Shown here piece by piece: positions 1 to 64,000 of a stretch of DNA of 64,000 bases (within the stretch, counting starts at the first letter, position 1; every line of letters begins with the position of its first letter). This stretch comes from Methylococcales bacterium. GTDB lineage: Bacteria > Pseudomonadota > Gammaproteobacteria > Methylococcales > Methylomonadaceae. The position numbers and the translations under genes were made by a program. Below the pieces are notes generated by a model. The model saw only the letters and a list, made by a program, of their open reading frames with translations, had not been told where the DNA came from and searched no databases. Location: assembly GCA_030654015.1 (NCBI GenBank), contig JAURYI010000092.1, positions 1-64,000 on the forward strand, written 5' to 3'.

Positions 1-37
1 GCTTTAGCCTCGCATTCGAGGCTAAAGCCTCTCCCAC
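1..37. repeat. palindromic repeat, copy 1 (cut by window edge)
   Basis: Imperfect inverted repeat with the arm GCTTTAGCCTCG facing CGAGGCTAAAGC and a tail CTCTCCCAC. The same palindrome, with both outer arms, lies at 25535-25581. It precedes glgA and has no T-tract, so it is read as a dispersed repeat rather than a terminator. Confidence 0.7.
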
Positions 38-95
38 ATTATATAAAAACAACGACTTACAAAATTCAAAAATTGTTTTGTGAGCTATTTTCATA

Positions 96-118
96 ATACT
101 TTCACAGTCTCTATCGCC
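96..118. repeat. solo terminal repeat of the 119-bp MITE-like element
   Basis: These 23 bases are the exact reverse complement of 22651-22673, the outer end of the second full element. No matching second end lies within 150 bases, so this is a solo end or a remnant. It sits directly upstream of glgA and may overlap its promoter region. Confidence 0.6.
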
Positions 119-143
119 TAACCCAATCTACACAGTAACTAAC

Positions 144-1577
144 ATGAAAAAAATACTTTTTGTCAGCAGTGAAGTCTATCCCCTGATTAAAACAGGCGGT
201 CTTGCCGATGTATGCAGCAGCTTACCTAAGGCATTATCCGAATTGGGACAGGACATCCGCATTATCATCCCTAATTATCCTTCACTAAAAACGTTCGGTG
301 ATGTGCATTTTCTGTGTTCCTTACGCATAGACAATCACCCGATTAATATCTTGGAAACCCGCATTCCTGATAGCCCTGTTATCGCGTGGCTGGTTGATTG
401 CCCTGAATTGTTTAACACCACAGGCAATCCCTATCTTGATGAACAAGGACTTCCGTGGGCAAATAATGCCGAACGCTTTGCTTTATTTTGTCGCGTCGCC
501 GTTGAAGTCGCTATGGATAAAGTCAATCGCAATTGGAAACCCGACATCGTACATTGCAATGACTGGCAAAGCGGTTTAGTACCCGCGCTGCTGTCAATGG
601 AAGCCGAGCGTCCGAAAACAGTGTTCACTATCCACAATATGGCATATCAGGGGCTGTTTCCTGTGCAGAGTGTTTATGCACTTAACTTACCAGGTCAGTT
701 GTGGAATCCAAATGGTCTGGAGTTTTTCGGAATGCTGTCTTTTATTAAAGGCGGTATTGCTTATGCGGATCGTATTACCACCGTCAGCCCGACTTATGCG
801 CTAGAAATTCAAAGCCCCGCTTTCGGCTATGGGCTTGAAGGCTTATTAGCGTACCGCAGCAACAATCTGGTCGGTATTATTAACGGCATTGATACCCATG
901 AATGGAATCCTGAAACCGATCCGCACATTCATCAACGTTACAGCGTCGATTCACTGTCCGAAAAACGGCACAACAAAGCAGAGTTACAACGCAGAGTCAA
1001 TTTACCTGTCAACGACCATGTGCCGCTGTTCGGACTTATCAGTCGCTTAGTTGAACAAAAAGGCATCGACATGATTATCGAATGCTTGCCTGAGATGATG
1101 ACGTTACCGATGCAACTGGTGTTACTGGGTAATGGTGACAAAGTATATGAACAACGCTTACAAAATCTTGCCCGTTTGTATCCTGATAAAATCGTTATCA
1201 TCATCGACTACAACGAATCCTTAGCCCACCTTATTGAAGCGGGTTCCGATGTATTCCTCATGCCCTCACGCTTTGAACCTTGTGGCTTAAATCAAATGTA
1301 CAGCCAGCGTTACGGCACCATTCCTATCGTCAGAAAAACAGGCGGTTTGGCAGATACCGTTGTCGATACCTTACCAGAAAGCCTTGCTAATCATAGTGCT
1401 ACAGGCATTGTCTTCAAAGAAGCTCATGCAGGTGCATTACTGGAAGCCATTAAACGCACTCTATTGTTATACAGTAATCACGCTACGTGGCAACAAATGC
1501 AGACCAACGCCATGCACAAAGATTTCTCATGGCATAGAAGTGCTGAACAATACTTGGCTTTATACAACAGTATTTAG
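144..1577 (+). CDS. glgA: glycogen synthase (ADP-glucose type, GT5)
   Basis: Transfers glucose from ADP-glucose to the non-reducing end of a growing alpha-1,4-glucan in the cytoplasm. At 477 residues it has the normal length of bacterial GlgA. The N-terminal starch-synthase catalytic half opens with the hallmark KTGGLADV around residues 16-23, whose Lys binds ADP-glucose. The C-terminal GT-B half carries the conserved SRFEPCGLNQ stretch and a second TGGLADTV motif. The ATG at 144 gives the canonical N-terminus, with the catalytic loop about 15 residues in. No other glycogen genes (glgC, glgB, glgP) are in the window, so it appears as a single gene, preceded only by repeats. Confidence 0.95.
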   Translation: MKKILFVSSEVYPLIKTGGLADVCSSLPKALSELGQDIRIIIPNYPSLKTFGDVHFLCSLRIDNHPINILETRIPDSPVIAWLVDCPELFNTTGNPYLDEQGLPWANNAERFALFCRVAVEVAMDKVNRNWKPDIVHCNDWQSGLVPALLSMEAERPKTVFTIHNMAYQGLFPVQSVYALNLPGQLWNPNGLEFFGMLSFIKGGIAYADRITTVSPTYALEIQSPAFGYGLEGLLAYRSNNLVGIINGIDTHEWNPETDPHIHQRYSVDSLSEKRHNKAELQRRVNLPVNDHVPLFGLISRLVEQKGIDMIIECLPEMMTLPMQLVLLGNGDKVYEQRLQNLARLYPDKIVIIIDYNESLAHLIEAGSDVFLMPSRFEPCGLNQMYSQRYGTIPIVRKTGGLADTVVDTLPESLANHSATGIVFKEAHAGALLEAIKRTLLLYSNHATWQQMQTNAMHKDFSWHRSAEQYLALYNSI

Positions 1578-1578
1578 T

Positions 1579-1704
1579 GTCCACGAAAAACACTAAAAGC
1601 ACGAAATCTGCTAAACCCAATCGTGGTGGATACCCTATTCTTGAAGGTATCCGCCCACTCCATTCGCATCTATATTTTTCGTGTCTTTCGTGCTTTTCGT
1701 GGAC
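1579..1704. repeat. 126-bp nested inverted-repeat element
   Basis: Outer arms (about 1579-1606 and 1676-1704) are imperfect inverted copies of a GTCCACGAAAAGCACGAAA motif. An inner hairpin (GTGGATACC at 1625-1634 against GGTATCCGCCCAC at 1646-1658) lies between them. It fills the whole gap between glgA and the next gene and has no coding potential. A related single arm (TTTCGTGGAC) lies near 32627-32640. Confidence 0.6.
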
Positions 1705-1728
1705 GACGCATTTACCAATCTATTCCTC

Positions 1729-2907
1729 ATGATTAACACCGATGTCGTCATCATAGGCGCGGGAGCGGCAGGTTTAATGTGCGCTATCGAAGCAGGCAAA
1801 CGCGGCAGAAAAGTCATCGTACTGGATCACGCCAACAAAGCAGGCAAAAAAATCCTTATGTCGGGCGGTGGGCGGTGCAATTTCACCAACTACAGCGTCG
1901 AACCTGTCAACTACCTGTCCAACAACCCGCATTTTTGTAAATCTGCCCTGAGTCGGTACACGCAATGGAATTTTCTCGATTTGGTGTCGCGCTATCGTAT
2001 TCCCTATCACGAACGCGAACACGGACGCTTATTTTGCAATGACAGTGCGCGGGATATTCTGGATATGCTACTGACTGAATGTGAAAACGCGGGTGTAAGC
2101 ATCCAATTAAATACCAGCATTCACCGCATTGAACAACGTAATCAACAGTTCCAACTGCACACCAGCCAAGGCGAATTTGTCGCGCACTCGTTGGTAATTG
2201 CTACAGGCGGCTTGTCGATACCGAAAATGGGCGCGACTCCGTTCGGCTACAAAATCGCCGAACAATTCGGCATTAACGTATTACCGACCCGCGCGGGTTT
2301 AGTACCGCTCACTTTACAGCCTGAAGATAAAGAACAATTCTCGCCGCTATCAGGCATTGCCGTACCGTGTGTCGTCAGTGCCAATGGTCAGGCGTTTAAT
2401 GAAAATATCCTGTTCACTCATCGTGGTTTGAGCGGCCCCAGCATCTTGCAAATATCATCTTATTGGCACGCAGGCGAAGCTATCAGCATTAATTTATTAC
2501 CCGATAGTTCACTTACCCATGAACTGAAAAACAAACGCCAACAAAAAATCAACAGCACCCTAAAAACCATTTTACACACCTATTTGCCCAAGCATTTGCT
2601 CAGTTGTTTATTGCCTGAAAACTTACTCAACACCGCACTGCAAGACTGCTCAGACCGTCAGATTGAACAACTCGCGGAACATCTGCATAACTGGACAATC
2701 AAACCCAACGGTACAGAAGGCTACCGCACCGCTGAAATTACCCTAGGCGGCGTTGATTGCAATGAATTGTCGTCCAAAACCATGGCAAGCACCAAAGTAT
2801 CAGGGCTGTATTTTATCGGCGAAGTGGTGGATGTCAGCGGTTGGCTGGGCGGCTATAATTTTCAGTGGGCGTGGTCGTCGGGATGGTGTGCTGGACAAGT
2901 TGTGTAG
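1729..2907 (+). CDS. HI0933/YhiN-family FAD-dependent oxidoreductase
   Basis: Flavoprotein of the BaiN/HI0933 family; the physiological substrate of most members is unknown. Read from the ATG at 1729 it is 392 residues and begins directly with the beta strand of an FAD-binding Rossmann fold, IIGAGAAGLMCAIEAGKRG. It also has the family's KAGKKILMSGGGRCNFTN segment, which contacts flavin, and the C-terminal GEVVDVSGWLGGYNFQWAWSSG block. A longer GTG-initiated reading from 1681 adds 16 residues encoded by the flanking repeat arm and is rejected. It is probably monocistronic. The family is clear, the reaction is not. Confidence 0.85.
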   Translation: MINTDVVIIGAGAAGLMCAIEAGKRGRKVIVLDHANKAGKKILMSGGGRCNFTNYSVEPVNYLSNNPHFCKSALSRYTQWNFLDLVSRYRIPYHEREHGRLFCNDSARDILDMLLTECENAGVSIQLNTSIHRIEQRNQQFQLHTSQGEFVAHSLVIATGGLSIPKMGATPFGYKIAEQFGINVLPTRAGLVPLTLQPEDKEQFSPLSGIAVPCVVSANGQAFNENILFTHRGLSGPSILQISSYWHAGEAISINLLPDSSLTHELKNKRQQKINSTLKTILHTYLPKHLLSCLLPENLLNTALQDCSDRQIEQLAEHLHNWTIKPNGTEGYRTAEITLGGVDCNELSSKTMASTKVSGLYFIGEVVDVSGWLGGYNFQWAWSSGWCAGQVV

Positions 2908-2935
2908 GTTGGGTTAGCGATAGCGTAACCCAACA
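2903..2935. repeat. palindromic repeat of the GTTGGGTTAGCG / CGTAACCCAAC type
   Basis: The near-perfect palindrome overlaps the stop codon of the preceding flavoprotein gene. The arms are 2908-2919 and 2924-2934, with one mismatch. Such repeats are widespread in many bacteria. There is no T-tract on the plus side, so termination is uncertain. Confidence 0.55.
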
Positions 2936-2987
2936 TTAGTAGTACAATCACACGATACTAACTATTTACTGATAAGGAGTAATAACC

Positions 2988-3428
2988 ATGCGCTATTTAC
3001 ACACCATGATCCGTGTCCGTGATTTAACAGAATCGCTGGATTTTTTCTGCAATAAACTGGGGCTGGTTGAATGCAATCGCCACGAAAGTGAACAGGGTCG
3101 CTTCACTCTGGTTTACTTGCACGCGCCAGAAGATGTGAGTCAAGCCGTACTCAAACAAGCCCCGTTACTGGAACTCACCTACAACTGGGAGACTGAGGAC
3201 TATACAGGCGGACGTAATTTCGGGCATCTTGCGTATGAAGTCGAAGATATTTATGCCACCTGTCAAAAACTGATGGATGCAGGTGTGGTGATTAATCGCC
3301 CGCCGCGTGATGGGCACATGGCATTTGTACGCTCCCCTGACGGCATTTCTATTGAATTTTTACAAAAAGATGAAGCCTTAGCTCCACAAGAACCGTGGCT
3401 GTCTATGGCAAATACAGGCAGTTGGTAA
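2988..3428 (+). CDS. gloA: lactoylglutathione lyase (glyoxalase I)
   Basis: Isomerises the hemithioacetal of methylglyoxal and glutathione to S-lactoylglutathione, the first step of methylglyoxal detoxification. The 146-residue protein has the VOC fold with paired beta-alpha-beta modules. Candidate metal ligands are in the expected places: His5 ([10 protein letters not shown]), Glu62 (LLELTYNWE), His80 (NFGHLAYEV) and Glu123 (GISIEFLQ). The first ligand at residue 5 fixes the start at the ATG at 2988, which has a good AAGGAG ribosome-binding site nine bases upstream. The presence of gloA implies a glutathione-using cell. Confidence 0.93.
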
Positions 3429-3450
3429 ACCTGCATGGGCAAACGATACT

Positions 3451-3569
3451 GAGACTGTAAAAGTATTGGATTTTGGAATCAAAACTCATGAGTTTTGACT
3501 CCTGCATCATAGACAAATCAATACGCTAACAATAACATTTTGATGGTTTTTGAATACTTTCACAGTCTC
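3451..3569. mobile_element. 119-bp MITE-like element, copy A
   Basis: Terminal inverted repeats of 16 bases: GAGACTGTAAAAGTAT at 3451-3466 and ATACTTTCACAGTCTC at 3554-3569. A perfect 20-bp internal palindrome lies at 3479-3498. A second copy of the same length is at 22658-22776 in the opposite orientation, with high identity throughout. It has no coding capacity. It fits a miniature inverted-repeat transposable element moved by a transposase elsewhere; no transposase gene is in the window. Confidence 0.7.
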
Positions 3570-3596
3570 TACAGCGTTTGCCCTGATGCTGACAAC

Positions 3597-4160
3597 TTAG
3601 CTCGTTATAACCATGGCAATAAATACGACAACGCCAGTTACCGTAGAATACAGCGTCATTTTGCGGTATTTGGGCAGTTGCCACGCCATAATAAATCCCG
3701 TCACTAATAGCATGAATAAAGATGTTCCCAATACAACGGCATATATTTTAAACGCAGGCGCACCGTTCGCAGTGTGTAATTCCAGTAAGCGTTTAGACCA
3801 ATCAGCTTTTCGTACGGTCAGCTTAGCTTCGGTTGTCTGAGTGGATTCCAGCGTCACTCTTAACGCCGCACCGCGCCAGTTTAATTCGATGAGCTTATCG
3901 GTACTTTCGTTGCTTGCCTCCCCTGTTGGCGGCGAGAGTTGTAACTTCTGCAACTCCTGCGTCACAAAATCGGTCAATGCAGCATCCTCTTTTGGCAATG
4001 GCGCAGTTAATGGCAGCGTATACACCTGTGTGTCATAACCGCCTTCAATACCCAGCGTATACAGTGTTCCTGTGACCAGAAACATCAGCGCAATCGGAAA
4101 AATAAAAGTCGCAAGTATTAAATGTACCTGCATGAAAAAGAGACGATTAATTTTAATCAT
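3597..4160 (-). CDS. small PepSY-associated membrane protein
   Basis: A 187-residue protein with three predicted membrane segments: about residues 10-35, where the helix begins QVHLILATFIFPIALMFLV, then about 137-158 and 167-186. About 100 soluble residues between the first two should face the periplasm. The architecture matches short PepSY-TM proteins often linked to iron reduction or metal homeostasis. No catalytic residues or haem-binding His pairs stand out. It is divergent from the efflux-adaptor gene at 4312, with about 150 bp between them that could hold both promoters. Function is not assigned. Confidence 0.7.
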   Translation of the reverse strand: MIKINRLFFMQVHLILATFIFPIALMFLVTGTLYTLGIEGGYDTQVYTLPLTAPLPKEDAALTDFVTQELQKLQLSPPTGEASNESTDKLIELNWRGAALRVTLESTQTTEAKLTVRKADWSKRLLELHTANGAPAFKIYAVVLGTSLFMLLVTGFIMAWQLPKYRKMTLYSTVTGVVVFIAMVITS

Positions 4161-4311
4161 GAATAAACCTGTTGGTGGTTGAAGTGATTTGGGTGCGAGT
4201 TTGCTATATTACGCAGTTAGCGCGTTATACATCACACCAGTCTACGATGTTAAAGACGATTTGCCAATATCCACTAACCCTAACAGAACATTGCGTAATA
4301 TTCACACCCAC

Positions 4312-5319
4312 ATGAATTTCCTATTAAAAAACGCTATCTTACTTTCTGCTATTTTTGTTATCACTACTGCCATAGCGGACGATGATGACGACAAACAGCC
4401 CAGCCAAGAAGCCCAACCTGTCGCAGGTCAATCAGGCATTAACTTGGATGCCAAAGCCCAGCAACATTCAGGGCTGGAAACCATAAAACTGCAACCTGCC
4501 ACTTATCACGCCGAATTTACCGCGTATGGCAAAGTGTTAGCCATGCAACCGTTAATCGAATTACGCCACCGCTATTTAGTTGCGTTGACTGAACGCAACG
4601 CAGCTCATGCGAAATTTAACCAAGCTGAACAAAGCGTACATCGTCAGCAAGCTCTGTATCAAGAAGGCATCAGTGCAAAACGCCATTTGCAAGAACAGCA
4701 AGCGCAATGGCAAATCGACAAAGCACAACTGGAAGCCACGCATTTTCAAGATCAAACCCTTAAAGAGCAAGCTCAGCTGACATGGGGTAACACCTTGGCA
4801 GAATGGGCGTTATCCAGCAATAGCAAACAGTTCAATGCCTTGTTATCAGGGCAGCAAAAACTCTTACAAATCACCTTGCCCAGTAATCAACAATTAGCCG
4901 ATGAACTCAAAACCATTGTAATTGCCGCCTCTGGCAATCGCAGCAAAGCCCAAACCGCGCAACTCATTTCATCCGCGCCACAAACCGATGCCAGCAGCCA
5001 AGGCAACAGTTATTTTTTCCAAACCGCCGCAAAAAATATCAGCATCGGTATGGCAGTCACCGCATGGTTACCTGAACAGGATAAACAATTATCGGGTGTG
5101 ATGATGCCAAAATCAGCGTTATTGTGGTCTATGGATCAAGCGTTTGTTTATATCAAAACAGGCGACACCTTCAGCCGCCGAACTATCACGCATTATGCAA
5201 TCAGTAATGACGGTTATTTTGTCAGTGAAGACCTGAAACCCGATGAAGAACTGGTGGTTACAGGTGCGCAGATGTTGTTATCCGAAGAAATGCGCGGACA
5301 GATTCCTGATGAGGATTGA
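4312..5319 (+). CDS. periplasmic efflux adaptor (HlyD/RND membrane-fusion type), unpaired
   Basis: Read from the ATG at 4312 the protein is 335 residues with a clear signal sequence (residues 1-22, ending TTAIA) followed by an Asp-rich stretch. The middle has the long alpha-helical hairpin of adaptor proteins (Q/A/E/L-rich, about residues 90-170). The C-terminal third has the usual small beta domains ending near GAQMLLSEE. An in-frame reading back to 4189 adds 41 residues without signal character and is rejected. No permease is adjacent. It converges on the outer-membrane factor at 5331, which belongs to another operon. The family is fairly sure; the partner and substrate are unknown. Confidence 0.75.
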   Translation: MNFLLKNAILLSAIFVITTAIADDDDDKQPSQEAQPVAGQSGINLDAKAQQHSGLETIKLQPATYHAEFTAYGKVLAMQPLIELRHRYLVALTERNAAHAKFNQAEQSVHRQQALYQEGISAKRHLQEQQAQWQIDKAQLEATHFQDQTLKEQAQLTWGNTLAEWALSSNSKQFNALLSGQQKLLQITLPSNQQLADELKTIVIAASGNRSKAQTAQLISSAPQTDASSQGNSYFFQTAAKNISIGMAVTAWLPEQDKQLSGVMMPKSALLWSMDQAFVYIKTGDTFSRRTITHYAISNDGYFVSEDLKPDEELVVTGAQMLLSEEMRGQIPDED

Positions 5320-5330
5320 TGATTGTGGCA

Positions 5331-6785
5331 TCAAAACGTCTGCCACCCGCCACCCAACACCTTATACAGCAACACTACATCCGCCGAGGTTTTCGCGCTA
5401 CTGCTGACTAACGCGCTTTGTGCCTGATAGAGTGCTTGTTGGCTTTGCAGTACATTAATAAAATTGCTTAAGCCTTTTTCATAACGCATCGTGGCTAATT
5501 GTACGGCTTGCTGATTGGCGGTGACGGCTTGTTGTAGGGATTGGTGTTTTTGCTGTTCTTTACGGTAAGAAACCAGCGCGTCTTCGACTTCTTTAAACGC
5601 GGTCAAGACGGTTTTTTGATAACCAATCAGACTTTGCTGGTACTGGGCTTCTTTGCTTTTGATATTAGCGTTGAGTTTGCCCCAGTTAAACAGCGGTGCA
5701 GTCAATGTCGCACCGACTGACCACGATTTGCCGATAGGCGTAAAGTCAGTGATACGGGTATTTTGCAAGCCGATAAACTCAGCTAAATTGAATTTTGGAT
5801 ACAACTCAGATTCAGCAATCCCAATTTGCGCATTGGCGGCAGCGAGTTGACGCTCTGCATAGCGAATATCAGGGCGGCGTTGTAATAGCTCAGACGGCAA
5901 GTCGGGCATCACCGTCGCTTTCACCATTGGGATACTCGCCACAGGTGCTAACCGTGCCGCTAATGCGTCAGGTTGTTTAGCCAATAATAAACTCAGCGCA
6001 TGAATAGCTTGTTGCACCGCAGTTTCATAGCTGGGCAATTGCGCTTCGGTGGTCGCCAGTTGCGCTTGCGCTTGCGACACTTCCATCATATCCGCCAAGC
6101 CCGCTTGCTGGCGGACGTTTAATAAATTCACCGTATCTTGTTGATTGCGCAGATTGGCTTCGGTAATCACGATTAGCTGTTGATTGCCGCGCAGTTCGAT
6201 GTAATTACGCGCCACTTCGCCCAGTAAAGTCACCATGACATCGTGCCGATGTTCAATTTCACTGTCAATGGTGGCATCAGCGACTTCTATCGCCCGTTGC
6301 ACACCACCGAAAAAATCCAGTTCCCATTGGGCATCAACACCGAATTGCAATAAATTGATGATTTGACTACCAAAACCAAAACCGCCCGCTTGTGATGTGG
6401 ATGAGGTGGAGGCGGAAGAATTCAGGCGACGATTGATATTACTGTTACCCGATAAGCTGGGCAAACCAGAGGCAACTGTTACCGTGCGTTGCGCCCGTGC
6501 ATCTTTGATACGGTCTAGGGTTTGTTTTAAATCCAGATTGGTATTGATAGCATCGACTATCAGTTGATTCAGTATCGGATCATTAAAATTCTGCCACCAT
6601 TTTTCCAGTGCCATAGGATGGGCTGACGCAGGAAGCCCATCGTTCGCGATTGATGGGCTTCGTACCTCAGCCCATCCTATAGAACTCCATTGTTTAGGTG
6701 TGGCAACTTCTGGTTTTTGATAATCAGACCCGACAACTACGCAGCCTGTCAATAAGACCGAAAAAACCAGCGCGTAACGCCTCAT
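5331..6785 (-). CDS. outer-membrane efflux lipoprotein (NodT/OprM family), last gene of the arsM operon
   Basis: TolC-like outer-membrane channel of 484 residues. The signal peptide ends in the lipobox LLTGC (Cys15), so the mature protein should be lipid-anchored. Two OEP repeats follow, each rich in long helices. Conserved family pieces include PDLPSELLQRRPDIRYAE and GATLTAPLFNWGKLNANIKS. Its start overlaps the stop of the adaptor gene by four bases (ATGA), so the two are translationally coupled. Residues about 36-58 are encoded by a 68-bp palindromic repeat that normal family members lack. The channel should act with the adaptor encoded just upstream. Confidence 0.88.
   Translation of the reverse strand: MRRYALVFSVLLTGCVVVGSDYQKPEVATPKQWSSIGWAEVRSPSIANDGLPASAHPMALEKWWQNFNDPILNQLIVDAINTNLDLKQTLDRIKDARAQRTVTVASGLPSLSGNSNINRRLNSSASTSSTSQAGGFGFGSQIINLLQFGVDAQWELDFFGGVQRAIEVADATIDSEIEHRHDVMVTLLGEVARNYIELRGNQQLIVITEANLRNQQDTVNLLNVRQQAGLADMMEVSQAQAQLATTEAQLPSYETAVQQAIHALSLLLAKQPDALAARLAPVASIPMVKATVMPDLPSELLQRRPDIRYAERQLAAANAQIGIAESELYPKFNLAEFIGLQNTRITDFTPIGKSWSVGATLTAPLFNWGKLNANIKSKEAQYQQSLIGYQKTVLTAFKEVEDALVSYRKEQQKHQSLQQAVTANQQAVQLATMRYEKGLSNFINVLQSQQALYQAQSALVSSSAKTSADVVLLYKVLGGGWQTF
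6613..6680. repeat. 68-bp palindromic repeat inside a coding sequence
   Basis: Perfect 14-base terminal inverted repeats (ATAGGATGGGCTGA at 6613-6626 and its complement at 6667-6680) enclose a second inverted pair (AAGCCCATC 6633-6641, GATGGGCTT 6652-6660). The whole element is read through in frame by the outer-membrane factor gene and encodes about residues 36-58, near the mature N-terminus. Confidence 0.75.
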
Positions 6786-7726
6786 AAACCTTTACCTGTA
6801 GCGGCTTGGGTTTCAATAAACACATCCATTTGCTGACCGATATAGAACGGTAATTGTTTACGGTCAAAACTGTACAGAGCTTGTAAAACGCGGGTATCGA
6901 CGCGCTCGGTGCTGTCACCTGTCAGGGATTTTTTCGGTATCACAAACGGTTCTAAGTAGGCTAATTCCAGTTCAACTTTAAACGCCCGATTGCCGCGTAA
7001 ATACGCCACGGCTTTGGTGTGTTTATCAAATCGCCACGCATCATTCTCATCAATATCGACACGCACATGAAGCTGGTCGATATTACCGACCAACATCAGC
7101 GGAATGGTTAATGCGCCCGCTTGCGCAAATTCCCCTGCCCTGATATTGACCTGTAAGACTTCACCATCAATCGGCGAACGCACGATTAAGCGTTCCAAAG
7201 TTGTTTTACTATTGGCAATACTGGCTTGTGCTTGCTGCACGACGGCTTTGGCACTGTCTAATTTAGCTTGCGCAATAGCGACCGCGTTATGTCGGCGCAG
7301 TAATTCTTCCCGGCTGATAGCGCGTTTATCGGTCACGGATTCGGCTAAATTTTCCAGTGTTTGGGTATCAATCAGTGCGGCTTTGGCTTCGTTGACACTG
7401 GCACTGGCTTTGGCTAAATCGGCTTCTTTGATGGCTAAATCAGCGCGGGTATCGCGTTCATCCAAATAAAACAGCGGCGACCCTTCCTTAATCGCATCCC
7501 CCACTTTAACAGCGACGCGGGTCACAATACGAGGCAATGGCGTACCAATGGCGATATTCTGGCTTTTGGCTTCAATAATGCCTGCACCCGCAATAAATTC
7601 TTTAAACGGTGAAAAAGACGGTTCGGCGACCGCTTGGGCAATCGGCATCGGCTGATTACTGCTGACCACGGTATAGCCTGCGAAAAATAAGCCGACAAGT
7701 GCCAGTAAAGGCAGTAGATATTTCAT
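6782..7726 (-). CDS. HlyD-family membrane-fusion adaptor of the arsM operon
   Basis: A 314-residue adaptor when read from the ATG at 7726, preceded by AAGGTC. It has one N-terminal membrane anchor (KYLLPLLALVGLFFAGYTV), a lipoyl-like half-motif (VKVGDAIKEGSPLFYLDE), a long alpha-helical hairpin (about residues 90-165), the second lipoyl half (IRAGEFAQAG) and beta-barrel regions. Longer readings to 7747 run into the arsM stop and are rejected. The gene begins eight bases after arsM ends and overlaps the outer-membrane factor start, so it is the middle of a synthesis-export operon. Its inner-membrane partner is not obvious; the first gene of the operon is the only candidate nearby. Confidence 0.87.
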   Translation of the reverse strand: MKYLLPLLALVGLFFAGYTVVSSNQPMPIAQAVAEPSFSPFKEFIAGAGIIEAKSQNIAIGTPLPRIVTRVAVKVGDAIKEGSPLFYLDERDTRADLAIKEADLAKASASVNEAKAALIDTQTLENLAESVTDKRAISREELLRRHNAVAIAQAKLDSAKAVVQQAQASIANSKTTLERLIVRSPIDGEVLQVNIRAGEFAQAGALTIPLMLVGNIDQLHVRVDIDENDAWRFDKHTKAVAYLRGNRAFKVELELAYLEPFVIPKKSLTGDSTERVDTRVLQALYSFDRKQLPFYIGQQMDVFIETQAATGKGL

Positions 7727-7734
7727 AGTTGACC

Positions 7735-8850
7735 TTAACAGCAACAAGGCGGGTTATCACTGGAATGCGCCGCACTTTTGGTTTCTGCGACAGGTCTTAA
7801 CGTCCCTGATGGATGACACCATGTGTTTGCAACTTGTTCTTGGGCTGGAGCAATGCCGATAAATTGCTCGTTATACACGTCGCTGGTGAGTAGCTGATAA
7901 CTGCGTTCACACACTGCCATGCGTTGCCCGCGACAAAAGACATGACCTTCATCATCATAGACTTTGCTGAATGAACCTTTATAAATCACCGCGTGTCCTT
8001 TATCCAAACAGGGAACGGGTTGCGGTTTAGTGGCGGTAATCGTTACCGCACGGAACTCAATACCTTCAACGACTTGCCACGGTTGCGCGTCCCATTTGTC
8101 CAGAGTAACCGCGACAAAACCCGCTTCGACAAAGGCTTGTAAAAAATCATGCTCCAGCAACGCGCCAGAAATACACCCGCTCCACAAATGCGCGTCGTCT
8201 TTCAGGTGTTGCGGCACAGGTTCATCACTGACAATATCCGAAATAGCCACCCGTCCACCTGCTTTGACAACACGGAAAATTTCTTGGATGAGTTGTTTTT
8301 TATCGCTGTCATGGACGAGATTCAACACGCAATTAGACACTACCAAATCAACGCTATTATCAGCAATCAGCGGCTGGGTTTTGCGTTGTTGTTCTTGCCA
8401 TGCGCGTAACGCCAACACGTCTTCGGCGCAACGCACGGGATTTTCTGCCAGATGTTGATTCATTGCCGTCAAATCTAAAGCGAGGTCTTGAATCTGTCCT
8501 TTCACAAAATGCACACGGTCTGAACCAATTTTTTCTGCCATTTCTGGCTGATATTTTCGCGCCAGTGTCAACATATCATCATTCATATCCACGCCGATGA
8601 CGCTGCCTGAATCGCCGACTAATTGCGCTGCCATGTAACAGATTTTGCCCGAACCAGAGCCTAAATCCAGCATCACATCGCCCTTGCGCACATAACGGGA
8701 CGGGTCGCCACAACCATAATCTTTGTCGATAATTTCCTGTGGCAAAATGGCTAATAATTCGCGGTCATAATCGACGGGACAACATAAATCGGCTTGCACC
8801 TGTTCCGCGCCTTGTGAATACCGTGCTAATACGCCTGTTTCTACGCTCAT
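7735..8850 (-). CDS. arsM: arsenite S-adenosylmethionine methyltransferase (ArsM family, ArsS-linked type)
   Basis: Transfers methyl groups from SAM to trivalent arsenic in the cytoplasm. The 371-residue protein starts at the ATG at 8850, with GAGG six bases upstream. The class I SAM fold shows DLGSGSGK followed by GVDMNDDM. Cysteines at the positions that bind As(III) in characterised ArsM are all present: LCCPVD (Cys23/24), YGCGDP (Cys47), SNCVLN and SGCISG. A C-terminal extension beyond the methyltransferase fold ends in three consecutive Cys residues. It follows arsS by ten bases, and in known bacteria this pair makes the arsenosugar precursor dimethylarsinoyl-deoxyadenosine. No arsR, arsC or arsB is present. 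Confidence in the family is high; the product in this organism is inferred. Confidence 0.88.
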   Translation of the reverse strand: MSVETGVLARYSQGAEQVQADLCCPVDYDRELLAILPQEIIDKDYGCGDPSRYVRKGDVMLDLGSGSGKICYMAAQLVGDSGSVIGVDMNDDMLTLARKYQPEMAEKIGSDRVHFVKGQIQDLALDLTAMNQHLAENPVRCAEDVLALRAWQEQQRKTQPLIADNSVDLVVSNCVLNLVHDSDKKQLIQEIFRVVKAGGRVAISDIVSDEPVPQHLKDDAHLWSGCISGALLEHDFLQAFVEAGFVAVTLDKWDAQPWQVVEGIEFRAVTITATKPQPVPCLDKGHAVIYKGSFSKVYDDEGHVFCRGQRMAVCERSYQLLTSDVYNEQFIGIAPAQEQVANTWCHPSGTLRPVAETKSAAHSSDNPPCCC

Positions 8851-8860
8851 GTTAAACCTC

Positions 8861-9817
8861 TTATTCGTTGGTGATGCTACCCGTACAACTACTGCCCTGC
8901 CCTGCGGTGCAGCCGTAACAATGTTGCTGGGTGGCAATGGATTGACCGAGTAATTCGGATACGTCTGTGATGTGTCGCGGTTGTGTCGCGCCTAACGGCA
9001 GTTTGAGCATTTGATTAAAATCACAATCATACACAAAGCCCTGCCAATCGACGCTTAAGGTGGTTCTGCACATGACACTGGCTAATGCGTCTGGATTAAA
9101 ATTGGTTTTCAACAGCCTCATATAATCGTCAAACTGCCCTGTGCTTAACAACACACTGCCAAAGCGTTGGATGGGTAAGTTAGTGAGCGCGTAAAGCTGA
9201 TTGAAAACAATACCATACTGTTCATATAAATGTTGCTTATAGGCTTGTTCAAGTGCGTGTTGCGGTGGCGGTAAACTCGCGCCTTGCGGATTAAACACCA
9301 AATTCAAAATGAGCGAGCTATTCGCCTGACCGTAACCCAACGCATTTAATTGCTGTAAGGCAATAATACTTTTATTAAACGTGCCTTTGCCGCGCTGTTT
9401 ATCGACATTATCCTGTAAATAACACGGCAAGGACGCGACAATGTCCACTTGTTGCGCGGCTAAAAATTCGGCTAAGTCTGAATAACCGTCTTCTAATAAA
9501 ATCACCAAGTTGCAACGGTCTATCACTTTGACGTTACGAAGCCGCGCTTGTTCTACCAGATAGCGAAACTGCGGATTCATTTCAGGTGCGCCGCCTGTTA
9601 AATCCAGCGTGTGGATGGCGTGTGTATCAATGAACGCCAATACCTCATCAACGGTTTTTTTGTCCATCAATTCTGTGCGTTTCGGTCCTGCATTAACGTG
9701 ACAATGCGTGCAACTCAGGTTACATAAATAACCCAAGTTGACCTGTAACACGCTCAGCGCGTTGCGCGTAATGCGCGGAAAATCACTGGCTTTTAAATAC
9801 GGGGCGGAATCACGCAT
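8861..9817 (-). CDS. arsS: arsenosugar biosynthesis radical SAM protein ArsS
   Basis: Radical SAM enzyme of 318 residues. The [4Fe-4S]-SAM motif CxxxCxxC is at Cys32, Cys36 and Cys39 within LCNLSCTHCHVNAGP. The TGGAPEMNP segment that binds SAM follows near residue 75. The C-terminal DUF3641-like domain has DCDFNQML and a second Cys cluster, CYGCTAGQGSSC (Cys300, 303 and 311), typical of the family and probably an auxiliary cluster site. Known ArsS joins the 5'-deoxyadenosyl group to dimethylated arsenic made by ArsM. The gene lies seven bases after the fused membrane protein and ten before arsM, indicating one transcript. Confidence 0.88.
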   Translation of the reverse strand: MRDSAPYLKASDFPRITRNALSVLQVNLGYLCNLSCTHCHVNAGPKRTELMDKKTVDEVLAFIDTHAIHTLDLTGGAPEMNPQFRYLVEQARLRNVKVIDRCNLVILLEDGYSDLAEFLAAQQVDIVASLPCYLQDNVDKQRGKGTFNKSIIALQQLNALGYGQANSSLILNLVFNPQGASLPPPQHALEQAYKQHLYEQYGIVFNQLYALTNLPIQRFGSVLLSTGQFDDYMRLLKTNFNPDALASVMCRTTLSVDWQGFVYDCDFNQMLKLPLGATQPRHITDVSELLGQSIATQQHCYGCTAGQGSSCTGSITNE

Positions 9818-9824
9818 GGCTGAT

Positions 9825-12044
9825 TTATTTCCATATCTTCACGATATTGGTGTAATCATCCGTCCATGGGTGCATATCAAAATATAAGGGCATAGTTTGC
9901 CAAGTACCCAATAAACTCAAGGTGAGCGGCGTGAGGGTTTCGGGTTGTCTTGCTATCACCACCCAGTCAGTATCAACCACCAGCGGCATAGCTTCTGGGG
10001 CTTTAAATTCTTGGATTAGCACGGCAAAATGGGCTTGTTCAGCATGAATAGACAGCACTTTTTTCAGAGCCAAATGGCGGTTGGTAATGTGAAATGCCAG
10101 TATGCCGTTGGGTTTTAGCTTTTTGAAATACAGTTCCATTGCTTCTTTGGTGATGAGATGCGTCGGCACCGCATCGGAGCTGAACGCATCCATCATTAAT
10201 AAATCAAAATGCTGGTCGGGTTCTTTTTCTAATGCTAAGCGAGCATCACCAACGCGCATAGTGGCATTGGGCAGACAACGGCTGAGGTAAGTAAAATAAT
10301 CGGTATTTTTAGCAATATCAATGACTAACGGATCAATTTCATACAATGTCCAGTGTTGATTGGGTTTGGCATAACAGGCTAAGGCCCCCGCACCTAAACC
10401 GACCACACCGATGTTCCAATTCGCACTAGCCGTATCAAAGGTTTTGAATAACTGCCCCATCGGACCGGGTTGGCTGTAATAGGTCAGTGGAATTTTTGCC
10501 AGTGGTTCAGGCAAGCGTTGTGCGCCGTGTTTAGTCGTACCATGAAACAGTTCATGATACATTTCAGGCTGGTTATTCTCATCGGTCAAGACGCTTTCAC
10601 GCACTGCCATGACACCAAAAAAACTACGCTCTTGGTAAAGCGTATGTGACGATAATCCGTGTAAACTCAAGGCTAAAAACATGATTACGCCGATGGTCAG
10701 CGCGTAACTCAGGGTTTGCTTTCTTAGAAAATAAACCAATACGCTGAGGGCGATTAAACTGAGCGCGATATTGTCGAAATATTGCAGTAAGTCATTAACA
10801 CTGGCATACAAAATTAAGCCGATGCCCAGTAATACTACAGGCACAATGAATTGCCATTGCAGGCGCGTGGTCACCAACCACGGACGCAGCAATAACGCGG
10901 CAACTATCATCAATGGGTATTCATAAATGCCGTCAAACACAAACGGTGCGACGAAGGTATTAAACATTCCGCCTAACATCCCCGCAAACGACATAATCAG
11001 GTAGAAACTGGTTAAATGTTGCGTCGGCGGTCTGCCTTTGGCAAGTTCACCATGACACACCATGATGGCAAAGAAAAATGCCAAAACGTGCAGGATGAGA
11101 TACACCCAATACGGCAAATCAGCTGGATTAACAAAGGCGTAGGCAATAAATGGAATTAATACCAAAGGTTGCAGCTTCACCATCCACGGGTGCAGAGTGT
11201 CGTTCCATTGCGAAAATACGATAATAAACGACAGCAAATAAACGGTCAGCGGAATAATCCACAACAGCGGCACAGAGGCAATATCGGTGCTGATAAAATT
11301 GGTTAAGCCCAATAATAAGCTGGAGGGAACAAACGCTAACGCCAGCCAGTGCAGTTTTGTTGCCCACGTTAAATCATCTGCGACAGGTGTTTCTATGATA
11401 AGCGCGTTATCAGGTTGTTGGCGTTTCCATAACGACAACGCACAGGTAGCAATCAATACACATAACAGCACATAACCGATACTCCAATAGCTTTGCTGAT
11501 TGGCTAAGCCGATAGTTGGCTCTAATAAAAACGGATAACTGAGTAAAGCGAGCAGACTGCCTGTGTTACTGGCAGCATAAAGAAAATACGGATCATCACT
11601 GCTTTCATGCCCGATATTTGAAAACCATTTTTGTATCAATGGCGCAGTAGTAGATAGCACAAAAAACGGCAAGCCTATTGACAAAAATAATGTCCAGCAT
11701 AGCCACAATGTCGGATTGCTGTCAGTGGGCGGAATAGTATTGTCAGGCAAGGCAACGGGCAACGCTAATAGGCTGATTAAAATAACCGCGAGGTGAATTA
11801 AAATTTGCGGGCGATTTTGATAGCGAGTAGACAATGCGTGCGCATAAAGATAACCCAAAAATAAAATGCTTTGATAAAACACCATGCAGGTATTCCATAC
11901 CGCAGGTGAACCACCTAATAACGGTAATAAAATTTTACCGAACAGCGGTTGTAACACGAACATCAAGGACGCACTGACAAATAATGTGCCGGCAAATAAG
12001 ACGATGGTGGAAAGGTGGCGATTGTTTTTTAATTCTTGGCTCAT
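9825..12044 (-). CDS. membrane protein fused to a spermidine-synthase-like domain; first gene of the arsM operon
   Basis: A 739-residue two-part protein. Residues 1 to about 480 contain a dozen or more hydrophobic helices, resembling the transporter-like half of the 'fused MFS/spermidine synthase' family. Residues about 520-725 form a Rossmann-type aminopropyltransferase/methyltransferase fold. Its nucleotide motif GLGAGALACYA replaces the GGGDG of true spermidine synthase, the ribose-binding acid is in LYEIDP, and the family's catalytic-region Asp is in LLMMDAFSSD. The protein is therefore likely to bind SAM or a relative, but spermidine synthesis is doubtful. It starts the five-gene ars operon, seven bases ahead of arsS. 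It could be the inner-membrane part of the exporter, a transferase acting on the arsenical, or both. Confidence 0.8.
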   Translation of the reverse strand: MSQELKNNRHLSTIVLFAGTLFVSASLMFVLQPLFGKILLPLLGGSPAVWNTCMVFYQSILFLGYLYAHALSTRYQNRPQILIHLAVILISLLALPVALPDNTIPPTDSNPTLWLCWTLFLSIGLPFFVLSTTAPLIQKWFSNIGHESSDDPYFLYAASNTGSLLALLSYPFLLEPTIGLANQQSYWSIGYVLLCVLIATCALSLWKRQQPDNALIIETPVADDLTWATKLHWLALAFVPSSLLLGLTNFISTDIASVPLLWIIPLTVYLLSFIIVFSQWNDTLHPWMVKLQPLVLIPFIAYAFVNPADLPYWVYLILHVLAFFFAIMVCHGELAKGRPPTQHLTSFYLIMSFAGMLGGMFNTFVAPFVFDGIYEYPLMIVAALLLRPWLVTTRLQWQFIVPVVLLGIGLILYASVNDLLQYFDNIALSLIALSVLVYFLRKQTLSYALTIGVIMFLALSLHGLSSHTLYQERSFFGVMAVRESVLTDENNQPEMYHELFHGTTKHGAQRLPEPLAKIPLTYYSQPGPMGQLFKTFDTASANWNIGVVGLGAGALACYAKPNQHWTLYEIDPLVIDIAKNTDYFTYLSRCLPNATMRVGDARLALEKEPDQHFDLLMMDAFSSDAVPTHLITKEAMELYFKKLKPNGILAFHITNRHLALKKVLSIHAEQAHFAVLIQEFKAPEAMPLVVDTDWVVIARQPETLTPLTLSLLGTWQTMPLYFDMHPWTDDYTNIVKIWK

Positions 12045-12172
12045 TAGTTATCGCTTGGTTGGCTGATAGTTTTTAATGAGGCAATGATAAACCATTTGTG
12101 GCAACACGCGGTATTTTGAGTGCGGCGCGGCACAAAAGAAAGGGAGAGTAAGCGGTTATCTGTAGGAGGGTA

Positions 12173-12212
12173 TAAAAACAAACGGCAACTCACAGATGGG
12201 AGTTGCCGTTTG
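12173..12212 (-). terminator. rho-independent terminator of the cold-shock gene
   Basis: On the minus strand a 12-bp perfect stem (AAACGGCAACTC paired with GAGTTGCCGTTT; arms 12200-12211 and 12180-12191) is followed by a short U-run. It lies 11 bases after the csp stop codon. Confidence 0.85.
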
Positions 12213-12222
12213 AAGGTAGCAT

Positions 12223-12423
12223 TTAGATGAGTGTTACATCTTCTGCTTGTGGTCCTTTTTGGCCTTGAGTAACAGTAAACTGAACTTTTTGACCTTCGTC
12301 TAGCGATTTGAAGCCAGAGCTGTTGATGTTACGAAAATGAACGAAAACATCAGGGCCGCCTTCTTGTGAAATAAAACCGAAACCTTTTTCTGCGTTAAAC
12401 CATTTAACGATACCAGTAGTCAT
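12223..12423 (-). CDS. cold-shock domain protein (CspA family)
   Basis: A 66-residue single OB-fold RNA chaperone that melts mRNA structure, notably in the cold. Both RNA-binding motifs are intact: RNP1 (KGFGFI) and RNP2 (VFVHF). The N-terminus [16 protein letters not shown] is canonical. AGGA lies upstream of the ATG. A sigma70-type promoter about 180 bases upstream leaves a leader of roughly 150 nt, like the thermosensing leaders of cspA genes, and a strong terminator follows. The gene appears monocistronic. The paralogue letter cannot be assigned. Confidence 0.93.
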
Positions 12424-12578
12424 TGTGAAATCCTGTAAAAATAAGTAATTAATGCCTTTTGCAAGGCGGGTGTAGTGGCGCTGTAAAATTTAAAAACTTT
12501 ATGATAACAGGACGAGCAATCACAGAAAAACTTCGTAGAGATAAGCATAACGGTAGATCAATTTCAAGCTGGGTGCAT

Positions 12579-12606
12579 TGTATAGCCGTACCTTAAGTAA
12601 TGTCAA
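12579..12606 (-). promoter_or_regulatory. sigma70 promoter of the cold-shock gene with long 5' leader
   Basis: On the minus strand, TTGACA (12601-12606) is followed after 16 bases by TATACA (12579-12584). The start of transcription is expected near 12572, giving a leader of about 149 nt before the ATG at 12423. The remaining bases to 12730 upstream of the divergent gene show no other gene. Confidence 0.65.
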
Positions 12607-12730
12607 TCTTTATCCTTTTGCTACTTGGCATTAACAAGAGTCAAACTTCACGTTCAATAAAAATAGTTATACCCTGCATGACAAACAAATGTACATTTAT
12701 AAGCAGTGTCCCTTATTGAGTATCAATTAT

Positions 12731-15214
12731 ATGAAGCGTTTTAATCTGGCTTTGCGTCTATTGTGGCGTGATGGTCGCTCTGGCGAATTAACTATTCTGG
12801 TACTGGCGTTGCTGATTGCAGTCACCAGTTCAACCGCTATCGCGTTATTTTCCGACCGCCTGCAAAACACCATGACCACACAAGCGGCGGAGTTTTTGGC
12901 AGCGGATTTGGTTATTACCAGTCCGACAGAAATACCCGCCGCGTGGCAACAGCAAGCCGCACAACTGCAATTAAGTCAAGCACGCACTACGGAATTTTCC
13001 AGTGTATTAATGGAACATGAGGAAATATTGTTAGCCAGCATTAAATCAGTCAGTTCAAGCTATCCATTGCGCGGCTTTTTAAAAACGCAGGCAACGGAAG
13101 ACAGTGCAGAAATCGAACAGCGACAAGCTCCTGCAATCGGCACGGTGTGGGTGGAAAAACGGGTATTATCGGCATTAAAACTGCGCGTTGGCGAGTTATT
13201 GACCATTGGTGAAAAACCGTTGACGATTGCGCAAATTGTCACTTACGAACCCGATAAACGCGGCGATTTTTACAGCTTTTCACCGCGCGTGTTAATGAAC
13301 GAAGCGGATTTAGCCGCAACAGGAATTTTGCAAGCGGGCAGTCATGTGCATTATTTCTTTCAGTTCAGCGGTGCTGAACAAGCCTTAGCCAATTTTAAAA
13401 ACTGGAGCAAGCCGCAATTAAATCCATCGCAAAAACTGCTGGATATTCATCAAGACCGCCCTGAATTAGGCGGTGCGTTAGAAAAAGCGGAACGTTATTT
13501 GGGGCTATCCAGCATTATCGTCATTTTAATTGCAGGGGTAGCCATTGCAATGGCTACCCGCCGTTATACTAAACGCCATTTTAATGCGACCGCGTTGTTG
13601 CGTTGTCTGGGCTGTAAACAACGCGAAATAGTCTGGCTGTATACCAGTCAATTTATGATTTTAGGTGTGGTCGCCAGTAGTTTAGGTTGCTTATTAGGCT
13701 GGTTTGCGCAACAAGGTCTATTTTATTTATTGCGGGATTTATTACCCAAACAACTGGCACAGCCCAGCATCTCGGCGGTGTTGTTTGGTCTGGTGCTGGG
13801 ATTAGGCGTGTTACTGGGTTTCGCTCTGCCGCCATTATTACGACTTAAACAGGTATCACCCCTGCGGGTGTTGCGCCGCGAGTTAGAGCCATTACCCGCC
13901 AGCGGCTGGTTGGTTTACGGCTTGGCATTGACGATTATCACGCTGTTAATCGGACGTTATACGCAAGACTTTATCATGACATTCACGATTGTCGGCGTGG
14001 GCGTGGGCGTATTGTTAATACTTGGCTTGTTAATGAATGCTTCATTAGTGCTGATGGCGAAGTTATTGCCGTCCATGTCCTTAGTGTGGCGGTTTGCGTT
14101 GCAGGGCTTAGTCAGAAATAATCGCGCCACCATCAGTCAATTATTGGCATTCAGTATTACGCTGCTGGCGATGATGTTGAGTTTCAGTGTGCGCACGGAT
14201 TTAATTACAGACTGGCAAAAATCCATGCCGACTAACGCACCGAATCATTTCGCACTGAATATATTTCCTGAACAACAAGCCGATTTTCAGCAGGAACTCA
14301 CACAACAACACATCAGCGGCAGTCAGTTTTATCCTGTGGTACGCGGTCGCTTAGTCGCTATTAACAACACGCCCGTCCAACAGGTGGTCAGTAAAGATTC
14401 ACAAGGCGACAATGCCACGCATCGAGAACTCAGCTTGACGTGGACGGAAAAACTACCCGAAGACAATAAAATTATTGACGGCAGCTGGTGGACAGAAAAC
14501 CAAGCAGGACAAGTATCAGTTGAAGAAAAATTAGCGCAAAGTTTAAAAATCAAGCTGGGCGATGAACTGACTTTCACTATCGGCAGTCAGCAGGTAAAGT
14601 CCAGTGTAACCAGTATTCGCAAGCTGCAATGGAATACCATGAAGCCGAATTTTTATATGATTTTCTCACCGAACACGTTGAATAATTACCCGTATACTTT
14701 TATCACCAGTTTTTATTTATCCAGCGAACAAAAACCGTTGTTAAACGCGCTGGTAAAAAAATACTCCAGCGTCACCGTGTTGGAAGTGGATTTGATTTTG
14801 CGACAAATCAACACTATCTTGACGCAACTCACCGAGGCGATTAATTATCTGCTGTACTTTGCCTTACTGGCAGGATTTACCGTGTTATGGGCGGCGGTGT
14901 ATGCCAGTCTGGATAATCGCATTTATGAAGGTGCGTTAATGCGTACTCTGGGGACTGAGCGGCGATTCCTACGCACCACCCATTTTCTGGAATTCAGCGT
15001 ATTGGGTCTGATTGCAGGTTTATTTGCGGTACTGATGTCAGAAACGATTCGTTATGCCTTGTACGCACATATTATGCACATAGAATATTTCCCCAACCTT
15101 TATTTATGGGTAATCGTCCCCATATCAGCGGCATCATTAGTTGGCTTAACAGGCTACTGGGGACTTAGAGAAGTAGTGAATAAATCCCCACTGGGCGTTT
15201 TAAGAGAACTATAA
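12731..15214 (+). CDS. FtsX-like ABC permease (YbbP family)
   Basis: Membrane component of an ABC system of the COG3127/YbbP type, thought to act on envelope lipids or lipoproteins. The 827-residue protein has the usual layout: one N-terminal helix (GELTILVLALLIAVTSS), a large periplasmic MacB-like domain, a central block of membrane helices with the FtsX motif ATALLRCLGCKQREI (about 290-305), a second periplasmic domain (about 510-690) and a second FtsX block with EGALMRTLG. The ATG at 12731 is chosen over an upstream in-frame ATG at 12689 because it places the first helix normally. The ATPase (ybbA) that usually sits beside it is absent, so its partner must be encoded elsewhere. Confidence 0.85.
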   Translation: MKRFNLALRLLWRDGRSGELTILVLALLIAVTSSTAIALFSDRLQNTMTTQAAEFLAADLVITSPTEIPAAWQQQAAQLQLSQARTTEFSSVLMEHEEILLASIKSVSSSYPLRGFLKTQATEDSAEIEQRQAPAIGTVWVEKRVLSALKLRVGELLTIGEKPLTIAQIVTYEPDKRGDFYSFSPRVLMNEADLAATGILQAGSHVHYFFQFSGAEQALANFKNWSKPQLNPSQKLLDIHQDRPELGGALEKAERYLGLSSIIVILIAGVAIAMATRRYTKRHFNATALLRCLGCKQREIVWLYTSQFMILGVVASSLGCLLGWFAQQGLFYLLRDLLPKQLAQPSISAVLFGLVLGLGVLLGFALPPLLRLKQVSPLRVLRRELEPLPASGWLVYGLALTIITLLIGRYTQDFIMTFTIVGVGVGVLLILGLLMNASLVLMAKLLPSMSLVWRFALQGLVRNNRATISQLLAFSITLLAMMLSFSVRTDLITDWQKSMPTNAPNHFALNIFPEQQADFQQELTQQHISGSQFYPVVRGRLVAINNTPVQQVVSKDSQGDNATHRELSLTWTEKLPEDNKIIDGSWWTENQAGQVSVEEKLAQSLKIKLGDELTFTIGSQQVKSSVTSIRKLQWNTMKPNFYMIFSPNTLNNYPYTFITSFYLSSEQKPLLNALVKKYSSVTVLEVDLILRQINTILTQLTEAINYLLYFALLAGFTVLWAAVYASLDNRIYEGALMRTLGTERRFLRTTHFLEFSVLGLIAGLFAVLMSETIRYALYAHIMHIEYFPNLYLWVIVPISAASLVGLTGYWGLREVVNKSPLGVLREL

Positions 15215-15292
15215 TGTATCGCTGGTATATTCATACTCTATTCATAATTCATCAATTATACTAAAATAAACAACATACTTAAGGAGAATTCC

Positions 15293-15685
15293 ATGAAAAA
15301 AATGACAAGCAGTATCGTTATTGTCGGCAGTATTCTACTCACTGCCTGCGCTCAGGTCTCAGGCTACAAACCAACAATTGACCCCTACAATGACCGCAAT
15401 GCGCACATGATCCCACAAGATCAGGCGCAATGTGAGAGACTCGCAAGTGATGCCTCCAGTACAGGCAAAGAAACCGCCATGGGTGCGGGCGCGGGTGCAT
15501 TAATGGGAGCAGCAGGTGGTGCGGTTGTCGGAGCATTTACGGGTAATCCTGGTATGGGTGCTGCCATCGGTGCAGCAGGAGGCGGTCTTACTGGCGGTGC
15601 GTACAAAGGTCTGAGTTCCGATGACGTTTATAAAAGAGCGTTTAACAACTGCATGAGAAACCGTGGACACAACGTGGTCAACTAA
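15293..15685 (+). CDS. glycine-zipper outer-membrane lipoprotein
   Basis: A 130-residue secreted protein with a signal peptide ending in the lipobox LTAC (Cys19), hence probably lipidated. Residues about 62-105 form a glycine-zipper region of alternating Gly/Ala (GAGAGALMGAAGGAVVGAF and a second GMGAAIGAAGGG block), like SlyB/Rcp-type envelope proteins. The C-terminus (YKRAFNNCMRNRGHNV) has a Cys that could pair with another Cys after the lipobox. A strong AAGGAG lies eight bases upstream of the ATG. No specific function can be read; structural or stress roles in the envelope are usual for the class. Confidence 0.8.
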   Translation: MKKMTSSIVIVGSILLTACAQVSGYKPTIDPYNDRNAHMIPQDQAQCERLASDASSTGKETAMGAGAGALMGAAGGAVVGAFTGNPGMGAAIGAAGGGLTGGAYKGLSSDDVYKRAFNNCMRNRGHNVVN

Positions 15686-15746
15686 CCGCACTACCCGTTA
15701 AACAATACGCTTCAACGTAAATTTTATTTAGATTTACCTCCAACTC

Positions 15747-15776
15747 GTGTCGGGTGCAACAAATCGCACCCGACAC
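15747..15776. repeat. perfect 11-bp inverted repeat between the lipoprotein gene and pyrE
   Basis: GTGTCGGGTGC at 15747-15757 pairs with GCACCCGACAC at 15766-15776 across an 8-base loop. It could end the lipoprotein transcript, but no U-run follows. It may be another dispersed palindrome. The rest of the 245-base gap shows no gene. Confidence 0.55.
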
Positions 15777-15930
15777 ATCGTAATGTCTCGCAACAACGCA
15801 TATAAATGTTAAGCTTGGCACACAGCGGCTTAGACTTTACAATGTCGTTTATCTTTACTTTCTTAAGCGGACAGGTTGATTTGACCTGTATTTCGCTTGA
15901 GCTGGAAACCAAAAACCGCACCTTAACTAT

Positions 15931-16569
15931 ATGCTCGATTATCAAAAAGACTTTATTGCCTACGCGCTCGACTGTGGCGTATTAAAATTCGGCGAATTTG
16001 AATTAAAATCGGGGCGTACCAGCCCTTATTTTTTCAATACTGGCTTGTTTAATACGGGTGCGCAACTGGGAAAACTGGGGCAGTTCTACGCACAGGCACT
16101 CATTCAATCAGGCATTAACCCTGACATCTTGTATGGCCCTGCTTATAAAGGCATTCCGCTGGTCAGTGCAACCTCTATCGCCTACGCCCAATTAACAGGT
16201 GAAGACATACCCTTTGCTTTCAACCGCAAAGAAGCCAAAGACCACGGAGAAGGCGGTCTGTTGGTCGGCGCACCCTTACAAGGTAAAGTTGTCATTCTTG
16301 ATGATGTCATTACTGCTGGCACATCAGTAAGAGAATCGGTTGAAATCATTAATCAAGCTCATGCCTTACCCGCTGGTGTACTCATTGCCTTAGACCGACA
16401 AGAAAAAGGGCAAAACGACACATCCGCTATTGCTGAAGTTGAAGAACAGTTCAATATGCCTGTCATCTCAATTATTACCTTAGCCGGTATTGTCGAGTAT
16501 TTAACCGCAAATGCCAGTGAACAAGTCAATAAAATCAAAGACTATCAACAGCTTTATGGTACAAAGTAA
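15931..16569 (+). CDS. pyrE: orotate phosphoribosyltransferase
   Basis: Converts orotate and PRPP to OMP in pyrimidine synthesis. The 212-residue protein matches the E. coli type in length and N-terminus (YQKDFIAYALDCGVLKFGEF). The substrate region LKSGRTSPYFFNTG is present. So are the Lys-rich loop NRKEAKDHGEGG (about residues 98-109) and the PRPP-binding motif VVILDDVITAGTS (120-132). No clear ribosome-binding site precedes the ATG at 15931, but the conserved N-terminus supports it. Confidence 0.95.
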   Translation: MLDYQKDFIAYALDCGVLKFGEFELKSGRTSPYFFNTGLFNTGAQLGKLGQFYAQALIQSGINPDILYGPAYKGIPLVSATSIAYAQLTGEDIPFAFNRKEAKDHGEGGLLVGAPLQGKVVILDDVITAGTSVRESVEIINQAHALPAGVLIALDRQEKGQNDTSAIAEVEEQFNMPVISIITLAGIVEYLTANASEQVNKIKDYQQLYGTK

Positions 16570-16702
16570 TTAACAGGACGGAAAAATAAAACTACCGCAA
16601 TTTAACAGTTCTCAAGATATAGACTACAATTGTTAAAAAATACCCTCAATCTGATATTTCGACTCACTTATAGAATTGTGTTAGTACAAAAAAAGGCTGG
16701 TC

Positions 16703-18643
16703 ATGAGTAATCTGGATTTTAAAAATCAAATGCACGAGTATTCGCTATGGCGTGCAAAACTTGTGCAATCTATAGAAATGTATCAGCAATGGCGTACACG
16801 CTATGACATGACTGATGCCAATAGCACGGCAACGCTTTTAAATATCCTTAACAACCTGCAATCGGATCGTATTACCCTTGCGTTCGTTGCCGAATTCTCG
16901 CGCGGCAAAACCGAACTTATCAACGCACTGTTTTTTGCTGAAACAGGCGTTAGACTACTGCCTTCTTCACCAGGGCGCACCACCATGTCGCCTACCGAAC
17001 TGTTTTATGATGAAGTCGGGGGCAGTTATATTCGTTTACTCAATATTGAAACGCGCCTTGAAAGTGCGACACTAGCTGAATTTAAACAAATGCCCGAACG
17101 CTGGGTGCATTTTGATTTAAACGGCAACTCGCCCAGACAAATGCAGGAAGCCTTTAAGGAACTGATTGCGGTCAAAAAAGTACCGCGTGAAGTGGCTGAC
17201 GAACTGGGTTTATGGAATGAGCGTGAGGCAAAAGAACAAGGTCTGGTTAATCCAACCGTCGTAGAAATACCCTGCTGGCGACACGCACTGATCAGTTTTC
17301 CGCATCCTTTACTGAAAGAAGGCTTATCAATTCTCGATACTCCGGGTTTAAATGCCTTGGGAACTGAACCAGAATTGACTTTAAATATGTTGCCCAGCGC
17401 ACAAGCCATTATTTTCGTACTCGCTGCCGATACAGGCGTAACTAAAAGCGATCTGGAAATGTGGCTCAACCATATTTGTCTGGCGCGTGGCGGTAAAAAA
17501 CAAGGTCTTGCGGTCGTGATGAACAAAATTGATGCCATGTGGGATGATTTAGGTGGCGCAGCCGCTTATGATGCCTCCATCCGCTCACAAATCAAAACCT
17601 CCGCCTCTATTTTAAAAATCAACGAAAACGCTATTTTTCCCGTTTCAGCCAAACAAGCCCTGTTAGCCAAAGTAAAATCCGATACGGTTTTATTTGAACG
17701 TAGCCGCTTATCAAGTCTGGAAAAATACCTTGCTACAGACATATTGAAACAAAAACGCAATATATTAATGGGAACAGTCGTTCGGGATATGGGCTTTTTG
17801 CTCAATGAATCCTCTCATGTCACCAATAAAGCCTTAACACACGCCGTAGAACAACTGGAAGAGTTCAAAAAAATCGACTTCCAAAATCAGGATATGACGG
17901 GTAAGTTGATGGCGGAAACCCGCGACAAACAAAACATCTACATGGCGAATATTGAAAACTTTCAAGCCAGTCGCCGTGTTTTTATCACTCAGGCAAAAAT
18001 GCTCATCGACTCATTCGACAGCGAAAAAGTAGATACTATCGTCGAAAAAGCCAGACGCGAAATCGCCAGCAACATGACTACTTACGGGATGAAACAAAAC
18101 ATCCGTAAATTGTTTGATGACCTGCGTGATTTACTACAAAATGCCATTGAAATTACTGCTGAAACCAGCCGTCTGGTCAAAGCCATTCATAAAAAATTCA
18201 AAGATGAATACGGCTTTGAAGAAATCGAACCGAAATTATTTTCTATCAAACCTTATCAGGTTGAACTGGAAATGATTTTTGAAGAAGGCGAAATATTCCG
18301 CTCCAGCACCAAAACGGCAATGACGGAACAAAGCACAGTGATCCATCACCTGTACAGCACCCTGATTGCCAAAGCCAGAGACGTTATCAAACAGGCACAT
18401 AATGATGCCAGCGCGTGGGGAAATACCGCATTAACACCGTTGATGCAGCAAATCAAAGACCACAAAAAGCAGATTGAAAACCGTTTGCAAATGTTACGAA
18501 AAATTAACGAATCAACCGACAACGTTGCAGAAAATATTGCCCATCTGCAAGCCGAAGTAGAGCCGTTAAAGCGGCAACGTGATGAATTGAACATGATGAT
18601 ACGCGGTATGCGTTTAGATGCTTATTCACCCGATACCAACTAA
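16703..18643 (+). CDS. dynamin-like GTPase
   Basis: A 646-residue large GTPase of the bacterial dynamin family, expected to act at membranes. The GTP-binding motifs are visible: P-loop AEFSRGKT (about 63-70), switch region PGRTTMSPTE, G3 motif DTPG in LSILDTPGLNALG, and NKID (G4) in VVMNKIDAMW. The C-terminal half is helical with coiled-coil stretches, ending in a long heptad-like helix (about 590-635), as in dynamin stalks. No membrane helix is evident. AAGG precedes the ATG. It is followed by a strong terminator shared with trmB. The cellular role (membrane fission, stress or phage defence) cannot be decided from sequence. Confidence 0.83.
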   Translation: MSNLDFKNQMHEYSLWRAKLVQSIEMYQQWRTRYDMTDANSTATLLNILNNLQSDRITLAFVAEFSRGKTELINALFFAETGVRLLPSSPGRTTMSPTELFYDEVGGSYIRLLNIETRLESATLAEFKQMPERWVHFDLNGNSPRQMQEAFKELIAVKKVPREVADELGLWNEREAKEQGLVNPTVVEIPCWRHALISFPHPLLKEGLSILDTPGLNALGTEPELTLNMLPSAQAIIFVLAADTGVTKSDLEMWLNHICLARGGKKQGLAVVMNKIDAMWDDLGGAAAYDASIRSQIKTSASILKINENAIFPVSAKQALLAKVKSDTVLFERSRLSSLEKYLATDILKQKRNILMGTVVRDMGFLLNESSHVTNKALTHAVEQLEEFKKIDFQNQDMTGKLMAETRDKQNIYMANIENFQASRRVFITQAKMLIDSFDSEKVDTIVEKARREIASNMTTYGMKQNIRKLFDDLRDLLQNAIEITAETSRLVKAIHKKFKDEYGFEEIEPKLFSIKPYQVELEMIFEEGEIFRSSTKTAMTEQSTVIHHLYSTLIAKARDVIKQAHNDASAWGNTALTPLMQQIKDHKKQIENRLQMLRKINESTDNVAENIAHLQAEVEPLKRQRDELNMMIRGMRLDAYSPDTN

Positions 18644-18669
18644 GCGCATTTTATTAACAACGCTTAGCT

Positions 18670-18709
18670 AAAAAAAGCCGCCGATGTTACACAACATAGG
18701 CGGCTTTTT
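18670..18709. terminator. bidirectional rho-independent terminator
   Basis: An 8-bp GC-rich stem AAGCCGCC / GGCGGCTT (18675-18682 and 18699-18706) has an A-run on its left and a T-run on its right. It can therefore stop both the dynamin gene on the plus strand and trmB on the minus strand, which converge here. Confidence 0.9.
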
Positions 18710-18724
18710 GCATTTACAGCCGGC

Positions 18725-19411
18725 TTATTTGCTAAAAATCAAATCCCAAACCCCATGCCCTAAACGCAACCCGCGTTGCTCGAATTTAGTCAGCGGGCGA
18801 TAGTCAGGACGCTCGCAATAATCACCTGTCGGACTCGTATTAGCCAGTCGCCCATCCGCTGATAAAATCTCCAACATAGACTCCGCGTAATGTTGCCAAT
18901 CGGTTGCCGCATGAAAATAACCGCCTATTTTCAGTTTTTTCAGCAATAATTCCACAAAACTGGGGCGCACAATACGGCGTTTATGATGTTTTTTCTTATG
19001 CCATGGGTCGGGGAAAAATAAATGCACGCCTGTTAAACGATTATCAGGTATTTTCTGTTCAATAATTTCAATGGCATCGTGGCAATACAGTCGCACATTC
19101 GTTAAGCCCTTCTGATCCAACAACATCATCAAATGCCCAACCCCTGCCTTGTGTACTTCAATACCGATATAATCAATCTCTGGATTCGCCGCCGCCGTAT
19201 TCGCCAGACTGTCACCGTTACCAAAACCAATTTCCATAATTAACGGCGCGTCACGTCCGAAAACGGCGGTAAAATCATAATTCACTTGCGGATCAAGGCA
19301 ATAACGCTGCCAATAATTGTCCATAGCGAATTGTTGCGCCTGCGTGATACGCCCTTGACGGCGGACAAAACTGCGAATACGGTGTGGTGTGGTAGGTTCT
19401 AAATCGGTCAT
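18725..19411 (-). CDS. trmB: tRNA (guanine-N7-)-methyltransferase
   Basis: Methylates G46 in the variable loop of tRNAs using SAM. The 228-residue protein has the TrmB layout: an Arg-rich start (RIRSFVRRQGRITQAQ), SAM-binding IMEIGFGNGDSL, IGIEVHKAGVGHL, the family signature FPDPWHKKKHHKRR, and a C-terminal TKFEQRGLRLGHGV block. It ends just before the bidirectional terminator. Between it and the ABC exporter downstream of its promoter region there are about 55 bases. Confidence 0.95.
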   Translation of the reverse strand: MTDLEPTTPHRIRSFVRRQGRITQAQQFAMDNYWQRYCLDPQVNYDFTAVFGRDAPLIMEIGFGNGDSLANTAAANPEIDYIGIEVHKAGVGHLMMLLDQKGLTNVRLYCHDAIEIIEQKIPDNRLTGVHLFFPDPWHKKKHHKRRIVRPSFVELLLKKLKIGGYFHAATDWQHYAESMLEILSADGRLANTSPTGDYCERPDYRPLTKFEQRGLRLGHGVWDLIFSK

Positions 19412-19466
19412 AAGTAATATTAAATAAATGAATTGTAACTAAATTTTTTCAAACAGGAGTTAATCA

Positions 19467-21275
19467 TTAACCCGCTTCTTCAGGCAAAAAACCGCCTGCC
19501 TGCATCGTCCATAAACGATAATAAAAGCCTTGCAGTGCCAACAGTTGCTCATGTGCGCCATCTTCGACGATACGTCCCTTATCAAACACCAAAATACGAT
19601 CTAAATGCGCAATGGTAGACAAACGGTGGGCAATGGCAACCACTGTTTTACGCCCCATCACTCTATCCAGATTTTCCTGAATGGCTTTTTCAGTGACAGA
19701 ATCCAAGCTGGAAGTCGCTTCATCGAGCAACAAAATCGGTGCGTCTTTCAACATCACCCGCGCAATCGCAATGCGTTGTCGTTGTCCGCCTGATAATTTC
19801 ACGCCGCGTTCACCAACCAAAGCATCATAGCCTTCGGGCATAAAACGGATAAATTCATCAGCGTGTGCCAATCGCGCCGCCTCTGCAATGGCGGCATCAT
19901 CGGCATTCAAGCGACCATAACCGATATTTTCTTTCAAACTACGATGAAACAAGCTGGGATCTTGCGGTATCAAACTCACCTGTTCATGCAGAGAATCTAT
20001 TAAAACCTGCTGAATATCGATGTCATCAATTAAAATCTGTCCGCTTTGCGGTTCAAAATTACGCAACATCAAGCTCACAAAAGTGGATTTACCCGAACCT
20101 GAAAAACCGACCAAACCCACACGCTGTCCTGATTCAATCACAACATTGAGATGATCAAACACGGGTTTATTGGCATCATAAGCAAAACATACGTTGCGAA
20201 ATTCAATGCGTCCATGGGTAATGTGTAACGGTTGCGCGTTCGGTACATCAACAATTTCATGTGCTTGTACAATGGTACTGACACCGTTGGCGATATTGCC
20301 CAGATATTCAAACAGCTCTAAAAAACGGCGCGTTAAATTGCGCGCATCACTGATAATCAGTAATGCCAGCCCCATGCTCATGGTAAATTCGCCGACGGTA
20401 ATCACGCCGCTGTCCCATAAAGTCAGCGCGTAATAGATGGTGCCGATTTTCAACAGTGCCGCTGCGGTAAATTGAAACCAGCGGATGCGCTCCATATACC
20501 AAAAGGTGCGCCGTCCAGTATCGGCTTCCGTTGCTAAAAAACCATCCAAAAAGTCACGCTCAAAACCCAAGCGGGCAAATAACTTGGCGTTCAATATATT
20601 GGTGACTGCATCGACAATTTTACCATTTACCAGACTGCGTACCGCTGCGTAATTCTGCGCATACGGCTGACAGCGCGTCGCCAGCCAATACGACAGGCTC
20701 ACATAGCAAAATACCCAACCTGCCACCAATAACCCCAAGCCTTGATGTACATTTAACAGCAACGCACTGGACACCGAAAATGTCACTAATACGGGCCCGA
20801 AATCGCATAATACCAGCCAAGTAATATGATTCACGCTGGTGGCGGTTTCGCTGATACGGTGCGCTAATGCACCCGCAAAATGGCTGCCAAAATAGCGCGG
20901 TGAATGGTATTGCAAATAAGCGTACAACAACTGGGTGGTATTCTGCCGTAACGTTGCGCCCATAATAATCAACACCGCACCACTGCCGCGACTGGACAGA
21001 ATTTCCAGCACATTCAATCCGACCAACAGCAGCAACGGCTCGCGTAAACTCTCCAGCACGTTTGCCCCAGAGCCTGATAACTGCGCCACCCCGTCCATAA
21101 TGGTTTTAATGGCATAAGGCACTAAAATACCGCCCGTCGCCTGTCCAATTTCCAGCAATACCATCAACACAATCCAGCCACGAAAACGGGCTAAACAATA
21201 GACAATAAATTTAACGGTGCTGTTGGGTAATGCAGGTGCGTCTTGAGCGTGTTGCAACGGAGGCGGTTTGGACAT
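19467..21275 (-). CDS. ABC-type exporter with fused permease and ATPase
   Basis: A 602-residue half-transporter of the MsbA/Atm1 type, working as a dimer in the inner membrane. The membrane domain (about residues 30-325) has six helices. The ATPase domain (about 350-590) shows Walker A (GFSGSGKST), Q-loop SLIPQDPSLF, signature LSGGQRQR, Walker B (ILLLDEAT), D-loop SLDS and the switch His in AHRLSTI. No ribosome-binding site is clear at the ATG at 21275. No neighbouring gene hints at its substrate. Lipid, peptide or drug export are all possible. Confidence 0.88.
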   Translation of the reverse strand: MSKPPPLQHAQDAPALPNSTVKFIVYCLARFRGWIVLMVLLEIGQATGGILVPYAIKTIMDGVAQLSGSGANVLESLREPLLLLVGLNVLEILSSRGSGAVLIIMGATLRQNTTQLLYAYLQYHSPRYFGSHFAGALAHRISETATSVNHITWLVLCDFGPVLVTFSVSSALLLNVHQGLGLLVAGWVFCYVSLSYWLATRCQPYAQNYAAVRSLVNGKIVDAVTNILNAKLFARLGFERDFLDGFLATEADTGRRTFWYMERIRWFQFTAAALLKIGTIYYALTLWDSGVITVGEFTMSMGLALLIISDARNLTRRFLELFEYLGNIANGVSTIVQAHEIVDVPNAQPLHITHGRIEFRNVCFAYDANKPVFDHLNVVIESGQRVGLVGFSGSGKSTFVSLMLRNFEPQSGQILIDDIDIQQVLIDSLHEQVSLIPQDPSLFHRSLKENIGYGRLNADDAAIAEAARLAHADEFIRFMPEGYDALVGERGVKLSGGQRQRIAIARVMLKDAPILLLDEATSSLDSVTEKAIQENLDRVMGRKTVVAIAHRLSTIAHLDRILVFDKGRIVEDGAHEQLLALQGFYYRLWTMQAGGFLPEEAG

Positions 21276-21343
21276 GAATAGATAATATGGGTAGTAGAAA
21301 AATCGGATTATACTGCCACTAACCCGACTTTAACGAACCTGTT

Positions 21344-22468
21344 TTATACAACGACAGGTTTCAGCATCGAGGTTTTACCTACCATCACATCCACAGCTTT
21401 GCGTAAGCGTTTAAAAACCGATTGCTGAAGATAAGGAATATTATGTTTTTTACACACCGCTTCCACTTGCGGCTGCACTTTTTGATACTGACTTAACGGC
21501 ATATCAGGCCATAAATGGTGTTCGATTTGATAATTCAACCAGCCGTAAAAAAAATTATTAAAATTAGAACCTGTCGGATAATTCACTGAACCCACAATCT
21601 GCCGCAAATAAAATTCACCTTTGCTGTGACTTTTTTCATCAAACATCATCACATCATCACCTGCATGATTGGGAATCATCACCACAAAACTGTGTATATT
21701 GGTGAAAATTTCCGCCAGCAGGGAATTAATCAGCACGCTGATAACCGCAAAACTGCCTAACGGTAAAAACAGCAACGGCAGCAACACAAAGCGATACGCG
21801 CCATAAGGCAAAATACTTTCCAGCCATAATGCCTTGCCTTGTTTGGTAAACACACTCCACGCACCAAGGCGGGTCATTTCTGGCTTAGTTTCGCCCTGCT
21901 GTCTGCCCGAATGCAAACACAACTCTTTATGGGTTCTGGGCGTGTAATACACAATTTTCCATATCCCTGCAAACGCCGCCACAATCAGATAGCGCGACCA
22001 CATCGGCAGCTTTGATTGTCTCAACCATTCCATATTATGTTGCGCATTATTGGGATCGGCTTTTTCGCCCAAACTATAATGATGCAGCACATTATGCTCA
22101 TGATGCCAGCCCGCCATGGTAAACCAGTCAGGCCAATCAATAAAACGTCGCCAGCCCTGAGCAAATGTTTTGCTGGTGTAATTTTTATCACCACCCTCAA
22201 TTTTATCGTAGGCTCTATGCACCGTCGGATGCCCGACTTGTGTCCAGCGGGTAAAACTGCCCTGACTGATTAACAGCGCGGAAAAAGGATTCGGAAAAAT
22301 CCATGCCGTGCCATAACCGATAATCGAGCAGATTTTCCCCCATTTTTCCATTTTGGTTAAATGCTCAAAATCCGCAATGCCAGTATCAGCAAGTGATTGT
22401 TGATGAATGGCAGTGATGTCTTTGGCTAATTGCTCGCGATTTACCGACTGGTAACTGTGTAAACTCAA
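21344..22468 (-). CDS. membrane fatty acid desaturase
   Basis: Introduces a double bond into fatty acyl chains using a di-iron centre in the membrane. The three histidine clusters are seen as a first His region around HPTVHRAYD, then WHHEHNVLHHY, then QIEHHLWPDMP near the C-terminus; IPNHAGDD lies between the last two. Four hydrophobic segments alternate with them. The best start is a TTG at 22468, because AAGGAG lies nine bases upstream (22478-22483). The longer ATG reading from 22573 encodes a non-conserved tail through that ribosome-binding site. The product is then 374 residues. Regiospecificity is unknown; a role in membrane fluidity is usual. Confidence 0.85.
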   Translation of the reverse strand: MSLHSYQSVNREQLAKDITAIHQQSLADTGIADFEHLTKMEKWGKICSIIGYGTAWIFPNPFSALLISQGSFTRWTQVGHPTVHRAYDKIEGGDKNYTSKTFAQGWRRFIDWPDWFTMAGWHHEHNVLHHYSLGEKADPNNAQHNMEWLRQSKLPMWSRYLIVAAFAGIWKIVYYTPRTHKELCLHSGRQQGETKPEMTRLGAWSVFTKQGKALWLESILPYGAYRFVLLPLLFLPLGSFAVISVLINSLLAEIFTNIHSFVVMIPNHAGDDVMMFDEKSHSKGEFYLRQIVGSVNYPTGSNFNNFFYGWLNYQIEHHLWPDMPLSQYQKVQPQVEAVCKKHNIPYLQQSVFKRLRKAVDVMVGKTSMLKPVVV

Positions 22469-22477
22469 AACGTATTG

Positions 22478-22483
22478 CTCCTT
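22478..22483 (-). promoter_or_regulatory. Shine-Dalgarno site that sets a TTG start for the desaturase
   Basis: A consensus AAGGAG on the minus strand, nine bases before TTG. No ATG follows at a suitable distance in frame, so TTG initiation is the best reading. Confidence 0.65.
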
Positions 22484-22657
22484 AAGTGCAGGGGATGGTG
22501 GTTTATTGGCTGAAATTTGAAAAACCGTCCAGAAGACGGCTCTGTGTTGTAGTGTAGTATCGTTTCCACACACTACAAATAGGCTTGTTGTGAATCAGTG
22601 TAAAAATGTTCGGAGATAAGTCTATCCTTAGGAATTCATAGATGGGTAAAGGCGATA

Positions 22658-22776
22658 GAGACTGTGAAAGTATGCAAAAACAATCAAAACGTTATTTTTA
22701 ACTTATTGATTTATCTATGGTGCTGGAGTCAAAACTCATGAGTTTTGATTCCAAAATCCAATACTTTCACAATCTC
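22658..22776. mobile_element. 119-bp MITE-like element, copy B
   Basis: Inverted relative to copy A at 3451-3569 and the same length. The ends are GAGACTGTGAAAGTAT (22658-22673) and ATACTTTCACAATCTC (22761-22776). The internal 20-bp palindrome (22729-22748) is conserved base for base. It occupies most of the 390-base gap between the desaturase and thiSG, which otherwise holds only a partial GGATGGGT-type repeat near 22805-22845. Confidence 0.7.
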
Positions 22777-22858
22777 GATGTCATGAACCCATCATTAAGA
22801 GCTGATGTGACGGGCTTCGCTTGCGCTCCACCCATCCTACAGAAATGCGGCAACGACG

Positions 22859-23836
22859 TTAAAAAAACAAGCCGTCTATGGGAGAAGAGGCGGAGGCGAA
22901 ACGTTTTCTGGGCATACGTCCTGCTAAATAGGCTTCTCTGCCTGCTTCTATACCTTTACGCATGGCGGAAGCCATAAGAATCGGGTTTTTCGCTTCGGCA
23001 ATGGCGGTATTCATTAACACACCTGCACAACCTAATTCCATTGCAATGGCGGCATCGGAAGCTGTACCTACGCCTGCATCGACTAAAATCGGTACTTTGG
23101 CATTTTCAACGATGGTTAAGATGTTGTAAGGGTTACGGATACCTAAACCTGAGCCGATAGGCGCGGCGAGTGGCATAACGGCAACACAGCCAATTTCTTC
23201 TAAGCGTTTGGCGGCAATGGGGTCGTCGTTGGTATAGACCATGACATCAAAACCGTCTTTGACCAGAATTTCTGCGGCTAAGTAAGTTTCTGCCACGTTA
23301 GGGAACAGCGTTTGCTGGTCGGCTAATACTTCCAGTTTGACCAGATTATGTCCGCCGAGTAATTCTCTGCCTAAACGACAGGTTCTGACCGCTTCATCAA
23401 CAGTGTAGCAACCTGCGGTATTGGGCAGAATGGTGTATTTATCGGGTGAAATCACATCCAATAAATTCGGTTCACCCGCATTTTGTCCGATGTTGGTACG
23501 GCGAATAGCGACGGTGACAATTTGCGCACCACTGGCTTCAATCGCTAAACGGGTTTCTTCTAAATCTTTGTATTTACCTGTGCCGACTAACAGGCGCGAG
23601 TGATAAGTAACCCCCGCCAATACGAAAGAATCATCTTGTCCGCCGCCAATGGCGTGGACGATTTCCAGCTTATCTTCGGCGTGCAGAACCTGAGTTGCGT
23701 GCTGTTGAAACGGCAGAATTTCTTCATTCAGTTCGACGGCAATTTTTTTACCTGTGAGTTCTAACTCAGCAATCACGTCACTGACTCGGCTGTTTTCTGC
23801 GATGTCGCGGCTTTGTCCATTAATGTAAATATTCAT
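22859..23836 (-). CDS. thiG: ThiS-ThiG fusion: sulfur carrier plus thiazole synthase
   Basis: Makes the thiazole phosphate moiety of thiamine. Residues 1-66 are a complete ThiS ubiquitin-like sulfur carrier ending in three Gly (64-66), the point where free ThiS ends and is thiocarboxylated. ThiG follows without a gap (67-325) with LVGTGKY, NTAGCYT, the region of the Schiff-base Lys (VKLEV, Lys166), APIGSGLGI and the phosphate-binding [11 protein letters not shown]. It is encoded by one unbroken frame, and its ATG overlaps the aroG stop by four bases. The fusion means the ThiS tail is not a free carboxylate unless cleaved. No other thi genes are in the window. Confidence 0.92.
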
Positions 23837-24921
23837 TCAGCATTTCCCTCGATTTTTTTTACTGAGCGGCGTTTTTGTACCGCCTCGGCAAGTGATTTCA
23901 GTAATGGGATGGTTTCTTCCCACGATAAACAGCCGTCAGTAATACTTTTACCATAAATAAGCGGTTGCCCTTCGACAACGTGCTGACTGCCACCTTTGAG
24001 ATTGCTTTCAATCATTGCACCCATGATGCGGTAATCGCCGAGGGCAATTTGTCCTGCCACATCTTCGCCGACGATGAGCTGTCGTTGACATTGTTTCAAA
24101 CTATTAGCATGACTGAAATCAATCATAATATTGGAGCGTAAATAGGCTTTTTCCAAACCATCCGCGACTTTATCAACGCTGACAGCATCATAATTAGGGC
24201 GATCATTACCGCCGCGTAAAATGATGTGTACGTCTTCATTACCTGTGGTAGAAAAAATCGCTGAATGCCCTGCTTTATTCAAAGAAATAAAGTGATGCGG
24301 ACTCATTGCCGCGCCAATGGCATCAATGGCAATTTTAATCGTACCGTCGGTGGAATTTTTAAAACCAATCGGACAGGATACCCCAGAAGCCAGTTCGCGG
24401 TGTCCTTGGCTTTCAGTGGTACGCGCACCGATTGCACCCCACGCGATTAAGTCAGAGACATATTGCGGGGTGATTAAATCCAGATATTCGGTAGCGGCAG
24501 GCATTCCTAATTCATTGACATCCAATAATAATTTTCTGGCAATGCGCAAGCCTTTATTGATATTAAAACTGGCGTTTAAATCAGGGTCATTAATTAAACC
24601 TTTCCAGCCCACGGTAGTGCGTGGTTTTTCAAAATAAACCCGCATGACGATGAGTAAATCGTCCTGCATTTCATCTTTCATGGCTTTTAATAACTGGGCA
24701 TATTCGATAGCCGCCACAGGATCATGAATAGAGCAAGGACCTATCACTACCAATAATCGGTCATCTTGACCTGTCAAAATTTTATGAATATCGGCTCTAG
24801 CCTGTGCGGTGGTCAGTGCTGCCGCGTCGGTCAGGGGGTATTCTTCGTGAACCTGAACAGGGGCAATAACTTCTTTAATACCACAAATTCTCAAGTCATC
24901 CGTCTTATAGTGTGTTTGCAT
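23833..24921 (-). CDS. aroG: 3-deoxy-7-phosphoheptulonate synthase (class I DAHP synthase)
   Basis: Catalyses the first step of the shikimate pathway from PEP and erythrose 4-phosphate. At 362 residues from the ATG at 24921 it matches AroF/G/H length. The N-terminus [16 protein letters not shown] aligns with the feedback-binding N-terminal region of the family. Conserved blocks include [37 protein letters not shown] ([12 protein letters not shown]) and DFSHANS. It is translationally coupled to thiSG through an ATGA overlap, joining aromatic and thiamine synthesis. Which amino acid inhibits it cannot be told from sequence. Confidence 0.93.
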
Positions 24922-24948
24922 GATAGCTACCAAGCTGCGTGTTTTTTA

Positions 24949-25482
24949 TTACAGGATTATCGTTTGTCCGTACATTTTAACTGTTTTTTCGTCTGTTTGC
25001 CGTGCAAACTGCAAAAAACTGTAGCTAAAATCCACGCTGGGGTCGTTAGCTATGTCTTCCCGCGCTACTTCTGCCCACTCATTCATATCAAAAGCGGGGA
25101 AATAAGTATCACCCGTAAAATCTTGGTGAATTTCGGTAATATACAAAATATCGGCGACCGCTAATAAGGCTTCATAAAGCGTCGCGCCGCCAATGATAAA
25201 CACTTGTTCGGCGAGGCTTTCAGCATGGGCTAACGCGCTATTGATGTCATTAAACACCACGCAGCCGTCTGCTTGATAATCGGTGTTGGTACTGACAATA
25301 ATATTAGTGCGGTTAGGCAGGGGTCTGCCTATAGCATCGTAGGTTTTTCTGCCCATAATAATGGGAAAGCCTGTGGTTATTTGTCTGAATTTTTTCAAGT
25401 CTGCTGATAAATGCCACGGCATTTGACCGTTATTGCCAATGACTCGATTACTTGCCATCGCGACAATCAAGGATATTTTCAT
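24949..25482 (-). CDS. folA: dihydrofolate reductase
   Basis: Reduces dihydrofolate with NADPH. From the ATG at 25482 the protein is 177 residues and starts with the canonical strand MKISLIVAMASNRVIGNNG. The active-site piece MPWHLSADLKKF carries the catalytic acid position (Asp after Ala). The cofactor motifs are IIMGRKTYDAIGRPLPNR and FIIGGATLYE, and TEIHQDFTGDTYFP closes the fold. An upstream extension to 25581 reads into a palindromic repeat and is rejected. The gene sits 27 bases upstream of aroG on the same strand and may be co-transcribed. Confidence 0.93.
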   Translation of the reverse strand: MKISLIVAMASNRVIGNNGQMPWHLSADLKKFRQITTGFPIIMGRKTYDAIGRPLPNRTNIIVSTNTDYQADGCVVFNDINSALAHAESLAEQVFIIGGATLYEALLAVADILYITEIHQDFTGDTYFPAFDMNEWAEVAREDIANDPSVDFSYSFLQFARQTDEKTVKMYGQTIIL

Positions 25483-25534
25483 GTTCAGGTGAAAGTTTGT
25501 TAAATTAGCCATCATACTATAAACAGTTAAAGAG

Positions 25535-25581
25535 GTGGGAGGGGCTTTAGCCCCGAAAAGCGAGGCTAAAGCCTCTCCCAC
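25535..25581. repeat. palindromic repeat, copy 2 (complete)
   Basis: Arms 25535-25555 and 25561-25581 pair over 21 positions, with mismatches where GGGGC faces GCCTC. The right arm is identical to 17-37. A degenerate MITE-type end (AATACTTTTTACAGTCTC, 25586-25603) adjoins it, and a small palindrome ACAGCTCAAGCTGT follows at 25622-25635. Confidence 0.65.
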
Positions 25582-25662
25582 ACAAATACTTTTTACAGTC
25601 TCTTTAGCTATTGACTGGCAAACAGCTCAAGCTGTTTGAACAAAACACACGGTAAACACACA

Positions 25663-26676
25663 ATGAAACACATTTTGATGATATTGACAGGCGGTACGAT
25701 AGGTTCAACCGTCAATGCAGGTACAATTGATACCACTAGCACCACACAATCCACATTATTACACCTGTTTCAACAGCAGGACACACACCCTGAAGACCTG
25801 CACTTTCATTGCATAGAACCCTTACAAATACTCAGTGAAAATCTTGCCCCCACAGTGTGGCAAACCTTGATAGCTGCCATTGAAGCGCAACCACTCGACC
25901 AGTACGACGGTATCATCATCACGCACGGCACCGATACGCTGGCTTATACCGCCTGTGCCTTGAGTTTTTATTTTCATGCGTTAAAAATCCCCATGTTACT
26001 GGTTTCCAGCGACTACCCGCTGGATGATAAACGCGCCAATGGCTTGAGTAATTTTATGTGTGCCGTTGAATTTATCAGACAACAGCAACCTGCTGGGGTG
26101 TTTGTACCGTATCGCAACCAGCAACACACCCTGCAAGTCCACCAAGGCACACGCTTAGCCTGTTCATTACAGCTCAGCTCGGATTTTTTCAGTGTGCGCA
26201 ATACAGCGTTCATGGCGTTTGAGGAGGGAAAATTCACCCTACAAAACCCAATACTGAACACCGCACACCATACTATCCCGTTAAAAGCCGAGTTTTCTGC
26301 GCGGATATTGATGATAAAACCCTATCCCGCTTTGGATTATTCACATTTTAATCTGCACGGTGTGGATGCCGTATTACACGATTTATACCATTCAGGCACT
26401 GCCTGTGCGACTGAGCAATGGGGCGAACAATATTCATTAGTGCAGTTTATCAAGCACTGCACCGCCCACCATATCAGCGTATATCTCGCACCCGCCATTC
26501 ATTCCGAAGATGCCTATCAAAGCACACGCATACTGATAGAACACGGTGCGATTATGCTATGGGATATGTCCATTGAAGCCGCCTATACCAAACTACTATT
26601 GGCTTACAGCAATTTTAATGAACCACAGAAGATTAGCGAATTTATGGCAATGACACTTGCCGATGAACATATTTGA
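25663..26676 (+). CDS. ansA: type I (cytoplasmic) L-asparaginase
   Basis: Hydrolyses asparagine to aspartate and ammonia. The 337-residue product has the two Thr motifs of the family: MILTGGTIGS at the N-terminus and HGTDTLAYTA around residues 88-98. The catalytic Lys region is SSDYPLDDKRANG, though the sequence here is Asp/Lys-rich rather than classical. No signal peptide is present, so the enzyme should be cytoplasmic. An alternative TTG start at 25636 would add nine residues; the ATG at 25663 places the first strand normally. It converges on the small-RNA pair, whose terminator lies 12 bases beyond its stop. Confidence 0.85.
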   Translation: MKHILMILTGGTIGSTVNAGTIDTTSTTQSTLLHLFQQQDTHPEDLHFHCIEPLQILSENLAPTVWQTLIAAIEAQPLDQYDGIIITHGTDTLAYTACALSFYFHALKIPMLLVSSDYPLDDKRANGLSNFMCAVEFIRQQQPAGVFVPYRNQQHTLQVHQGTRLACSLQLSSDFFSVRNTAFMAFEEGKFTLQNPILNTAHHTIPLKAEFSARILMIKPYPALDYSHFNLHGVDAVLHDLYHSGTACATEQWGEQYSLVQFIKHCTAHHISVYLAPAIHSEDAYQSTRILIEHGAIMLWDMSIEAAYTKLLLAYSNFNEPQKISEFMAMTLADEHI

Positions 26677-26688
26677 AAAACAGCAGAC

Positions 26689-26716
26689 AAAAAAAATGCG
26701 ACCGATTAGCCGCATT
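26689..26716 (-). terminator. rho-independent terminator of sibling sRNA B
   Basis: On the minus strand, stem AATGCG (26711-26716) / CGCATT (26695-26700) is followed by eight T (26689-26696 on the plus strand are A). Confidence 0.75.
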
Positions 26717-26768
26717 AGAGAAGGATATAAAACCCTGATTTCCGAGGAGGAAGTTTGCATCTCAAGAG
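26689..26768 (-). ncRNA. candidate small RNA, sibling B (downstream copy)
   Basis: Predicted transcript of about 80 nt on the minus strand. A perfect TATAAT lies at 26774-26779, so transcription should begin near 26768. The body holds CAACTCTTGAG, then CTTCCTCCTCGGAA, where a UUCC/GGAA stem presents a UCCUC loop complementary to Shine-Dalgarno sequences. It ends in a hairpin (AATGCG/CGCATT) and eight U. The same three blocks occur in the same order in sibling A at 26904-26990. No protein is encoded. Existence as RNA is inferred from promoter, conserved body and terminator. Confidence 0.65.
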
Positions 26769-26800
26769 TTGGTATTATATTACTGATTATTAATGACCAA

Positions 26801-26844
26801 TGGAATGTGGCAAATCGCCGCGTGACAGATTGTCACAGTGACAA
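26801..26844 (-). promoter_or_regulatory. conserved upstream element and palindrome before sRNA B
   Basis: The 10-mer TGGAATGTGG (plus-strand reading) is at 26801-26810, where the -35 box of sRNA B would be. It recurs exactly at 27021-27030 before sRNA A and again at 27071-27080. A perfect 15-bp palindrome, TTGTCACAGTGACAA, is at 26830-26844. Both look like regulator or alternative-sigma contacts, but no regulator is known. Confidence 0.45.
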
Positions 26845-26903
26845 ATTGTCGCAGTTAAAAATTAAGGATTTAATACGGCGTATTTGAAGATAAACCAACA
26901 GGC

Positions 26904-26932
26904 AAAAAAAATGCGACCAATAAGGTCGCATT
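26904..26932 (-). terminator. rho-independent terminator of sibling sRNA A
   Basis: On the minus strand, perfect 9-bp stem AATGCGACC (26924-26932) / GGTCGCATT (26910-26918) with a five-base loop, followed by eight T. Confidence 0.85.
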
Positions 26933-26990
26933 ATAAAAGAAGGATATAAAACTCTAACTTTTCCGAGGAGGAAGACTGCATCTCAAGAGT
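26904..26990 (-). ncRNA. candidate small RNA, sibling A (upstream copy)
   Basis: Predicted transcript of about 87 nt on the minus strand, repeating sibling B with identical blocks: CAACTCTTGAGATGCA, CTTCCTCCTCGGAAA and GTTTTATATCCTTCT. The -10 candidate is TAAGAT (26997-27002), weaker than in B, with the same TGGAATGTGG element upstream. The UCCUCC segment is again placed in a small hairpin. It ends in a 9-bp stem plus U-run. It lies about 105 bases downstream of the rsmA stop. Confidence 0.65.
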
Positions 26991-27094
26991 TGATATATCT
27001 TAGCCATTCCTAATAAATAATGGAATGTGGTAAATTGTCGCGTGACGTATTGTCGCAGGTAACAATATTAATGGAATGTGGTTTGTGTTGCAGT

Positions 27095-27913
27095 TTACAA
27101 ATCGTCAGCCTCATCAAAAAATACCGTCTCTTGGGTCACCGACACCATCGTATTGCTCAACTTCGCAAAATCACTCAAGCTGATATTTTCCGCTCTTAAC
27201 ACAGGGTTAATGCCTAAATCCAGCATCGTTTGTTCATCAATCAATTTTTTCAACGAATTACGCAAGGTTTTACGGCGTTGTGAAAACGCCGTCGTCACCA
27301 CCGCATTCAAGTTAGCCAGACTATCCACCTGCACAGGCGGCACAGTATGCGGCACTAACCGCACAATCGCCGACATGACTTTAGGCACAGGATCAAAACT
27401 TTCAGGCGGTACATCAAACAACCATTCCGTGGCACAGTAATACTGCATCATCACACTCAACCGCCCGTATTTCTTGCTGTTGGGTTCAGCGCAAATTCTA
27501 TCCACGACTTCTTTTTGCAGCATAAAAAACATATCTTCAATGCAAGCTGAGTTAGCCAAGATATGAAACATCAACGGCGTGGAAATGTTATACGGTAAAT
27601 TACCGATAACCCGCAGTTTGCCATTCACCGCCAACGCAGAAAAATCAAAGCGCAACGCATCCGCACTGTGAATACGCAGGTTGTCGTAATGCTTGAATTT
27701 TTCCTGCAACAACGTGACCAAATCGCGGTCAAGTTCCACCACTTCAAGTTGCACACCTTGTTTAAGTAACGGTTCAGTCAACGCGCCCTGCCCCGGCCCT
27801 ATTTCCACCCAATGTTCATTGGGTTTAGCTTCAATACTGGAAATCATACTGTCAATAATGCGGTGGTCTTGCAGAAAATTCTGCCCGAACCGCTTGCGTG
27901 CTATGTGACTCAT
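27095..27913 (-). CDS. rsmA: 16S rRNA dimethyladenosine transferase
   Basis: Dimethylates A1518 and A1519 of 16S rRNA late in 30S assembly (KsgA). The 272-residue protein starts with KRFGQNFLQD, the family's N-terminal motif. It has SAM-binding EIGPGQGALTEPL, VVELDRDL, and the catalytic NLPYNIST motif around residues 108-115. In many gammaproteobacteria it directly follows pdxA; here a PLD-like gene lies between. The stop codon leads into the tandem sRNA region with no terminator of its own that I can see. Confidence 0.95.
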   Translation of the reverse strand: MSHIARKRFGQNFLQDHRIIDSMISSIEAKPNEHWVEIGPGQGALTEPLLKQGVQLEVVELDRDLVTLLQEKFKHYDNLRIHSADALRFDFSALAVNGKLRVIGNLPYNISTPLMFHILANSACIEDMFFMLQKEVVDRICAEPNSKKYGRLSVMMQYYCATEWLFDVPPESFDPVPKVMSAIVRLVPHTVPPVQVDSLANLNAVVTTAFSQRRKTLRNSLKKLIDEQTMLDLGINPVLRAENISLSDFAKLSNTMVSVTQETVFFDEADDL

Positions 27914-27940
27914 TATTTTTTTGTTGTCCTGTTGATTATG

Positions 27941-28636
27941 TTATTCAGGTGAAAAGTTTTCGAGCCACAAAAAATAAGCACCGAATGAGCCATTGCGAAA
28001 TTCACCCCCCGCCGCTTTACCTTTGGCAGTTAAATAATGTTTGCCTTCTCGTAATTCTAAATACTGAGTAGCCACTAATTTATCCATTAAGTCGCTAGTT
28101 TTCATACCTAATTTCTGGGCTAATTTAGAAGAAGTCAATTTACCTGTGCCGTTTTCTTCACTATCAGTTTTTACAGTTGATTCATCAGCAACCCGTTCCA
28201 AAGAAATACGCACTTCTTCACTGATACGAATAATCCGCTGAGCTTCTTCATAGGCATCTTTGTACAACTCTGCATCGTCCGCACGGCGAATTAACACCCC
28301 CATTTCATTATTGTTTACTTGGCTAAATTCGTACAGATTTAAGCTACTGATAATACAAAGCTCTTCATTCATATAGCATTTAGCGTGTAAATTTTTGCAA
28401 AAACTGGTGCGAATATAGGTTAGTCCTTTCAGCCAAGTCAATTCTTCGGGTTGTAATTCACTTTTACCGTAAATAATCCGCACATCAATTTTTAAACGGT
28501 CTTTGTCCGTCAATAGTTCTTTGATTCGGTCATTGAGCTTCAAAAATGGGCTAATTAAAATCAAACGGTCTTTTGCTTCTTTAATCAGTTCTTCTAAAAA
28601 ATAATTGGTCGCGCTGGTGTTGAGAAATTTTGCCAT
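27941..28636 (-). CDS. single-HKD phospholipase D-like protein with C-terminal winged-helix-like region
   Basis: A 231-residue cytoplasmic protein. Residues 1-140 form one PLD-type domain: LILISPFLKL, the HxK motif in LHAKCYMNE (His84, Lys86), SSLN (Asn100) and NNNEMGV. Single-HKD members act as dimers, often as nucleases. Residues about 165-225 (LTSSKLAQKLGMKTSDLMDKL and GKHYLTAKGKAAG) look like a small DNA-binding or antirepressor-type module. The gene splits the usual pdxA-rsmA pair, 14 bases after pdxA, so it is probably co-transcribed. Substrate and role are unknown; nucleic acid is the likeliest target. Confidence 0.75.
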   Translation of the reverse strand: MAKFLNTSATNYFLEELIKEAKDRLILISPFLKLNDRIKELLTDKDRLKIDVRIIYGKSELQPEELTWLKGLTYIRTSFCKNLHAKCYMNEELCIISSLNLYEFSQVNNNEMGVLIRRADDAELYKDAYEEAQRIIRISEEVRISLERVADESTVKTDSEENGTGKLTSSKLAQKLGMKTSDLMDKLVATQYLELREGKHYLTAKGKAAGGEFRNGSFGAYFLWLENFSPE

Positions 28637-28650
28637 AAATTTAAAAACGG

Positions 28651-29634
28651 TTAGTGGGTGGAAGTTGGATTAATCATCATCAAAGCGCATTGTAACGCAT
28701 ATTGCAAACTGCCTAGGTCTGCCTTGCCTGTACCTGCCAAGTCCAGTGCCGTGCCGTGATCTACCGAGGTGCGAATAATCGGCAAGCCCAGTGTGATATT
28801 GACCGCGCGTCCAAAACCCTTGTGTTTCAACACGGGCAAACCTTGGTCGTGATACATCGCCAGCACTGCGTCGGCTGATTCCAAATATTTGTGCGTAAAT
28901 AAACTATCCGCAGGTAACGCACCCTGTAAATGAAAACCCTGTTGCCGCAACCTATCCAACACAGGATTAATTACCTCTATTTCTTCGCGCCCTAAATGCC
29001 CGTTTTCACCCGCATGAGGATTTAAACCGCACACCAAAATGTTCGGCTGAGCGATATGAAAACGAGTGCGCAAATCATGTTCCAACACGCGCAATACTTT
29101 TTCTAACACAGGTGCGGTAATGGCTTTACTGACTTCGGACAACGGTAAATGCGTGGTCACTAATGCCACGCGCAAACCTTCGGTTGCCAGCATCATCACA
29201 GGATGCCCGCCTGTGATGTCGGCGATAAATTCGGTATGTCCGCTAAAACTAAACCCTGCATCATTAATAATGCCTTTGTGAACAGGTGCGGTCACCATTG
29301 CGGAAAATGTACCATCCAAACAACCTTGCGTGGCTATTCTCAGCGTTTCCAACACATACGCGCTATTCGCCACATTCAACTGCCCGCATATTACAGGTTC
29401 AGCCAAGGCAACAGGCAACACCGTTAGCTGCCCGTCCGCCTGTGCTGTCAATGGAAAATCAGGATTAAAATCATATAGTTGTAGCGGATAACCTAACTGC
29501 TTGGCTCGCTCCATCAACAACTCAGGGCTACCTATCGCGACCAACTGACAGGGTAAATCCAGTTGTGCCAATTGAATACACAAATCAACGCCGATACCCG
29601 CTGGTTCACCTAAAGTTAAAGCAATACGTTGCAT
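28651..29634 (-). CDS. pdxA: 4-hydroxythreonine-4-phosphate dehydrogenase
   Basis: Oxidises 4-phosphohydroxy-L-threonine in pyridoxal 5'-phosphate synthesis, using NAD and a divalent metal. The 327-residue protein shows [13 protein letters not shown] at the start, the [11 protein letters not shown] and [10 protein letters not shown] pieces that bind substrate and metal, [13 protein letters not shown], and the metal/substrate region [17 protein letters not shown]. It follows the cobyrinate diamide synthase gene by 25 bases and is followed closely by the PLD-like gene and rsmA. Confidence 0.95.
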
Positions 29635-29659
29635 TTGTCGTCTCCAGATAGAATTAACA

Positions 29660-30955
29660 TTATTTTAAAAACCACTGTGCGACTGTCTCAGGATTGCTGG
29701 GAAAATACCAGTGAATATAAGACGCACGCAGGTTTTTATAATAAAGACCTGTATCGCCACGTTCCAGTTCAAAACAGGATGCTAAGGTTTCATCAGCAAA
29801 GCGTTCTGAATAATGAAATTCATGCCCACGCACACCCGCTGCCGACTCTCGATAACCCAAGGACACCAAACGCGGCTGCATACGCACTGAAAATGGTAGT
29901 ATTCCTGCCATTGCCCACGCCCTGCCGTCAATATGAATCAACTCCTGACCTAACACCATCATGCCACCGCATTCCGCCAATACAGGATTGCCCGCGTCAA
30001 TAAACGCGCGTAATGAATCCCACGTTGCCGACTGTGATAACTGCTCGGTATGTAATTCAGGATAACCACCCGCAAGCCACAGTGCGTCACTGCCGTCTGG
30101 AATAGCATCACCTGCCAGCGGCGAAAAAAATACCAGTTCCGCACCTTCCGCGCGTAACCAATCCACATTAGCAGGATAAATAAAACAACACGCGGCATCA
30201 CGCGCTATGGCAATGCGCTTACCTTGCAATAAACCGTTGGATGGGGTGAGGAACGAACCCCAACACTCACGTTCAGATAAGGACAGTTGTTGCGGTTCGC
30301 CTAATTCACCCCACGCTATCAAGTCCAAATCAACATGAAACGCCGCCGAAAAATCAGGTACATCGCTTGCCTCAGGCATAATCAAACCCAAATGCCGCTC
30401 AGGTAATACTGGCGCGTTTTTTTCCATCCACGCTACTAACGGCGGTTGTTCATATTCGGCTAAAAAATTGCGAATCAATTCGGCGTGATACGCACTACCG
30501 ACCCGATTGGCGATAATGCCCGCAATGGTCACGCCTTTCGCCTTGGCACTCTGACAAAAGCCCTGCACCAGCGGTACGACCGAGCCGCTCATGCCACCCA
30601 CGTCCACCACCAGCAACACAGGCGCACCCAGCACCCGCGCCAGATCTAAACTTGAACCAGACTCGCCGACTCCAGTACGACCATCAAACAAACCCATCAC
30701 ACCTTCAATCAGCGCGTAATCAGCCGTTGCGTTGTGCAATTGGCGCAAGGAATCTGCCAAACCGACCATTTGCGTATCGACATTATAAGATGCCTTACCC
30801 GTCACCGCCTGATGCCATAAGGGATCAAGAAAATCGGGTCCTGTTTTGAAACTCGCAACCGATAAGCCAGCGCGTTGTATCGCCTGTAACAATGCCAGTG
30901 TCACCGATGTTTTCCCGCAACCTGAATGCGTACCTGCCAATAATGCAATGTTCAT
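29660..30955 (-). CDS. cbiA: cobyrinate a,c-diamide synthase
   Basis: Amidates carboxylates a and c of cobyrinic acid (or hydrogenobyrinic acid in the aerobic route) with glutamine and ATP. The 431-residue protein has the N-terminal dethiobiotin-synthetase-like ATP domain (P-loop [17 protein letters not shown], then [12 protein letters not shown]) and a C-terminal class I glutamine amidotransferase domain. The nucleophile Cys is in [11 protein letters not shown] near residue 330, and the paired His is in SYIHWYF. No other cobalamin genes or cobalamin riboswitch lie near, so it may act in salvage or with genes elsewhere. It could be named cobB in the aerobic scheme. Confidence 0.88.
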
Positions 30956-30987
30956 GGTTTTATGTCCCTGTAATAATAAAATTTAAA

Positions 30988-32598
30988 CTAACCTGCATCA
31001 TTCAGCATTGCCAACGCTACCGCCTCCGCGACTTTAATCCCATCGACAGCAGCGGATAAAATTCCGCCCGCATAACCTGCACCCTCACCTGCGGGATACA
31101 AACCGTGGGTATTCATGCTTTGATAGTGCGCATTGCGTTTAATACGAATCGGTGAGGAAGTGCGCGTTTCTACTGCGGTCAATACCGCATCATCCATCGC
31201 AAAGCCTTTGATTTTCTTGTCAAATGCGGGCAGTGCTTCGCGGATGGCATCAATCGCATACGCGGGTAATGCGGTGCTTAAATCGGTTAAATGCACACTG
31301 GGCGTGTAGGACGGCTGTACAGTACCTAACTGTTCAGACGGACGCTGTGCCAAAAAATCACCGACCCGTTGCGCAGGGGCTTGGTAATTACTGCCGCCCA
31401 ACACAAACGCCTTGGCTTCTAAACGGCGTTGTAAATCTATACCTGCCAACGGATGTTCGGGATAATCAACTTCGGGGGAAATGCCGACCACAATCGCACT
31501 GTTGGCATTGCGTTCGTTGCGCGAATATTGGCTCATGCCATTGGTGACTACATGACCCGCTTCCGAAGTTGCCGCGACCACCGTACCACCGGGACACATA
31601 CAAAAACTGTATACCGAACGTCCGTTTTTACAGTGATGCACTAATTTATAATCCGCCGCGCCCAGTAACGGATGCCCCGCAGATGCGCCAAAACGGCACA
31701 CATCAATTAAGGATTGCGGGTGTTCAATACGAAAGCCGATGGAAAACGGCTTAGCTTCAATATACACACCGCACTCATAGAGCATTTTGAAGGTATCACG
31801 CGCACTGTGACCGACCGCCAGCACCACATGATTGCTGTTCAGCGTTTCACCGCTCGCCAGTTTTACGCCGCGTACTTGATGGTTATCAATAATCAGTTCA
31901 TCAACGCGCTGTTGAAAACGAATCTCACCGCCCAGACTTTCAATCGTGGCGCGGATTTGCTCCACCATCGTGACTAATTTAAACGTGCCGATATGTGGTT
32001 TGCTGACATAAAGAATCTCCGCAGGTGCGCCCGCTTTGACAAATTCGGTTAATACTTTACGTCCGTAATGGTTCGGGTCTTTGATTTGCGTGTACAGCTT
32101 ACCGTCAGAAAATGTCCCCGCTCCGCCTTCACCAAACTGCACGTTAGATTCAGGATTAAATTCAGATTTGCGCCACAAGCCGAAGGTGTCTTTGGTACGT
32201 TCACGCACTTCTTTACCACGTTCTAAAATAATCGGACGAAAACCCATTTGCGCCAGAATCAAACCTGCAAACAAACCGCAGGGGCCTGTGCCGATGACAA
32301 TCGGACGCTGTTTTAATTGTGCGGGCGCGTGAGTGACAAACTGATAAGTGGTGTCGGGGGTAATCAAAATATGCGGGTCATTCTGATGACGCGCCAACAC
32401 CTGCGCTTGATTTCTAAGCTCAACATCCAGCGTATACACCAGCTCGATGGCGTTACGTTTGCGCGCGTCATTGCCTTGGCGAAAGACGGTATAAGCAATA
32501 AAATCAGCGGGCGTAATGCCCAGTCGTTCAATAATTGCTGTGGTTATCATGCTCTCGGCATGATCCAGAGGTAATTTAAGTTCGGTAATTCTTAACAT
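30988..32598 (-). CDS. NAD(P)/FAD-dependent oxidoreductase (COG2509-type)
   Basis: A 536-residue flavoprotein. Residues 1-90 form a small N-terminal domain. The FAD Rossmann motif GTGPCGLFAGLILAQMG is around residues 102-118, followed by ILERGKEVRERT. Conserved family pieces are GEGGAGTFSDGKL, FCMCPGG and the C-terminal GEGAGYAGGILSAAVDG. Members are common in bacteria and plastids, but no general substrate is established. It is the probable head of a minus-strand operon with cbiA, pdxA, the PLD-like gene and rsmA, with gaps of 14-32 bases. Confidence 0.87.
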   Translation of the reverse strand: MLRITELKLPLDHAESMITTAIIERLGITPADFIAYTVFRQGNDARKRNAIELVYTLDVELRNQAQVLARHQNDPHILITPDTTYQFVTHAPAQLKQRPIVIGTGPCGLFAGLILAQMGFRPIILERGKEVRERTKDTFGLWRKSEFNPESNVQFGEGGAGTFSDGKLYTQIKDPNHYGRKVLTEFVKAGAPAEILYVSKPHIGTFKLVTMVEQIRATIESLGGEIRFQQRVDELIIDNHQVRGVKLASGETLNSNHVVLAVGHSARDTFKMLYECGVYIEAKPFSIGFRIEHPQSLIDVCRFGASAGHPLLGAADYKLVHHCKNGRSVYSFCMCPGGTVVAATSEAGHVVTNGMSQYSRNERNANSAIVVGISPEVDYPEHPLAGIDLQRRLEAKAFVLGGSNYQAPAQRVGDFLAQRPSEQLGTVQPSYTPSVHLTDLSTALPAYAIDAIREALPAFDKKIKGFAMDDAVLTAVETRTSSPIRIKRNAHYQSMNTHGLYPAGEGAGYAGGILSAAVDGIKVAEAVALAMLNDAG

Positions 32599-32657
32599 GA
32601 AGTTTTAATGTGTGTGAAATTTAAAGTGTGTTTCGTGGACTAAATATCGGTTGGAAG

Positions 32658-32969
32658 TTACTCAATTCGATACGGCTGTAGGTCAATAGATAGAACCCTA
32701 GCACCTAATACCGTACAGATGCCTTGGTAACGTTCATCACCCGTGGAGGCAAATTCAAACGCATAGCAACGAAAAACCTGCCATTTTCCTGCCGCGTTTC
32801 TTTTTAAACCCATGCGTGTCAATGCCACATAATCATCCAGCATTAATAATTCCAAGTTAGCGCAACGGGATTTGGCGGCGTGTAATGCCATGGTTTTACT
32901 GGTCTGCGCGTACTGCCAGTACCAATAAGCCAACAAAAATAAACTTATTACAACAAGATTATCCAACAT
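32658..32969 (-). CDS. DUF3301 small membrane-anchored protein
   Basis: A 103-residue protein with one N-terminal membrane helix (residues 3-20) and a cytoplasmic domain with the family's QTSKTMALHAAKSRC, DDYVALTRMGL and CYAFEFASTGDERYQG segments. It matches the gammaproteobacterial DUF3301 family in length and motifs. It lies 59 bases upstream of the FAD oxidoreductase gene on the same strand. Function is unknown. Confidence 0.8.
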   Translation of the reverse strand: MLDNLVVISLFLLAYWYWQYAQTSKTMALHAAKSRCANLELLMLDDYVALTRMGLKRNAAGKWQVFRCYAFEFASTGDERYQGICTVLGARVLSIDLQPYRIE

Positions 32970-33052
32970 GAGTTAAAATCCGCCGTAAGCGGTCAGTGAA
33001 AGTATGACGCTTATTGTACTAATATTCAGCGTACTCGTTAGCAGGAAATAAT

Positions 33053-33478
33053 ATGAAGCCTCCTCTTACGGGCGGTTGCCTTTGTGGTAAAGTCCGATAT
33101 GAAATATCAGCACCGCCTGTTGACAGCATGAACTGCCATTGCAGAACCTGCCAAAAATGGACGGGTACAGCGTATCTGGCTTTTATGTGGATACCTGCGG
33201 ATGCACTCAGCATCACGGGTGAGTACAAAGAATTTGCCACGCTTGCCGCCAGTGGCAATACTGTTTATCGGGGGTTCTGCGCTGAATGCGGCACGGCATT
33301 ATTTGGACGATACAGCCATTTTGCCGCTGTTCGTCCTGTCGCTGCCGCCACACTTGACGATCCGAGTATGTTCAAACCCCAAAAAGACATTTGGGTCGCC
33401 GATGCCCAGCCGTGGGATATGATGAATCCCGATTTGCCCAAGTATGCAGGTAATCCGACAAGACCGCCAACGTTATAA
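33053..33478 (+). CDS. GFA/CENP-V-fold zinc protein
   Basis: A 141-residue protein of the family named after glutathione-dependent formaldehyde-activating enzyme, for which many members have no proven activity. The zinc ligands are all present: GGCLCGKVRYE, CHCRTCQKWTG and CAECGTALF. The C-terminal half has the usual VAAATLDDPS strand. An AGGAAA site precedes the ATG. The following gene is on the same strand 61 bases on. Thiol-adduct chemistry is the usual suggestion, compatible with gloA elsewhere in the window, but this is only inference. Confidence 0.85.
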   Translation: MKPPLTGGCLCGKVRYEISAPPVDSMNCHCRTCQKWTGTAYLAFMWIPADALSITGEYKEFATLAASGNTVYRGFCAECGTALFGRYSHFAAVRPVAAATLDDPSMFKPQKDIWVADAQPWDMMNPDLPKYAGNPTRPPTL

Positions 33479-33539
33479 AAACCTCGGCAACTTTATTACA
33501 AGTCCTTGGTAAACATTACATTACTTATGGAACACGCCC

Positions 33540-34208
33540 ATGATTTCTGAACTAAGCACCGTTGAAATACAGCCGACAGCCGACCACCAGTATTCCATTA
33601 TATGGTTACATGGATTAGGTGCGGATGGACACGATTTTGAAGATGTTGCACGAGAACTCCATGTCAACGCCGCGCCGCATATTCGCTTTATTTTTCCCAA
33701 TGCCCCGATTCAATCCGTCACCATTAACGGCGGTATGGAAATGCGCTCATGGTACGATATTCTCGCCATGAATCTGGAGCGCGAAGTCGATATAAACGGC
33801 ATTTATCAATCCGCCGCATTGGTAGACCAACTAATTACGCGCGAGCTGAGCGAAGGTATTGCCGCCGAAAACATTTTACTCGCTGGATTTTCGCAAGGCG
33901 GCGTGATTGCCCTGCACGTCGGTTTGCGCTACCCGCAGCGACTAGCAGGCATTATCGCCCTGTCCTGCTACCTGCCCACGCTGCCGCAACTGAATTCCGA
34001 AGCGGCTACCGCCAATAAAAACACCCCCATTTTTATGGGGCATGGCATATTGGATTCCGTGGTGGCAATTGAATCAGGTAAAGCAGTATTTGATACGCTA
34101 CACGCGCAGGGACAACCGATTCAATGGCATGATTATGTGATGGAACACTCTGTTTGTATTGAAGAAATAGAACACATAGCGACATTTATCAACAGCGTTT
34201 TTAAATAA
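33540..34208 (+). CDS. carboxylesterase/phospholipase family alpha/beta hydrolase
   Basis: A 222-residue cytoplasmic serine hydrolase close to the acyl-protein-thioesterase/EstB group. The nucleophile elbow is GFSQGG (Ser118), the catalytic Asp is in GILDSVV (Asp172) and the His is in MEHSVCIEEI (His203). The LHGLGADG oxyanion-hole region and MRSWYDI motif are typical of the family. No signal peptide is present. It probably hydrolyses short-chain esters or lysophospholipids; the natural substrate cannot be read. Confidence 0.9.
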   Translation: MISELSTVEIQPTADHQYSIIWLHGLGADGHDFEDVARELHVNAAPHIRFIFPNAPIQSVTINGGMEMRSWYDILAMNLEREVDINGIYQSAALVDQLITRELSEGIAAENILLAGFSQGGVIALHVGLRYPQRLAGIIALSCYLPTLPQLNSEAATANKNTPIFMGHGILDSVVAIESGKAVFDTLHAQGQPIQWHDYVMEHSVCIEEIEHIATFINSVFK

Positions 34209-34230
34209 TTCCCACCGTCATCCAAACGCC

Positions 34231-34275
34231 ATAGCAAGTCTGTAATACACAAATTTGCTGCTCCTGACTTGCTAT
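34231..34275. repeat. 10-bp inverted repeat after the carboxylesterase gene
   Basis: ATAGCAAGTC at 34231-34240 pairs with GACTTGCTAT at 34266-34275 across 25 bases. There is no U-run. A smaller hairpin, AGCAAGT...GCTTGCT, follows near 34339-34361. These may end the esterase transcript or regulate the secretion operon. Confidence 0.4.
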
Positions 34276-34387
34276 TATGCAAATCTATACTACCGCTATG
34301 GATTGCTTAAATCCTCACTGTCTGTAAAATTACCCTATCAGCAAGTTCCACAAGGGCTTGCTCCTTCATTATAGGGAATTTAAACTT

Positions 34388-36100
34388 ATGCGTTTGCCTC
34401 GTTCAGAACTCGCTGAAGCGATTTATTATTGCCGTGATTCGTTTAAATCGGCGGCATTTTTTAGTTTGTTTATTAATATGTTAATGCTGTTTCCCTCCAT
34501 CTACATGATGCAGGTTTATGATCGTGTGTTAGGCAGCAACAGCACCTCTACACTGCTGATGCTGACTTTACTGGCGGTGTTATTGTTCGCTATGCTGGGC
34601 GCGTTGGAGTGGATACGCTCGCAAGTGTTGATTCGTGTCAGTACCCGTTTTGATTTATTACTGAATGAGCGGTTGTATCAAGTGCTGTTTCGTCAGGCAT
34701 TGGTCAGTGGCGGCAAATCCAGCACCCAACCGCTGAGTGATTTATTGGCATTGCGCCAGTTTTTAACAGGTCAAGGCTTGTTTGCCTTCTTTGATGCACC
34801 GTGGTTGCCCATTTATATAGGACTGCTGTTTTTATTTAATCCCGCTTTCGGTGCAGTGGCGATTGTGTCCGTACTGCTGTTGACTTTACTGGCAATCTGG
34901 AACGAACGCGCCACGCATGACGATTTAGAACAAGCCAACCAAATTTCCGTCGAAAGTTCCAACAGCACCGCGCGTAATTTACGCAATGCCGAAGTGGTTC
35001 ATGCCTTGGGTATGTTGCCCGCATTAATGGCACGCTGGAAAGTAAAACAACGCAAACTCATCATTTTACAAGCCTTGGCAAGTGAAAAAGGCGGTCTGAT
35101 TTCCGCATTATCAAAAACCTACCGCGTCACCATCCAATCGTTAATTTTAGGGCTGGGCGCGTGGTTGGCAATCAACAAACAAATCAGCCCTGGAGTGATG
35201 ATTGGCGGCTCTATTTTATTGGGTCGCGCATTAGCCCCTATTGATTTAATGATTGGCAGCTGGAAACAATTTTTAACCGCACGCACGGCTTACGGACGGC
35301 TGAATGAATTATTGGCAACGTTCCCCGCTGATGCCGACCGAATGCCGTTACCTGCACCTAAAGGCGCGTTGCGCGTTGAACAGGCGATTGTTGTACCACC
35401 CGGCTCTAAAATCCCCGTACTGAAAGGGCTGAATTTTGCCATCGAAGCAGGTACATCGGTGGCATTGGTCGGTGCGAGTGCGTCAGGCAAATCTACCTTA
35501 GCCCGCGCCTTATTAGGTATCTGGCCTGTTGCCAGCGGTGCGATTCGGTTGGACGGCGCGGACGTGATGCAGGGCGAGCGCAGTTTAGTCGGCCCGTATA
35601 TCGGCTATTTACCGCAGGATATAGAATTATTTGACGGCACGATTGCCGAAAATATCGCCCGTTTCGGTGAAGTCGATGCCAATCATGTGGTCGATGCGGC
35701 TATTGCGGCGGGTGTGCATGACATGATTTTACGCTTGCCGCAAGGTTACGATACCGAGATTGGTGGCGGGGGCGGGGCGTTATCCGCCGGTCAACGTCAG
35801 CGGGTCGGCTTAGCCCGCGCCATGTATGGCAACCCTGTGTTAGTGATATTGGATGAACCCAATTCTAATTTGGATGATGTCGGTGAAATGGCATTGGCAC
35901 AGGCGTTAATCAAACTGAAAAAAAGCGGCTGCACGGTGATTGCGATTACCCATCGGGTCGGTATTTTGGGCATCGTAGACAGGATTATGGTGTTGAATGA
36001 GGGCGCGTTAGTCTTGGACGGCGCACGAGACGAAGTATTGGCAAAACTAAATCAACGCCCTGCGCAAGCCCCACAACCCGTACAAGGTAAACCTGCATGA
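34388..36100 (+). CDS. type I secretion ATPase/permease (PrtD-like)
   Basis: Inner-membrane motor of a type I secretion system that exports a protein with a C-terminal signal. Read from the ATG at 34388 (AGGGAA upstream) it has 570 residues. There is no N-terminal C39-like domain, so it is of the PrtD class. The membrane domain (about 20-300) holds MMQVYDRVLGSNSTSTL, and the ATPase domain has Walker A (GASASGKST), signature LSAGQRQR and Walker B (LVILDEPNSNLD). It overlaps the adaptor gene by four bases. No RTX-type substrate gene is found in the window. Confidence 0.9.
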   Translation: MRLPRSELAEAIYYCRDSFKSAAFFSLFINMLMLFPSIYMMQVYDRVLGSNSTSTLLMLTLLAVLLFAMLGALEWIRSQVLIRVSTRFDLLLNERLYQVLFRQALVSGGKSSTQPLSDLLALRQFLTGQGLFAFFDAPWLPIYIGLLFLFNPAFGAVAIVSVLLLTLLAIWNERATHDDLEQANQISVESSNSTARNLRNAEVVHALGMLPALMARWKVKQRKLIILQALASEKGGLISALSKTYRVTIQSLILGLGAWLAINKQISPGVMIGGSILLGRALAPIDLMIGSWKQFLTARTAYGRLNELLATFPADADRMPLPAPKGALRVEQAIVVPPGSKIPVLKGLNFAIEAGTSVALVGASASGKSTLARALLGIWPVASGAIRLDGADVMQGERSLVGPYIGYLPQDIELFDGTIAENIARFGEVDANHVVDAAIAAGVHDMILRLPQGYDTEIGGGGGALSAGQRQRVGLARAMYGNPVLVILDEPNSNLDDVGEMALAQALIKLKKSGCTVIAITHRVGILGIVDRIMVLNEGALVLDGARDEVLAKLNQRPAQAPQPVQGKPA

Positions 36101-37440
36101 GTTTATACAAAACCAAACCCAGAGATTTAGATCAACTTGATGTGAATGAATTTGCCGACGACCGTCCGATTCGCCGCTTGGGTTATCTGCTTATTTTGAT
36201 TGTCTTCGGCGGCTTTGGTGCGTGGTCTTACTTTGCACCCTTAGGCAGCGCGGTATTAGCCCCTGGCAGTGTCACCGTTGAAGGCTATCGCAAAACCGTC
36301 CAGCATTTGGAAGGCGGGATTGTTAAAGCCCTTCATGTGCGTGATGGTGACAATGTCGTCAAAGGTCAGGTATTGGTAGAGCTGGATGACACCTCTACCC
36401 GTGCGCAATTAGAAACCTTACGCGGGCAATTATTTTCTGCACTGGCGCGGGAAGCGCGTTTAATCGCCGAGCGTGACGGCAAAACCAGTGTCAGTTATTC
36501 TGCTGAATTAAAAAGTCTTGGGATTGAGCCGCGCATACAAGAAAATATGCGTATTCAAGAACAATCTTTCGCGGTGCGTAAACAATCACGCAACGGCGAA
36601 ATCGCCATTCTCAAAGAACAACGCCAACAGCTACTGGCTAAAATTGAAGGGATTAAGGCACAAAGTACCAGCCGCAGCACGCTGTCATCCTCATTAAGCA
36701 AAGAATTGGTTGATTTTCGCGCGATGCTCAAAGAAGGCTATATCGAAAAACAAAAAGTCACTGAACTGGAACGGCGGTTAGCCGAATCAGAGGGCGATAA
36801 AGGCGATTTTGTTGCCAGTATTGCCACTGCACAAACCCAAATCAGTGAAATTTCCCTGAAAATTCTGCAAATTGAAAAAGACTTTCAGCGTGAAGTGGTG
36901 GAAGAACTCAGTAAGGTACAAACTGAACTGTCCGAACTGCACGAAAAAACCCAATGGCTGACCGATACCGTAGAGCGCACAATCATTAAATCGCCTGAAT
37001 CGGGTATGGTGTTGGGCTTAACCGTACACACCATCGGCGCAGTCATTCCACCAGGTGGGCATCTGCTTGATGTTGTCCCGCAACAAGAAGAACTCATCGT
37101 CGAAGCACAAATATCACCGATTGATATTGACAGAATTCGCCTCGGACAACAAACAGAGGTGCGTTTCAGTGCCTTCAAAAGTGCCAAGACGCTGAAAATA
37201 AACGGTAAATTACTGACCATCTCCGCCGACCGACTCACCGACGAGCAAAACAAAACCAGTTATTACCTCGGACGTATCGAAGTCGATAAAACAGGTTTGG
37301 ATGACCTGCGCAAAAATGACTTGGTGTTAGTTCCAGGTATGCCTGCGGAAGTATTGATCAATACGGGAGATAGAACTTTCATTGAATACCTGATGAAACC
37401 GCTCAGTAATGTGTTTGCCCGTTCATTTAATGAGGATTAA
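36097..37440 (+). CDS. type I secretion periplasmic adaptor (HlyD/PrtE family)
   Basis: A 447-residue membrane-fusion protein linking the ATPase to the outer-membrane channel. One membrane helix lies at residues 28-48, followed by ALGSAVLAPGSV-type beta segments, the VQHLEGGIVKALHVRDGD lipoyl half and a long coiled-coil hairpin (about 120-280). The second lipoyl half starts near TIIKSPESGMVLGL, and the C-terminal IEYLMKPLSNVFARSFNED matches the HlyD-family end. Start and end are both coupled to neighbours, so the three secretion genes form one operon. Confidence 0.92.
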   Translation: MSLYKTKPRDLDQLDVNEFADDRPIRRLGYLLILIVFGGFGAWSYFAPLGSAVLAPGSVTVEGYRKTVQHLEGGIVKALHVRDGDNVVKGQVLVELDDTSTRAQLETLRGQLFSALAREARLIAERDGKTSVSYSAELKSLGIEPRIQENMRIQEQSFAVRKQSRNGEIAILKEQRQQLLAKIEGIKAQSTSRSTLSSSLSKELVDFRAMLKEGYIEKQKVTELERRLAESEGDKGDFVASIATAQTQISEISLKILQIEKDFQREVVEELSKVQTELSELHEKTQWLTDTVERTIIKSPESGMVLGLTVHTIGAVIPPGGHLLDVVPQQEELIVEAQISPIDIDRIRLGQQTEVRFSAFKSAKTLKINGKLLTISADRLTDEQNKTSYYLGRIEVDKTGLDDLRKNDLVLVPGMPAEVLINTGDRTFIEYLMKPLSNVFARSFNED

Positions 37441-37444
37441 AACG

Positions 37445-39256
37445 ATGCGTTCAGTATGTTTGCTCTTAATCGGCTTGAGTTTTAGTGTCTCCAGTTACGC
37501 CGATAATTTACTGTCACTGTATCAACGTGCCTTGCTCGCCTCGCCTGAATTAAGCGGCAGTCAGTATGCTTTGGATATTGCCCGCGCCCAAGAAGACCAA
37601 TCGTTTGGTAAATTATTACCACAAGCGGTATTGAAAGGTAATTATTCAGGCAACAATCTAAAATACGAAACCAGAAGCGGCGACCAATACCCAGGTAAAA
37701 ACGCAGGTGTCACTATGCGGCAGCCGTTATTTGATTTACAAGCCTATTTGCTGATGAAAAGTCAGACCTCACGCACCGAACAAGGCGAAGAAAACCTGCT
37801 TGCCGCGCATCAGCAACTGATTTCCGACCTCGTTACCCGTTATGTAGATGCTTTGGAAGCGGCGGATAAAAGTGACATTATCAGCGCGGAACTCAGTTCC
37901 ACCGAAAAACAACTTGCCCGCGTTAAAGCCATGAATGAACGCCAAATGGCATTGATAACGGATTTATACGAACTGCAAGCCCGCGTTGAAACCCTGCGCA
38001 CCGCGCTCATCGAAAGCAACAATGACGCAAAAATCGCCTTGGAAAAATTACGCGAACTGACAGGCGATGCGGTGACGGGCATACAGCCCGTACGTCTGGA
38101 CAGCACAGAGCCGCCACCTGACGGCAGTGTTGATACATGGATAGATCAAGCGCACCGTATTAATCCTGAGTTAAACGGACTCAAACGTGCGGTTGAATCG
38201 GCAGATCAAAGTATATCCGCCTATCAGGCAGGGCATTTGCCGCGCGTTGAACTGCAAGCGTCAGGTAATTACAGTAATACGGCTTTCAACAATCAACAAA
38301 CACCCGCTTATACTGTCGGCACTATCGGTGTCGATATGACAATGCCGCTTTATGAAGGCGGCATTACCTCGGCGCGAGTGCGCGAAGCCGAAGGACGCAA
38401 AGGCTTAAGTAATAGCCAACTGGAACAAAAATTACGCGAGGTGGAAAAAATAACCCGCGCCGCTTATCTGGATATGACCAGTTCACCCGCGCGTAGTCTG
38501 GCAACCGACCGCCAACTGGAAGCCAACGAACAAGCCGAAGCGGCAATGGAAAAAGGCTATGAATTAGGCGTAGTGACGATTGTTGACCTGCTCAATGCAC
38601 AAAAACAATTATCCGAAGCCCGCAAAGTACAACGCCAATCGCGTTACCGTTATTTTAAAGCGCGGAGTAATTTACTACAGCAAGCAGGACGATTAGATGT
38701 TGAAGAACTGGCGAAATTAAACAGCTGGTTAGCAAGCGACAGCAGCGTTGCCAGTGCTATTGCTCAATCTGAGATTAAAGCCACCGACAAACCTGTGACA
38801 CCTGTCAGCAAGTCAGTTGATGACGCGACCAGCGAGATTGAAACGCCCGTTATTAACATAAAAAAACCTGCTAAACCTGCCGTCAATACCGTTGCCGCTC
38901 CTGCGCCTGTTCCTGTGCCGCAAACGGTAAGCAAACCCGCCGACAAGCCTGTGACCAATACCGTGACAACGCCTGTTGCCGTGCCTATTCCTGCTCCGCA
39001 AACAGTAAGTAAACCTGTTGCCGCGCCTGTGAACCCGCCGATTGCTCAACCGATTGTCAACGCCGTGCCGCCACCTGCTGCTATCGAACCGCTGACTAAA
39101 CCCAGCACCAGTGCGGCGGCAAATCCTGTGATTGAATCAGCAGTCAGTAACCGCCCGAAAGTGCGTGAGGGTGACTGTCGCTTTGTTCATGCGGATTATC
39201 GCAATCCTAAATATAAACACTGTTTGACTTTCACTGCACCTAACAAGCAACAATGA
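37445..39256 (+). CDS. TolC-family outer-membrane protein of the type I secretion system, with a long Pro-rich tail
   Basis: Read from the ATG at 37445 it is 603 residues with a signal peptide ending VSSYA. Residues about 20-430 are a normal TolC-like channel: LYQRALLASPEL, a second OEP repeat with VGTIGVDMTMPLYEGG, and ELGVVTIVDLLNAQKQL. Residues 430-603 are unusual: a Pro/Val/Ala/Lys tail with imperfect repeats such as PAPQTVSKP, ending in a short Cys-containing module (DCRFVHADYRNPKYKHCLTF). The tail would sit in the periplasm. The start lies five bases after the adaptor stop, and the end overlaps dtd by four bases. Confidence 0.88.
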   Translation: MRSVCLLLIGLSFSVSSYADNLLSLYQRALLASPELSGSQYALDIARAQEDQSFGKLLPQAVLKGNYSGNNLKYETRSGDQYPGKNAGVTMRQPLFDLQAYLLMKSQTSRTEQGEENLLAAHQQLISDLVTRYVDALEAADKSDIISAELSSTEKQLARVKAMNERQMALITDLYELQARVETLRTALIESNNDAKIALEKLRELTGDAVTGIQPVRLDSTEPPPDGSVDTWIDQAHRINPELNGLKRAVESADQSISAYQAGHLPRVELQASGNYSNTAFNNQQTPAYTVGTIGVDMTMPLYEGGITSARVREAEGRKGLSNSQLEQKLREVEKITRAAYLDMTSSPARSLATDRQLEANEQAEAAMEKGYELGVVTIVDLLNAQKQLSEARKVQRQSRYRYFKARSNLLQQAGRLDVEELAKLNSWLASDSSVASAIAQSEIKATDKPVTPVSKSVDDATSEIETPVINIKKPAKPAVNTVAAPAPVPVPQTVSKPADKPVTNTVTTPVAVPIPAPQTVSKPVAAPVNPPIAQPIVNAVPPPAAIEPLTKPSTSAAANPVIESAVSNRPKVREGDCRFVHADYRNPKYKHCLTFTAPNKQQ

Positions 39257-39690
39257 TTACCATCATTCAACGAGTAACCACCGCCACCGTCACTGTCAAT
39301 CAACAGGACATCGGCAAAATAGACACGGGGATTATGGCGTTGGTCGCGGTTGAAAAAACCGACACGCCACAACAAGCCGACCGCTTGCTGGAGCGTATTT
39401 TAAATTATCGGATTTTTGCCGATGAACAAGACCGTATGAATTTGAGCTTGCGGGATATTAACGGCGGTTTGTTGTTGGTGCCGCAATTCACCCTCGCGGC
39501 GAATACCGATAAAGGCAATCGCCCCAGTTTTGTGTCTGCCGCACCGCCTGAGCATGGACGTGATCTGTTTGCTTATTTGCAACAGCACGCTTTAAACGTT
39601 TATCCCAGTGTGCAGTTTGGCGAGTTTGGCGCGGATATGCAGGTGGCGTTGATTAATAACGGCCCTGTAACGTTTACCTTAAGAACCTAA
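39253..39690 (+). CDS. dtd: D-aminoacyl-tRNA deacylase
   Basis: Removes D-amino acids (and Gly from tRNA-Ala) from mischarged tRNAs. The 145-residue protein has the family marks: IQRVTTATVTV at the start, the catalytic-site SLRDINGGLLLVPQFTLAANT (here SLR replaces the commoner motif context) and the GPVTF motif near the end (NNGPVTFTL). It overlaps the tolC-like gene by four bases, so it rides on the secretion operon. It is followed by a double-hairpin repeat. Confidence 0.93.
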   Translation: MITIIQRVTTATVTVNQQDIGKIDTGIMALVAVEKTDTPQQADRLLERILNYRIFADEQDRMNLSLRDINGGLLLVPQFTLAANTDKGNRPSFVSAAPPEHGRDLFAYLQQHALNVYPSVQFGEFGADMQVALINNGPVTFTLRT

Positions 39691-39694
39691 GCAA

Positions 39695-39752
39695 CAGGAG
39701 TAAAACAGCTTTAGCTGTTTTACGTCCAATAGCTAAAGCTATTGGACTCCTG
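39695..39752. repeat. 58-bp double-hairpin palindromic element
   Basis: Outer arms CAGGAGT / ACTCCTG (39695-39701 and 39746-39752) enclose two separate perfect palindromes: TAAAACAGCTTTAGCTGTTTTA-type (39701-39722) and CCAATAGCTAAAGCTATTGG (39726-39745). A three-way junction results. It lies between the convergent dtd and dapB genes and could stop both, although no long T-run is present. Confidence 0.65.
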
Positions 39753-39762
39753 AGTTTTATAC

Positions 39763-40569
<807 letters not shown>

Positions 40570-40579
40570 TCAGCCCGCT

Positions 40580-41722
40580 TTAAGTAGTGAAGAAGTTTTT
40601 AATGCTGTCCAGCCACGTTGATTCTTGTGGGCTGTGATGCTTGCCGCTGGTGGTCAGTGCTTCGCCGAGTTTTTCAACTATCGCTTTTTGTTCGCTGGTC
40701 AAATTGACAGGCGTTTCCACTTGCACTTTACACAATAAATCACCGACAGGGCCGCCGCGTACTTGTTTAACGCCTTTGCCGCGCAGTCTGAATGATTTGC
40801 CTGTTTGCGTTTCCGCTGGGATTTTTAACAGCACTTTACCGTCTAGCGTAGGTACTTCAATTTCATCACCTAAACACGCGGTCACGAAACTAATCGGCAC
40901 TTCACAGTATAAATTCGCGCCATCACGGGTAAAAATGGCGTGTTGCTGGACTTGAATATCAATGTACAAATCACCAGACGGGCCGCCGCGTTCACCTGCT
41001 TCACCTTCACCTGCTAAACGAATTCTATCGCCCGTATCCACACCTGCGGGGATTTTTGCCGATAAGGTTTTGGTGTCTTGTACACGACCTTGACCGTAAC
41101 ATTTACCGCAGGGGTCTTTAATTTGTTTACCCGTACCGCGACAGGTCGGACACGCTTGTTGTATGGAAAAGAAGCCCTGCTGCATTCTGACCTGACCGTG
41201 ACCGTGACAGGTGGTACAAATAACAGGACTAGAGCCTTTTTTCGCACCTGAACCGCTACACTCGGTACACACCACCAACACAGGAATACGGATTTTCTTT
41301 TCCACACCCGCAACCGCTTCTTCCAAGGTTATTTCTATCGAATGACGTAAATCTGAACCGCGTTGACTGCCATTACTGCGCTGTCTACCGCCGCCACCGC
41401 CGCCAAAAATATCCCCGAATACGTCACCGAAAATATCGCCGAAACCTTCTGCACCGCCAAAGCCGCCCGCGCCTCTGCCGCCCATAGAAGGATCAACACC
41501 TGCGTGTCCGAATTGATCGTAAGCTGCGCGTTTTTTAGGATCGGATAAGATTTCGTAGGCTTCTTTGATTTGCTTGAATTTGACTTCAGCGGCTTCGGGG
41601 TTGTCCGCATTTCTGTCAGGATGATATTTCATCGCCTTGCTGCGGTAACTTTTCTTAATTTCTGCATCACTGGCGTTACGTTCAACACCCAGTAAGGTAT
41701 AAAAATCTTCTTTTGCTGCCAT
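40580..41722 (-). CDS. dnaJ: chaperone DnaJ
   Basis: Hsp40 co-chaperone that delivers substrates to DnaK and stimulates its ATPase. The 380-residue protein is a full type I J-protein: J-domain with the HPD motif (MKYHPDRN, about 31-38), Gly/Phe-rich linker (about 75-115), four CxxCxGxG zinc repeats ([32 protein letters not shown], about 150-220) and the C-terminal substrate-binding domain. dnaK is not in the window; the usual dnaK-dnaJ link is replaced by the signalling gene upstream. It is likely co-transcribed with dapB. Confidence 0.96.
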
Positions 41723-41857
41723 TGGTTAATAATCTACTGTTAAATTTTCGTGGGGGTTATTATAAAACAGATGGAGCGGTATCGTTAAATAGCGTTGCCC
41801 TATCTATCGACCCGATATGGTGACAAATTATAAAATATCCAGCTTATTGCCGTTTTG

Positions 41858-44800
41858 TTATGGGTGCGTGTTATCAGTCAGCAAAGATTCAAATTCATCT
41901 ATCGGCACGGGCTTGCTGAACAAATAGCCCTGATAGACCAAGCAACCATGTTGCTCCAGAAAAGTGCGTTGCGCTTCGGTTTCCACGCCTTCTGCAATCA
42001 CTTTCAGCCCCAAATTATGCGCCATGGCAATAATAGTTTGTACGATAGCGGCATCATCGCTATCAACAGTAATATCACGCACAAAACTGTAATCTATTTT
42101 GAGTTCGTGAATAGGCAGCTTTTTCAAACTGGACAGTGAGGAATAGCCTGTACCGAAGTCATCCATAGAAAAATGTACGCCTACATCACGCAGTGCTTCC
42201 ATTTTAGTAACCGTGTCATTAACATCATCCAACACCAGACTTTCGGTTAATTCCAAAGTGAGTTTATCGGGATTAATCTCCGTAAGGTTCAGCACTTGAC
42301 GCACTTGTTCGACAAAGTCGGGCTGATGGAATTGTTTGGCACTGACATTGACAGCCAGTACCAAATGATGTGCCTGTGGATTATTTTCCCATGCTTTGAG
42401 CTGCATACAGGCTTGTTCCAGTACCCATTGCCCGATAGGCATAATCAAGCCTGTCTGTTCTGCCAGATGAATAAAATCGGCGGGGAAAATCAAGCCTGTG
42501 TCTGGGTGTTGCCAGCGAATCAGCACTTCGGCACTGACGATTTTTCCATCGTGGGTGTTTTGTGTTTGATAATAAAGTACAAACTGCTCTTGTTCCAATG
42601 CCTGCCGCAAGGCAAGCTCCTGACTGACACGCGCATTAATGGCGGTCTGCATTGTCGGGTTAAAGAAACACGCCGTATTACGCCCCGATGCCTTGGCTTC
42701 ATACATGGCAATATCGGCTTGTTTTAACAATTCTTCTCTGCTGGTTTGATGATCTTTGAACAGAGTAATGCCGATACTGCCTGAAGTATGATATTCGTGT
42801 GAAACCAACTGGTAAGATTCACTTATGGTTGTAGTGATTTTATTAGCAATCAGTTGGGTATATTTCTTCGCCTCATCGGGTAAGTCACTCAATTCTGTCA
42901 GAATCACCACGAATTCATCGCCGCCCAAACGCGCAACCGTATCGCTGTCGCGGACACAGGATTGAAGACGGGCAGCCACTTCTTGCAACAACATATCGCC
43001 GATGTTGTGTCCTAGGGTGTCATTAAGCGTCTTAAAATCATCCAAATCAATAAATAACACCGCGCCTAATTTGCCGCTGAATTCACTGGCTATTAATGCG
43101 TGGTGCAGTCTATCCAGTAGTGAACGTCTGTTCGGCAGGTGCGTGAGCGTGTCGTAAAACGCCAAATGTTTAATTTCATCCGCCGCTGCTTTGCTCTCGG
43201 TAATATCGGTGAACGTACCGACATAATTGGTTATTTGCCCCTCGGCATTTTTAACAGCGGTGATAAACAGGCGTGCAGGGTAGTTTTCACCGCCTTTGCG
43301 CTTATTCCACAGCTCACCTTCCCAACTGCCAGTGCAATGAATGCTATTCCACATCTCCGAATAAAAATCCCTATTCTGATAGCCTGAACTCAGCATACGC
43401 GGATTTTTGTCTATCACGTCTGCACTGGTATAGCCTGTAATGTGCGTGAAGGCTTTATTCACGCGAATTATATGGTTATTCACATCGGTAATAATCGTTC
43501 CTTCCTTCGACTCAAAAGCCGTTGCCGCAATGCGAAGTTCGGTTTCAATTTTTTTCCGCTCGGTAATATCACGAATAGAACCGCAACAACCCACTAAAAC
43601 GCCCGCCTCGCTATACAAAGATTGGCAGTTGTACTCAATCCAGCGTTCATCACCATCACGATGGATGATTTTCATATCTAAATGCTGTTCATCACGGTTC
43701 GCATAGGCTTTGTCCAGAATGTTGTAGCTGGTGCGATAATCTGGATAAAGTATAGTTTTCAAAAAATCGGGCGTAGTCGCGATCTCCGCTGGCGAATAAC
43801 CAGAAATTTTAGTACAAGCAGGTGAGTTGTAAGTCATCAGAAAATGTTCATCGGTAATGAAAATCCAGTCACTGGTATTTTCTGCCAGTAAGCGAAACTG
43901 GTTTTCTGATGCCTGTAAAGCCTGCTGCGCTTTTCTGATGTCGCTTATATCAATATAAGTGAGTGTTAAACCTGCCATTTTTTTATTAACATCTCGATAA
44001 GGCGTGATACGACGCAGTAACGTACACTGCCCCCCCCAAGCAAGTTGTTTCTCGATAGCGTCCTGCCCCGCAAGCACGCTGTCAATATCAGTGTATAAAC
44101 TTTCATCTGTGTGCAAGGGATGAAAATGCCGCAAATCCCGACCGATGTCACGCGGCACGAGCGGGAATATTTCAACTGCCTTGGGGGTAAACAGCTGTAT
44201 CAAACCCTCGTTGTCAATAAATATGGTCGCCAAATCAGTGGAGTGAATCAGATTATTGAGGTTATTGGAGACTTTATTCAGCTCACAAATCTTCTGCTCG
44301 TGTTCTGCATTGACGCTGTACAGCTCTTCGTTGACCGAATGCAGCTCCTCATTGGTACTTTGCAACTCCTCGTTAGAAGCGAGCAGTTCTTCATTGGTCG
44401 CTTGCAGCTCTTCGTTAATAGTCTCTAATTCTTCCACGGTACTTTGTAACGATTCACGCGCCTGCCGTAACTCCGTTTCCAGATAATGAAGTTGCGTCGC
44501 CACTTGACTATCAATTTCGATGGCGGGTGTACTGCTTGTGGTAACGTTGATATTCTGCGTGTCGGGTACTTGCTCCTCCAGCAATACAATATAGTAGGTG
44601 GTGTTATCGGTGTTTTCAGGTAACGGTTCAACCGTAATATCGAGATGACACGAAATATCGCCCTCGGAAAAGGGAATACCTTTCAACGAAACTCTCATTT
44701 TGCGTTGCTCGGCGTTGCGCAACGCGGTCATCAATGCGATGCGTAATTTGCCTTCTGCCATAGCCGACAACTCTGTGCTGACGATACCTGTTGGCGGACG

Positions 44801-45619
44801 CAAATAACGCGCGGCATTGCCAAAGATATGTAACGCTTCCTGCTGATCGTTCACCAAAATGCCCGAAGGAATAAAGCGCGTCAGCAAGGCATCATAGACA
44901 CGTCCTATGCGCAGGTTTTTCGCACTCGACTGGTGTTCTGTTTTATGTGCATAAAGCAAGGGTGCGCGTAGGTTGGCAATCAAACGGTCTTCGCGAATCT
45001 TCGTGAATACTTTCCAATGTTGATCTTCGGTGTGAAATTGAGTTGCCAATTCACCCAGTCCTTCACTCGCGCCCAAGATCAGATAGCCGTTGATTTTGAG
45101 TGCAAAATGAAAGAAGGCAATCGCCCGCATCTGTGCGGGATTCTGTAAATAAATCAGCAGATTGCGACAACTCACTAAATCAATGCGGGTAAAAGGCGGG
45201 TCTTTCAATACATTGTGTTCGGAAAAAATCAGCGTTTTGCGTAAATTCGCAATGACTTTATAACTACCATCGGTTTGGGTGATGAAATATTTTTCGCGCA
45301 ATACCTCAGGCAGTTCAGAAAAACTGCTGGGCAGGTAAATGCCCTCAGCGGCAAAACGCAGTGATTCACGGTGCAGGTCAGTCGCCAGAATTTTCAGCCG
45401 TGGCTGTTTGCCGAGGTGTTCAAAGGCTTCGAGAAACAGAATAGCGATTGAATAGGCTTCTTCGCCCGTCGAGCAACCGCACACCCAAACGCGCACCTCG
45501 TTTGCATCAATCGCGCGCGTTTTTAAAATTTTGGGAATGACTTTTTGCCGCAGCACCTCAAACGCCTCTGGGTCACGGAAAAAACGGGTGACACCAATCA
45601 ATAAATCCTTGTACAGCAA
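41858..45619 (-). CDS. CheR-PAS-GGDEF-EAL signalling protein (3' part of a frameshifted CheB-CheR fusion)
   Basis: This 1253-residue frame starts inside the CheR N-terminal domain; homology-like sequence in the same frame continues upstream to about 45850 without an ATG. Domains in order: CheR methyltransferase (1-235, [16 protein letters not shown]), coiled coil of NEEL heptads (about 370-450), three PAS domains (about 450-810), GGDEF (about 830-990) with intact LGGDEF and an RxxD inhibitory site five residues before it, then EAL (about 1005-1250). The EAL motif reads EVL, with DDFGTGYSS and VIAEGVETE conserved. It should link receptor-type methylation logic to cyclic-di-GMP turnover. It was probably one protein with the CheB part at 45703-46428. 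Confidence 0.85.
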
Positions 45620-45702
45620 GTCGAGTTCAGTGCGGTCATCTTGGATGCGCTGCCCATATTCTTCAATACTGATGTGTTCTGGATGCAGGGCAATGCGTCG
45701 CT

Positions 45703-46428
45703 CTATGCGCCGCTTGATGGTTTGCGGTTTATAAAAATTGAAATCAATATTGTAGATGGTTTGCAGGCGTTCAAAAATGCTTGGAATACCCGGTTCAGGT
45801 GTCGAGTTTTGCGGAGATGTCGATGGATAGTCGAACTTGATTTCTGGGTTTTGAGCGCGGTGGGCATTTCTTCTGGACTGAGAATGCTATCAACGTAACC
45901 AGTGTCTATCGCACTGCGCGGCATACCATCAAAGCCAGAACTGTCTACACTCTGCGCAAATACCAGCCCGCCGCTCTCATGTACATCCATAATGCCCGCA
46001 CTGCCATCCGATCCCGTCCCAGACAGCACGATGGCCACTGCTTTTCCCCCCCATGCAGTCGCCAAGGAACGAAAAAAAGTGTTAATCGGCAGGCTGAGTA
46101 CCTTATCCTCAGGGCGATCTGTGCAGATGAGTTCATCCCCGTCAATCACCATATCTTTTTTGGGTGGTAGCAAGTAAATGGTGTTAGGTGCGATTATTTC
46201 GCGCTCCATCACCGAAATCACAGGCATGGTCGTGTAGCGTTCTAAATGTTCACCCATCAGACTTTTGAAATCAGGCGACAGGTGACGAATAACAACGAAC
46301 GCCATGCCGCTGTCCACAGGCATGGCGCGAAATAATTTTTCCAACGCTTCTAATCCGCCTGCTGACGCGCCAATACCAACGATATAAGTCGCTCGTGCCG
46401 CAGGGGTTTTAGTATTCTTTTTAACCAT
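45703..46428 (-). CDS. CheB methylesterase domain (5' part of the frameshifted CheB-CheR fusion)
   Basis: The first about 193 residues are a CheB esterase domain without a receiver domain: GIGASAGGLEAL (Ser22), VIRHLSPD (His49) and SGTGSDGSAGI (Asp141) give the catalytic triad. After about residue 193 the sequence becomes unlike any CheB, while the -1 frame carries the expected linker and the CheR N-terminal helices (IFERLQTIYNIDFNFYKPQ) into the downstream gene. A one-base loss near 45846-45852, in a run of AAAACCC, explains this. The true unit is therefore 41858-46428. It is either a mutation in this strain or a sequence error. Confidence 0.82.
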   Translation of the reverse strand: MVKKNTKTPAARATYIVGIGASAGGLEALEKLFRAMPVDSGMAFVVIRHLSPDFKSLMGEHLERYTTMPVISVMEREIIAPNTIYLLPPKKDMVIDGDELICTDRPEDKVLSLPINTFFRSLATAWGGKAVAIVLSGTGSDGSAGIMDVHESGGLVFAQSVDSSGFDGMPRSAIDTGYVDSILSPEEMPTALKTQKSSSTIHRHLRKTRHLNRVFQAFLNACKPSTILISIFINRKPSSGA

Positions 46429-46551
46429 AACTATTATTTTACTTATATTTTTTGAGATTATATTCTCGCTATAATACTTAATAATTATGGTGTAGTCTGT
46501 TCATTCGCCTACACAGTGTAGTTTTTTTAGATGTATCGCTGATATGTTGGA

Positions 46552-47124
46552 TTAGATGTTTTGCTTCAAAGCCAATAATTCCGCTTCCAAGACACGGCAA
46601 TGTTCCGTTGTACCACGCCATAAATCCAATACCGCATTCAAGATTAATTGTGTGGTAGCCATATCCCGATGAATACTTTTATTGGCTTGATAGGCGGCTT
46701 CTGGTGTCATGCCCTGTTCAATGGCTCGCAGTTGTGCCGCCATAATCTGATCTACCCCCAGAATGTGGTACACCAGCCATGAGGTAATAAAACGCACTAC
46801 GTTTTCTGCCGTTTGTACAGCATCTTCATCGGCATTGCTATGTAACTGCAAACGGCTTAAATCATAAATAAAGGAATTGTGTTCCATGTGGTGCAGGGCA
46901 AAGAATTGCGGATCAATGTTACGCTCTTTCATCATCGCCTCTTCATCGGTAAAATGTTGATGGGCATAATCCAGTAATTCTTGTAGCGTTTGTTCGACCA
47001 TCTCTTCGCTGGGGACACCGATGGCAAAACAATCGGCGAGTTTATTCAGCAACACAAAAAGACCTGCGTGTTGGCTATCAACCAGTTCTATGTGGGTTTC
47101 AAAATGTTCTGACCACTCTAGCAT
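46552..47124 (-). CDS. bacteriohemerythrin
   Basis: Non-haem di-iron O2-binding four-helix bundle, 190 residues against about 130 for the core. Iron ligand motifs are in order: HIELVDSQHAGLF, HFTDEEAMM, HHMEHNSF and HILGVDQIM, matching the His/Glu/Asp set of hemerythrins. About 55 extra residues follow the last helix. AGGAGAGA lies upstream of the ATG. It sits next to the CheB-CheR locus, so an O2-sensing or O2-supply role is plausible, but separate regulation is likely because of the gap. Confidence 0.9.
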   Translation of the reverse strand: MLEWSEHFETHIELVDSQHAGLFVLLNKLADCFAIGVPSEEMVEQTLQELLDYAHQHFTDEEAMMKERNIDPQFFALHHMEHNSFIYDLSRLQLHSNADEDAVQTAENVVRFITSWLVYHILGVDQIMAAQLRAIEQGMTPEAAYQANKSIHRDMATTQLILNAVLDLWRGTTEHCRVLEAELLALKQNI

Positions 47125-47202
47125 GACGCTCTCTCCTGATAGGATAATTATAATTTTTTAAGCTGGTACACCGTCAGTTTAGTTATGACGGGTAAGGTGA
47201 CT

Positions 47203-47236
47203 AGACCTGCGAGGTTTTAAAAACCTCGCAGGTCTT
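47203..47236. repeat. 34-bp perfect palindromic repeat, intergenic copy
   Basis: The palindrome begins AGACCTGCGAGGTTTT and is identical over all 34 bases to the copy inside the RND adaptor gene at 58747-58780. Here it lies in the 174-base gap between bacteriohemerythrin and sdhE and may also end the sdhBE transcript. Confidence 0.75.
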
Positions 47237-47298
47237 TATCGCACCGTCATAATAAAAGACTGACTAATAATGTAAAGATTCGTAGATGACGGGGTGAC

Positions 47299-47496
47299 TT
47301 AGGGTTTTACGCGCCAATCCCCGTTCAGCAAAACCACCAGCAACTCATCATCTTCGAGACACAACAACTGGGCGAAGCGCGTTTTTTCAGCCGTATCCGC
47401 CGTCAGATAATCGGTTGCCAAATAATTTTCCAGTAATAAATCCAGTTCTTTCATGCCGCGCCGACATTGCCATTTTACTTTTGCCAGTTCGCTCAC
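47299..47496 (-). CDS. sdhE: FAD assembly factor SdhE
   Basis: Helps attach FAD covalently to the flavoprotein subunit of succinate dehydrogenase. The 65-residue protein is shorter than E. coli SdhE (88) but keeps the decisive RRGMKELD motif (residues 12-19) and the LCLEDDEL helix. Its ATG overlaps the sdhB stop by four bases, so the two are translationally coupled. Its target sdhA is not nearby. Confidence 0.88.
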
Positions 47497-48272
47497 TGTC
47501 TTTGAATCAGCAGTTTTTTAATTTCGGCAATGGCTTTGGCAGGATTCAAGCCTTTTGGGCAGGTGTCGGTGCAGTTCATGATGGTGTGACAACGATACAG
47601 TTTGAACGGGTCTTCCAGTTCATCCAAGCGTTCGCCTGTGGTTTCATCACGGCTATCGACCACCCAGCGGTAGGCTTGCAATAAGACCGCAGGGCCTAAA
47701 TAGCGTTCACTGTTCCACCAGTAACTGGGGCAACTGGTAGAACAACAGGCGCATAAAACGCAATCATATAAACCGTCGAGTTTGGCGCGGTCTTCTTTGC
47801 TTTGGAGGCGTTCAGAATCGGCAGGTGCAGGCGTTTCTGACTCCAGCCACGGTTTAATAGAGCTGTATTGCGCATAAAAATGGCTCAAATCGGCAACCAA
47901 ATCTTTCACCACCGCCATGTGCGGCAACGGAAAAATCTTGATAGTGTCGGGATAAGAATCAATGGCTTTGGTACACGCCAAGGTATTTTTGCCGTTGACC
48001 ATCATGGCGCACGAACCACATACGCCTTCACGACAAGAACGACGAAATGTCAGGGTGCTGTCGATGTCATTTTTGATTTTTAAAATGGCATCCAGCACCA
48101 TCGGGCCGCAATCATCCATGTCTAATTCATAAATATCAATGCGCGGATTTTCGCCCGAATCGGGATTCCAGCGATAAACTTCAAAACTGCGTACATTCTT
48201 CGCGCCTGCGCGCGCTTTAAAGGTTTTACCCGCTGTTAATACTGAGTTTTTGGGTAGGGTGAATTCAGCCAT
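47493..48272 (-). CDS. sdhB: succinate dehydrogenase iron-sulfur subunit
   Basis: Carries electrons from the flavoprotein to the quinone site. The 259-residue protein has all three cluster motifs: [2Fe-2S] ligands in CREGVCGSC plus a later Cys, [4Fe-4S] in [12 protein letters not shown], and [3Fe-4S] in [17 protein letters not shown]. The start is 29 residues longer than in short SdhB forms but begins with a plausible strand. The genes sdhC, sdhD and sdhA normally precede sdhB. Here a glutaredoxin/CcdA-like gene precedes it, so sdhB-sdhE is detached from the rest of complex II. Confidence 0.93.
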
Positions 48273-48311
48273 GCGTAAAATCTCTCTGTTGATAAGAATT
48301 AGTGACGAAGT

Positions 48312-49478
48312 CTACGCTACCAGTAAATAAATGCCTAGCCCGACCATCGTTAAACCGCTGATAAATTTCAGCCACCGTCCTTCTTTTTCTTGCAGACGGT
48401 GTTGGCTCAGGGTGATAACGCCGATGGATAAAATAAGCAGGTCATCCAGCATATAGGCAATATTATAAAGTAGCAGGTAACTGTAATAGCTGATGTTATC
48501 CAATTGTTTCAGCGTCAAAATGCGCGTGTACAAGGCAGGAAACCCTGAGGTACACATAAATTCTACTATCTGCACCAACAAAGCCAATACCACCGCGCCA
48601 ATGATTGCCGCCGTCATATTTTTGGCTTGCAGAATGTTGCGTATGCGTTCATAAATAGCGGGTTTAGCGGCATTTGGAATGGATAAACTCACGCCCCAGC
48701 CAAATCGCCAGAAGTCTTTAAGATTCAGCAATCCCGCGACTAACGCAATAACAGCAATCGCTATTTCTGACACGCGCGATAACCCAATCAGCAAAAATAA
48801 ATTCAGCCACGCCGCCATAAACATAAAATAGGCAATGCCTTCAACGGCAACAAATGTCCCTGCGATTGCCAGCATACGCGGTCGGTTATTCATCGGCGCA
48901 AGCAAGGCAATCACCAGCAATAATACCCACATCGAACACGGATTAAAGCCATCTAATAAGCCCATTGCGATAGTGAATAACGGTAAGCCCACTTCTTCCA
49001 GCGATAATTTATACCCTAAAAAATTGACGGCAAAGGTCGGCTTCGCGGGCGTGTTTGCTTCACAGGAAACCACTTGCTCCGCTTGACAACTGCCTGAGCT
49101 ATCCTGATTGTTGTTGGCAGGTGGCGTTTGCGCCAACACATCACGAATCAACTGCCCTGTGCTGGTTTCATCCGAATAGCCAATCAACAACTGCCCTCTG
49201 ATTTGAAAAGCGGGTATACGCACGACTCTTATACCTTGATTTTTAGCCAGTAATTGCAACCGCTGCAATGCGTCAGGCTGTTTGGCTATATCAATAATGA
49301 CGATTTTTAACGCGGGTTGTTCTTGTTGTAGCGTGTGTAAAAAAGTTTCTGCTTTCGCACAATGCGGACAACCCTCACGCACAAATACTTCAATATCGGC
49401 TGGCACTTCCGCATAAGCAAAAGAAGTCGCCATCAATAGCAGAAATAACATAAACAGCTTAGGTATGGTCTTCAACAT
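48312..49478 (-). CDS. periplasmic glutaredoxin-like domain fused to a CcdA/DsbD-type membrane domain
   Basis: A 388-residue redox protein. The signal/anchor (residues 1-23) is followed by a thioredoxin-fold domain with the active-site motif CPHC (Cys37, Cys40) and cis-Pro region RIPAF. A linker contains a Cys-rich spot (SSGSCQAEQVVSCE). Then come six or more membrane helices from about residue 165, with paired cysteines in GFNPCSMW and EFMCTSGFP, as in CcdA/DsbD electron carriers. It should move reducing power from the cytoplasm to the periplasm, its own CPHC domain being the receiver. It lies 39 bases before sdhB, so co-transcription is possible. The substrate is unknown. Confidence 0.78.
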   Translation of the reverse strand: MLKTIPKLFMLFLLLMATSFAYAEVPADIEVFVREGCPHCAKAETFLHTLQQEQPALKIVIIDIAKQPDALQRLQLLAKNQGIRVVRIPAFQIRGQLLIGYSDETSTGQLIRDVLAQTPPANNNQDSSGSCQAEQVVSCEANTPAKPTFAVNFLGYKLSLEEVGLPLFTIAMGLLDGFNPCSMWVLLLVIALLAPMNNRPRMLAIAGTFVAVEGIAYFMFMAAWLNLFLLIGLSRVSEIAIAVIALVAGLLNLKDFWRFGWGVSLSIPNAAKPAIYERIRNILQAKNMTAAIIGAVVLALLVQIVEFMCTSGFPALYTRILTLKQLDNISYYSYLLLYNIAYMLDDLLILSIGVITLSQHRLQEKEGRWLKFISGLTMVGLGIYLLVA

Positions 49479-49727
49479 AATTATTTTCCCAAGAGATTAA
49501 GAATATCTAAATGGTATAGCAAATACCAAAACTGACTAAAAGATTCTGTCAGACTGTCGATATATGAGCCATTCAACGGAAGCCATAGTTCAAACTCACT
49601 ACATTATATCGAGACTATAGGCTAAATACGCCCGTCCTCTTTGCGTGTCTTTCGTGTTGCTTACGGATAAAAATGCGTCAAATGACACATCTGTTTTATG
49701 TTAGATAACATAGTAAATAACTAATAG

Positions 49728-49759
49728 CCTGATTTTTATTATCAGCATCAGGTTTTTTC
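49728..49759 (+). terminator. terminator-like hairpin in the leader region of the sigma factor gene
   Basis: Stem CCTGAT (49728-49733) / ATCAGG (49747-49752) is followed by six T. A competing partner ATCAG (49741-49745) could form an alternative stem. No gene on the plus strand precedes it within the 365-base gap 49479-49843, so it would act as an attenuator or end a short RNA. The rest of the gap holds only a fragment of the GTGTCTTTCGTG repeat (about 49650-49663). Confidence 0.4.
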
Positions 49760-49843
49760 ATAGATGCTTAGCGGCTAAACAAGACATGGCAAGGAAATTG
49801 CTTTCAGTAGTGATATGAACCACACTATCTTTAGAGTCTTATT

Positions 49844-50359
49844 TTGTCGGCAATACTACTTAACTCTACTCAAATAGCGCAGCTGTTTCAGAATCATAAT
49901 GCAGCCATTGTGGCATTTTTACTTAATCGTGTGGCGTGTCCTGAAACCGCACAGGATTTAAGTCAGGAAACCTATTTACGCTTACTCAATAAAGGCGAGA
50001 TAACGCATGATGAAAATATCATCGGTTATCTGTTTCGGATCGCCGACCGTTTAGCGATCGACTATCTGCGTCAGGGGCATTTACCCAGAAATAACACCGT
50101 TGCACTCACCGATGATTTACACTGCCCCCAGCTACAACCCGATGTACTCACCGAATTACGCGAGCGATGCCAACTGGTATTAGATGCCATCAATTCTTTA
50201 CCGCTTAAATATCAACGGGTATTTTTATTGCGCAAAATTGATGAACTGAGTTACAACCAAATCGCCCAGCAACTGGCTATTTCTGAAAAAACCGTGCAGC
50301 GTTATTTAGTCAATGCCCTGCTGCATTGTCATCATTATCTGGAAAATCCACCTCGTTAA
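49844..50359 (+). CDS. FecI-like extracytoplasmic-function sigma factor
   Basis: A 171-residue ECF sigma factor of the iron-starvation group. Region 2 includes CPETAQDLSQETYLRLL and YLFRIADRLAIDYLR. Region 4 has the helix-turn-helix SYNQIAQQLAISEKTVQRYL. It probably starts at TTG (49844), since no in-frame ATG gives a full region 2 start; the exact start is uncertain. Its stop overlaps the fecR start (TAATG). With fecR and a TonB receptor bearing a signalling domain it forms a complete transenvelope iron-uptake switch, except that fecR is interrupted. Confidence 0.88.
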   Translation: MSAILLNSTQIAQLFQNHNAAIVAFLLNRVACPETAQDLSQETYLRLLNKGEITHDENIIGYLFRIADRLAIDYLRQGHLPRNNTVALTDDLHCPQLQPDVLTELRERCQLVLDAINSLPLKYQRVFLLRKIDELSYNQIAQQLAISEKTVQRYLVNALLHCHHYLENPPR

Positions 50360-51003
50360 TGCAGCACACTCCACAGCAATTAAAACAAGCAGTCACATGG
50401 TTTGTGCGTCTACAATCTGAACAATGTTCTGAGCAAGATCAGCAACTGTTTGCAACGTGGTTAGCCAAAGACGCAGCACACCGTGCGGCATACACAAAAG
50501 CCGAACAGTTGTGGGGCACAATGGACAGCCTCAAAACACTGGATGACATTCCCGCACTCACCAAAGCGCGTCACGCAAAACCCGAAAAATCACACCTATC
50601 CATTATCGCCTCATTCGTATTGATAACATTGCTGGGTGGTGCGGCATATAGCGAATACAGTGCTGAAACGCTGACTTATACCACCGTACAAGGCGAACAT
50701 CGGCATATCATACTGGCAGATAATTCACAGGTTGACCTGAATACCGACACCCAACTACAAGTCAAAATTTCTCTGTTACAACGGCAAGTGCAGCTGGTGC
50801 AGGGTGAAGCCTTGTTTACTGTCAGTCATGAGCCACTGAGAAACTTTACCGTACAAGCCGATACCCTGCGTATTCGTGACATAGGTACGCGTTTTAATGT
50901 CCATCTTGAACCTGAACGGGTTGCCGTCGCTGTGTTAGAAGGTGAAGTTGAACTTGATGACGGGCAGTCAGTAAACCATCAATCATTATCAGCAGGAAAT
51001 TAG
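50359..51003 (+). CDS. FecR-like anti-sigma regulator, N-terminal part ending at an in-frame amber codon
   Basis: From the ATG at 50359 (overlapping the sigma stop as TAATG) the protein is 214 residues. It has the cytoplasmic DUF4880 domain (AVTWFVRLQSEQ, FATWLAKDAAHRAAYTKAE), one membrane helix (about residues 78-93) and the periplasmic FecR domain up to LSAGN. A TAG at 51001-51003 ends the frame where the family continues. The same frame is open beyond it and encodes the missing C-terminal domain. One base change, most simply Gln CAG to TAG, explains it. Signalling from the receptor would probably be lost unless the codon is read through. Confidence 0.85.
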   Translation: MQHTPQQLKQAVTWFVRLQSEQCSEQDQQLFATWLAKDAAHRAAYTKAEQLWGTMDSLKTLDDIPALTKARHAKPEKSHLSIIASFVLITLLGGAAYSEYSAETLTYTTVQGEHRHIILADNSQVDLNTDTQLQVKISLLQRQVQLVQGEALFTVSHEPLRNFTVQADTLRIRDIGTRFNVHLEPERVAVAVLEGEVELDDGQSVNHQSLSAGN

Positions 51004-51309
51004 CGCGTTTACACCAAAAACACAGGATTAAGTCAGTCGGAAACCGTTACTACCGATACTGTCACTGCGTGGCTGGATGGGCATCTGGTGTTTAAACGCG
51101 CACCGTTACGCCAAGTCACTGCTGAATTGGAACGTTATCACCCTGTAAAATTTGTGTTTGCCAATCAGGAACTCGCGCACGAAACTCTGAGCGGCACGTT
51201 CGAGGCGAATAATCTGGAGCCCTTCTTACACGCTATTGAAACCCTGTTACCTGTTCGCGCAAAACACCAAGGCAAAACCATTGTGTTACAGCGAACACAA
51301 AAAAAATAA
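51004..51309 (+). pseudogene. detached C-terminal domain of FecR
   Basis: Open in the same frame directly after the TAG. It encodes the usual AWLDGHLVFKRAPLRQVTAE segment and the STN-like end that contacts the TonB receptor's signalling domain. An ATG-like start exists only at 51088, inside the domain, with no ribosome-binding site, so independent translation is unlikely. Confidence 0.75.
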
Positions 51310-51399
51310 AAAGTTTGTCCAGTTGAGCGGTGCAGTTTCGTTATTAACTAAGTAGCCCTGTAAAAAATTCAGAGCATTTACTTAACCAACGGAGTTTTT

Positions 51400-53835
51400 A
51401 TGATTAATCCGCCTTTCAAACCGCGCAATCTGTCGTTATTAGCGTTACTACTAGCTAACGCGCTTGATGCTCAAGCTGCCCAAGAAACCTATAACTACAA
51501 TTTACCTGCACAACCTGCGTCCAGTACCTTGGATCAAATTGCCAAATCTTCAAAAACCCAGCTGATTTATGCCGATAAAAACGTGCAAGGCGTAACCGCC
51601 GCACCGGTAAAAGGCAATTACACCGCACAACAAGCCTTAACAGTCGCACTGGGCAGCACAGAATTAACGCAAGAAAAAGTGGATGATCGCTTAATTACCG
51701 TCAAAAAAGCTCCGCCTAAAGCAAATGCCAATGATTCAAAAACATTGGCAACAATGACAGTTACAGACAAAACGGATAAGGCTAATGTCAACGCACCTGA
51801 TAACGCCACTTACAACATCGTTGATGCCGTAACCGCGACTAAAACCGACACGCCCATCATGCAAACGCCGATGTCCGTTAAAGTCGTGCCTAAGCAGGTG
51901 TTGAAAGATCAGCAAGTGATTACCGTTGACCAAGCGTTACGCAACGTCAGTGGCGCAGTTGCGGGTGCAGGTGGTACAGGCAACTTTTTTCTGCGCGGCT
52001 TTGGTAACTCTAATGTGTATCGTGATGGCTTTTTAAATCAAAGCCTATGGTCGCACACTGAAGACCTCGCCAATATTGAACGGGTTGAAGTATTGAAAGG
52101 ACCAGGGTCTATTTTATACGGACGCTCTGAACCGGGTGGATTGGTGAATTTTGTCACTAAGTCGCCGTTGAACACGCCTTATTACAGCCTGAGCCAGCAA
52201 TTCGGTTCATTCGATTTATATCGCACCAATATTGATGCTACAGGTCCTCTGACGGAAAACAAAGACCTCGCCTATCGTTTTAATCTGGGTTATCAAACCG
52301 ATAGAACGTTTCAACAGTTTGGTGGCAATGAACGTTTATTTGTTGCCCCAAGTTTACGCTGGAATATCTCCGATAAAACCACCTCCACGTTAAAAGTCGA
52401 ATACAGTGATATTAAAGAAAAGGGACGAGGTACTGTGCCGTTGATGGGCAATCGCCCCGCGCCTATTTCACGCGAGTTAAATCTGGGTGATCCGTGGAAT
52501 CGACAAGAAGATGAATATGTCATGGTATCGTTGAACACCGAACATAACTTCAATGACAACTGGAAACTGCGCCATCGGTTCAATTTCAGTAATCATGAAT
52601 TAACCATGACAGGCTTTTATCCTGATGGTGCGTGGGCTTCCATTGACCCATTAGTCGGTGATATTAGCCGCTCTTTCTTTGCGCAAAATATGGACGACAA
52701 AGACTATATCCATAACTTTTTCAACTCCGTTGAAGTAACTGGAAAATTTGAAACAGGCTTTGCTAAACACACGTTATTAATGGGCGGTGATTATTATCGC
52801 AGTGATAGTCGGTTTACATCGGCAGGTTTTGGCGCAAACCCAAATCAGTACGATGTCAGCAATATCTATCTGCCTACGCACCAAGCAGGATCGCCTGCTA
52901 TTGATGCCGCCGATATAACGACCTCTCGCTTAACCCTACCTTGGTTTGGTCTTTATATGCAGGATCAAATTGAACTGCCTTATAACGTGCATTTATTGGG
53001 CGGCTTTCGTTATGACAACGCGGAAAGTAATGGTATAGCGACTGGCGAATATGCAACTGATCGCACGCGCTCGCATGAAGATAAAATTTCTCCACGCGGC
53101 GGCATGGTATGGCAACCGATTCCTGAATTATCAGTTTACGGTAGCTATACTGAAAACTTCGGCGCATCAAATACGGTAAACCGAGGCATTCCATTACCGC
53201 CACAAACTGCTAAACAATGGGAAACGGGTATCAAAACCGAACTGTTCGATGGGCGTTTCACAGGTACAATCGCTTATTTCGACCTGAAAAAGCAAAATTT
53301 ACCTGTATCGGTCGATCCATTTACCACCAAAGCAGTTGGACAAGCTGAAAGTAAAGGCTTAGATCTGGACGTAACGGGTGAAATTCTAACGGGTTGGAAT
53401 GTCATTGGTGCTTATGCCTACACGCCGTTTGCTAAAACTGTTGATAACGGTATGGAAACAGACCCAGTGACTGGCTTGGATGTGGCTTCAGCACAAAACG
53501 GCAAACGGCTGAACAACGCACCCAGAAACAGCGGCAGTTTATGGACAACGTATGAGCCACAAATAAAATACTGGCACGGGCTGAAAGTGGGCGCGGGTAT
53601 GCAGGGCGTGGGTAAACGTGAAATCGGTTATAACGAAACCGCGCAAGCACCCGGTTATGTGACGATGAATTTAATGGCAAGCCAACTATGGAAGGTCGGC
53701 AAATCAAAAGTAACCGCGCAACTGAACGTCGATAACCTGCTGGATAAAACCTATATCGGCAGCATCTACAGTTATGGCCCAAGCAATTACGGTGCACCGC
53801 GCACATTCATGGGTTCAATCAAAATAGAGTATTAA
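51400..53835 (+). CDS. TonB-dependent siderophore receptor with N-terminal signalling (STN) domain
   Basis: Outer-membrane receptor of 811 residues importing a ferric siderophore with TonB energy. The signal peptide ends near DAQAA (residues 22-26). The secretin/TonB N-terminal domain (about 30-105, LDQIAKSSKTQLIYADKNVQG) senses the ligand state and signals to FecR. The plug (about 145-260) includes VDQALRNVSGA and VLKGPGSILYGRSEPGG, followed by a beta barrel ending in Tyr (SIKIEY), as needed for insertion. ACGGAG-like spacing (ACGGAGTTTTT) precedes the ATG. It completes the sigma/anti-sigma/receptor set. The siderophore cannot be told. Confidence 0.92.
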   Translation: MINPPFKPRNLSLLALLLANALDAQAAQETYNYNLPAQPASSTLDQIAKSSKTQLIYADKNVQGVTAAPVKGNYTAQQALTVALGSTELTQEKVDDRLITVKKAPPKANANDSKTLATMTVTDKTDKANVNAPDNATYNIVDAVTATKTDTPIMQTPMSVKVVPKQVLKDQQVITVDQALRNVSGAVAGAGGTGNFFLRGFGNSNVYRDGFLNQSLWSHTEDLANIERVEVLKGPGSILYGRSEPGGLVNFVTKSPLNTPYYSLSQQFGSFDLYRTNIDATGPLTENKDLAYRFNLGYQTDRTFQQFGGNERLFVAPSLRWNISDKTTSTLKVEYSDIKEKGRGTVPLMGNRPAPISRELNLGDPWNRQEDEYVMVSLNTEHNFNDNWKLRHRFNFSNHELTMTGFYPDGAWASIDPLVGDISRSFFAQNMDDKDYIHNFFNSVEVTGKFETGFAKHTLLMGGDYYRSDSRFTSAGFGANPNQYDVSNIYLPTHQAGSPAIDAADITTSRLTLPWFGLYMQDQIELPYNVHLLGGFRYDNAESNGIATGEYATDRTRSHEDKISPRGGMVWQPIPELSVYGSYTENFGASNTVNRGIPLPPQTAKQWETGIKTELFDGRFTGTIAYFDLKKQNLPVSVDPFTTKAVGQAESKGLDLDVTGEILTGWNVIGAYAYTPFAKTVDNGMETDPVTGLDVASAQNGKRLNNAPRNSGSLWTTYEPQIKYWHGLKVGAGMQGVGKREIGYNETAQAPGYVTMNLMASQLWKVGKSKVTAQLNVDNLLDKTYIGSIYSYGPSNYGAPRTFMGSIKIEY

Positions 53836-53841
53836 TCAGCG

Positions 53842-53915
53842 GTAGGGTGGACAACGCTTTTTTGCCCACCTTTTTGCCAATAAAAGTGGTGGGCAAAAAA
53901 ACCTGCCCACCCTAC
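53842..53915. repeat. 74-bp hairpin repeat of the GTAGGGTGG type
   Basis: Outer arms GTAGGGTGG / CCACCCTAC and an inner perfect pair TTTTTTGCCCACC (53858-53870) / GGTGGGCAAAAAA (53888-53900). It lies just after the receptor stop. The T-rich loop could end the receptor transcript. It also fakes a longer N-terminus for the next gene. Confidence 0.65.
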
Positions 53916-53930
53916 GATTCACAACTAACA

Positions 53931-55121
53931 ATGATGAATTTATCCCTAAAAAATCGTCGTAAACTTTGGCTAAAAGTACACTTGTACCTTGGGTTATTTG
54001 CGGGTGCCGTGTTTGTTATTATTGGACTCACGGGCAGCCTACTGGCATTTGAATACCCGTTAGATGAAGCCTTAAATGCCGACTTAATGACAGTATCCGT
54101 GTATGACAATAAAACCATCATGCCATTAGATGACATTGTTGCCGCTGGTTTAAAAGCTGTCCCTGCTAACGGCACGGTGTTAAATATAGATTTTCCGCGA
54201 CATGAACAACTGGCTTACGCATTGTGGTTTGAACAAGCCTCTGGCAACCCCGATTTTCCGACACGCCATCAAATATTTATCAATCCGTACACAGCAAAAG
54301 TCACAGGGCAACGCCTGCTGATTGATTTTGATCATATCTGGCGCAACCCGTTTAAAGATTTTATTTTACGCCTGCATTACACCTTGGCATTAGGTGAACA
54401 AGGCATGATGATTGTCGGCTTTATCGGTATCGGTTTATTTTTTTCAGTTTTAACAGGATTAATTTTATGGTATCCCAACAAAGGACAGCTTAAAAAAGCC
54501 CTGACCATAAAACGCCATGCCAGTGCTGAACGCTTCAACTTTGATTTACACAAAACCGTCGGTTTTTACAGCTCATTTATTCTGTTATTCGCCATTGCAT
54601 CAGGGGTTTATCTGATTTTCCCTGATTACGGACGCGGCTTGATTAAAGTGTTTTCAGCCATCACCGCAACACCGTGGGGCAATTATAAAAGTGTCGTTCC
54701 GACAGGCGATAAAACGCCGAAAACGTTTAGTCAAATAACCGCGATTACCGATGCCTATTTTCCAGACGGCTCATACCAATTCATCACATTTCCGCAAAAT
54801 AGCGATGATGTTTATTTTATTGGCAAACGGACTGCCAATGAAGTCAATCAGCATCATCCCTATCGGCAACTGTGGATAGACCAATACAGCGGCAACATTC
54901 TGCACACGCAAGATGCCAGTACGCGCACGGCGGGCGATGTCATTGATGAATGGATACGCCCATTACATACAGGTGAGGCATTTGGTCTTACAGGACAACT
55001 TATTATTTTAGTGTTGGGTTTAATACCCTCAGCACTGTATGTCACTGGTTTTATTCGCTGGTTACAAAAACGTAATGCCAAAAAACGCAGCACCCAAACA
55101 CATTCTTTAATAGCGAAATAG
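53931..55121 (+). CDS. PepSY-associated membrane protein (siderophore-iron reductase-like)
   Basis: A 396-residue inner-membrane protein with four hydrophobic segments: residues about 15-38 (LYLGLFAGAVFVIIGLTGS), 165-190, 213-235 and 355-375. Two large periplasmic PepSY-like domains lie between them. His residues flank the helices (KVHLYLG, RLHYTLALGEQG, FDLHKTVGFY, LHTGEAFGLTG), the pattern of the PepSY family implicated in haem-bound ferric-siderophore reduction. The ATG at 53931 (or 53934) is used because upstream residues come from the repeat. Following the TonB receptor, it probably reduces or releases the imported iron. Confidence 0.85.
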   Translation: MMNLSLKNRRKLWLKVHLYLGLFAGAVFVIIGLTGSLLAFEYPLDEALNADLMTVSVYDNKTIMPLDDIVAAGLKAVPANGTVLNIDFPRHEQLAYALWFEQASGNPDFPTRHQIFINPYTAKVTGQRLLIDFDHIWRNPFKDFILRLHYTLALGEQGMMIVGFIGIGLFFSVLTGLILWYPNKGQLKKALTIKRHASAERFNFDLHKTVGFYSSFILLFAIASGVYLIFPDYGRGLIKVFSAITATPWGNYKSVVPTGDKTPKTFSQITAITDAYFPDGSYQFITFPQNSDDVYFIGKRTANEVNQHHPYRQLWIDQYSGNILHTQDASTRTAGDVIDEWIRPLHTGEAFGLTGQLIILVLGLIPSALYVTGFIRWLQKRNAKKRSTQTHSLIAK

Positions 55122-55130
55122 GAAAGGAAA

Positions 55131-55397
55131 ATGTCAGCATTAAATTTATCACGCCGACGCAATGTTAAAGGTCAAGTCGTAAAAACGGCCAACCCATACA
55201 CACAAGAAGATAATGATGATGATTTATTAAGCTCATTTTCTTTACCGCGTTATTTTCAGATACATTTTCAGCATATTCATGAGCGAACCGACAATGTGCA
55301 TGAGGAGTTGGCTGAGCTTAAACTCTATGTCAACAAACTCGAAACCAAGTTGGACGCGCTGTTGTTGTTATTGAATCAGCATCAACGTGAACGCTGA
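55131..55397 (+). CDS. small coiled-coil protein at the end of the iron locus
   Basis: An 88-residue protein nine bases after the PepSY gene, with a strong AGGAAAGGAAA upstream of its ATG, so translation is likely. The N-terminus is basic (SRRRNVKGQVVK). The middle is acidic (EDNDDDLLSSF). The last 35 residues form a leucine-rich amphipathic helix (ELAELKLYVNKLETKLDALL) that should pair as a coiled coil. No family is recognised. Its end overlaps the convergent RND permease gene by 16 bases. Confidence 0.6.
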   Translation: MSALNLSRRRNVKGQVVKTANPYTQEDNDDDLLSSFSLPRYFQIHFQHIHERTDNVHEELAELKLYVNKLETKLDALLLLLNQHQRER

Positions 55398-58300
55398 TAA
55401 CGTTGATTGCCTAAAATCGCATAACACACGGGCGTTAAAATTAAACTCGCCGCCATGCCTAGCAATAAACCTGCTGATAAAGATAAGGTCATCGGAATGA
55501 GAAATTGGGCTTGTGGGCTAGTTTCTAATAGCGTCGGTAGGAAACCTGCAAAGTTGGTGAGAAACGCGAGAAAAATGGGGCGAAATCGTGAGGTACAGGC
55601 ATCACAAATCAATTCGGCGATGGGTTTGTTTGGGTCATTATTTTCTTTTAAATAATCCAATAATACTAAGCTGTCGTTGACCACTACGCCACTGGCAGCG
55701 ACCATGCCGACTAAGGATTCCATTGATAATGGCAAACCCAGCGCAGCGTGAGCTAATACGCCACCACACCATGCCACGGGTGCGGCGAGTAAAAAAATCA
55801 GCGGTTTTAAATACGAGCGAAACGGGATGGCAATCAATACATAAATGACTAATAATGAAATCAGGGTGTTTTGTTGCAACGAAACCGCCATTTCTTTTTG
55901 TTCTTGATGCCCTTGCCCAATATCGATACTCAAACCTGTGTAACGCTGTTGCAAGGTTTTGAGTTCATTGACTTCCAGCTTGTCATACAGCGCGTTGACA
56001 TCGACTTTTTTAGTATCAACACGCGCTTGAACTTTCAAAATACGACGGCGGTCTTGACGCATAATTTTAGCCACGCCATTACTTAAGGTCACGTCTGCCA
56101 AGCTACTCAATGGTACGCTCTGCCCGTTGGCTAACTGTATCGGTAAATCATGCAGATTAGTCAATGATTGCCGTTCTGCACGCGGATAACGTACCCTGAT
56201 TTTGACTTCATTACGCCCACGTTGTAAGCGTTCGACTTCATCACCGTAGTAGGCGTTGTGAACTTGTTCGGAGAGTTGTTCAAGACTGATACCTAAGTGT
56301 TCTGCACTGGGCTTTAGTGTTAAATGAATTTCGGGTTTGCCTACTTCAGCAGAATCAATAACATCATAAACGCCTGTGTAGCTGGCAAGCAGGGTTTTGA
56401 ATTGCTCGGCGGCTTTAACGAGGTCATCGGCATCGGTCGCGCCTAAATCAAATTCAAGGTCATAAGGCACATCGCCTTCTTTATACAAAAAGTCGATTTT
56501 AGTCCGCCCTAAATCACCAATGCGTTTACGCCAATCGTTAATAAAATCTTCAACGCCTAAGCGTTCTCGTCCTTCGGGGGAAAATTCTGTCCAAAAGCCC
56601 GCATTGTGTTCAAAAATCATGGTTTCTAAACCAACTACGACACTGGGTTGATTTGGCTGCGCAGCATTTAATTCATCACGCAAGGCAAAAAAGGCGTGTT
56701 CTACTTGTTTGGCACGGTTGCGGGTTTCGCTGTAAGGCATATCTTCTGGGCTAGTCAGTGATACCCAAAAGCTGTCTTTAATGACATCCGCTTGTAACGA
56801 TAGCCGTATGCGTCCGCTTTCTACCCACGCGGTACATAACAATAACATCACGATGAAACAGGCAACGGTCAGATAACGCCACTGGAGCGCGAATTGTAAA
56901 AAAGGACGGTAGTAACGATTAACAAATCGTTCTAACCATTGATTCAGCCATGACCGTATTCTTGCCAATGTAGAGACGTTGCACTGCAACGTCTGTTCAG
57001 CGGCTAAATGCGACGGCAAAATCAGCAAGGCTTCAATCAGTGAAAACACCAGCGTTAAAATCATCACGATACAAATCGGTTGCATCATGCGCCCCGCCCA
57101 ACCGGGCAAAAATAAGCTGGGTAAAAACGCCACTAATGATACTAAGACCGACAAAATCACTGGCAACGCGACGGCTTGTACGCCTTTAATGGCAGCGTTA
57201 AGATTGGATTCTTTGCCTTGTTCTTGCAAGGAATACACACTTTCACCAATGATAATGGCATCATCGACCAAAATACCCATTGCCAATAGAAAGCCAAATA
57301 AAGACAGCATATTGAGCGACACATCCAGCATCGGCATCAGCCATAACGCGCCCAATATCGAGGTAAAAATTCCCACCCCTGCCCATACCGCAACCCGCAA
57401 TTGTAAAAATAACGTCAATACTAAACACACCAACACAAAGCCGCTCAGCCCATCTTCGATAAGGGTTTGTATGCGTTCATCATAGGCTTGTGAATTATCC
57501 CACCATGTGGTCATCACTAAGCCTTGCGGCAATTTTGCTTGGGCTTCGGCAACGTATTGTTTAACCCGTCGCGCCACTTCAACGGAACTGTGTTTGGTAT
57601 GAATTTCCCAGCCTTGGGCAGTTTCGCCGTTGTGATGCCATTCGGAGAGCTTTTCTTCTAAACCATCTTGAATCGTTGCAATGTCTCTTAGATACAATTT
57701 CGCACCGTTGGCATCGGTGCGTAACACGATATTTTTCAAGCTTTCGGCATCCCCTGCTTTCGCTTGAATACGCAGTGACAATTCACCCGCTGGGGTTTTG
57801 ACCAAACCATTGGATTGATTTAACGAGGCGTGATGAATTGCTTCGGTGACATCATGCAAAGATAACTGGTATTGGCGCAGTTTTTCCGCTGAAACCTCAA
57901 TAGCGATTTCATACGCGAGTTCATTGTAATTGCGTACCAAGCGCACACCATCTATGCGTTCAAGATCAGCCTTTATGGTCTCGCCATAGCGTTGCAAAGC
58001 CAGCGGATTGGTTTCACCGTGCAGAGCAACCCAAATAACCCCAGAATCATCATCGCGGGTGGCGGCTTGTACGGTAATGCTTTCTATACCTTTAGGTAAA
58101 CGCGGAATGCTTTGAATAGTCGCGCGTAAGGTATTAATCATTTGTTCTGAATCAACCTCAGGCAACACAGCAACATTGAGCAGGCATAGTCCTTCGGTAA
58201 TTTGGCTATCAACGCGCTTTACACCTGCGCGGTCATAAATTGCGGTTTCAAGTCGCACACACACCGATTCTTCAATTTCCAACGGCCCTGCGCTGGGATA

Positions 58301-58468
58301 GGAAGCCGTGATGGTAATTTTGTGCAGATTAAAACGCGGAAAAACTTCTTTATCCACGATGTTAAAACCAACAATACCACCGATAAAAATCGTGACCATT
58401 AATAGATTAGCTGCAACTGAATTCGTTGCAAACCACGCGAGTAGTCCTGTCGGCTGTGAATTGGTCAC
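55382..58468 (-). CDS. RND efflux permease (AcrB/HAE-like)
   Basis: Proton-driven inner-membrane pump of 1028 residues with the twofold RND plan: helix 1 near residue 15, large periplasmic loops (about 40-330 and 560-850) and the central helices with LLAMGILVDDAIIIGESVYS and the later VAASGVVVNDSLVLLDYL. The charged residues for proton relay are partly the HAE-type Asp pair (VDDA). It starts at GTG (58468), overlapping the adaptor stop by four bases (GTGA). Residues about 492-499 are encoded by a perfect 21-bp palindrome in a loop region. Together with the next two genes it forms a complete tripartite pump. Confidence 0.92.
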   Translation of the reverse strand: MTNSQPTGLLAWFATNSVAANLLMVTIFIGGIVGFNIVDKEVFPRFNLHKITITASYPSAGPLEIEESVCVRLETAIYDRAGVKRVDSQITEGLCLLNVAVLPEVDSEQMINTLRATIQSIPRLPKGIESITVQAATRDDDSGVIWVALHGETNPLALQRYGETIKADLERIDGVRLVRNYNELAYEIAIEVSAEKLRQYQLSLHDVTEAIHHASLNQSNGLVKTPAGELSLRIQAKAGDAESLKNIVLRTDANGAKLYLRDIATIQDGLEEKLSEWHHNGETAQGWEIHTKHSSVEVARRVKQYVAEAQAKLPQGLVMTTWWDNSQAYDERIQTLIEDGLSGFVLVCLVLTLFLQLRVAVWAGVGIFTSILGALWLMPMLDVSLNMLSLFGFLLAMGILVDDAIIIGESVYSLQEQGKESNLNAAIKGVQAVALPVILSVLVSLVAFLPSLFLPGWAGRMMQPICIVMILTLVFSLIEALLILPSHLAAEQTLQCNVSTLARIRSWLNQWLERFVNRYYRPFLQFALQWRYLTVACFIVMLLLCTAWVESGRIRLSLQADVIKDSFWVSLTSPEDMPYSETRNRAKQVEHAFFALRDELNAAQPNQPSVVVGLETMIFEHNAGFWTEFSPEGRERLGVEDFINDWRKRIGDLGRTKIDFLYKEGDVPYDLEFDLGATDADDLVKAAEQFKTLLASYTGVYDVIDSAEVGKPEIHLTLKPSAEHLGISLEQLSEQVHNAYYGDEVERLQRGRNEVKIRVRYPRAERQSLTNLHDLPIQLANGQSVPLSSLADVTLSNGVAKIMRQDRRRILKVQARVDTKKVDVNALYDKLEVNELKTLQQRYTGLSIDIGQGHQEQKEMAVSLQQNTLISLLVIYVLIAIPFRSYLKPLIFLLAAPVAWCGGVLAHAALGLPLSMESLVGMVAASGVVVNDSLVLLDYLKENNDPNKPIAELICDACTSRFRPIFLAFLTNFAGFLPTLLETSPQAQFLIPMTLSLSAGLLLGMAASLILTPVCYAILGNQRYQRSR
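56974..56994. repeat. 21-bp palindrome inside the RND permease coding sequence
   Basis: AGACGTTGCA / TGCAACGTCT around a central C. The sequence type (GTAGAGACGTTGCA...) is a known kind of dispersed repeat. It encodes about TLQCNVSTL in a cytoplasmic loop between pump halves' helices. Confidence 0.5.
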
Positions 58469-59628
58469 TGACTTGCGCCCACTTGAACGATCATGCCTTC
58501 AATGGGTAAATCAATGCCTGAGGTGATAATGCGTTCACCTGCTTGCAGGCCATTTTGTATTAAAACCCGATTGGCTTCGGTGCGTAACACGTCAAGATGG
58601 CGGCTGTGTAGCTGTTGATGATTATCAACGATTAATACCTGTTGCGCGGCATTAATCGCCTGTTGTGGTAAGGCGAACACGTTGTCCAAGGTTTTGCCTT
58701 GAATGTCGGCTTCGACAAATAGCCCGTTTAATAATGGAGCTTCATCAGACCTGCGAGGTTTTAAAAACCTCGCAGGTCTTGGTTGCTGTACTTCGGCGAC
58801 TAGGTATAACACGCCTGTACTTTCATCAACTGTTCCCTCAGTACGCACAATATGGGCTTGCCACGTTTGCAGTGCGCCTGCCAGTTTCGCAGTCAAAGTC
58901 ACTTCAACAGGATTTTGTTTAACATCATTTAACGCTATATCGAGATAAGCCAATTGTTCTAAGGCTATCGGCAAGCGAATTTCTGCCACATCAGTCGCAT
59001 AAAGCCGCGCCAGTTTTTCTCCCGTTTGTATCACTTGCCCTAAAGCAACCGCTTTGCTGTAAAAACGCCCTGTAAACGGGGCGCGTAGTTCACAACGACT
59101 GCGCTGATTAGTCGCTTGCAGCAACGTACTTTCAGCGGCTTTTAATTTAGCGCGGGCTTCGGTGAGTTGCGGTTCACGCATGACTAAAGCCGACGGTTGA
59201 CCCGTGCCTAAGGCTTGCCATTCTGTTCGCGCTTGGTCGGCTTGGGCTTGTTCCGTTGCCAGTTGGCGTTTTGCTTCGGCAATCTGTGCCTGTGCTTGCA
59301 CGATAGCCGCGTCATAATCGCGTGCATCGAGTCGCATTAATAATTCATCTTTTTTAAACACGCCACCCGCCACAAAATCGGGGTGTAAAAACGTCACTTT
59401 ACCCGCGACTTCGGCAGTTAAATCCAGCTCATGACGGGGCTTAACAATGCCTTGTGAATGCACATTAAGCCGTCGGGTTTCTGGTTTGGCTTCGATAACC
59501 GTGACGATAGGAATATTGTGGTCTGGTTTTTCGGGTTCTAACACAGGGCGCGTGGCAATCAACGCATAAGTCCCTGCTCCACCCAGCAATAAAACAATCG
59601 CTGGCAAAATAATTTTCAGTTTACTCAT
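58465..59628 (-). CDS. RND efflux periplasmic adaptor
   Basis: A 387-residue membrane-fusion protein. It has an N-terminal anchor (IILPAIVLLLGGAGTYALI), lipoyl halves around VKPRHELDLTAEVAGKV and RCELRAPFTGRFYSKAV, a helical hairpin (about 105-175), beta barrel and membrane-proximal domains. Its ATG overlaps the outer-membrane gene's stop (TAATG), and its own stop overlaps the permease start. Residues about 283-294 (RPARFLKPRRS) are encoded by a 34-bp palindrome that is identical to the intergenic copy at 47203; the rest of the domain reads normally on both sides. Confidence 0.9.
   Translation of the reverse strand: MSKLKIILPAIVLLLGGAGTYALIATRPVLEPEKPDHNIPIVTVIEAKPETRRLNVHSQGIVKPRHELDLTAEVAGKVTFLHPDFVAGGVFKKDELLMRLDARDYDAAIVQAQAQIAEAKRQLATEQAQADQARTEWQALGTGQPSALVMREPQLTEARAKLKAAESTLLQATNQRSRCELRAPFTGRFYSKAVALGQVIQTGEKLARLYATDVAEIRLPIALEQLAYLDIALNDVKQNPVEVTLTAKLAGALQTWQAHIVRTEGTVDESTGVLYLVAEVQQPRPARFLKPRRSDEAPLLNGLFVEADIQGKTLDNVFALPQQAINAAQQVLIVDNHQQLHSRHLDVLRTEANRVLIQNGLQAGERIITSGIDLPIEGMIVQVGASQ
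58747..58780. repeat. 34-bp perfect palindromic repeat inside the RND adaptor coding sequence
   Basis: Base-for-base identical to 47203-47236. It is read through in frame on the minus strand, adding a basic, Pro/Arg-rich stretch of about 11 residues to the beta-barrel region. Confidence 0.75.
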
Positions 59629-60989
59629 TAAACGCCACCGCCTAATGCCAGATAGAGATCAATGCGATTATTGATTAATTGGCGTTGCACGGTGAGATGA
59701 TCGCTTTGTGCGGTATAGGTACTGCGATAACTGTCTAATAAAGTCAGAATTTGAATTAAACCCTGACCGTAAGAATACACCGCGAGTTTTCGACTGGCTT
59801 CGGTTTGTTCAACGGCTTCTTGTAAGGCGTGTTCTTGTGCGCGTAGCCATTTTTCAGCGGCTAAGGCTTGCTCAACTTCACGAAACGCGGTGAGTGCAGT
59901 ACTTTGGTATTGATTCAAGGCTTCCTCAGTGAGTGCTTCATTTTTGCGAATATCGCCTGTTAATTTGCCGCCTTTAAATATCGGTTGCACCAAGCCCATT
60001 GCTAAATTCCAAGCGGCGGCGCGGGGGTCAATTAATTCTGCTAATGCCGCGCTACCCGTGCCACCGCTGGCAGTTAAAGCAATACGCGGTAATAAGGCTT
60101 GCTTGGCAGAAAATACCCGTGCATCCATGGCTTGTACGCGATTTAAGGCAGCAATAATATCGGGGCGGCGGGTTAATAATTCAGAGGGTAATCCAGCGGC
60201 GATAAGTGCGGGTGGTGCGGGTAATTTGGCATTTTGTTTTAATTCACCGCTAGGATAACGCCCCAGTAACACTTCCAAACGGCGAGTAATAATCTGCACT
60301 TGATTACGCGAGCTTGCCAGTTGCGCTTCGGCATTGGCTAAATCGGTTAATACTAAACGCAAATCCAAGCCGCCTGTTAAGCCGCGTGTAAAACGTCCGC
60401 GTATTAAATCCGCGATAGTATGGCGGTCTTTCATGGATTGTTCGGCAACGTCTACCTGCAAGTTGGCTTCAATTAAATCAAAATAACTTTGTGCAGTGCG
60501 GGCAGCTAATGACAGTTTTGCAGCTTGCAAATCTGCCGCAACTGCGCTGGCTTCTTGTTCGGTGGCTTGTTGCGTGGCGCGTATGCGTCCCCATAAATCA
60601 ATTTCCCAACTGAGATCAAACAGCATATTAAATGAGCCTGTTGTTTCGGTATTCTGTAAATTGCCACGTTGATAATTCGGCGATACCGCCAACTGCGGCA
60701 AGCGATCTGCGCCGTCAATAATGGCTTGTTGACGTGCGGCATTCACCCGCGCGGCGGCGGCTTTTAAATCATAATTATGTGTCAGTGCATCGTTGACTAA
60801 GCGGATTAAAGTGGCATCAGCAAACGCATTCAGCCATTGCGGATTGATGTTGGTAGCGATTAAGTAATTGCTCGTCCACTGTGCAGGAAATGTCGGACTG
60901 ATAGCCACCGCATCACGAGATGGCATATCGCCACAGCCGCACAATAACAGTAACGCACAGGAAACAGTGGCACAGTGACGCATAAGCAT
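59628..60989 (-). CDS. RND outer-membrane efflux lipoprotein (NodT family)
   Basis: A 453-residue outer-membrane channel, first gene of the RND operon. The N-terminus has a signal peptide and Cys residues in LLLLCGCG (Cys19 is the likely lipid site; the start may be the Met at 60983). The two OEP repeats show LSWEIDLWGRIRATQQATEQEA and PSELLTRRPDIIAALNRV, LVQPIFKGGKL, AFREVEQALAAEKWL and YSYGQGLIQILTLLDSYR. Stop and next start overlap as TAATG. Unlike the channel in the arsM operon it carries no repeat insertion. Substrates of this pump are unknown. Confidence 0.9.
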   Translation of the reverse strand: MLMRHCATVSCALLLLCGCGDMPSRDAVAISPTFPAQWTSNYLIATNINPQWLNAFADATLIRLVNDALTHNYDLKAAAARVNAARQQAIIDGADRLPQLAVSPNYQRGNLQNTETTGSFNMLFDLSWEIDLWGRIRATQQATEQEASAVAADLQAAKLSLAARTAQSYFDLIEANLQVDVAEQSMKDRHTIADLIRGRFTRGLTGGLDLRLVLTDLANAEAQLASSRNQVQIITRRLEVLLGRYPSGELKQNAKLPAPPALIAAGLPSELLTRRPDIIAALNRVQAMDARVFSAKQALLPRIALTASGGTGSAALAELIDPRAAAWNLAMGLVQPIFKGGKLTGDIRKNEALTEEALNQYQSTALTAFREVEQALAAEKWLRAQEHALQEAVEQTEASRKLAVYSYGQGLIQILTLLDSYRSTYTAQSDHLTVQRQLINNRIDLYLALGGGV

Positions 60990-61100
60990 GGGTTGATTTG
61001 CTGTATTTAGAGGGGTTTCATATTGTATGGTCAGTTGTTGTAGACGATAGTGTTATCAAGATACCTCAGTACATCAACCCATATACTGAGGTGGTAGGTA

Positions 61101-61538
61101 TTAATCCCGCAACGGTGTCACCTTACCTGTTGCCTTGAATTCGCGGTAATCGGCTATCACTTGCGCGTGGTCGAATGCCAGTACCTCAGGCAAATTATCC
61201 AGCGTATAAATGCCGAAGTTTTTCGCATCATCTGCCGCCATCGGCATTCCTGTGGCTTCGGCAACGTACACCGCTGTGACGGTGTGTCCGCGTGCATCCC
61301 GTTTGGGATTGGAATAAATACCCAGCAACGCGGTTAAGGTCACATCGAGACAGGTTTCTTCTTTCGCTTCACGCACGGCGGCGTGTTCAACGGTTTCGCC
61401 GACATCGACAAAACCGCCGGGAATTGCCCAGCCGAACGGTTCATAAGCGCGTTCGATTAATACAAACGGACGGTCTGGCTGGTCGATAAGTTCAATGATA
61501 ATGTCAGCGGCGATTAAGGGAGTAATGGGTTTTGCCAT
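61101..61538 (-). CDS. NUDIX hydrolase
   Basis: Hydrolyses a nucleoside diphosphate linked to another group. The 145-residue protein carries the Nudix box at about residues 40-62: GGFVDVGETVEHAAVREAKEE, where the metal-binding REAKEE is intact and the following Gly is replaced by Cys. The ERAYEPFGWAIPGG context is common in ADP-ribose-pyrophosphatase-like members. It is 12 bases upstream of the end of the cinA-like gene, same strand, so the two may be co-transcribed: cinA then NUDIX. Confidence 0.85.
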   Translation of the reverse strand: MAKPITPLIAADIIIELIDQPDRPFVLIERAYEPFGWAIPGGFVDVGETVEHAAVREAKEETCLDVTLTALLGIYSNPKRDARGHTVTAVYVAEATGMPMAADDAKNFGIYTLDNLPEVLAFDHAQVIADYREFKATGKVTPLRD

Positions 61539-61550
61539 GAGTAGTCCTCG

Positions 61551-62732
61551 TTATAGTTTCTGTTGTAAATAGCGTCTTAATAAATCCAGTGCCGATAAGG
61601 CGGACTGGTGTTGTTTGCGTTTTAACGCGCCAGCAATGGTTTGAGTAGTTGCATAAAAACCGTGCGGGGTTACTAAACCGTTATGCAGTATCATCACGCC
61701 GTTTTTGTCGCCTGTGTAAAGCTGAACGAGGGCAAAAGTCGCGCCGCTGGTTGTTTGTAATTCTAACGCGAGTGCCTGTAAATCGGTTTGTTCTGTGCTG
61801 ATGAGTGCAGGTTGATAACGCGCTTCCAGCAGCCAGTCTGCACCGATACATAAACTGGTCAATAAGCCGCAACTGACGGTTTCAATCACTGCCAAGGTAG
61901 AGCCGCCCTGCGTCATGAGGTCATTTAAGACCGAGATTAAATCGCTGTTGGTTTCGCGGGTGTGGTCAATGGCAAATACGGTATCGCCCAATTGCGCGGC
62001 GATTTGATTCACTAATGCGGCTTTTTCGCTTTCAGCGTAGGCAAACGGAAATAATAGTTTGGTTTGTACTTCGCCCAGTTCGGCGCGATAGCCCAGTTGT
62101 ACGTCGTCAGGAATGGCAATGCTGTTCATCAGCTCTTGAATAGCTGATTCACCGATACCGAGTGTTCTGAGTGTGGTTAAATTACTGGGTTGTAATGCAA
62201 AGCGTTCGCTTAGTTGCGGCTGAACTTTATGGGTGTACATCGGTTTCATTTCCGACGGCACACCTGGCATAAACACAAACCAGCACCGCCCGACCTGCAC
62301 AGCAAAACCGGGTGCTGTGCCGTATTCATTATCCAGTCGCTGCGCACCTTGCGGTAATAACGCCTGTTTACCGTTTGATGCTGGCATCACGCGCTGCCGA
62401 TGGGCAAAAAACTGTTCGATGTGTGCGAGTGCCTCGGTATCCAACGTCAACGGCAGATTAAACGCCGTCGCCACTGCCTCAGCGGTTAAATCATCGGTGG
62501 TGGGCCCAAGTCCGCCCGTACAAAGGCAACAATCAGCCCGTTGCGCAATTTCGCCCAGCAAGGTAATCAAGTCCTCTATTCTGTCGCCGACTGTGGTGTG
62601 ACGTGCGACATTGAAGCCCAATGATACTGCTTGTTGCGCTAACCACGCGGCATTGGTATCGACGATTTGCCCTGTAACAACTTCATCACCTTGCGAAAAT
62701 ATTTCTAGTCGTGGATTCATGTAAAAACTCAT
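61551..62732 (-). CDS. CinA-like protein with N-terminal molybdopterin-binding-fold domain and degenerate C-terminal deamidase domain
   Basis: Residues 1-175 form the COG1058 domain (ADP-ribose pyrophosphatase in characterised relatives): LEIFSQGDEVVTGQIVDTNAAWL, TGGLGPTTDDLTAEAVA and VFMPGVPSEMKPM. Residues about 265-393 align with the NMN-deamidase (PncC) domain, but the usual ESCTGG is ETVSCG and the usual GVVAYSN-type block is missing, so that activity is probably lost. The start may be the ATG at 62720 instead, which gives the canonical N-terminus. The neighbouring NUDIX gene suggests nucleotide clean-up. Confidence 0.83.
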   Translation of the reverse strand: MSFYMNPRLEIFSQGDEVVTGQIVDTNAAWLAQQAVSLGFNVARHTTVGDRIEDLITLLGEIAQRADCCLCTGGLGPTTDDLTAEAVATAFNLPLTLDTEALAHIEQFFAHRQRVMPASNGKQALLPQGAQRLDNEYGTAPGFAVQVGRCWFVFMPGVPSEMKPMYTHKVQPQLSERFALQPSNLTTLRTLGIGESAIQELMNSIAIPDDVQLGYRAELGEVQTKLLFPFAYAESEKAALVNQIAAQLGDTVFAIDHTRETNSDLISVLNDLMTQGGSTLAVIETVSCGLLTSLCIGADWLLEARYQPALISTEQTDLQALALELQTTSGATFALVQLYTGDKNGVMILHNGLVTPHGFYATTQTIAGALKRKQHQSALSALDLLRRYLQQKL

Positions 62733-62846
62733 TGGATTAAATGGCTATTGATTTACTGTTTTTTTATTCCCAACTCAGGTTATCCTAACAACAAAAAAAC
62801 GCAACGCAATAACTGCGCTCACTGTGAATAATTTGATAGGATTTTT

Positions 62847-63815
62847 ATGCTGGACAGTCATCCGCGCACCCAATTGTGCTTGATGCTTAAACAATACGGT
62901 CAGATTATCATGACTGACCCCAAACGCTGTAAAGCTCTATTAAGTGACTTAGCACCCGAACACCGCTTGGAAACCTATTTACTCATCACCGCTTTAGAAC
63001 AGAAAATCACCGATGATTTGCTAAAACCTAATCATTTAATGCCTATCAACATTCGCTTGGAACGCTTAACACAAACTTTGCGTGATGCTGTCGGTATTGA
63101 AGAAGAATACGCTTATTGGGCAGTGGAATCATGGGCATTAGCCTTGGGTATAATTACGCAACCGTTGCCGACAGCAACACCGACCCCACCTGCTCTGCCC
63201 ATTGCACCGACGATACTTTTACCGCCATCAAACCCAGCACTACCGCCTAAACGAACGCGCCGCATCCCGACCAATGTCCTGTTTATCGCGTGGCTGCTTG
63301 CGGGTATTTTTATCATCACGGTAGTTGCATTTTCTGCAAAAACGCACTCAAACAATAAGATGACTAAAGCACCCGTCACCACAGAACTATCAACAACGGC
63401 TGAACCCGTGGACGCAGAACCAAGCGATCCGTGGACACAAAACAACTTAGGGGACTTGTATTATGACGGTCGCAGCGGCTTTGCAGTGGACTACCAACAA
63501 GCGGCACAATGGTATCGTAAAGCCGCCGAACAAGGCAGCATCGCAGGACAATGCAATTTAGGTTTTATGTATGCCAACGGTTACGGCGTAACGAAAGATT
63601 ATCAGCAGGCGGTGTATTGGTATCGCAAAGCCGCTGAACAAGGCAGTACCGATGGGCAGAATAATTTAGGGGTGATGTATGAAAATGGCTACGGTGTAAC
63701 GAAAGACAGCCAGCAAGCCGAACTTTGGTATCGCAAAGCCATTGAACAAGGGCATTATGGCGCACAGGAATCATTAAAACACCTGCTTGAAAGCAGTAAT
63801 GCCATTAACAATTAA
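62847..63815 (+). CDS. Sel1-repeat membrane protein
   Basis: A 322-residue protein with three parts. Residues 1-105 are an all-helical cytoplasmic domain (RCKALLSDLAPEHRLETYLL) like those found in some bacterial signalling proteins. A Pro-rich linker leads to one membrane helix (143-163). The C-terminal periplasmic region (about 190-310) has three Sel1/TPR-like repeats (NNLGDLYYDG, CNLGFMYANGYGVTKDYQQA, NNLGVMYENGYGVTKDSQQA). Adjacent repeats are nearly identical in DNA, indicating recent duplication. An AGGA lies upstream of the ATG. It is probably a protein-interaction scaffold; partners are unknown. Confidence 0.82.
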   Translation: MLDSHPRTQLCLMLKQYGQIIMTDPKRCKALLSDLAPEHRLETYLLITALEQKITDDLLKPNHLMPINIRLERLTQTLRDAVGIEEEYAYWAVESWALALGIITQPLPTATPTPPALPIAPTILLPPSNPALPPKRTRRIPTNVLFIAWLLAGIFIITVVAFSAKTHSNNKMTKAPVTTELSTTAEPVDAEPSDPWTQNNLGDLYYDGRSGFAVDYQQAAQWYRKAAEQGSIAGQCNLGFMYANGYGVTKDYQQAVYWYRKAAEQGSTDGQNNLGVMYENGYGVTKDSQQAELWYRKAIEQGHYGAQESLKHLLESSNAINN

Positions 63816-63997
63816 GGCTTGAATCTGTTTAACAAATCCTCTACTTCATCGGCATAATCAATAAAAAAAGCAGACTGTGGTTGCTGCAAAAAACGTGTAT
63901 AGCCATCTATAACATTAGTATCGGTCGCATCAAGCCTGTTAAAACCCATCGTCCAATCTGAAAAACGCCTTTGTTGAATTGAATTTTTATATACCAA
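63812..63997 (-). CDS. partial protein at the right edge, unrecognised
   Basis: A minus-strand frame open to the window edge, at least 61 residues. The visible C-terminus (FFIDYADEVEDLLNRF) overlaps the Sel1 gene stop by four bases in convergent orientation. Protein-like composition suggests it is the end of a real gene, but no family is recognised. Confidence 0.4.
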   Translation of the reverse strand: MVYKNSIQQRRFSDWTMGFNRLDATDTNVIDGYTRFLQQPQSAFFIDYADEVEDLLNRFKP

Positions 63998-64000
63998 TAT

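Follow-up and report, generated by a model that had tools for sequence, protein, structure and literature searches.

An arsS-arsM pair adjoining half of an ABC exporter in a Methylococcales bacterium

In Synechocystis, SsArsS and SsArsM act together in the initial steps of arsenosugar synthesis, and for ArsQ, the inner-membrane permease of the arsQML arsinothricin operon of Burkholderia gladioli, export of the product has been demonstrated (PMC8552651). The locus described here lies in the window, the whole stretch of 64,000 nucleotides from a bacterium of Methylococcales, an order of methane oxidisers. It resembles the Synechocystis pathway in holding both enzymes, with an ArsS above the TIGR04167 cut-off and an ArsM with conserved cysteines, but GT2 and DUF2064 genes accompany a second arsS-arsM pair on contig 94 and not the operon pair, whose ArsM falls short of the cut-off set for the arsenosugar model of ArsM. 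As in arsQML, one operon combines an ArsM with a radical SAM enzyme and an export protein, and the nearest model of the operon ArsM is that of the arsinothricin ArsM, although below its cut-off; however, where arsQML has ArsL and ArsQ, this locus has ArsS, an adaptor and an outer-membrane channel, and export is here predicted from the genes. The likeness to the tripartite ABC exporters MacAB-TolC and DevBCA lies in the gene order permease-ATPase-adaptor-channel of relatives, in an adaptor that best matches MacA and in matches to the DevA, DevB and DevC models, whereas all three scores are below the cut-offs and the operon is split in this genus. Finally, the loci L064 and L224/L228 also have same-strand exporter genes directly behind arsS, but there they encode RND pumps with the inner-membrane part in place.

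Gene content of the locus

As the initial annotation had described and as ORF calls and translations confirmed, five minus-strand genes follow one another with gaps of 7, 10 and 8 bases and a 4-base overlap in the last pair. The first (9825..12044) encodes a 739 aa fusion of a membrane protein with a spermidine-synthase-like domain (MFS_SpdSyn, NF037959; 64 bits, cut-off 40), for which no Pfam match was found; a gene of this kind is close to arsS in three other loci, which points towards pathway membership. It is followed by arsS (8861..9817), encoding a radical SAM/DUF3641 protein of 318 aa, and by arsM (7735..8850), encoding an arsenite methyltransferase of 371 aa when read from the ATG at 8850 and not from the mechanical ORF start (TTG at 8937), from which it would overlap arsS. 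The last two genes encode an HlyD/MacA-type periplasmic adaptor of an ABC exporter (6782..7726; 314 aa from the ATG at 7726, the mechanical start being a TTG at 7747) and a TolC-like outer-membrane factor of the NodT subfamily (5331..6785; 484 aa).

Upstream of the operon and on the same strand lies a gene for a cold-shock protein of 66 aa (12223..12423; PF00313 102 bits, cut-off 27), which the initial annotation did not list and which is kept in L026 and L002. Between this gene and the first operon gene there is a minus-strand terminator-like hairpin of 13 pairs plus a T-run (12179..12212), nearly identical in L026 and altered in L002; terminator-like sites in the region numbered 18, against 10.1 in shuffles. 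A promoter-like site with 11 of 12 matches was detected upstream of the cold-shock gene (12606-12577), but such sites were no commoner in 4100-12800 than in shuffles (15 vs. 15.9), so that no operon promoter is claimed, and no Rfam match at gathering score was found in positions 1-22000 of the window. Two plus-strand genes flank the operon from outside. The convergent one (4189..5319), without a Pfam match and with a weak RND-adaptor-like C-terminus, stops 11 bases short of the channel gene, and the divergent one (12689..15214) encodes a YbbP-like permease of FtsX type (NF041854 559 bits, below the cut-off of 999; FtsX 63 bits), rejected as the inner-membrane part of the pump because the DevC-like orthologue sits on contig 37. 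The spermidine-synthase-like gene was matched in 61 of 61 family-f1 genomes, of which no more than 3 have it close to arsS; it was therefore not retained as a pathway member and is probably a neighbour.

Judged by their sequences, ArsS and ArsM are genuine. ArsS carries the CX3CX2C radical SAM motif at residues 32-39 of the translation (C32, C36, C39) and a DUF3641 domain (PF12345, 186 bits), and it belongs to TIGR04167 with 465 bits over a curated cut-off of 300. Three cysteine segments of ArsM align with those of the arsenic methyltransferase 4kw7, its closest solved chain, and we take Cys72, 174 and 224 of the algal enzyme to be the conserved catalytic-type cysteines of ArsM. Its best NCBIfam model was that of the arsinothricin ArsM (NF040538; 342 bits, under the cut-off of 500), and it reached 133 bits against the arsenosugar ArsM model NF038099 (cut-off 400), for which the contig-94 ArsM was also under the cut-off with 138 bits. 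Selenocysteine in ArsS was considered for an internal TGA in L019, but the codon falls on a tryptophan of the contig-94 copy and not on a cysteine, and it is therefore a nonsense change or an assembly error; a supposed internal stop in the second ArsS of the window genome proved to be the normal gene end.

The second arsS-arsM pair lies on contig 94 of the same genome within a larger arsenosugar-type cluster, in which no adaptor, channel or RND match was found. Around the operon, arsR, arsB, arsC and acr3 were not found among the ten genes searched, and the locus does not have the make-up of a standard ars resistance operon. The earlier remark that arsR, arsB and arsC are lacking here holds for these ten genes, but other contigs of the genome carry a gene for Acr3 (463 bits) and two PF03960 (ArsC-family) genes.

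The exporter genes and their distribution

The adaptor and the channel correspond to one half of an ABC exporter of MacAB/DevBCA-like type. The adaptor passes the HlyD_3 and HlyD_D23 cut-offs of Pfam and none of those set for the 21 NCBIfam models listed (RND_mfp 74/95, DevB 55/129), and its best match among solved structures is MacA of MacAB-TolC (5nik); the channel is a member of TIGR01845, the NodT-type outer-membrane factors (369 bits, cut-off 210), with 164 bits for OEP. When 17 adaptor loci outside the genus were read, a DevA-like ATPase sequence was found directly before the adaptor in every one, a DevC-like permease in 16 (the contig of the seventeenth ends inside devA) and a channel orthologue after the adaptor in 15, the devA and devC genes of L140, L141 and L143, beneath long antisense ORFs, being recovered by tblastn. 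In this genus the exporter operon is split in two: in each of the four genus genomes that were read, the window's among them, the permease and ATPase genes form a unit that lacks the adaptor, and in the window genome this unit lies on contig 37. The contig-37 permease has FtsX and MacB_PCD domains, and the proteins of this genome stay under the DevBCA cut-offs (DevA 230/296, DevC 68/290, and DevB as above); the L136 orthologues score 225 for DevA and 78 for DevC.

Adaptor orthologues (E 1e-90 or better) were present in 36 of 101 genomes, the window genome included, with identities of 59-88% outside the three window-type genomes, below which the values fall to 52% and 33%. The set of relatives was limited to the best 80 of 313. 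Across genomes, the presence of ArsS does not follow that of the pump: ArsS was found in 27 of the 36 genomes with the adaptor, being absent from 9, and in 54 of the 65 without it (Fisher P 0.43). Linkage of the adaptor to arsS was seen in 3 of the 36, and the gene-order check in related genomes found adaptor and channel unlinked to arsM/arsS in the other 33. Among these, 20 loci (3 within the genus) were read directly, with no arsS or arsM match at E 1e-15, and 13, of which 4 are from genomes without ArsS, were judged by contig numbers and positions, where a link may be concealed at the ends of draft contigs, for instance in G042 with both genes near such ends.

The initial annotation had proposed that the organism may make an organoarsenical and export it directly, a proposal supported in part, by a genuine ArsS and ArsM whose genes are tightly packed with exporter genes; an adaptor and channel dedicated to arsenic are not borne out by the distribution of this half ABC pump. 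The pump is not confined to genomes with organoarsenical enzymes, and a dedicated arsenic pump, tried by co-occurrence and by neighbourhood, found no support and is unlikely because of the nine adaptor genomes without ArsS and the three linked cases.

The join in genus-mates and exporters behind other arsS genes

Collinear arsS and arsM remnants lie directly before the adaptor in two genus-mates, G003 and G006, and these sequences suggest that arsM and the adaptor gene were already joined before the two diverged from the window clade. In L125 and L126 the pump half was kept though arsSM decayed, and G007 has the adaptor-channel pair with a shared downstream gene and neither arsSM nor a detectable remnant. 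The arsS-arsM-adaptor-channel block, intact or decayed, occurs with two different sets of flanking genes, and arsS itself has many different neighbours in relatives. The join of arsenic and exporter genes is real but local, and relatives keep pump parts without the arsenic genes.

Beyond this group, RND pump genes start 28 bases behind arsS in L064, whose ArsM is more distant (33% identity), and 48 bases behind it in L224, in both on the same strand; in L228 the permease frame is broken. The exporter survey covered 181 loci, including 100 class-level loci picked by hand, one per family first, among the matches listed (183 of 369 genomes matched), and ten loci without a scorable ArsS frame, in which no exporter match was found, were dropped before the count. 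Home-made profiles for outer-membrane factors, HlyD-type adaptors and RND proteins were run on longest-ORF maps, so that single-component exporters are uncounted and genes under long antisense ORFs may be hidden. Of the 8 independent exporter systems seen near arsS, 3 had exporter genes that start no more than 60 bases behind arsS or arsM, compared with a positional rate of 3.8% of genes. The binomial P was 0.003 when the window clade was counted and 0.027 when it was left out, both values being rough because the surveyed loci are related. The remnants in the two genus-mates and the RND pump genes directly behind arsS in two other lineages hint that linkage of arsS to exporters is more than incidental.

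Possible roles of the gene join

We consider it fairly probable that the locus is a stand-alone second arsS-arsM pair joined to the adaptor and channel genes of a conserved MacAB/DevBCA-like ABC exporter. From their spacing, the five genes would be transcribed together, and the locus most likely co-transcribes the arsS-arsM pair with half of a general exporter. ArsM would methylate arsenite and ArsS would add a 5'-deoxyadenosyl group to the methylated arsenical, giving an arsenosugar precursor, while the adaptor and channel may assemble with the contig-37 permease and ATPase, putative partners according to the gene order of other genera, into an envelope-spanning pump. Through co-expression with arsSM the cell could export the arsenic product or gain protection against it, and secretion of that product by the predicted pump is possible. 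As genomes that lack ArsS also keep the pump, its ancestral substrate was probably not an arsenical.

It is rather doubtful that the pump was captured in this lineage for secreting the product of ArsM and ArsS, be it a nucleoside, an arsenosugar or an arsenolipid, directly to the outside. The arsM-adaptor gap is short, with 8 bases in the window, 8 in L026 and 3 in L002, and together with the age of the join suggested by the G003 and G006 remnants, the exporters close behind arsS or arsM in other systems and the precedent of arsQML, an organoarsenical operon with its own permease (PMC8552651), it speaks for such a capture. However, the pump half outlived arsSM in L125 and L126, nine genomes have the adaptor without ArsS, the contig-94 cluster has no match to adaptor, channel or RND proteins, and the permease and ATPase genes lie outside the operon.

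That an arsS-arsM pair merely landed before an expressed exporter pair and was tolerated without a functional link is improbable, as the five genes have low pairwise dN/dS (0.05-0.09 in nine comparisons across three genomes), the block recurs with two sets of flanking genes and exporters behind arsS recur in other lineages, even though arsS adjoins many different genes, arsSM decayed in two genus-mates where the pump half stayed, G007 has the pair and no arsSM, and linkage was seen in 3 of the 36 adaptor genomes.

With the locus read as a second arsS-arsM pair joined to half of a conserved exporter, we put forward, tentatively and as something we think unlikely at present, that trans-envelope pumps have repeatedly been recruited to organoarsenical synthesis of the ArsS family, in the Crenothrix-type group one half of a DevBCA/MacAB-like ABC exporter and in two further lineages pumps of the RND type. 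To our knowledge, how complex organoarsenicals leave producing cells is little understood, and a link of ArsS/ArsM to a tripartite exporter was not found among the titles and abstract openings listed from open-access PubMed Central. The gene order in which arsS-arsM is tied to an envelope exporter, and which recurs with RND pumps, offers a testable link from arsenosugar-type synthesis to secretion. If there is no export, the locus remains an example of an operon that came apart, was rejoined to other, new neighbours and then decayed in part, with remnants that record the order of events. If repeated recruitment is true, some methanotroph-related bacteria would release an arsenic nucleoside, sugar or glycolipid from the cell rather than retain it, and such bacteria would be a microbial source of dissolved organoarsenicals.

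Gene content and order of the locus

The five minus-strand genes (5331-12044) lie where the initial annotation had placed them, with ATG-based gaps of 7, 10 and 8 bases and a 4-base overlap in the final pair, and the identities proposed there were matched by NCBIfam and Pfam models: an MFS/spermidine synthase fusion, ArsS, an ArsM-type methyltransferase, an HlyD-type adaptor and an outer-membrane factor, the latter of the NodT type. ArsS scored above its curated cut-off and carries a CX3CX2C motif at residues 32-39. ArsM scored under the cut-offs of every ArsM model matched, and all three cysteine segments of the solved arsenic methyltransferase 4kw7 align with it. A cold-shock gene, followed by a strong terminator-like hairpin, is found immediately upstream of the first operon gene. 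The operon promoter was not located, because promoter-like sites were no commoner in the region than in shuffled sequences (15 vs. 15.9). Downstream, a convergent gene (4189-5319) encoding a protein with a weakly RND-adaptor-like C-terminus adjoins a PepSY-TM-like gene (3597-4160).

The window is contig 136 of its own genome (3.66 Mb, 141 contigs), and its genus is called here Crenothrix-type because the ArsS of the genus-mate G007 is identical to that of Crenothrix sp. D3. The nearest ArsS loci were mostly from Methylococcales. Of 313 ArsS relatives from named genomes, the best 80 were searched for the same gene order; arsS-arsM-adaptor-channel was detected in two of these (L026 and L002), both close relatives of the window (ArsS identities of 96% and 90%, respectively). 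The arsM-adaptor gap is 8 bases in the window and L026 and 3 in L002. The spermidine-synthase-like gene and arsS are 252 bases apart in L002 vs. 7 in the window, and the intervening sequence of approximately 250 bases (L002:4006-4259) is bounded by inverted ends in the manner of a small mobile element. Both genes downstream of the channel are kept beside the operon in L002 and L026. Pairwise dN/dS was 0.05-0.09 for the window against L026 or L002 (nine comparisons covering all five genes, the channel being compared with L002 alone).

The arsS and arsM genes themselves, by contrast, are commonly adjacent: by hand count, arsM follows arsS within about 0.6 kb in 31 of the 49 genomes with an ArsM match. 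Among the 101 genomes searched, the three of the window type (window, L026 and L002) were the only ones in which the spermidine-synthase-like gene was seen close to arsS. G049 carries a second copy of this gene (51% identical) some 5.6 kb away from arsS, and in three further genomes (L006, L020 and L029) such a gene stands in other orientations at a distance of 0.4-1.2 kb from either arsS or arsM. A TGA replaces a tryptophan codon in the L026 channel gene (12087-13532, in frame) and in arsS of another relative (L019:10001-10951), in each case as a nonsense change or an assembly error.

Nature and distribution of the pump

Adaptor orthologues (E 1e-90 or better) were present in 36 of the 101 genomes, the window's own included. 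Twenty of the 33 adaptor loci outside the window-type genomes were read, revealing no arsS or arsM match at E 1e-15 in these stretches. The adaptor is directly preceded by a DevA-like ATPase sequence in all 17 that come from other genera; a DevC-like permease is also present in 16 (the seventeenth contig ends inside devA), a channel orthologue behind the adaptor in 15 and, upstream, a gene for a TetR-type regulator in eight (its best model, CecR, scored below cut-off). Because of these ATPase and permease neighbours, of MacA being the best solved relative of the window adaptor and of the FtsX and MacB_PCD domains of the own-genome permease, which is next to an ABC ATPase gene, the exporter half is assigned by homology to a MacAB/DevBCA-like ABC pump, every part of which scores under the DevBCA cut-offs. 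In the window's genus the pump operon is split, with adaptor and channel in one place and a permease-ATPase pair without adaptor elsewhere, as seen in the four genus genomes read (G002, G006, G007 and contig 37 of the window's own genome, where the runner-up adaptor match is only 24% identical).

Across the order, this pump is not tied to arsenic. ArsS (E 1e-50 or better) was detected in 27 of 36 adaptor-bearing genomes vs. 54 of the 65 that lack the adaptor (Fisher P 0.43), and nine genomes, eight of them at least 97% complete, have the adaptor without ArsS. Linkage of arsS and adaptor was seen in three of the 36; the adaptor was unlinked to arsS, a situation that the initial annotation had named as contrary to its reading, in the other 33. 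This result comes from direct reading for 20 of them and, for the remaining 13, from contig numbers and positions, a procedure that may miss links in draft genomes (both genes are near contig ends in G042).

History of the arsM-adaptor junction

Two genus-mates, G006 and G003, carry collinear broken pieces of arsS and arsM directly before the adaptor (upstream of position 1455 in L125 and of 7582 in L126). The arsS remnants cover the start and the radical SAM region, and those of arsM the start and the end, the latter running into the adaptor start. The pieces are mostly closest to the window clade, except for one G003 arsM piece that is closer to the intact ArsM of G006; both genomes carry other arsS and arsM genes elsewhere. 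Therefore, the four-gene block probably predates the split of these species from the window clade. In G006 and G003 the arsenic half was lost and the pump half retained, with adaptor and channel kept at 79-89% identity. The flanks of the block differ, with purE upstream in G006 and G003 vs. the spermidine-synthase-like gene in the window. The adaptor-channel locus of G007 (L124) contains neither arsSM nor a detectable remnant; it has in common with the window the conserved convergent gene downstream of the channel.

A second arsS-arsM pair and exporters in other lineages

A second, intact arsS-arsM pair is located on contig 94 of the same genome (L155, 15000-33000), within a larger arsenosugar-type cluster encoding a PHO4-type transporter, GT2, DUF2064, cyclase-like, MgtC-like, DUF3047, DUF547, VTT, oxidoreductase, ArsS, ArsM, HD-domain and DoxX proteins, of which we take GT2 and DUF2064 to be markers of arsenosugar clusters. 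No adaptor, channel or RND match was found in this cluster. In quick trees without bootstrap, ArsS of the window lineage clustered with that of Methylovulum (SH-aLRT 90), away from the contig-94 copy and the ArsS of the other genus-mates; the ArsM tree, which holds no Methylovulum rows, also kept the two copies separate. In addition, genes for Acr3 and for two PF03960 proteins are present in the genome.

A total of 181 ArsS loci were surveyed (80 named, 100 hand-picked from a class-wide search in which 183 of 369 genomes had an ArsS match, and contig 94). Home-made profiles detected eight independent exporter systems, close relatives merged, in the 171 loci with a scorable ArsS. Three are encoded on the same strand as arsS or arsM and begin no more than 60 bases behind it: that of the window clade; L064 (2370-9159), where a more distant arsM, DUF2064 and arsS are followed after 28 bases by channel, adaptor and RND permease; and L224/L228, with adaptor and RND permease behind arsS (48-base gap in L224, 2842-7957; permease frame broken in L228). 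The other five (L011, L049, L199, L223 and L235) do not. Other genes occupied such a position in 90 of 2373 cases (3.8%), giving a binomial P of 0.003 that becomes 0.027 once the window clade, with which the study began, is removed; the loci are related, and single-component exporters fell outside the count. The recurrence of exporters behind arsS has modest support.

The proposal that the organism may make an organoarsenical and secrete it directly outside was half right: the enzymes, their tight join to exporter genes and the recurrence of pump genes behind arsS stand, whereas the pump itself appears to be a more widely kept ABC exporter, with its core encoded elsewhere and retained by relatives without ArsS. 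For an organoarsenical operon that carries an exporter of its own, arsQML (PMC8552651) is a known precedent. In the window, the genes of the locus may be co-transcribed, and their product may be exported.
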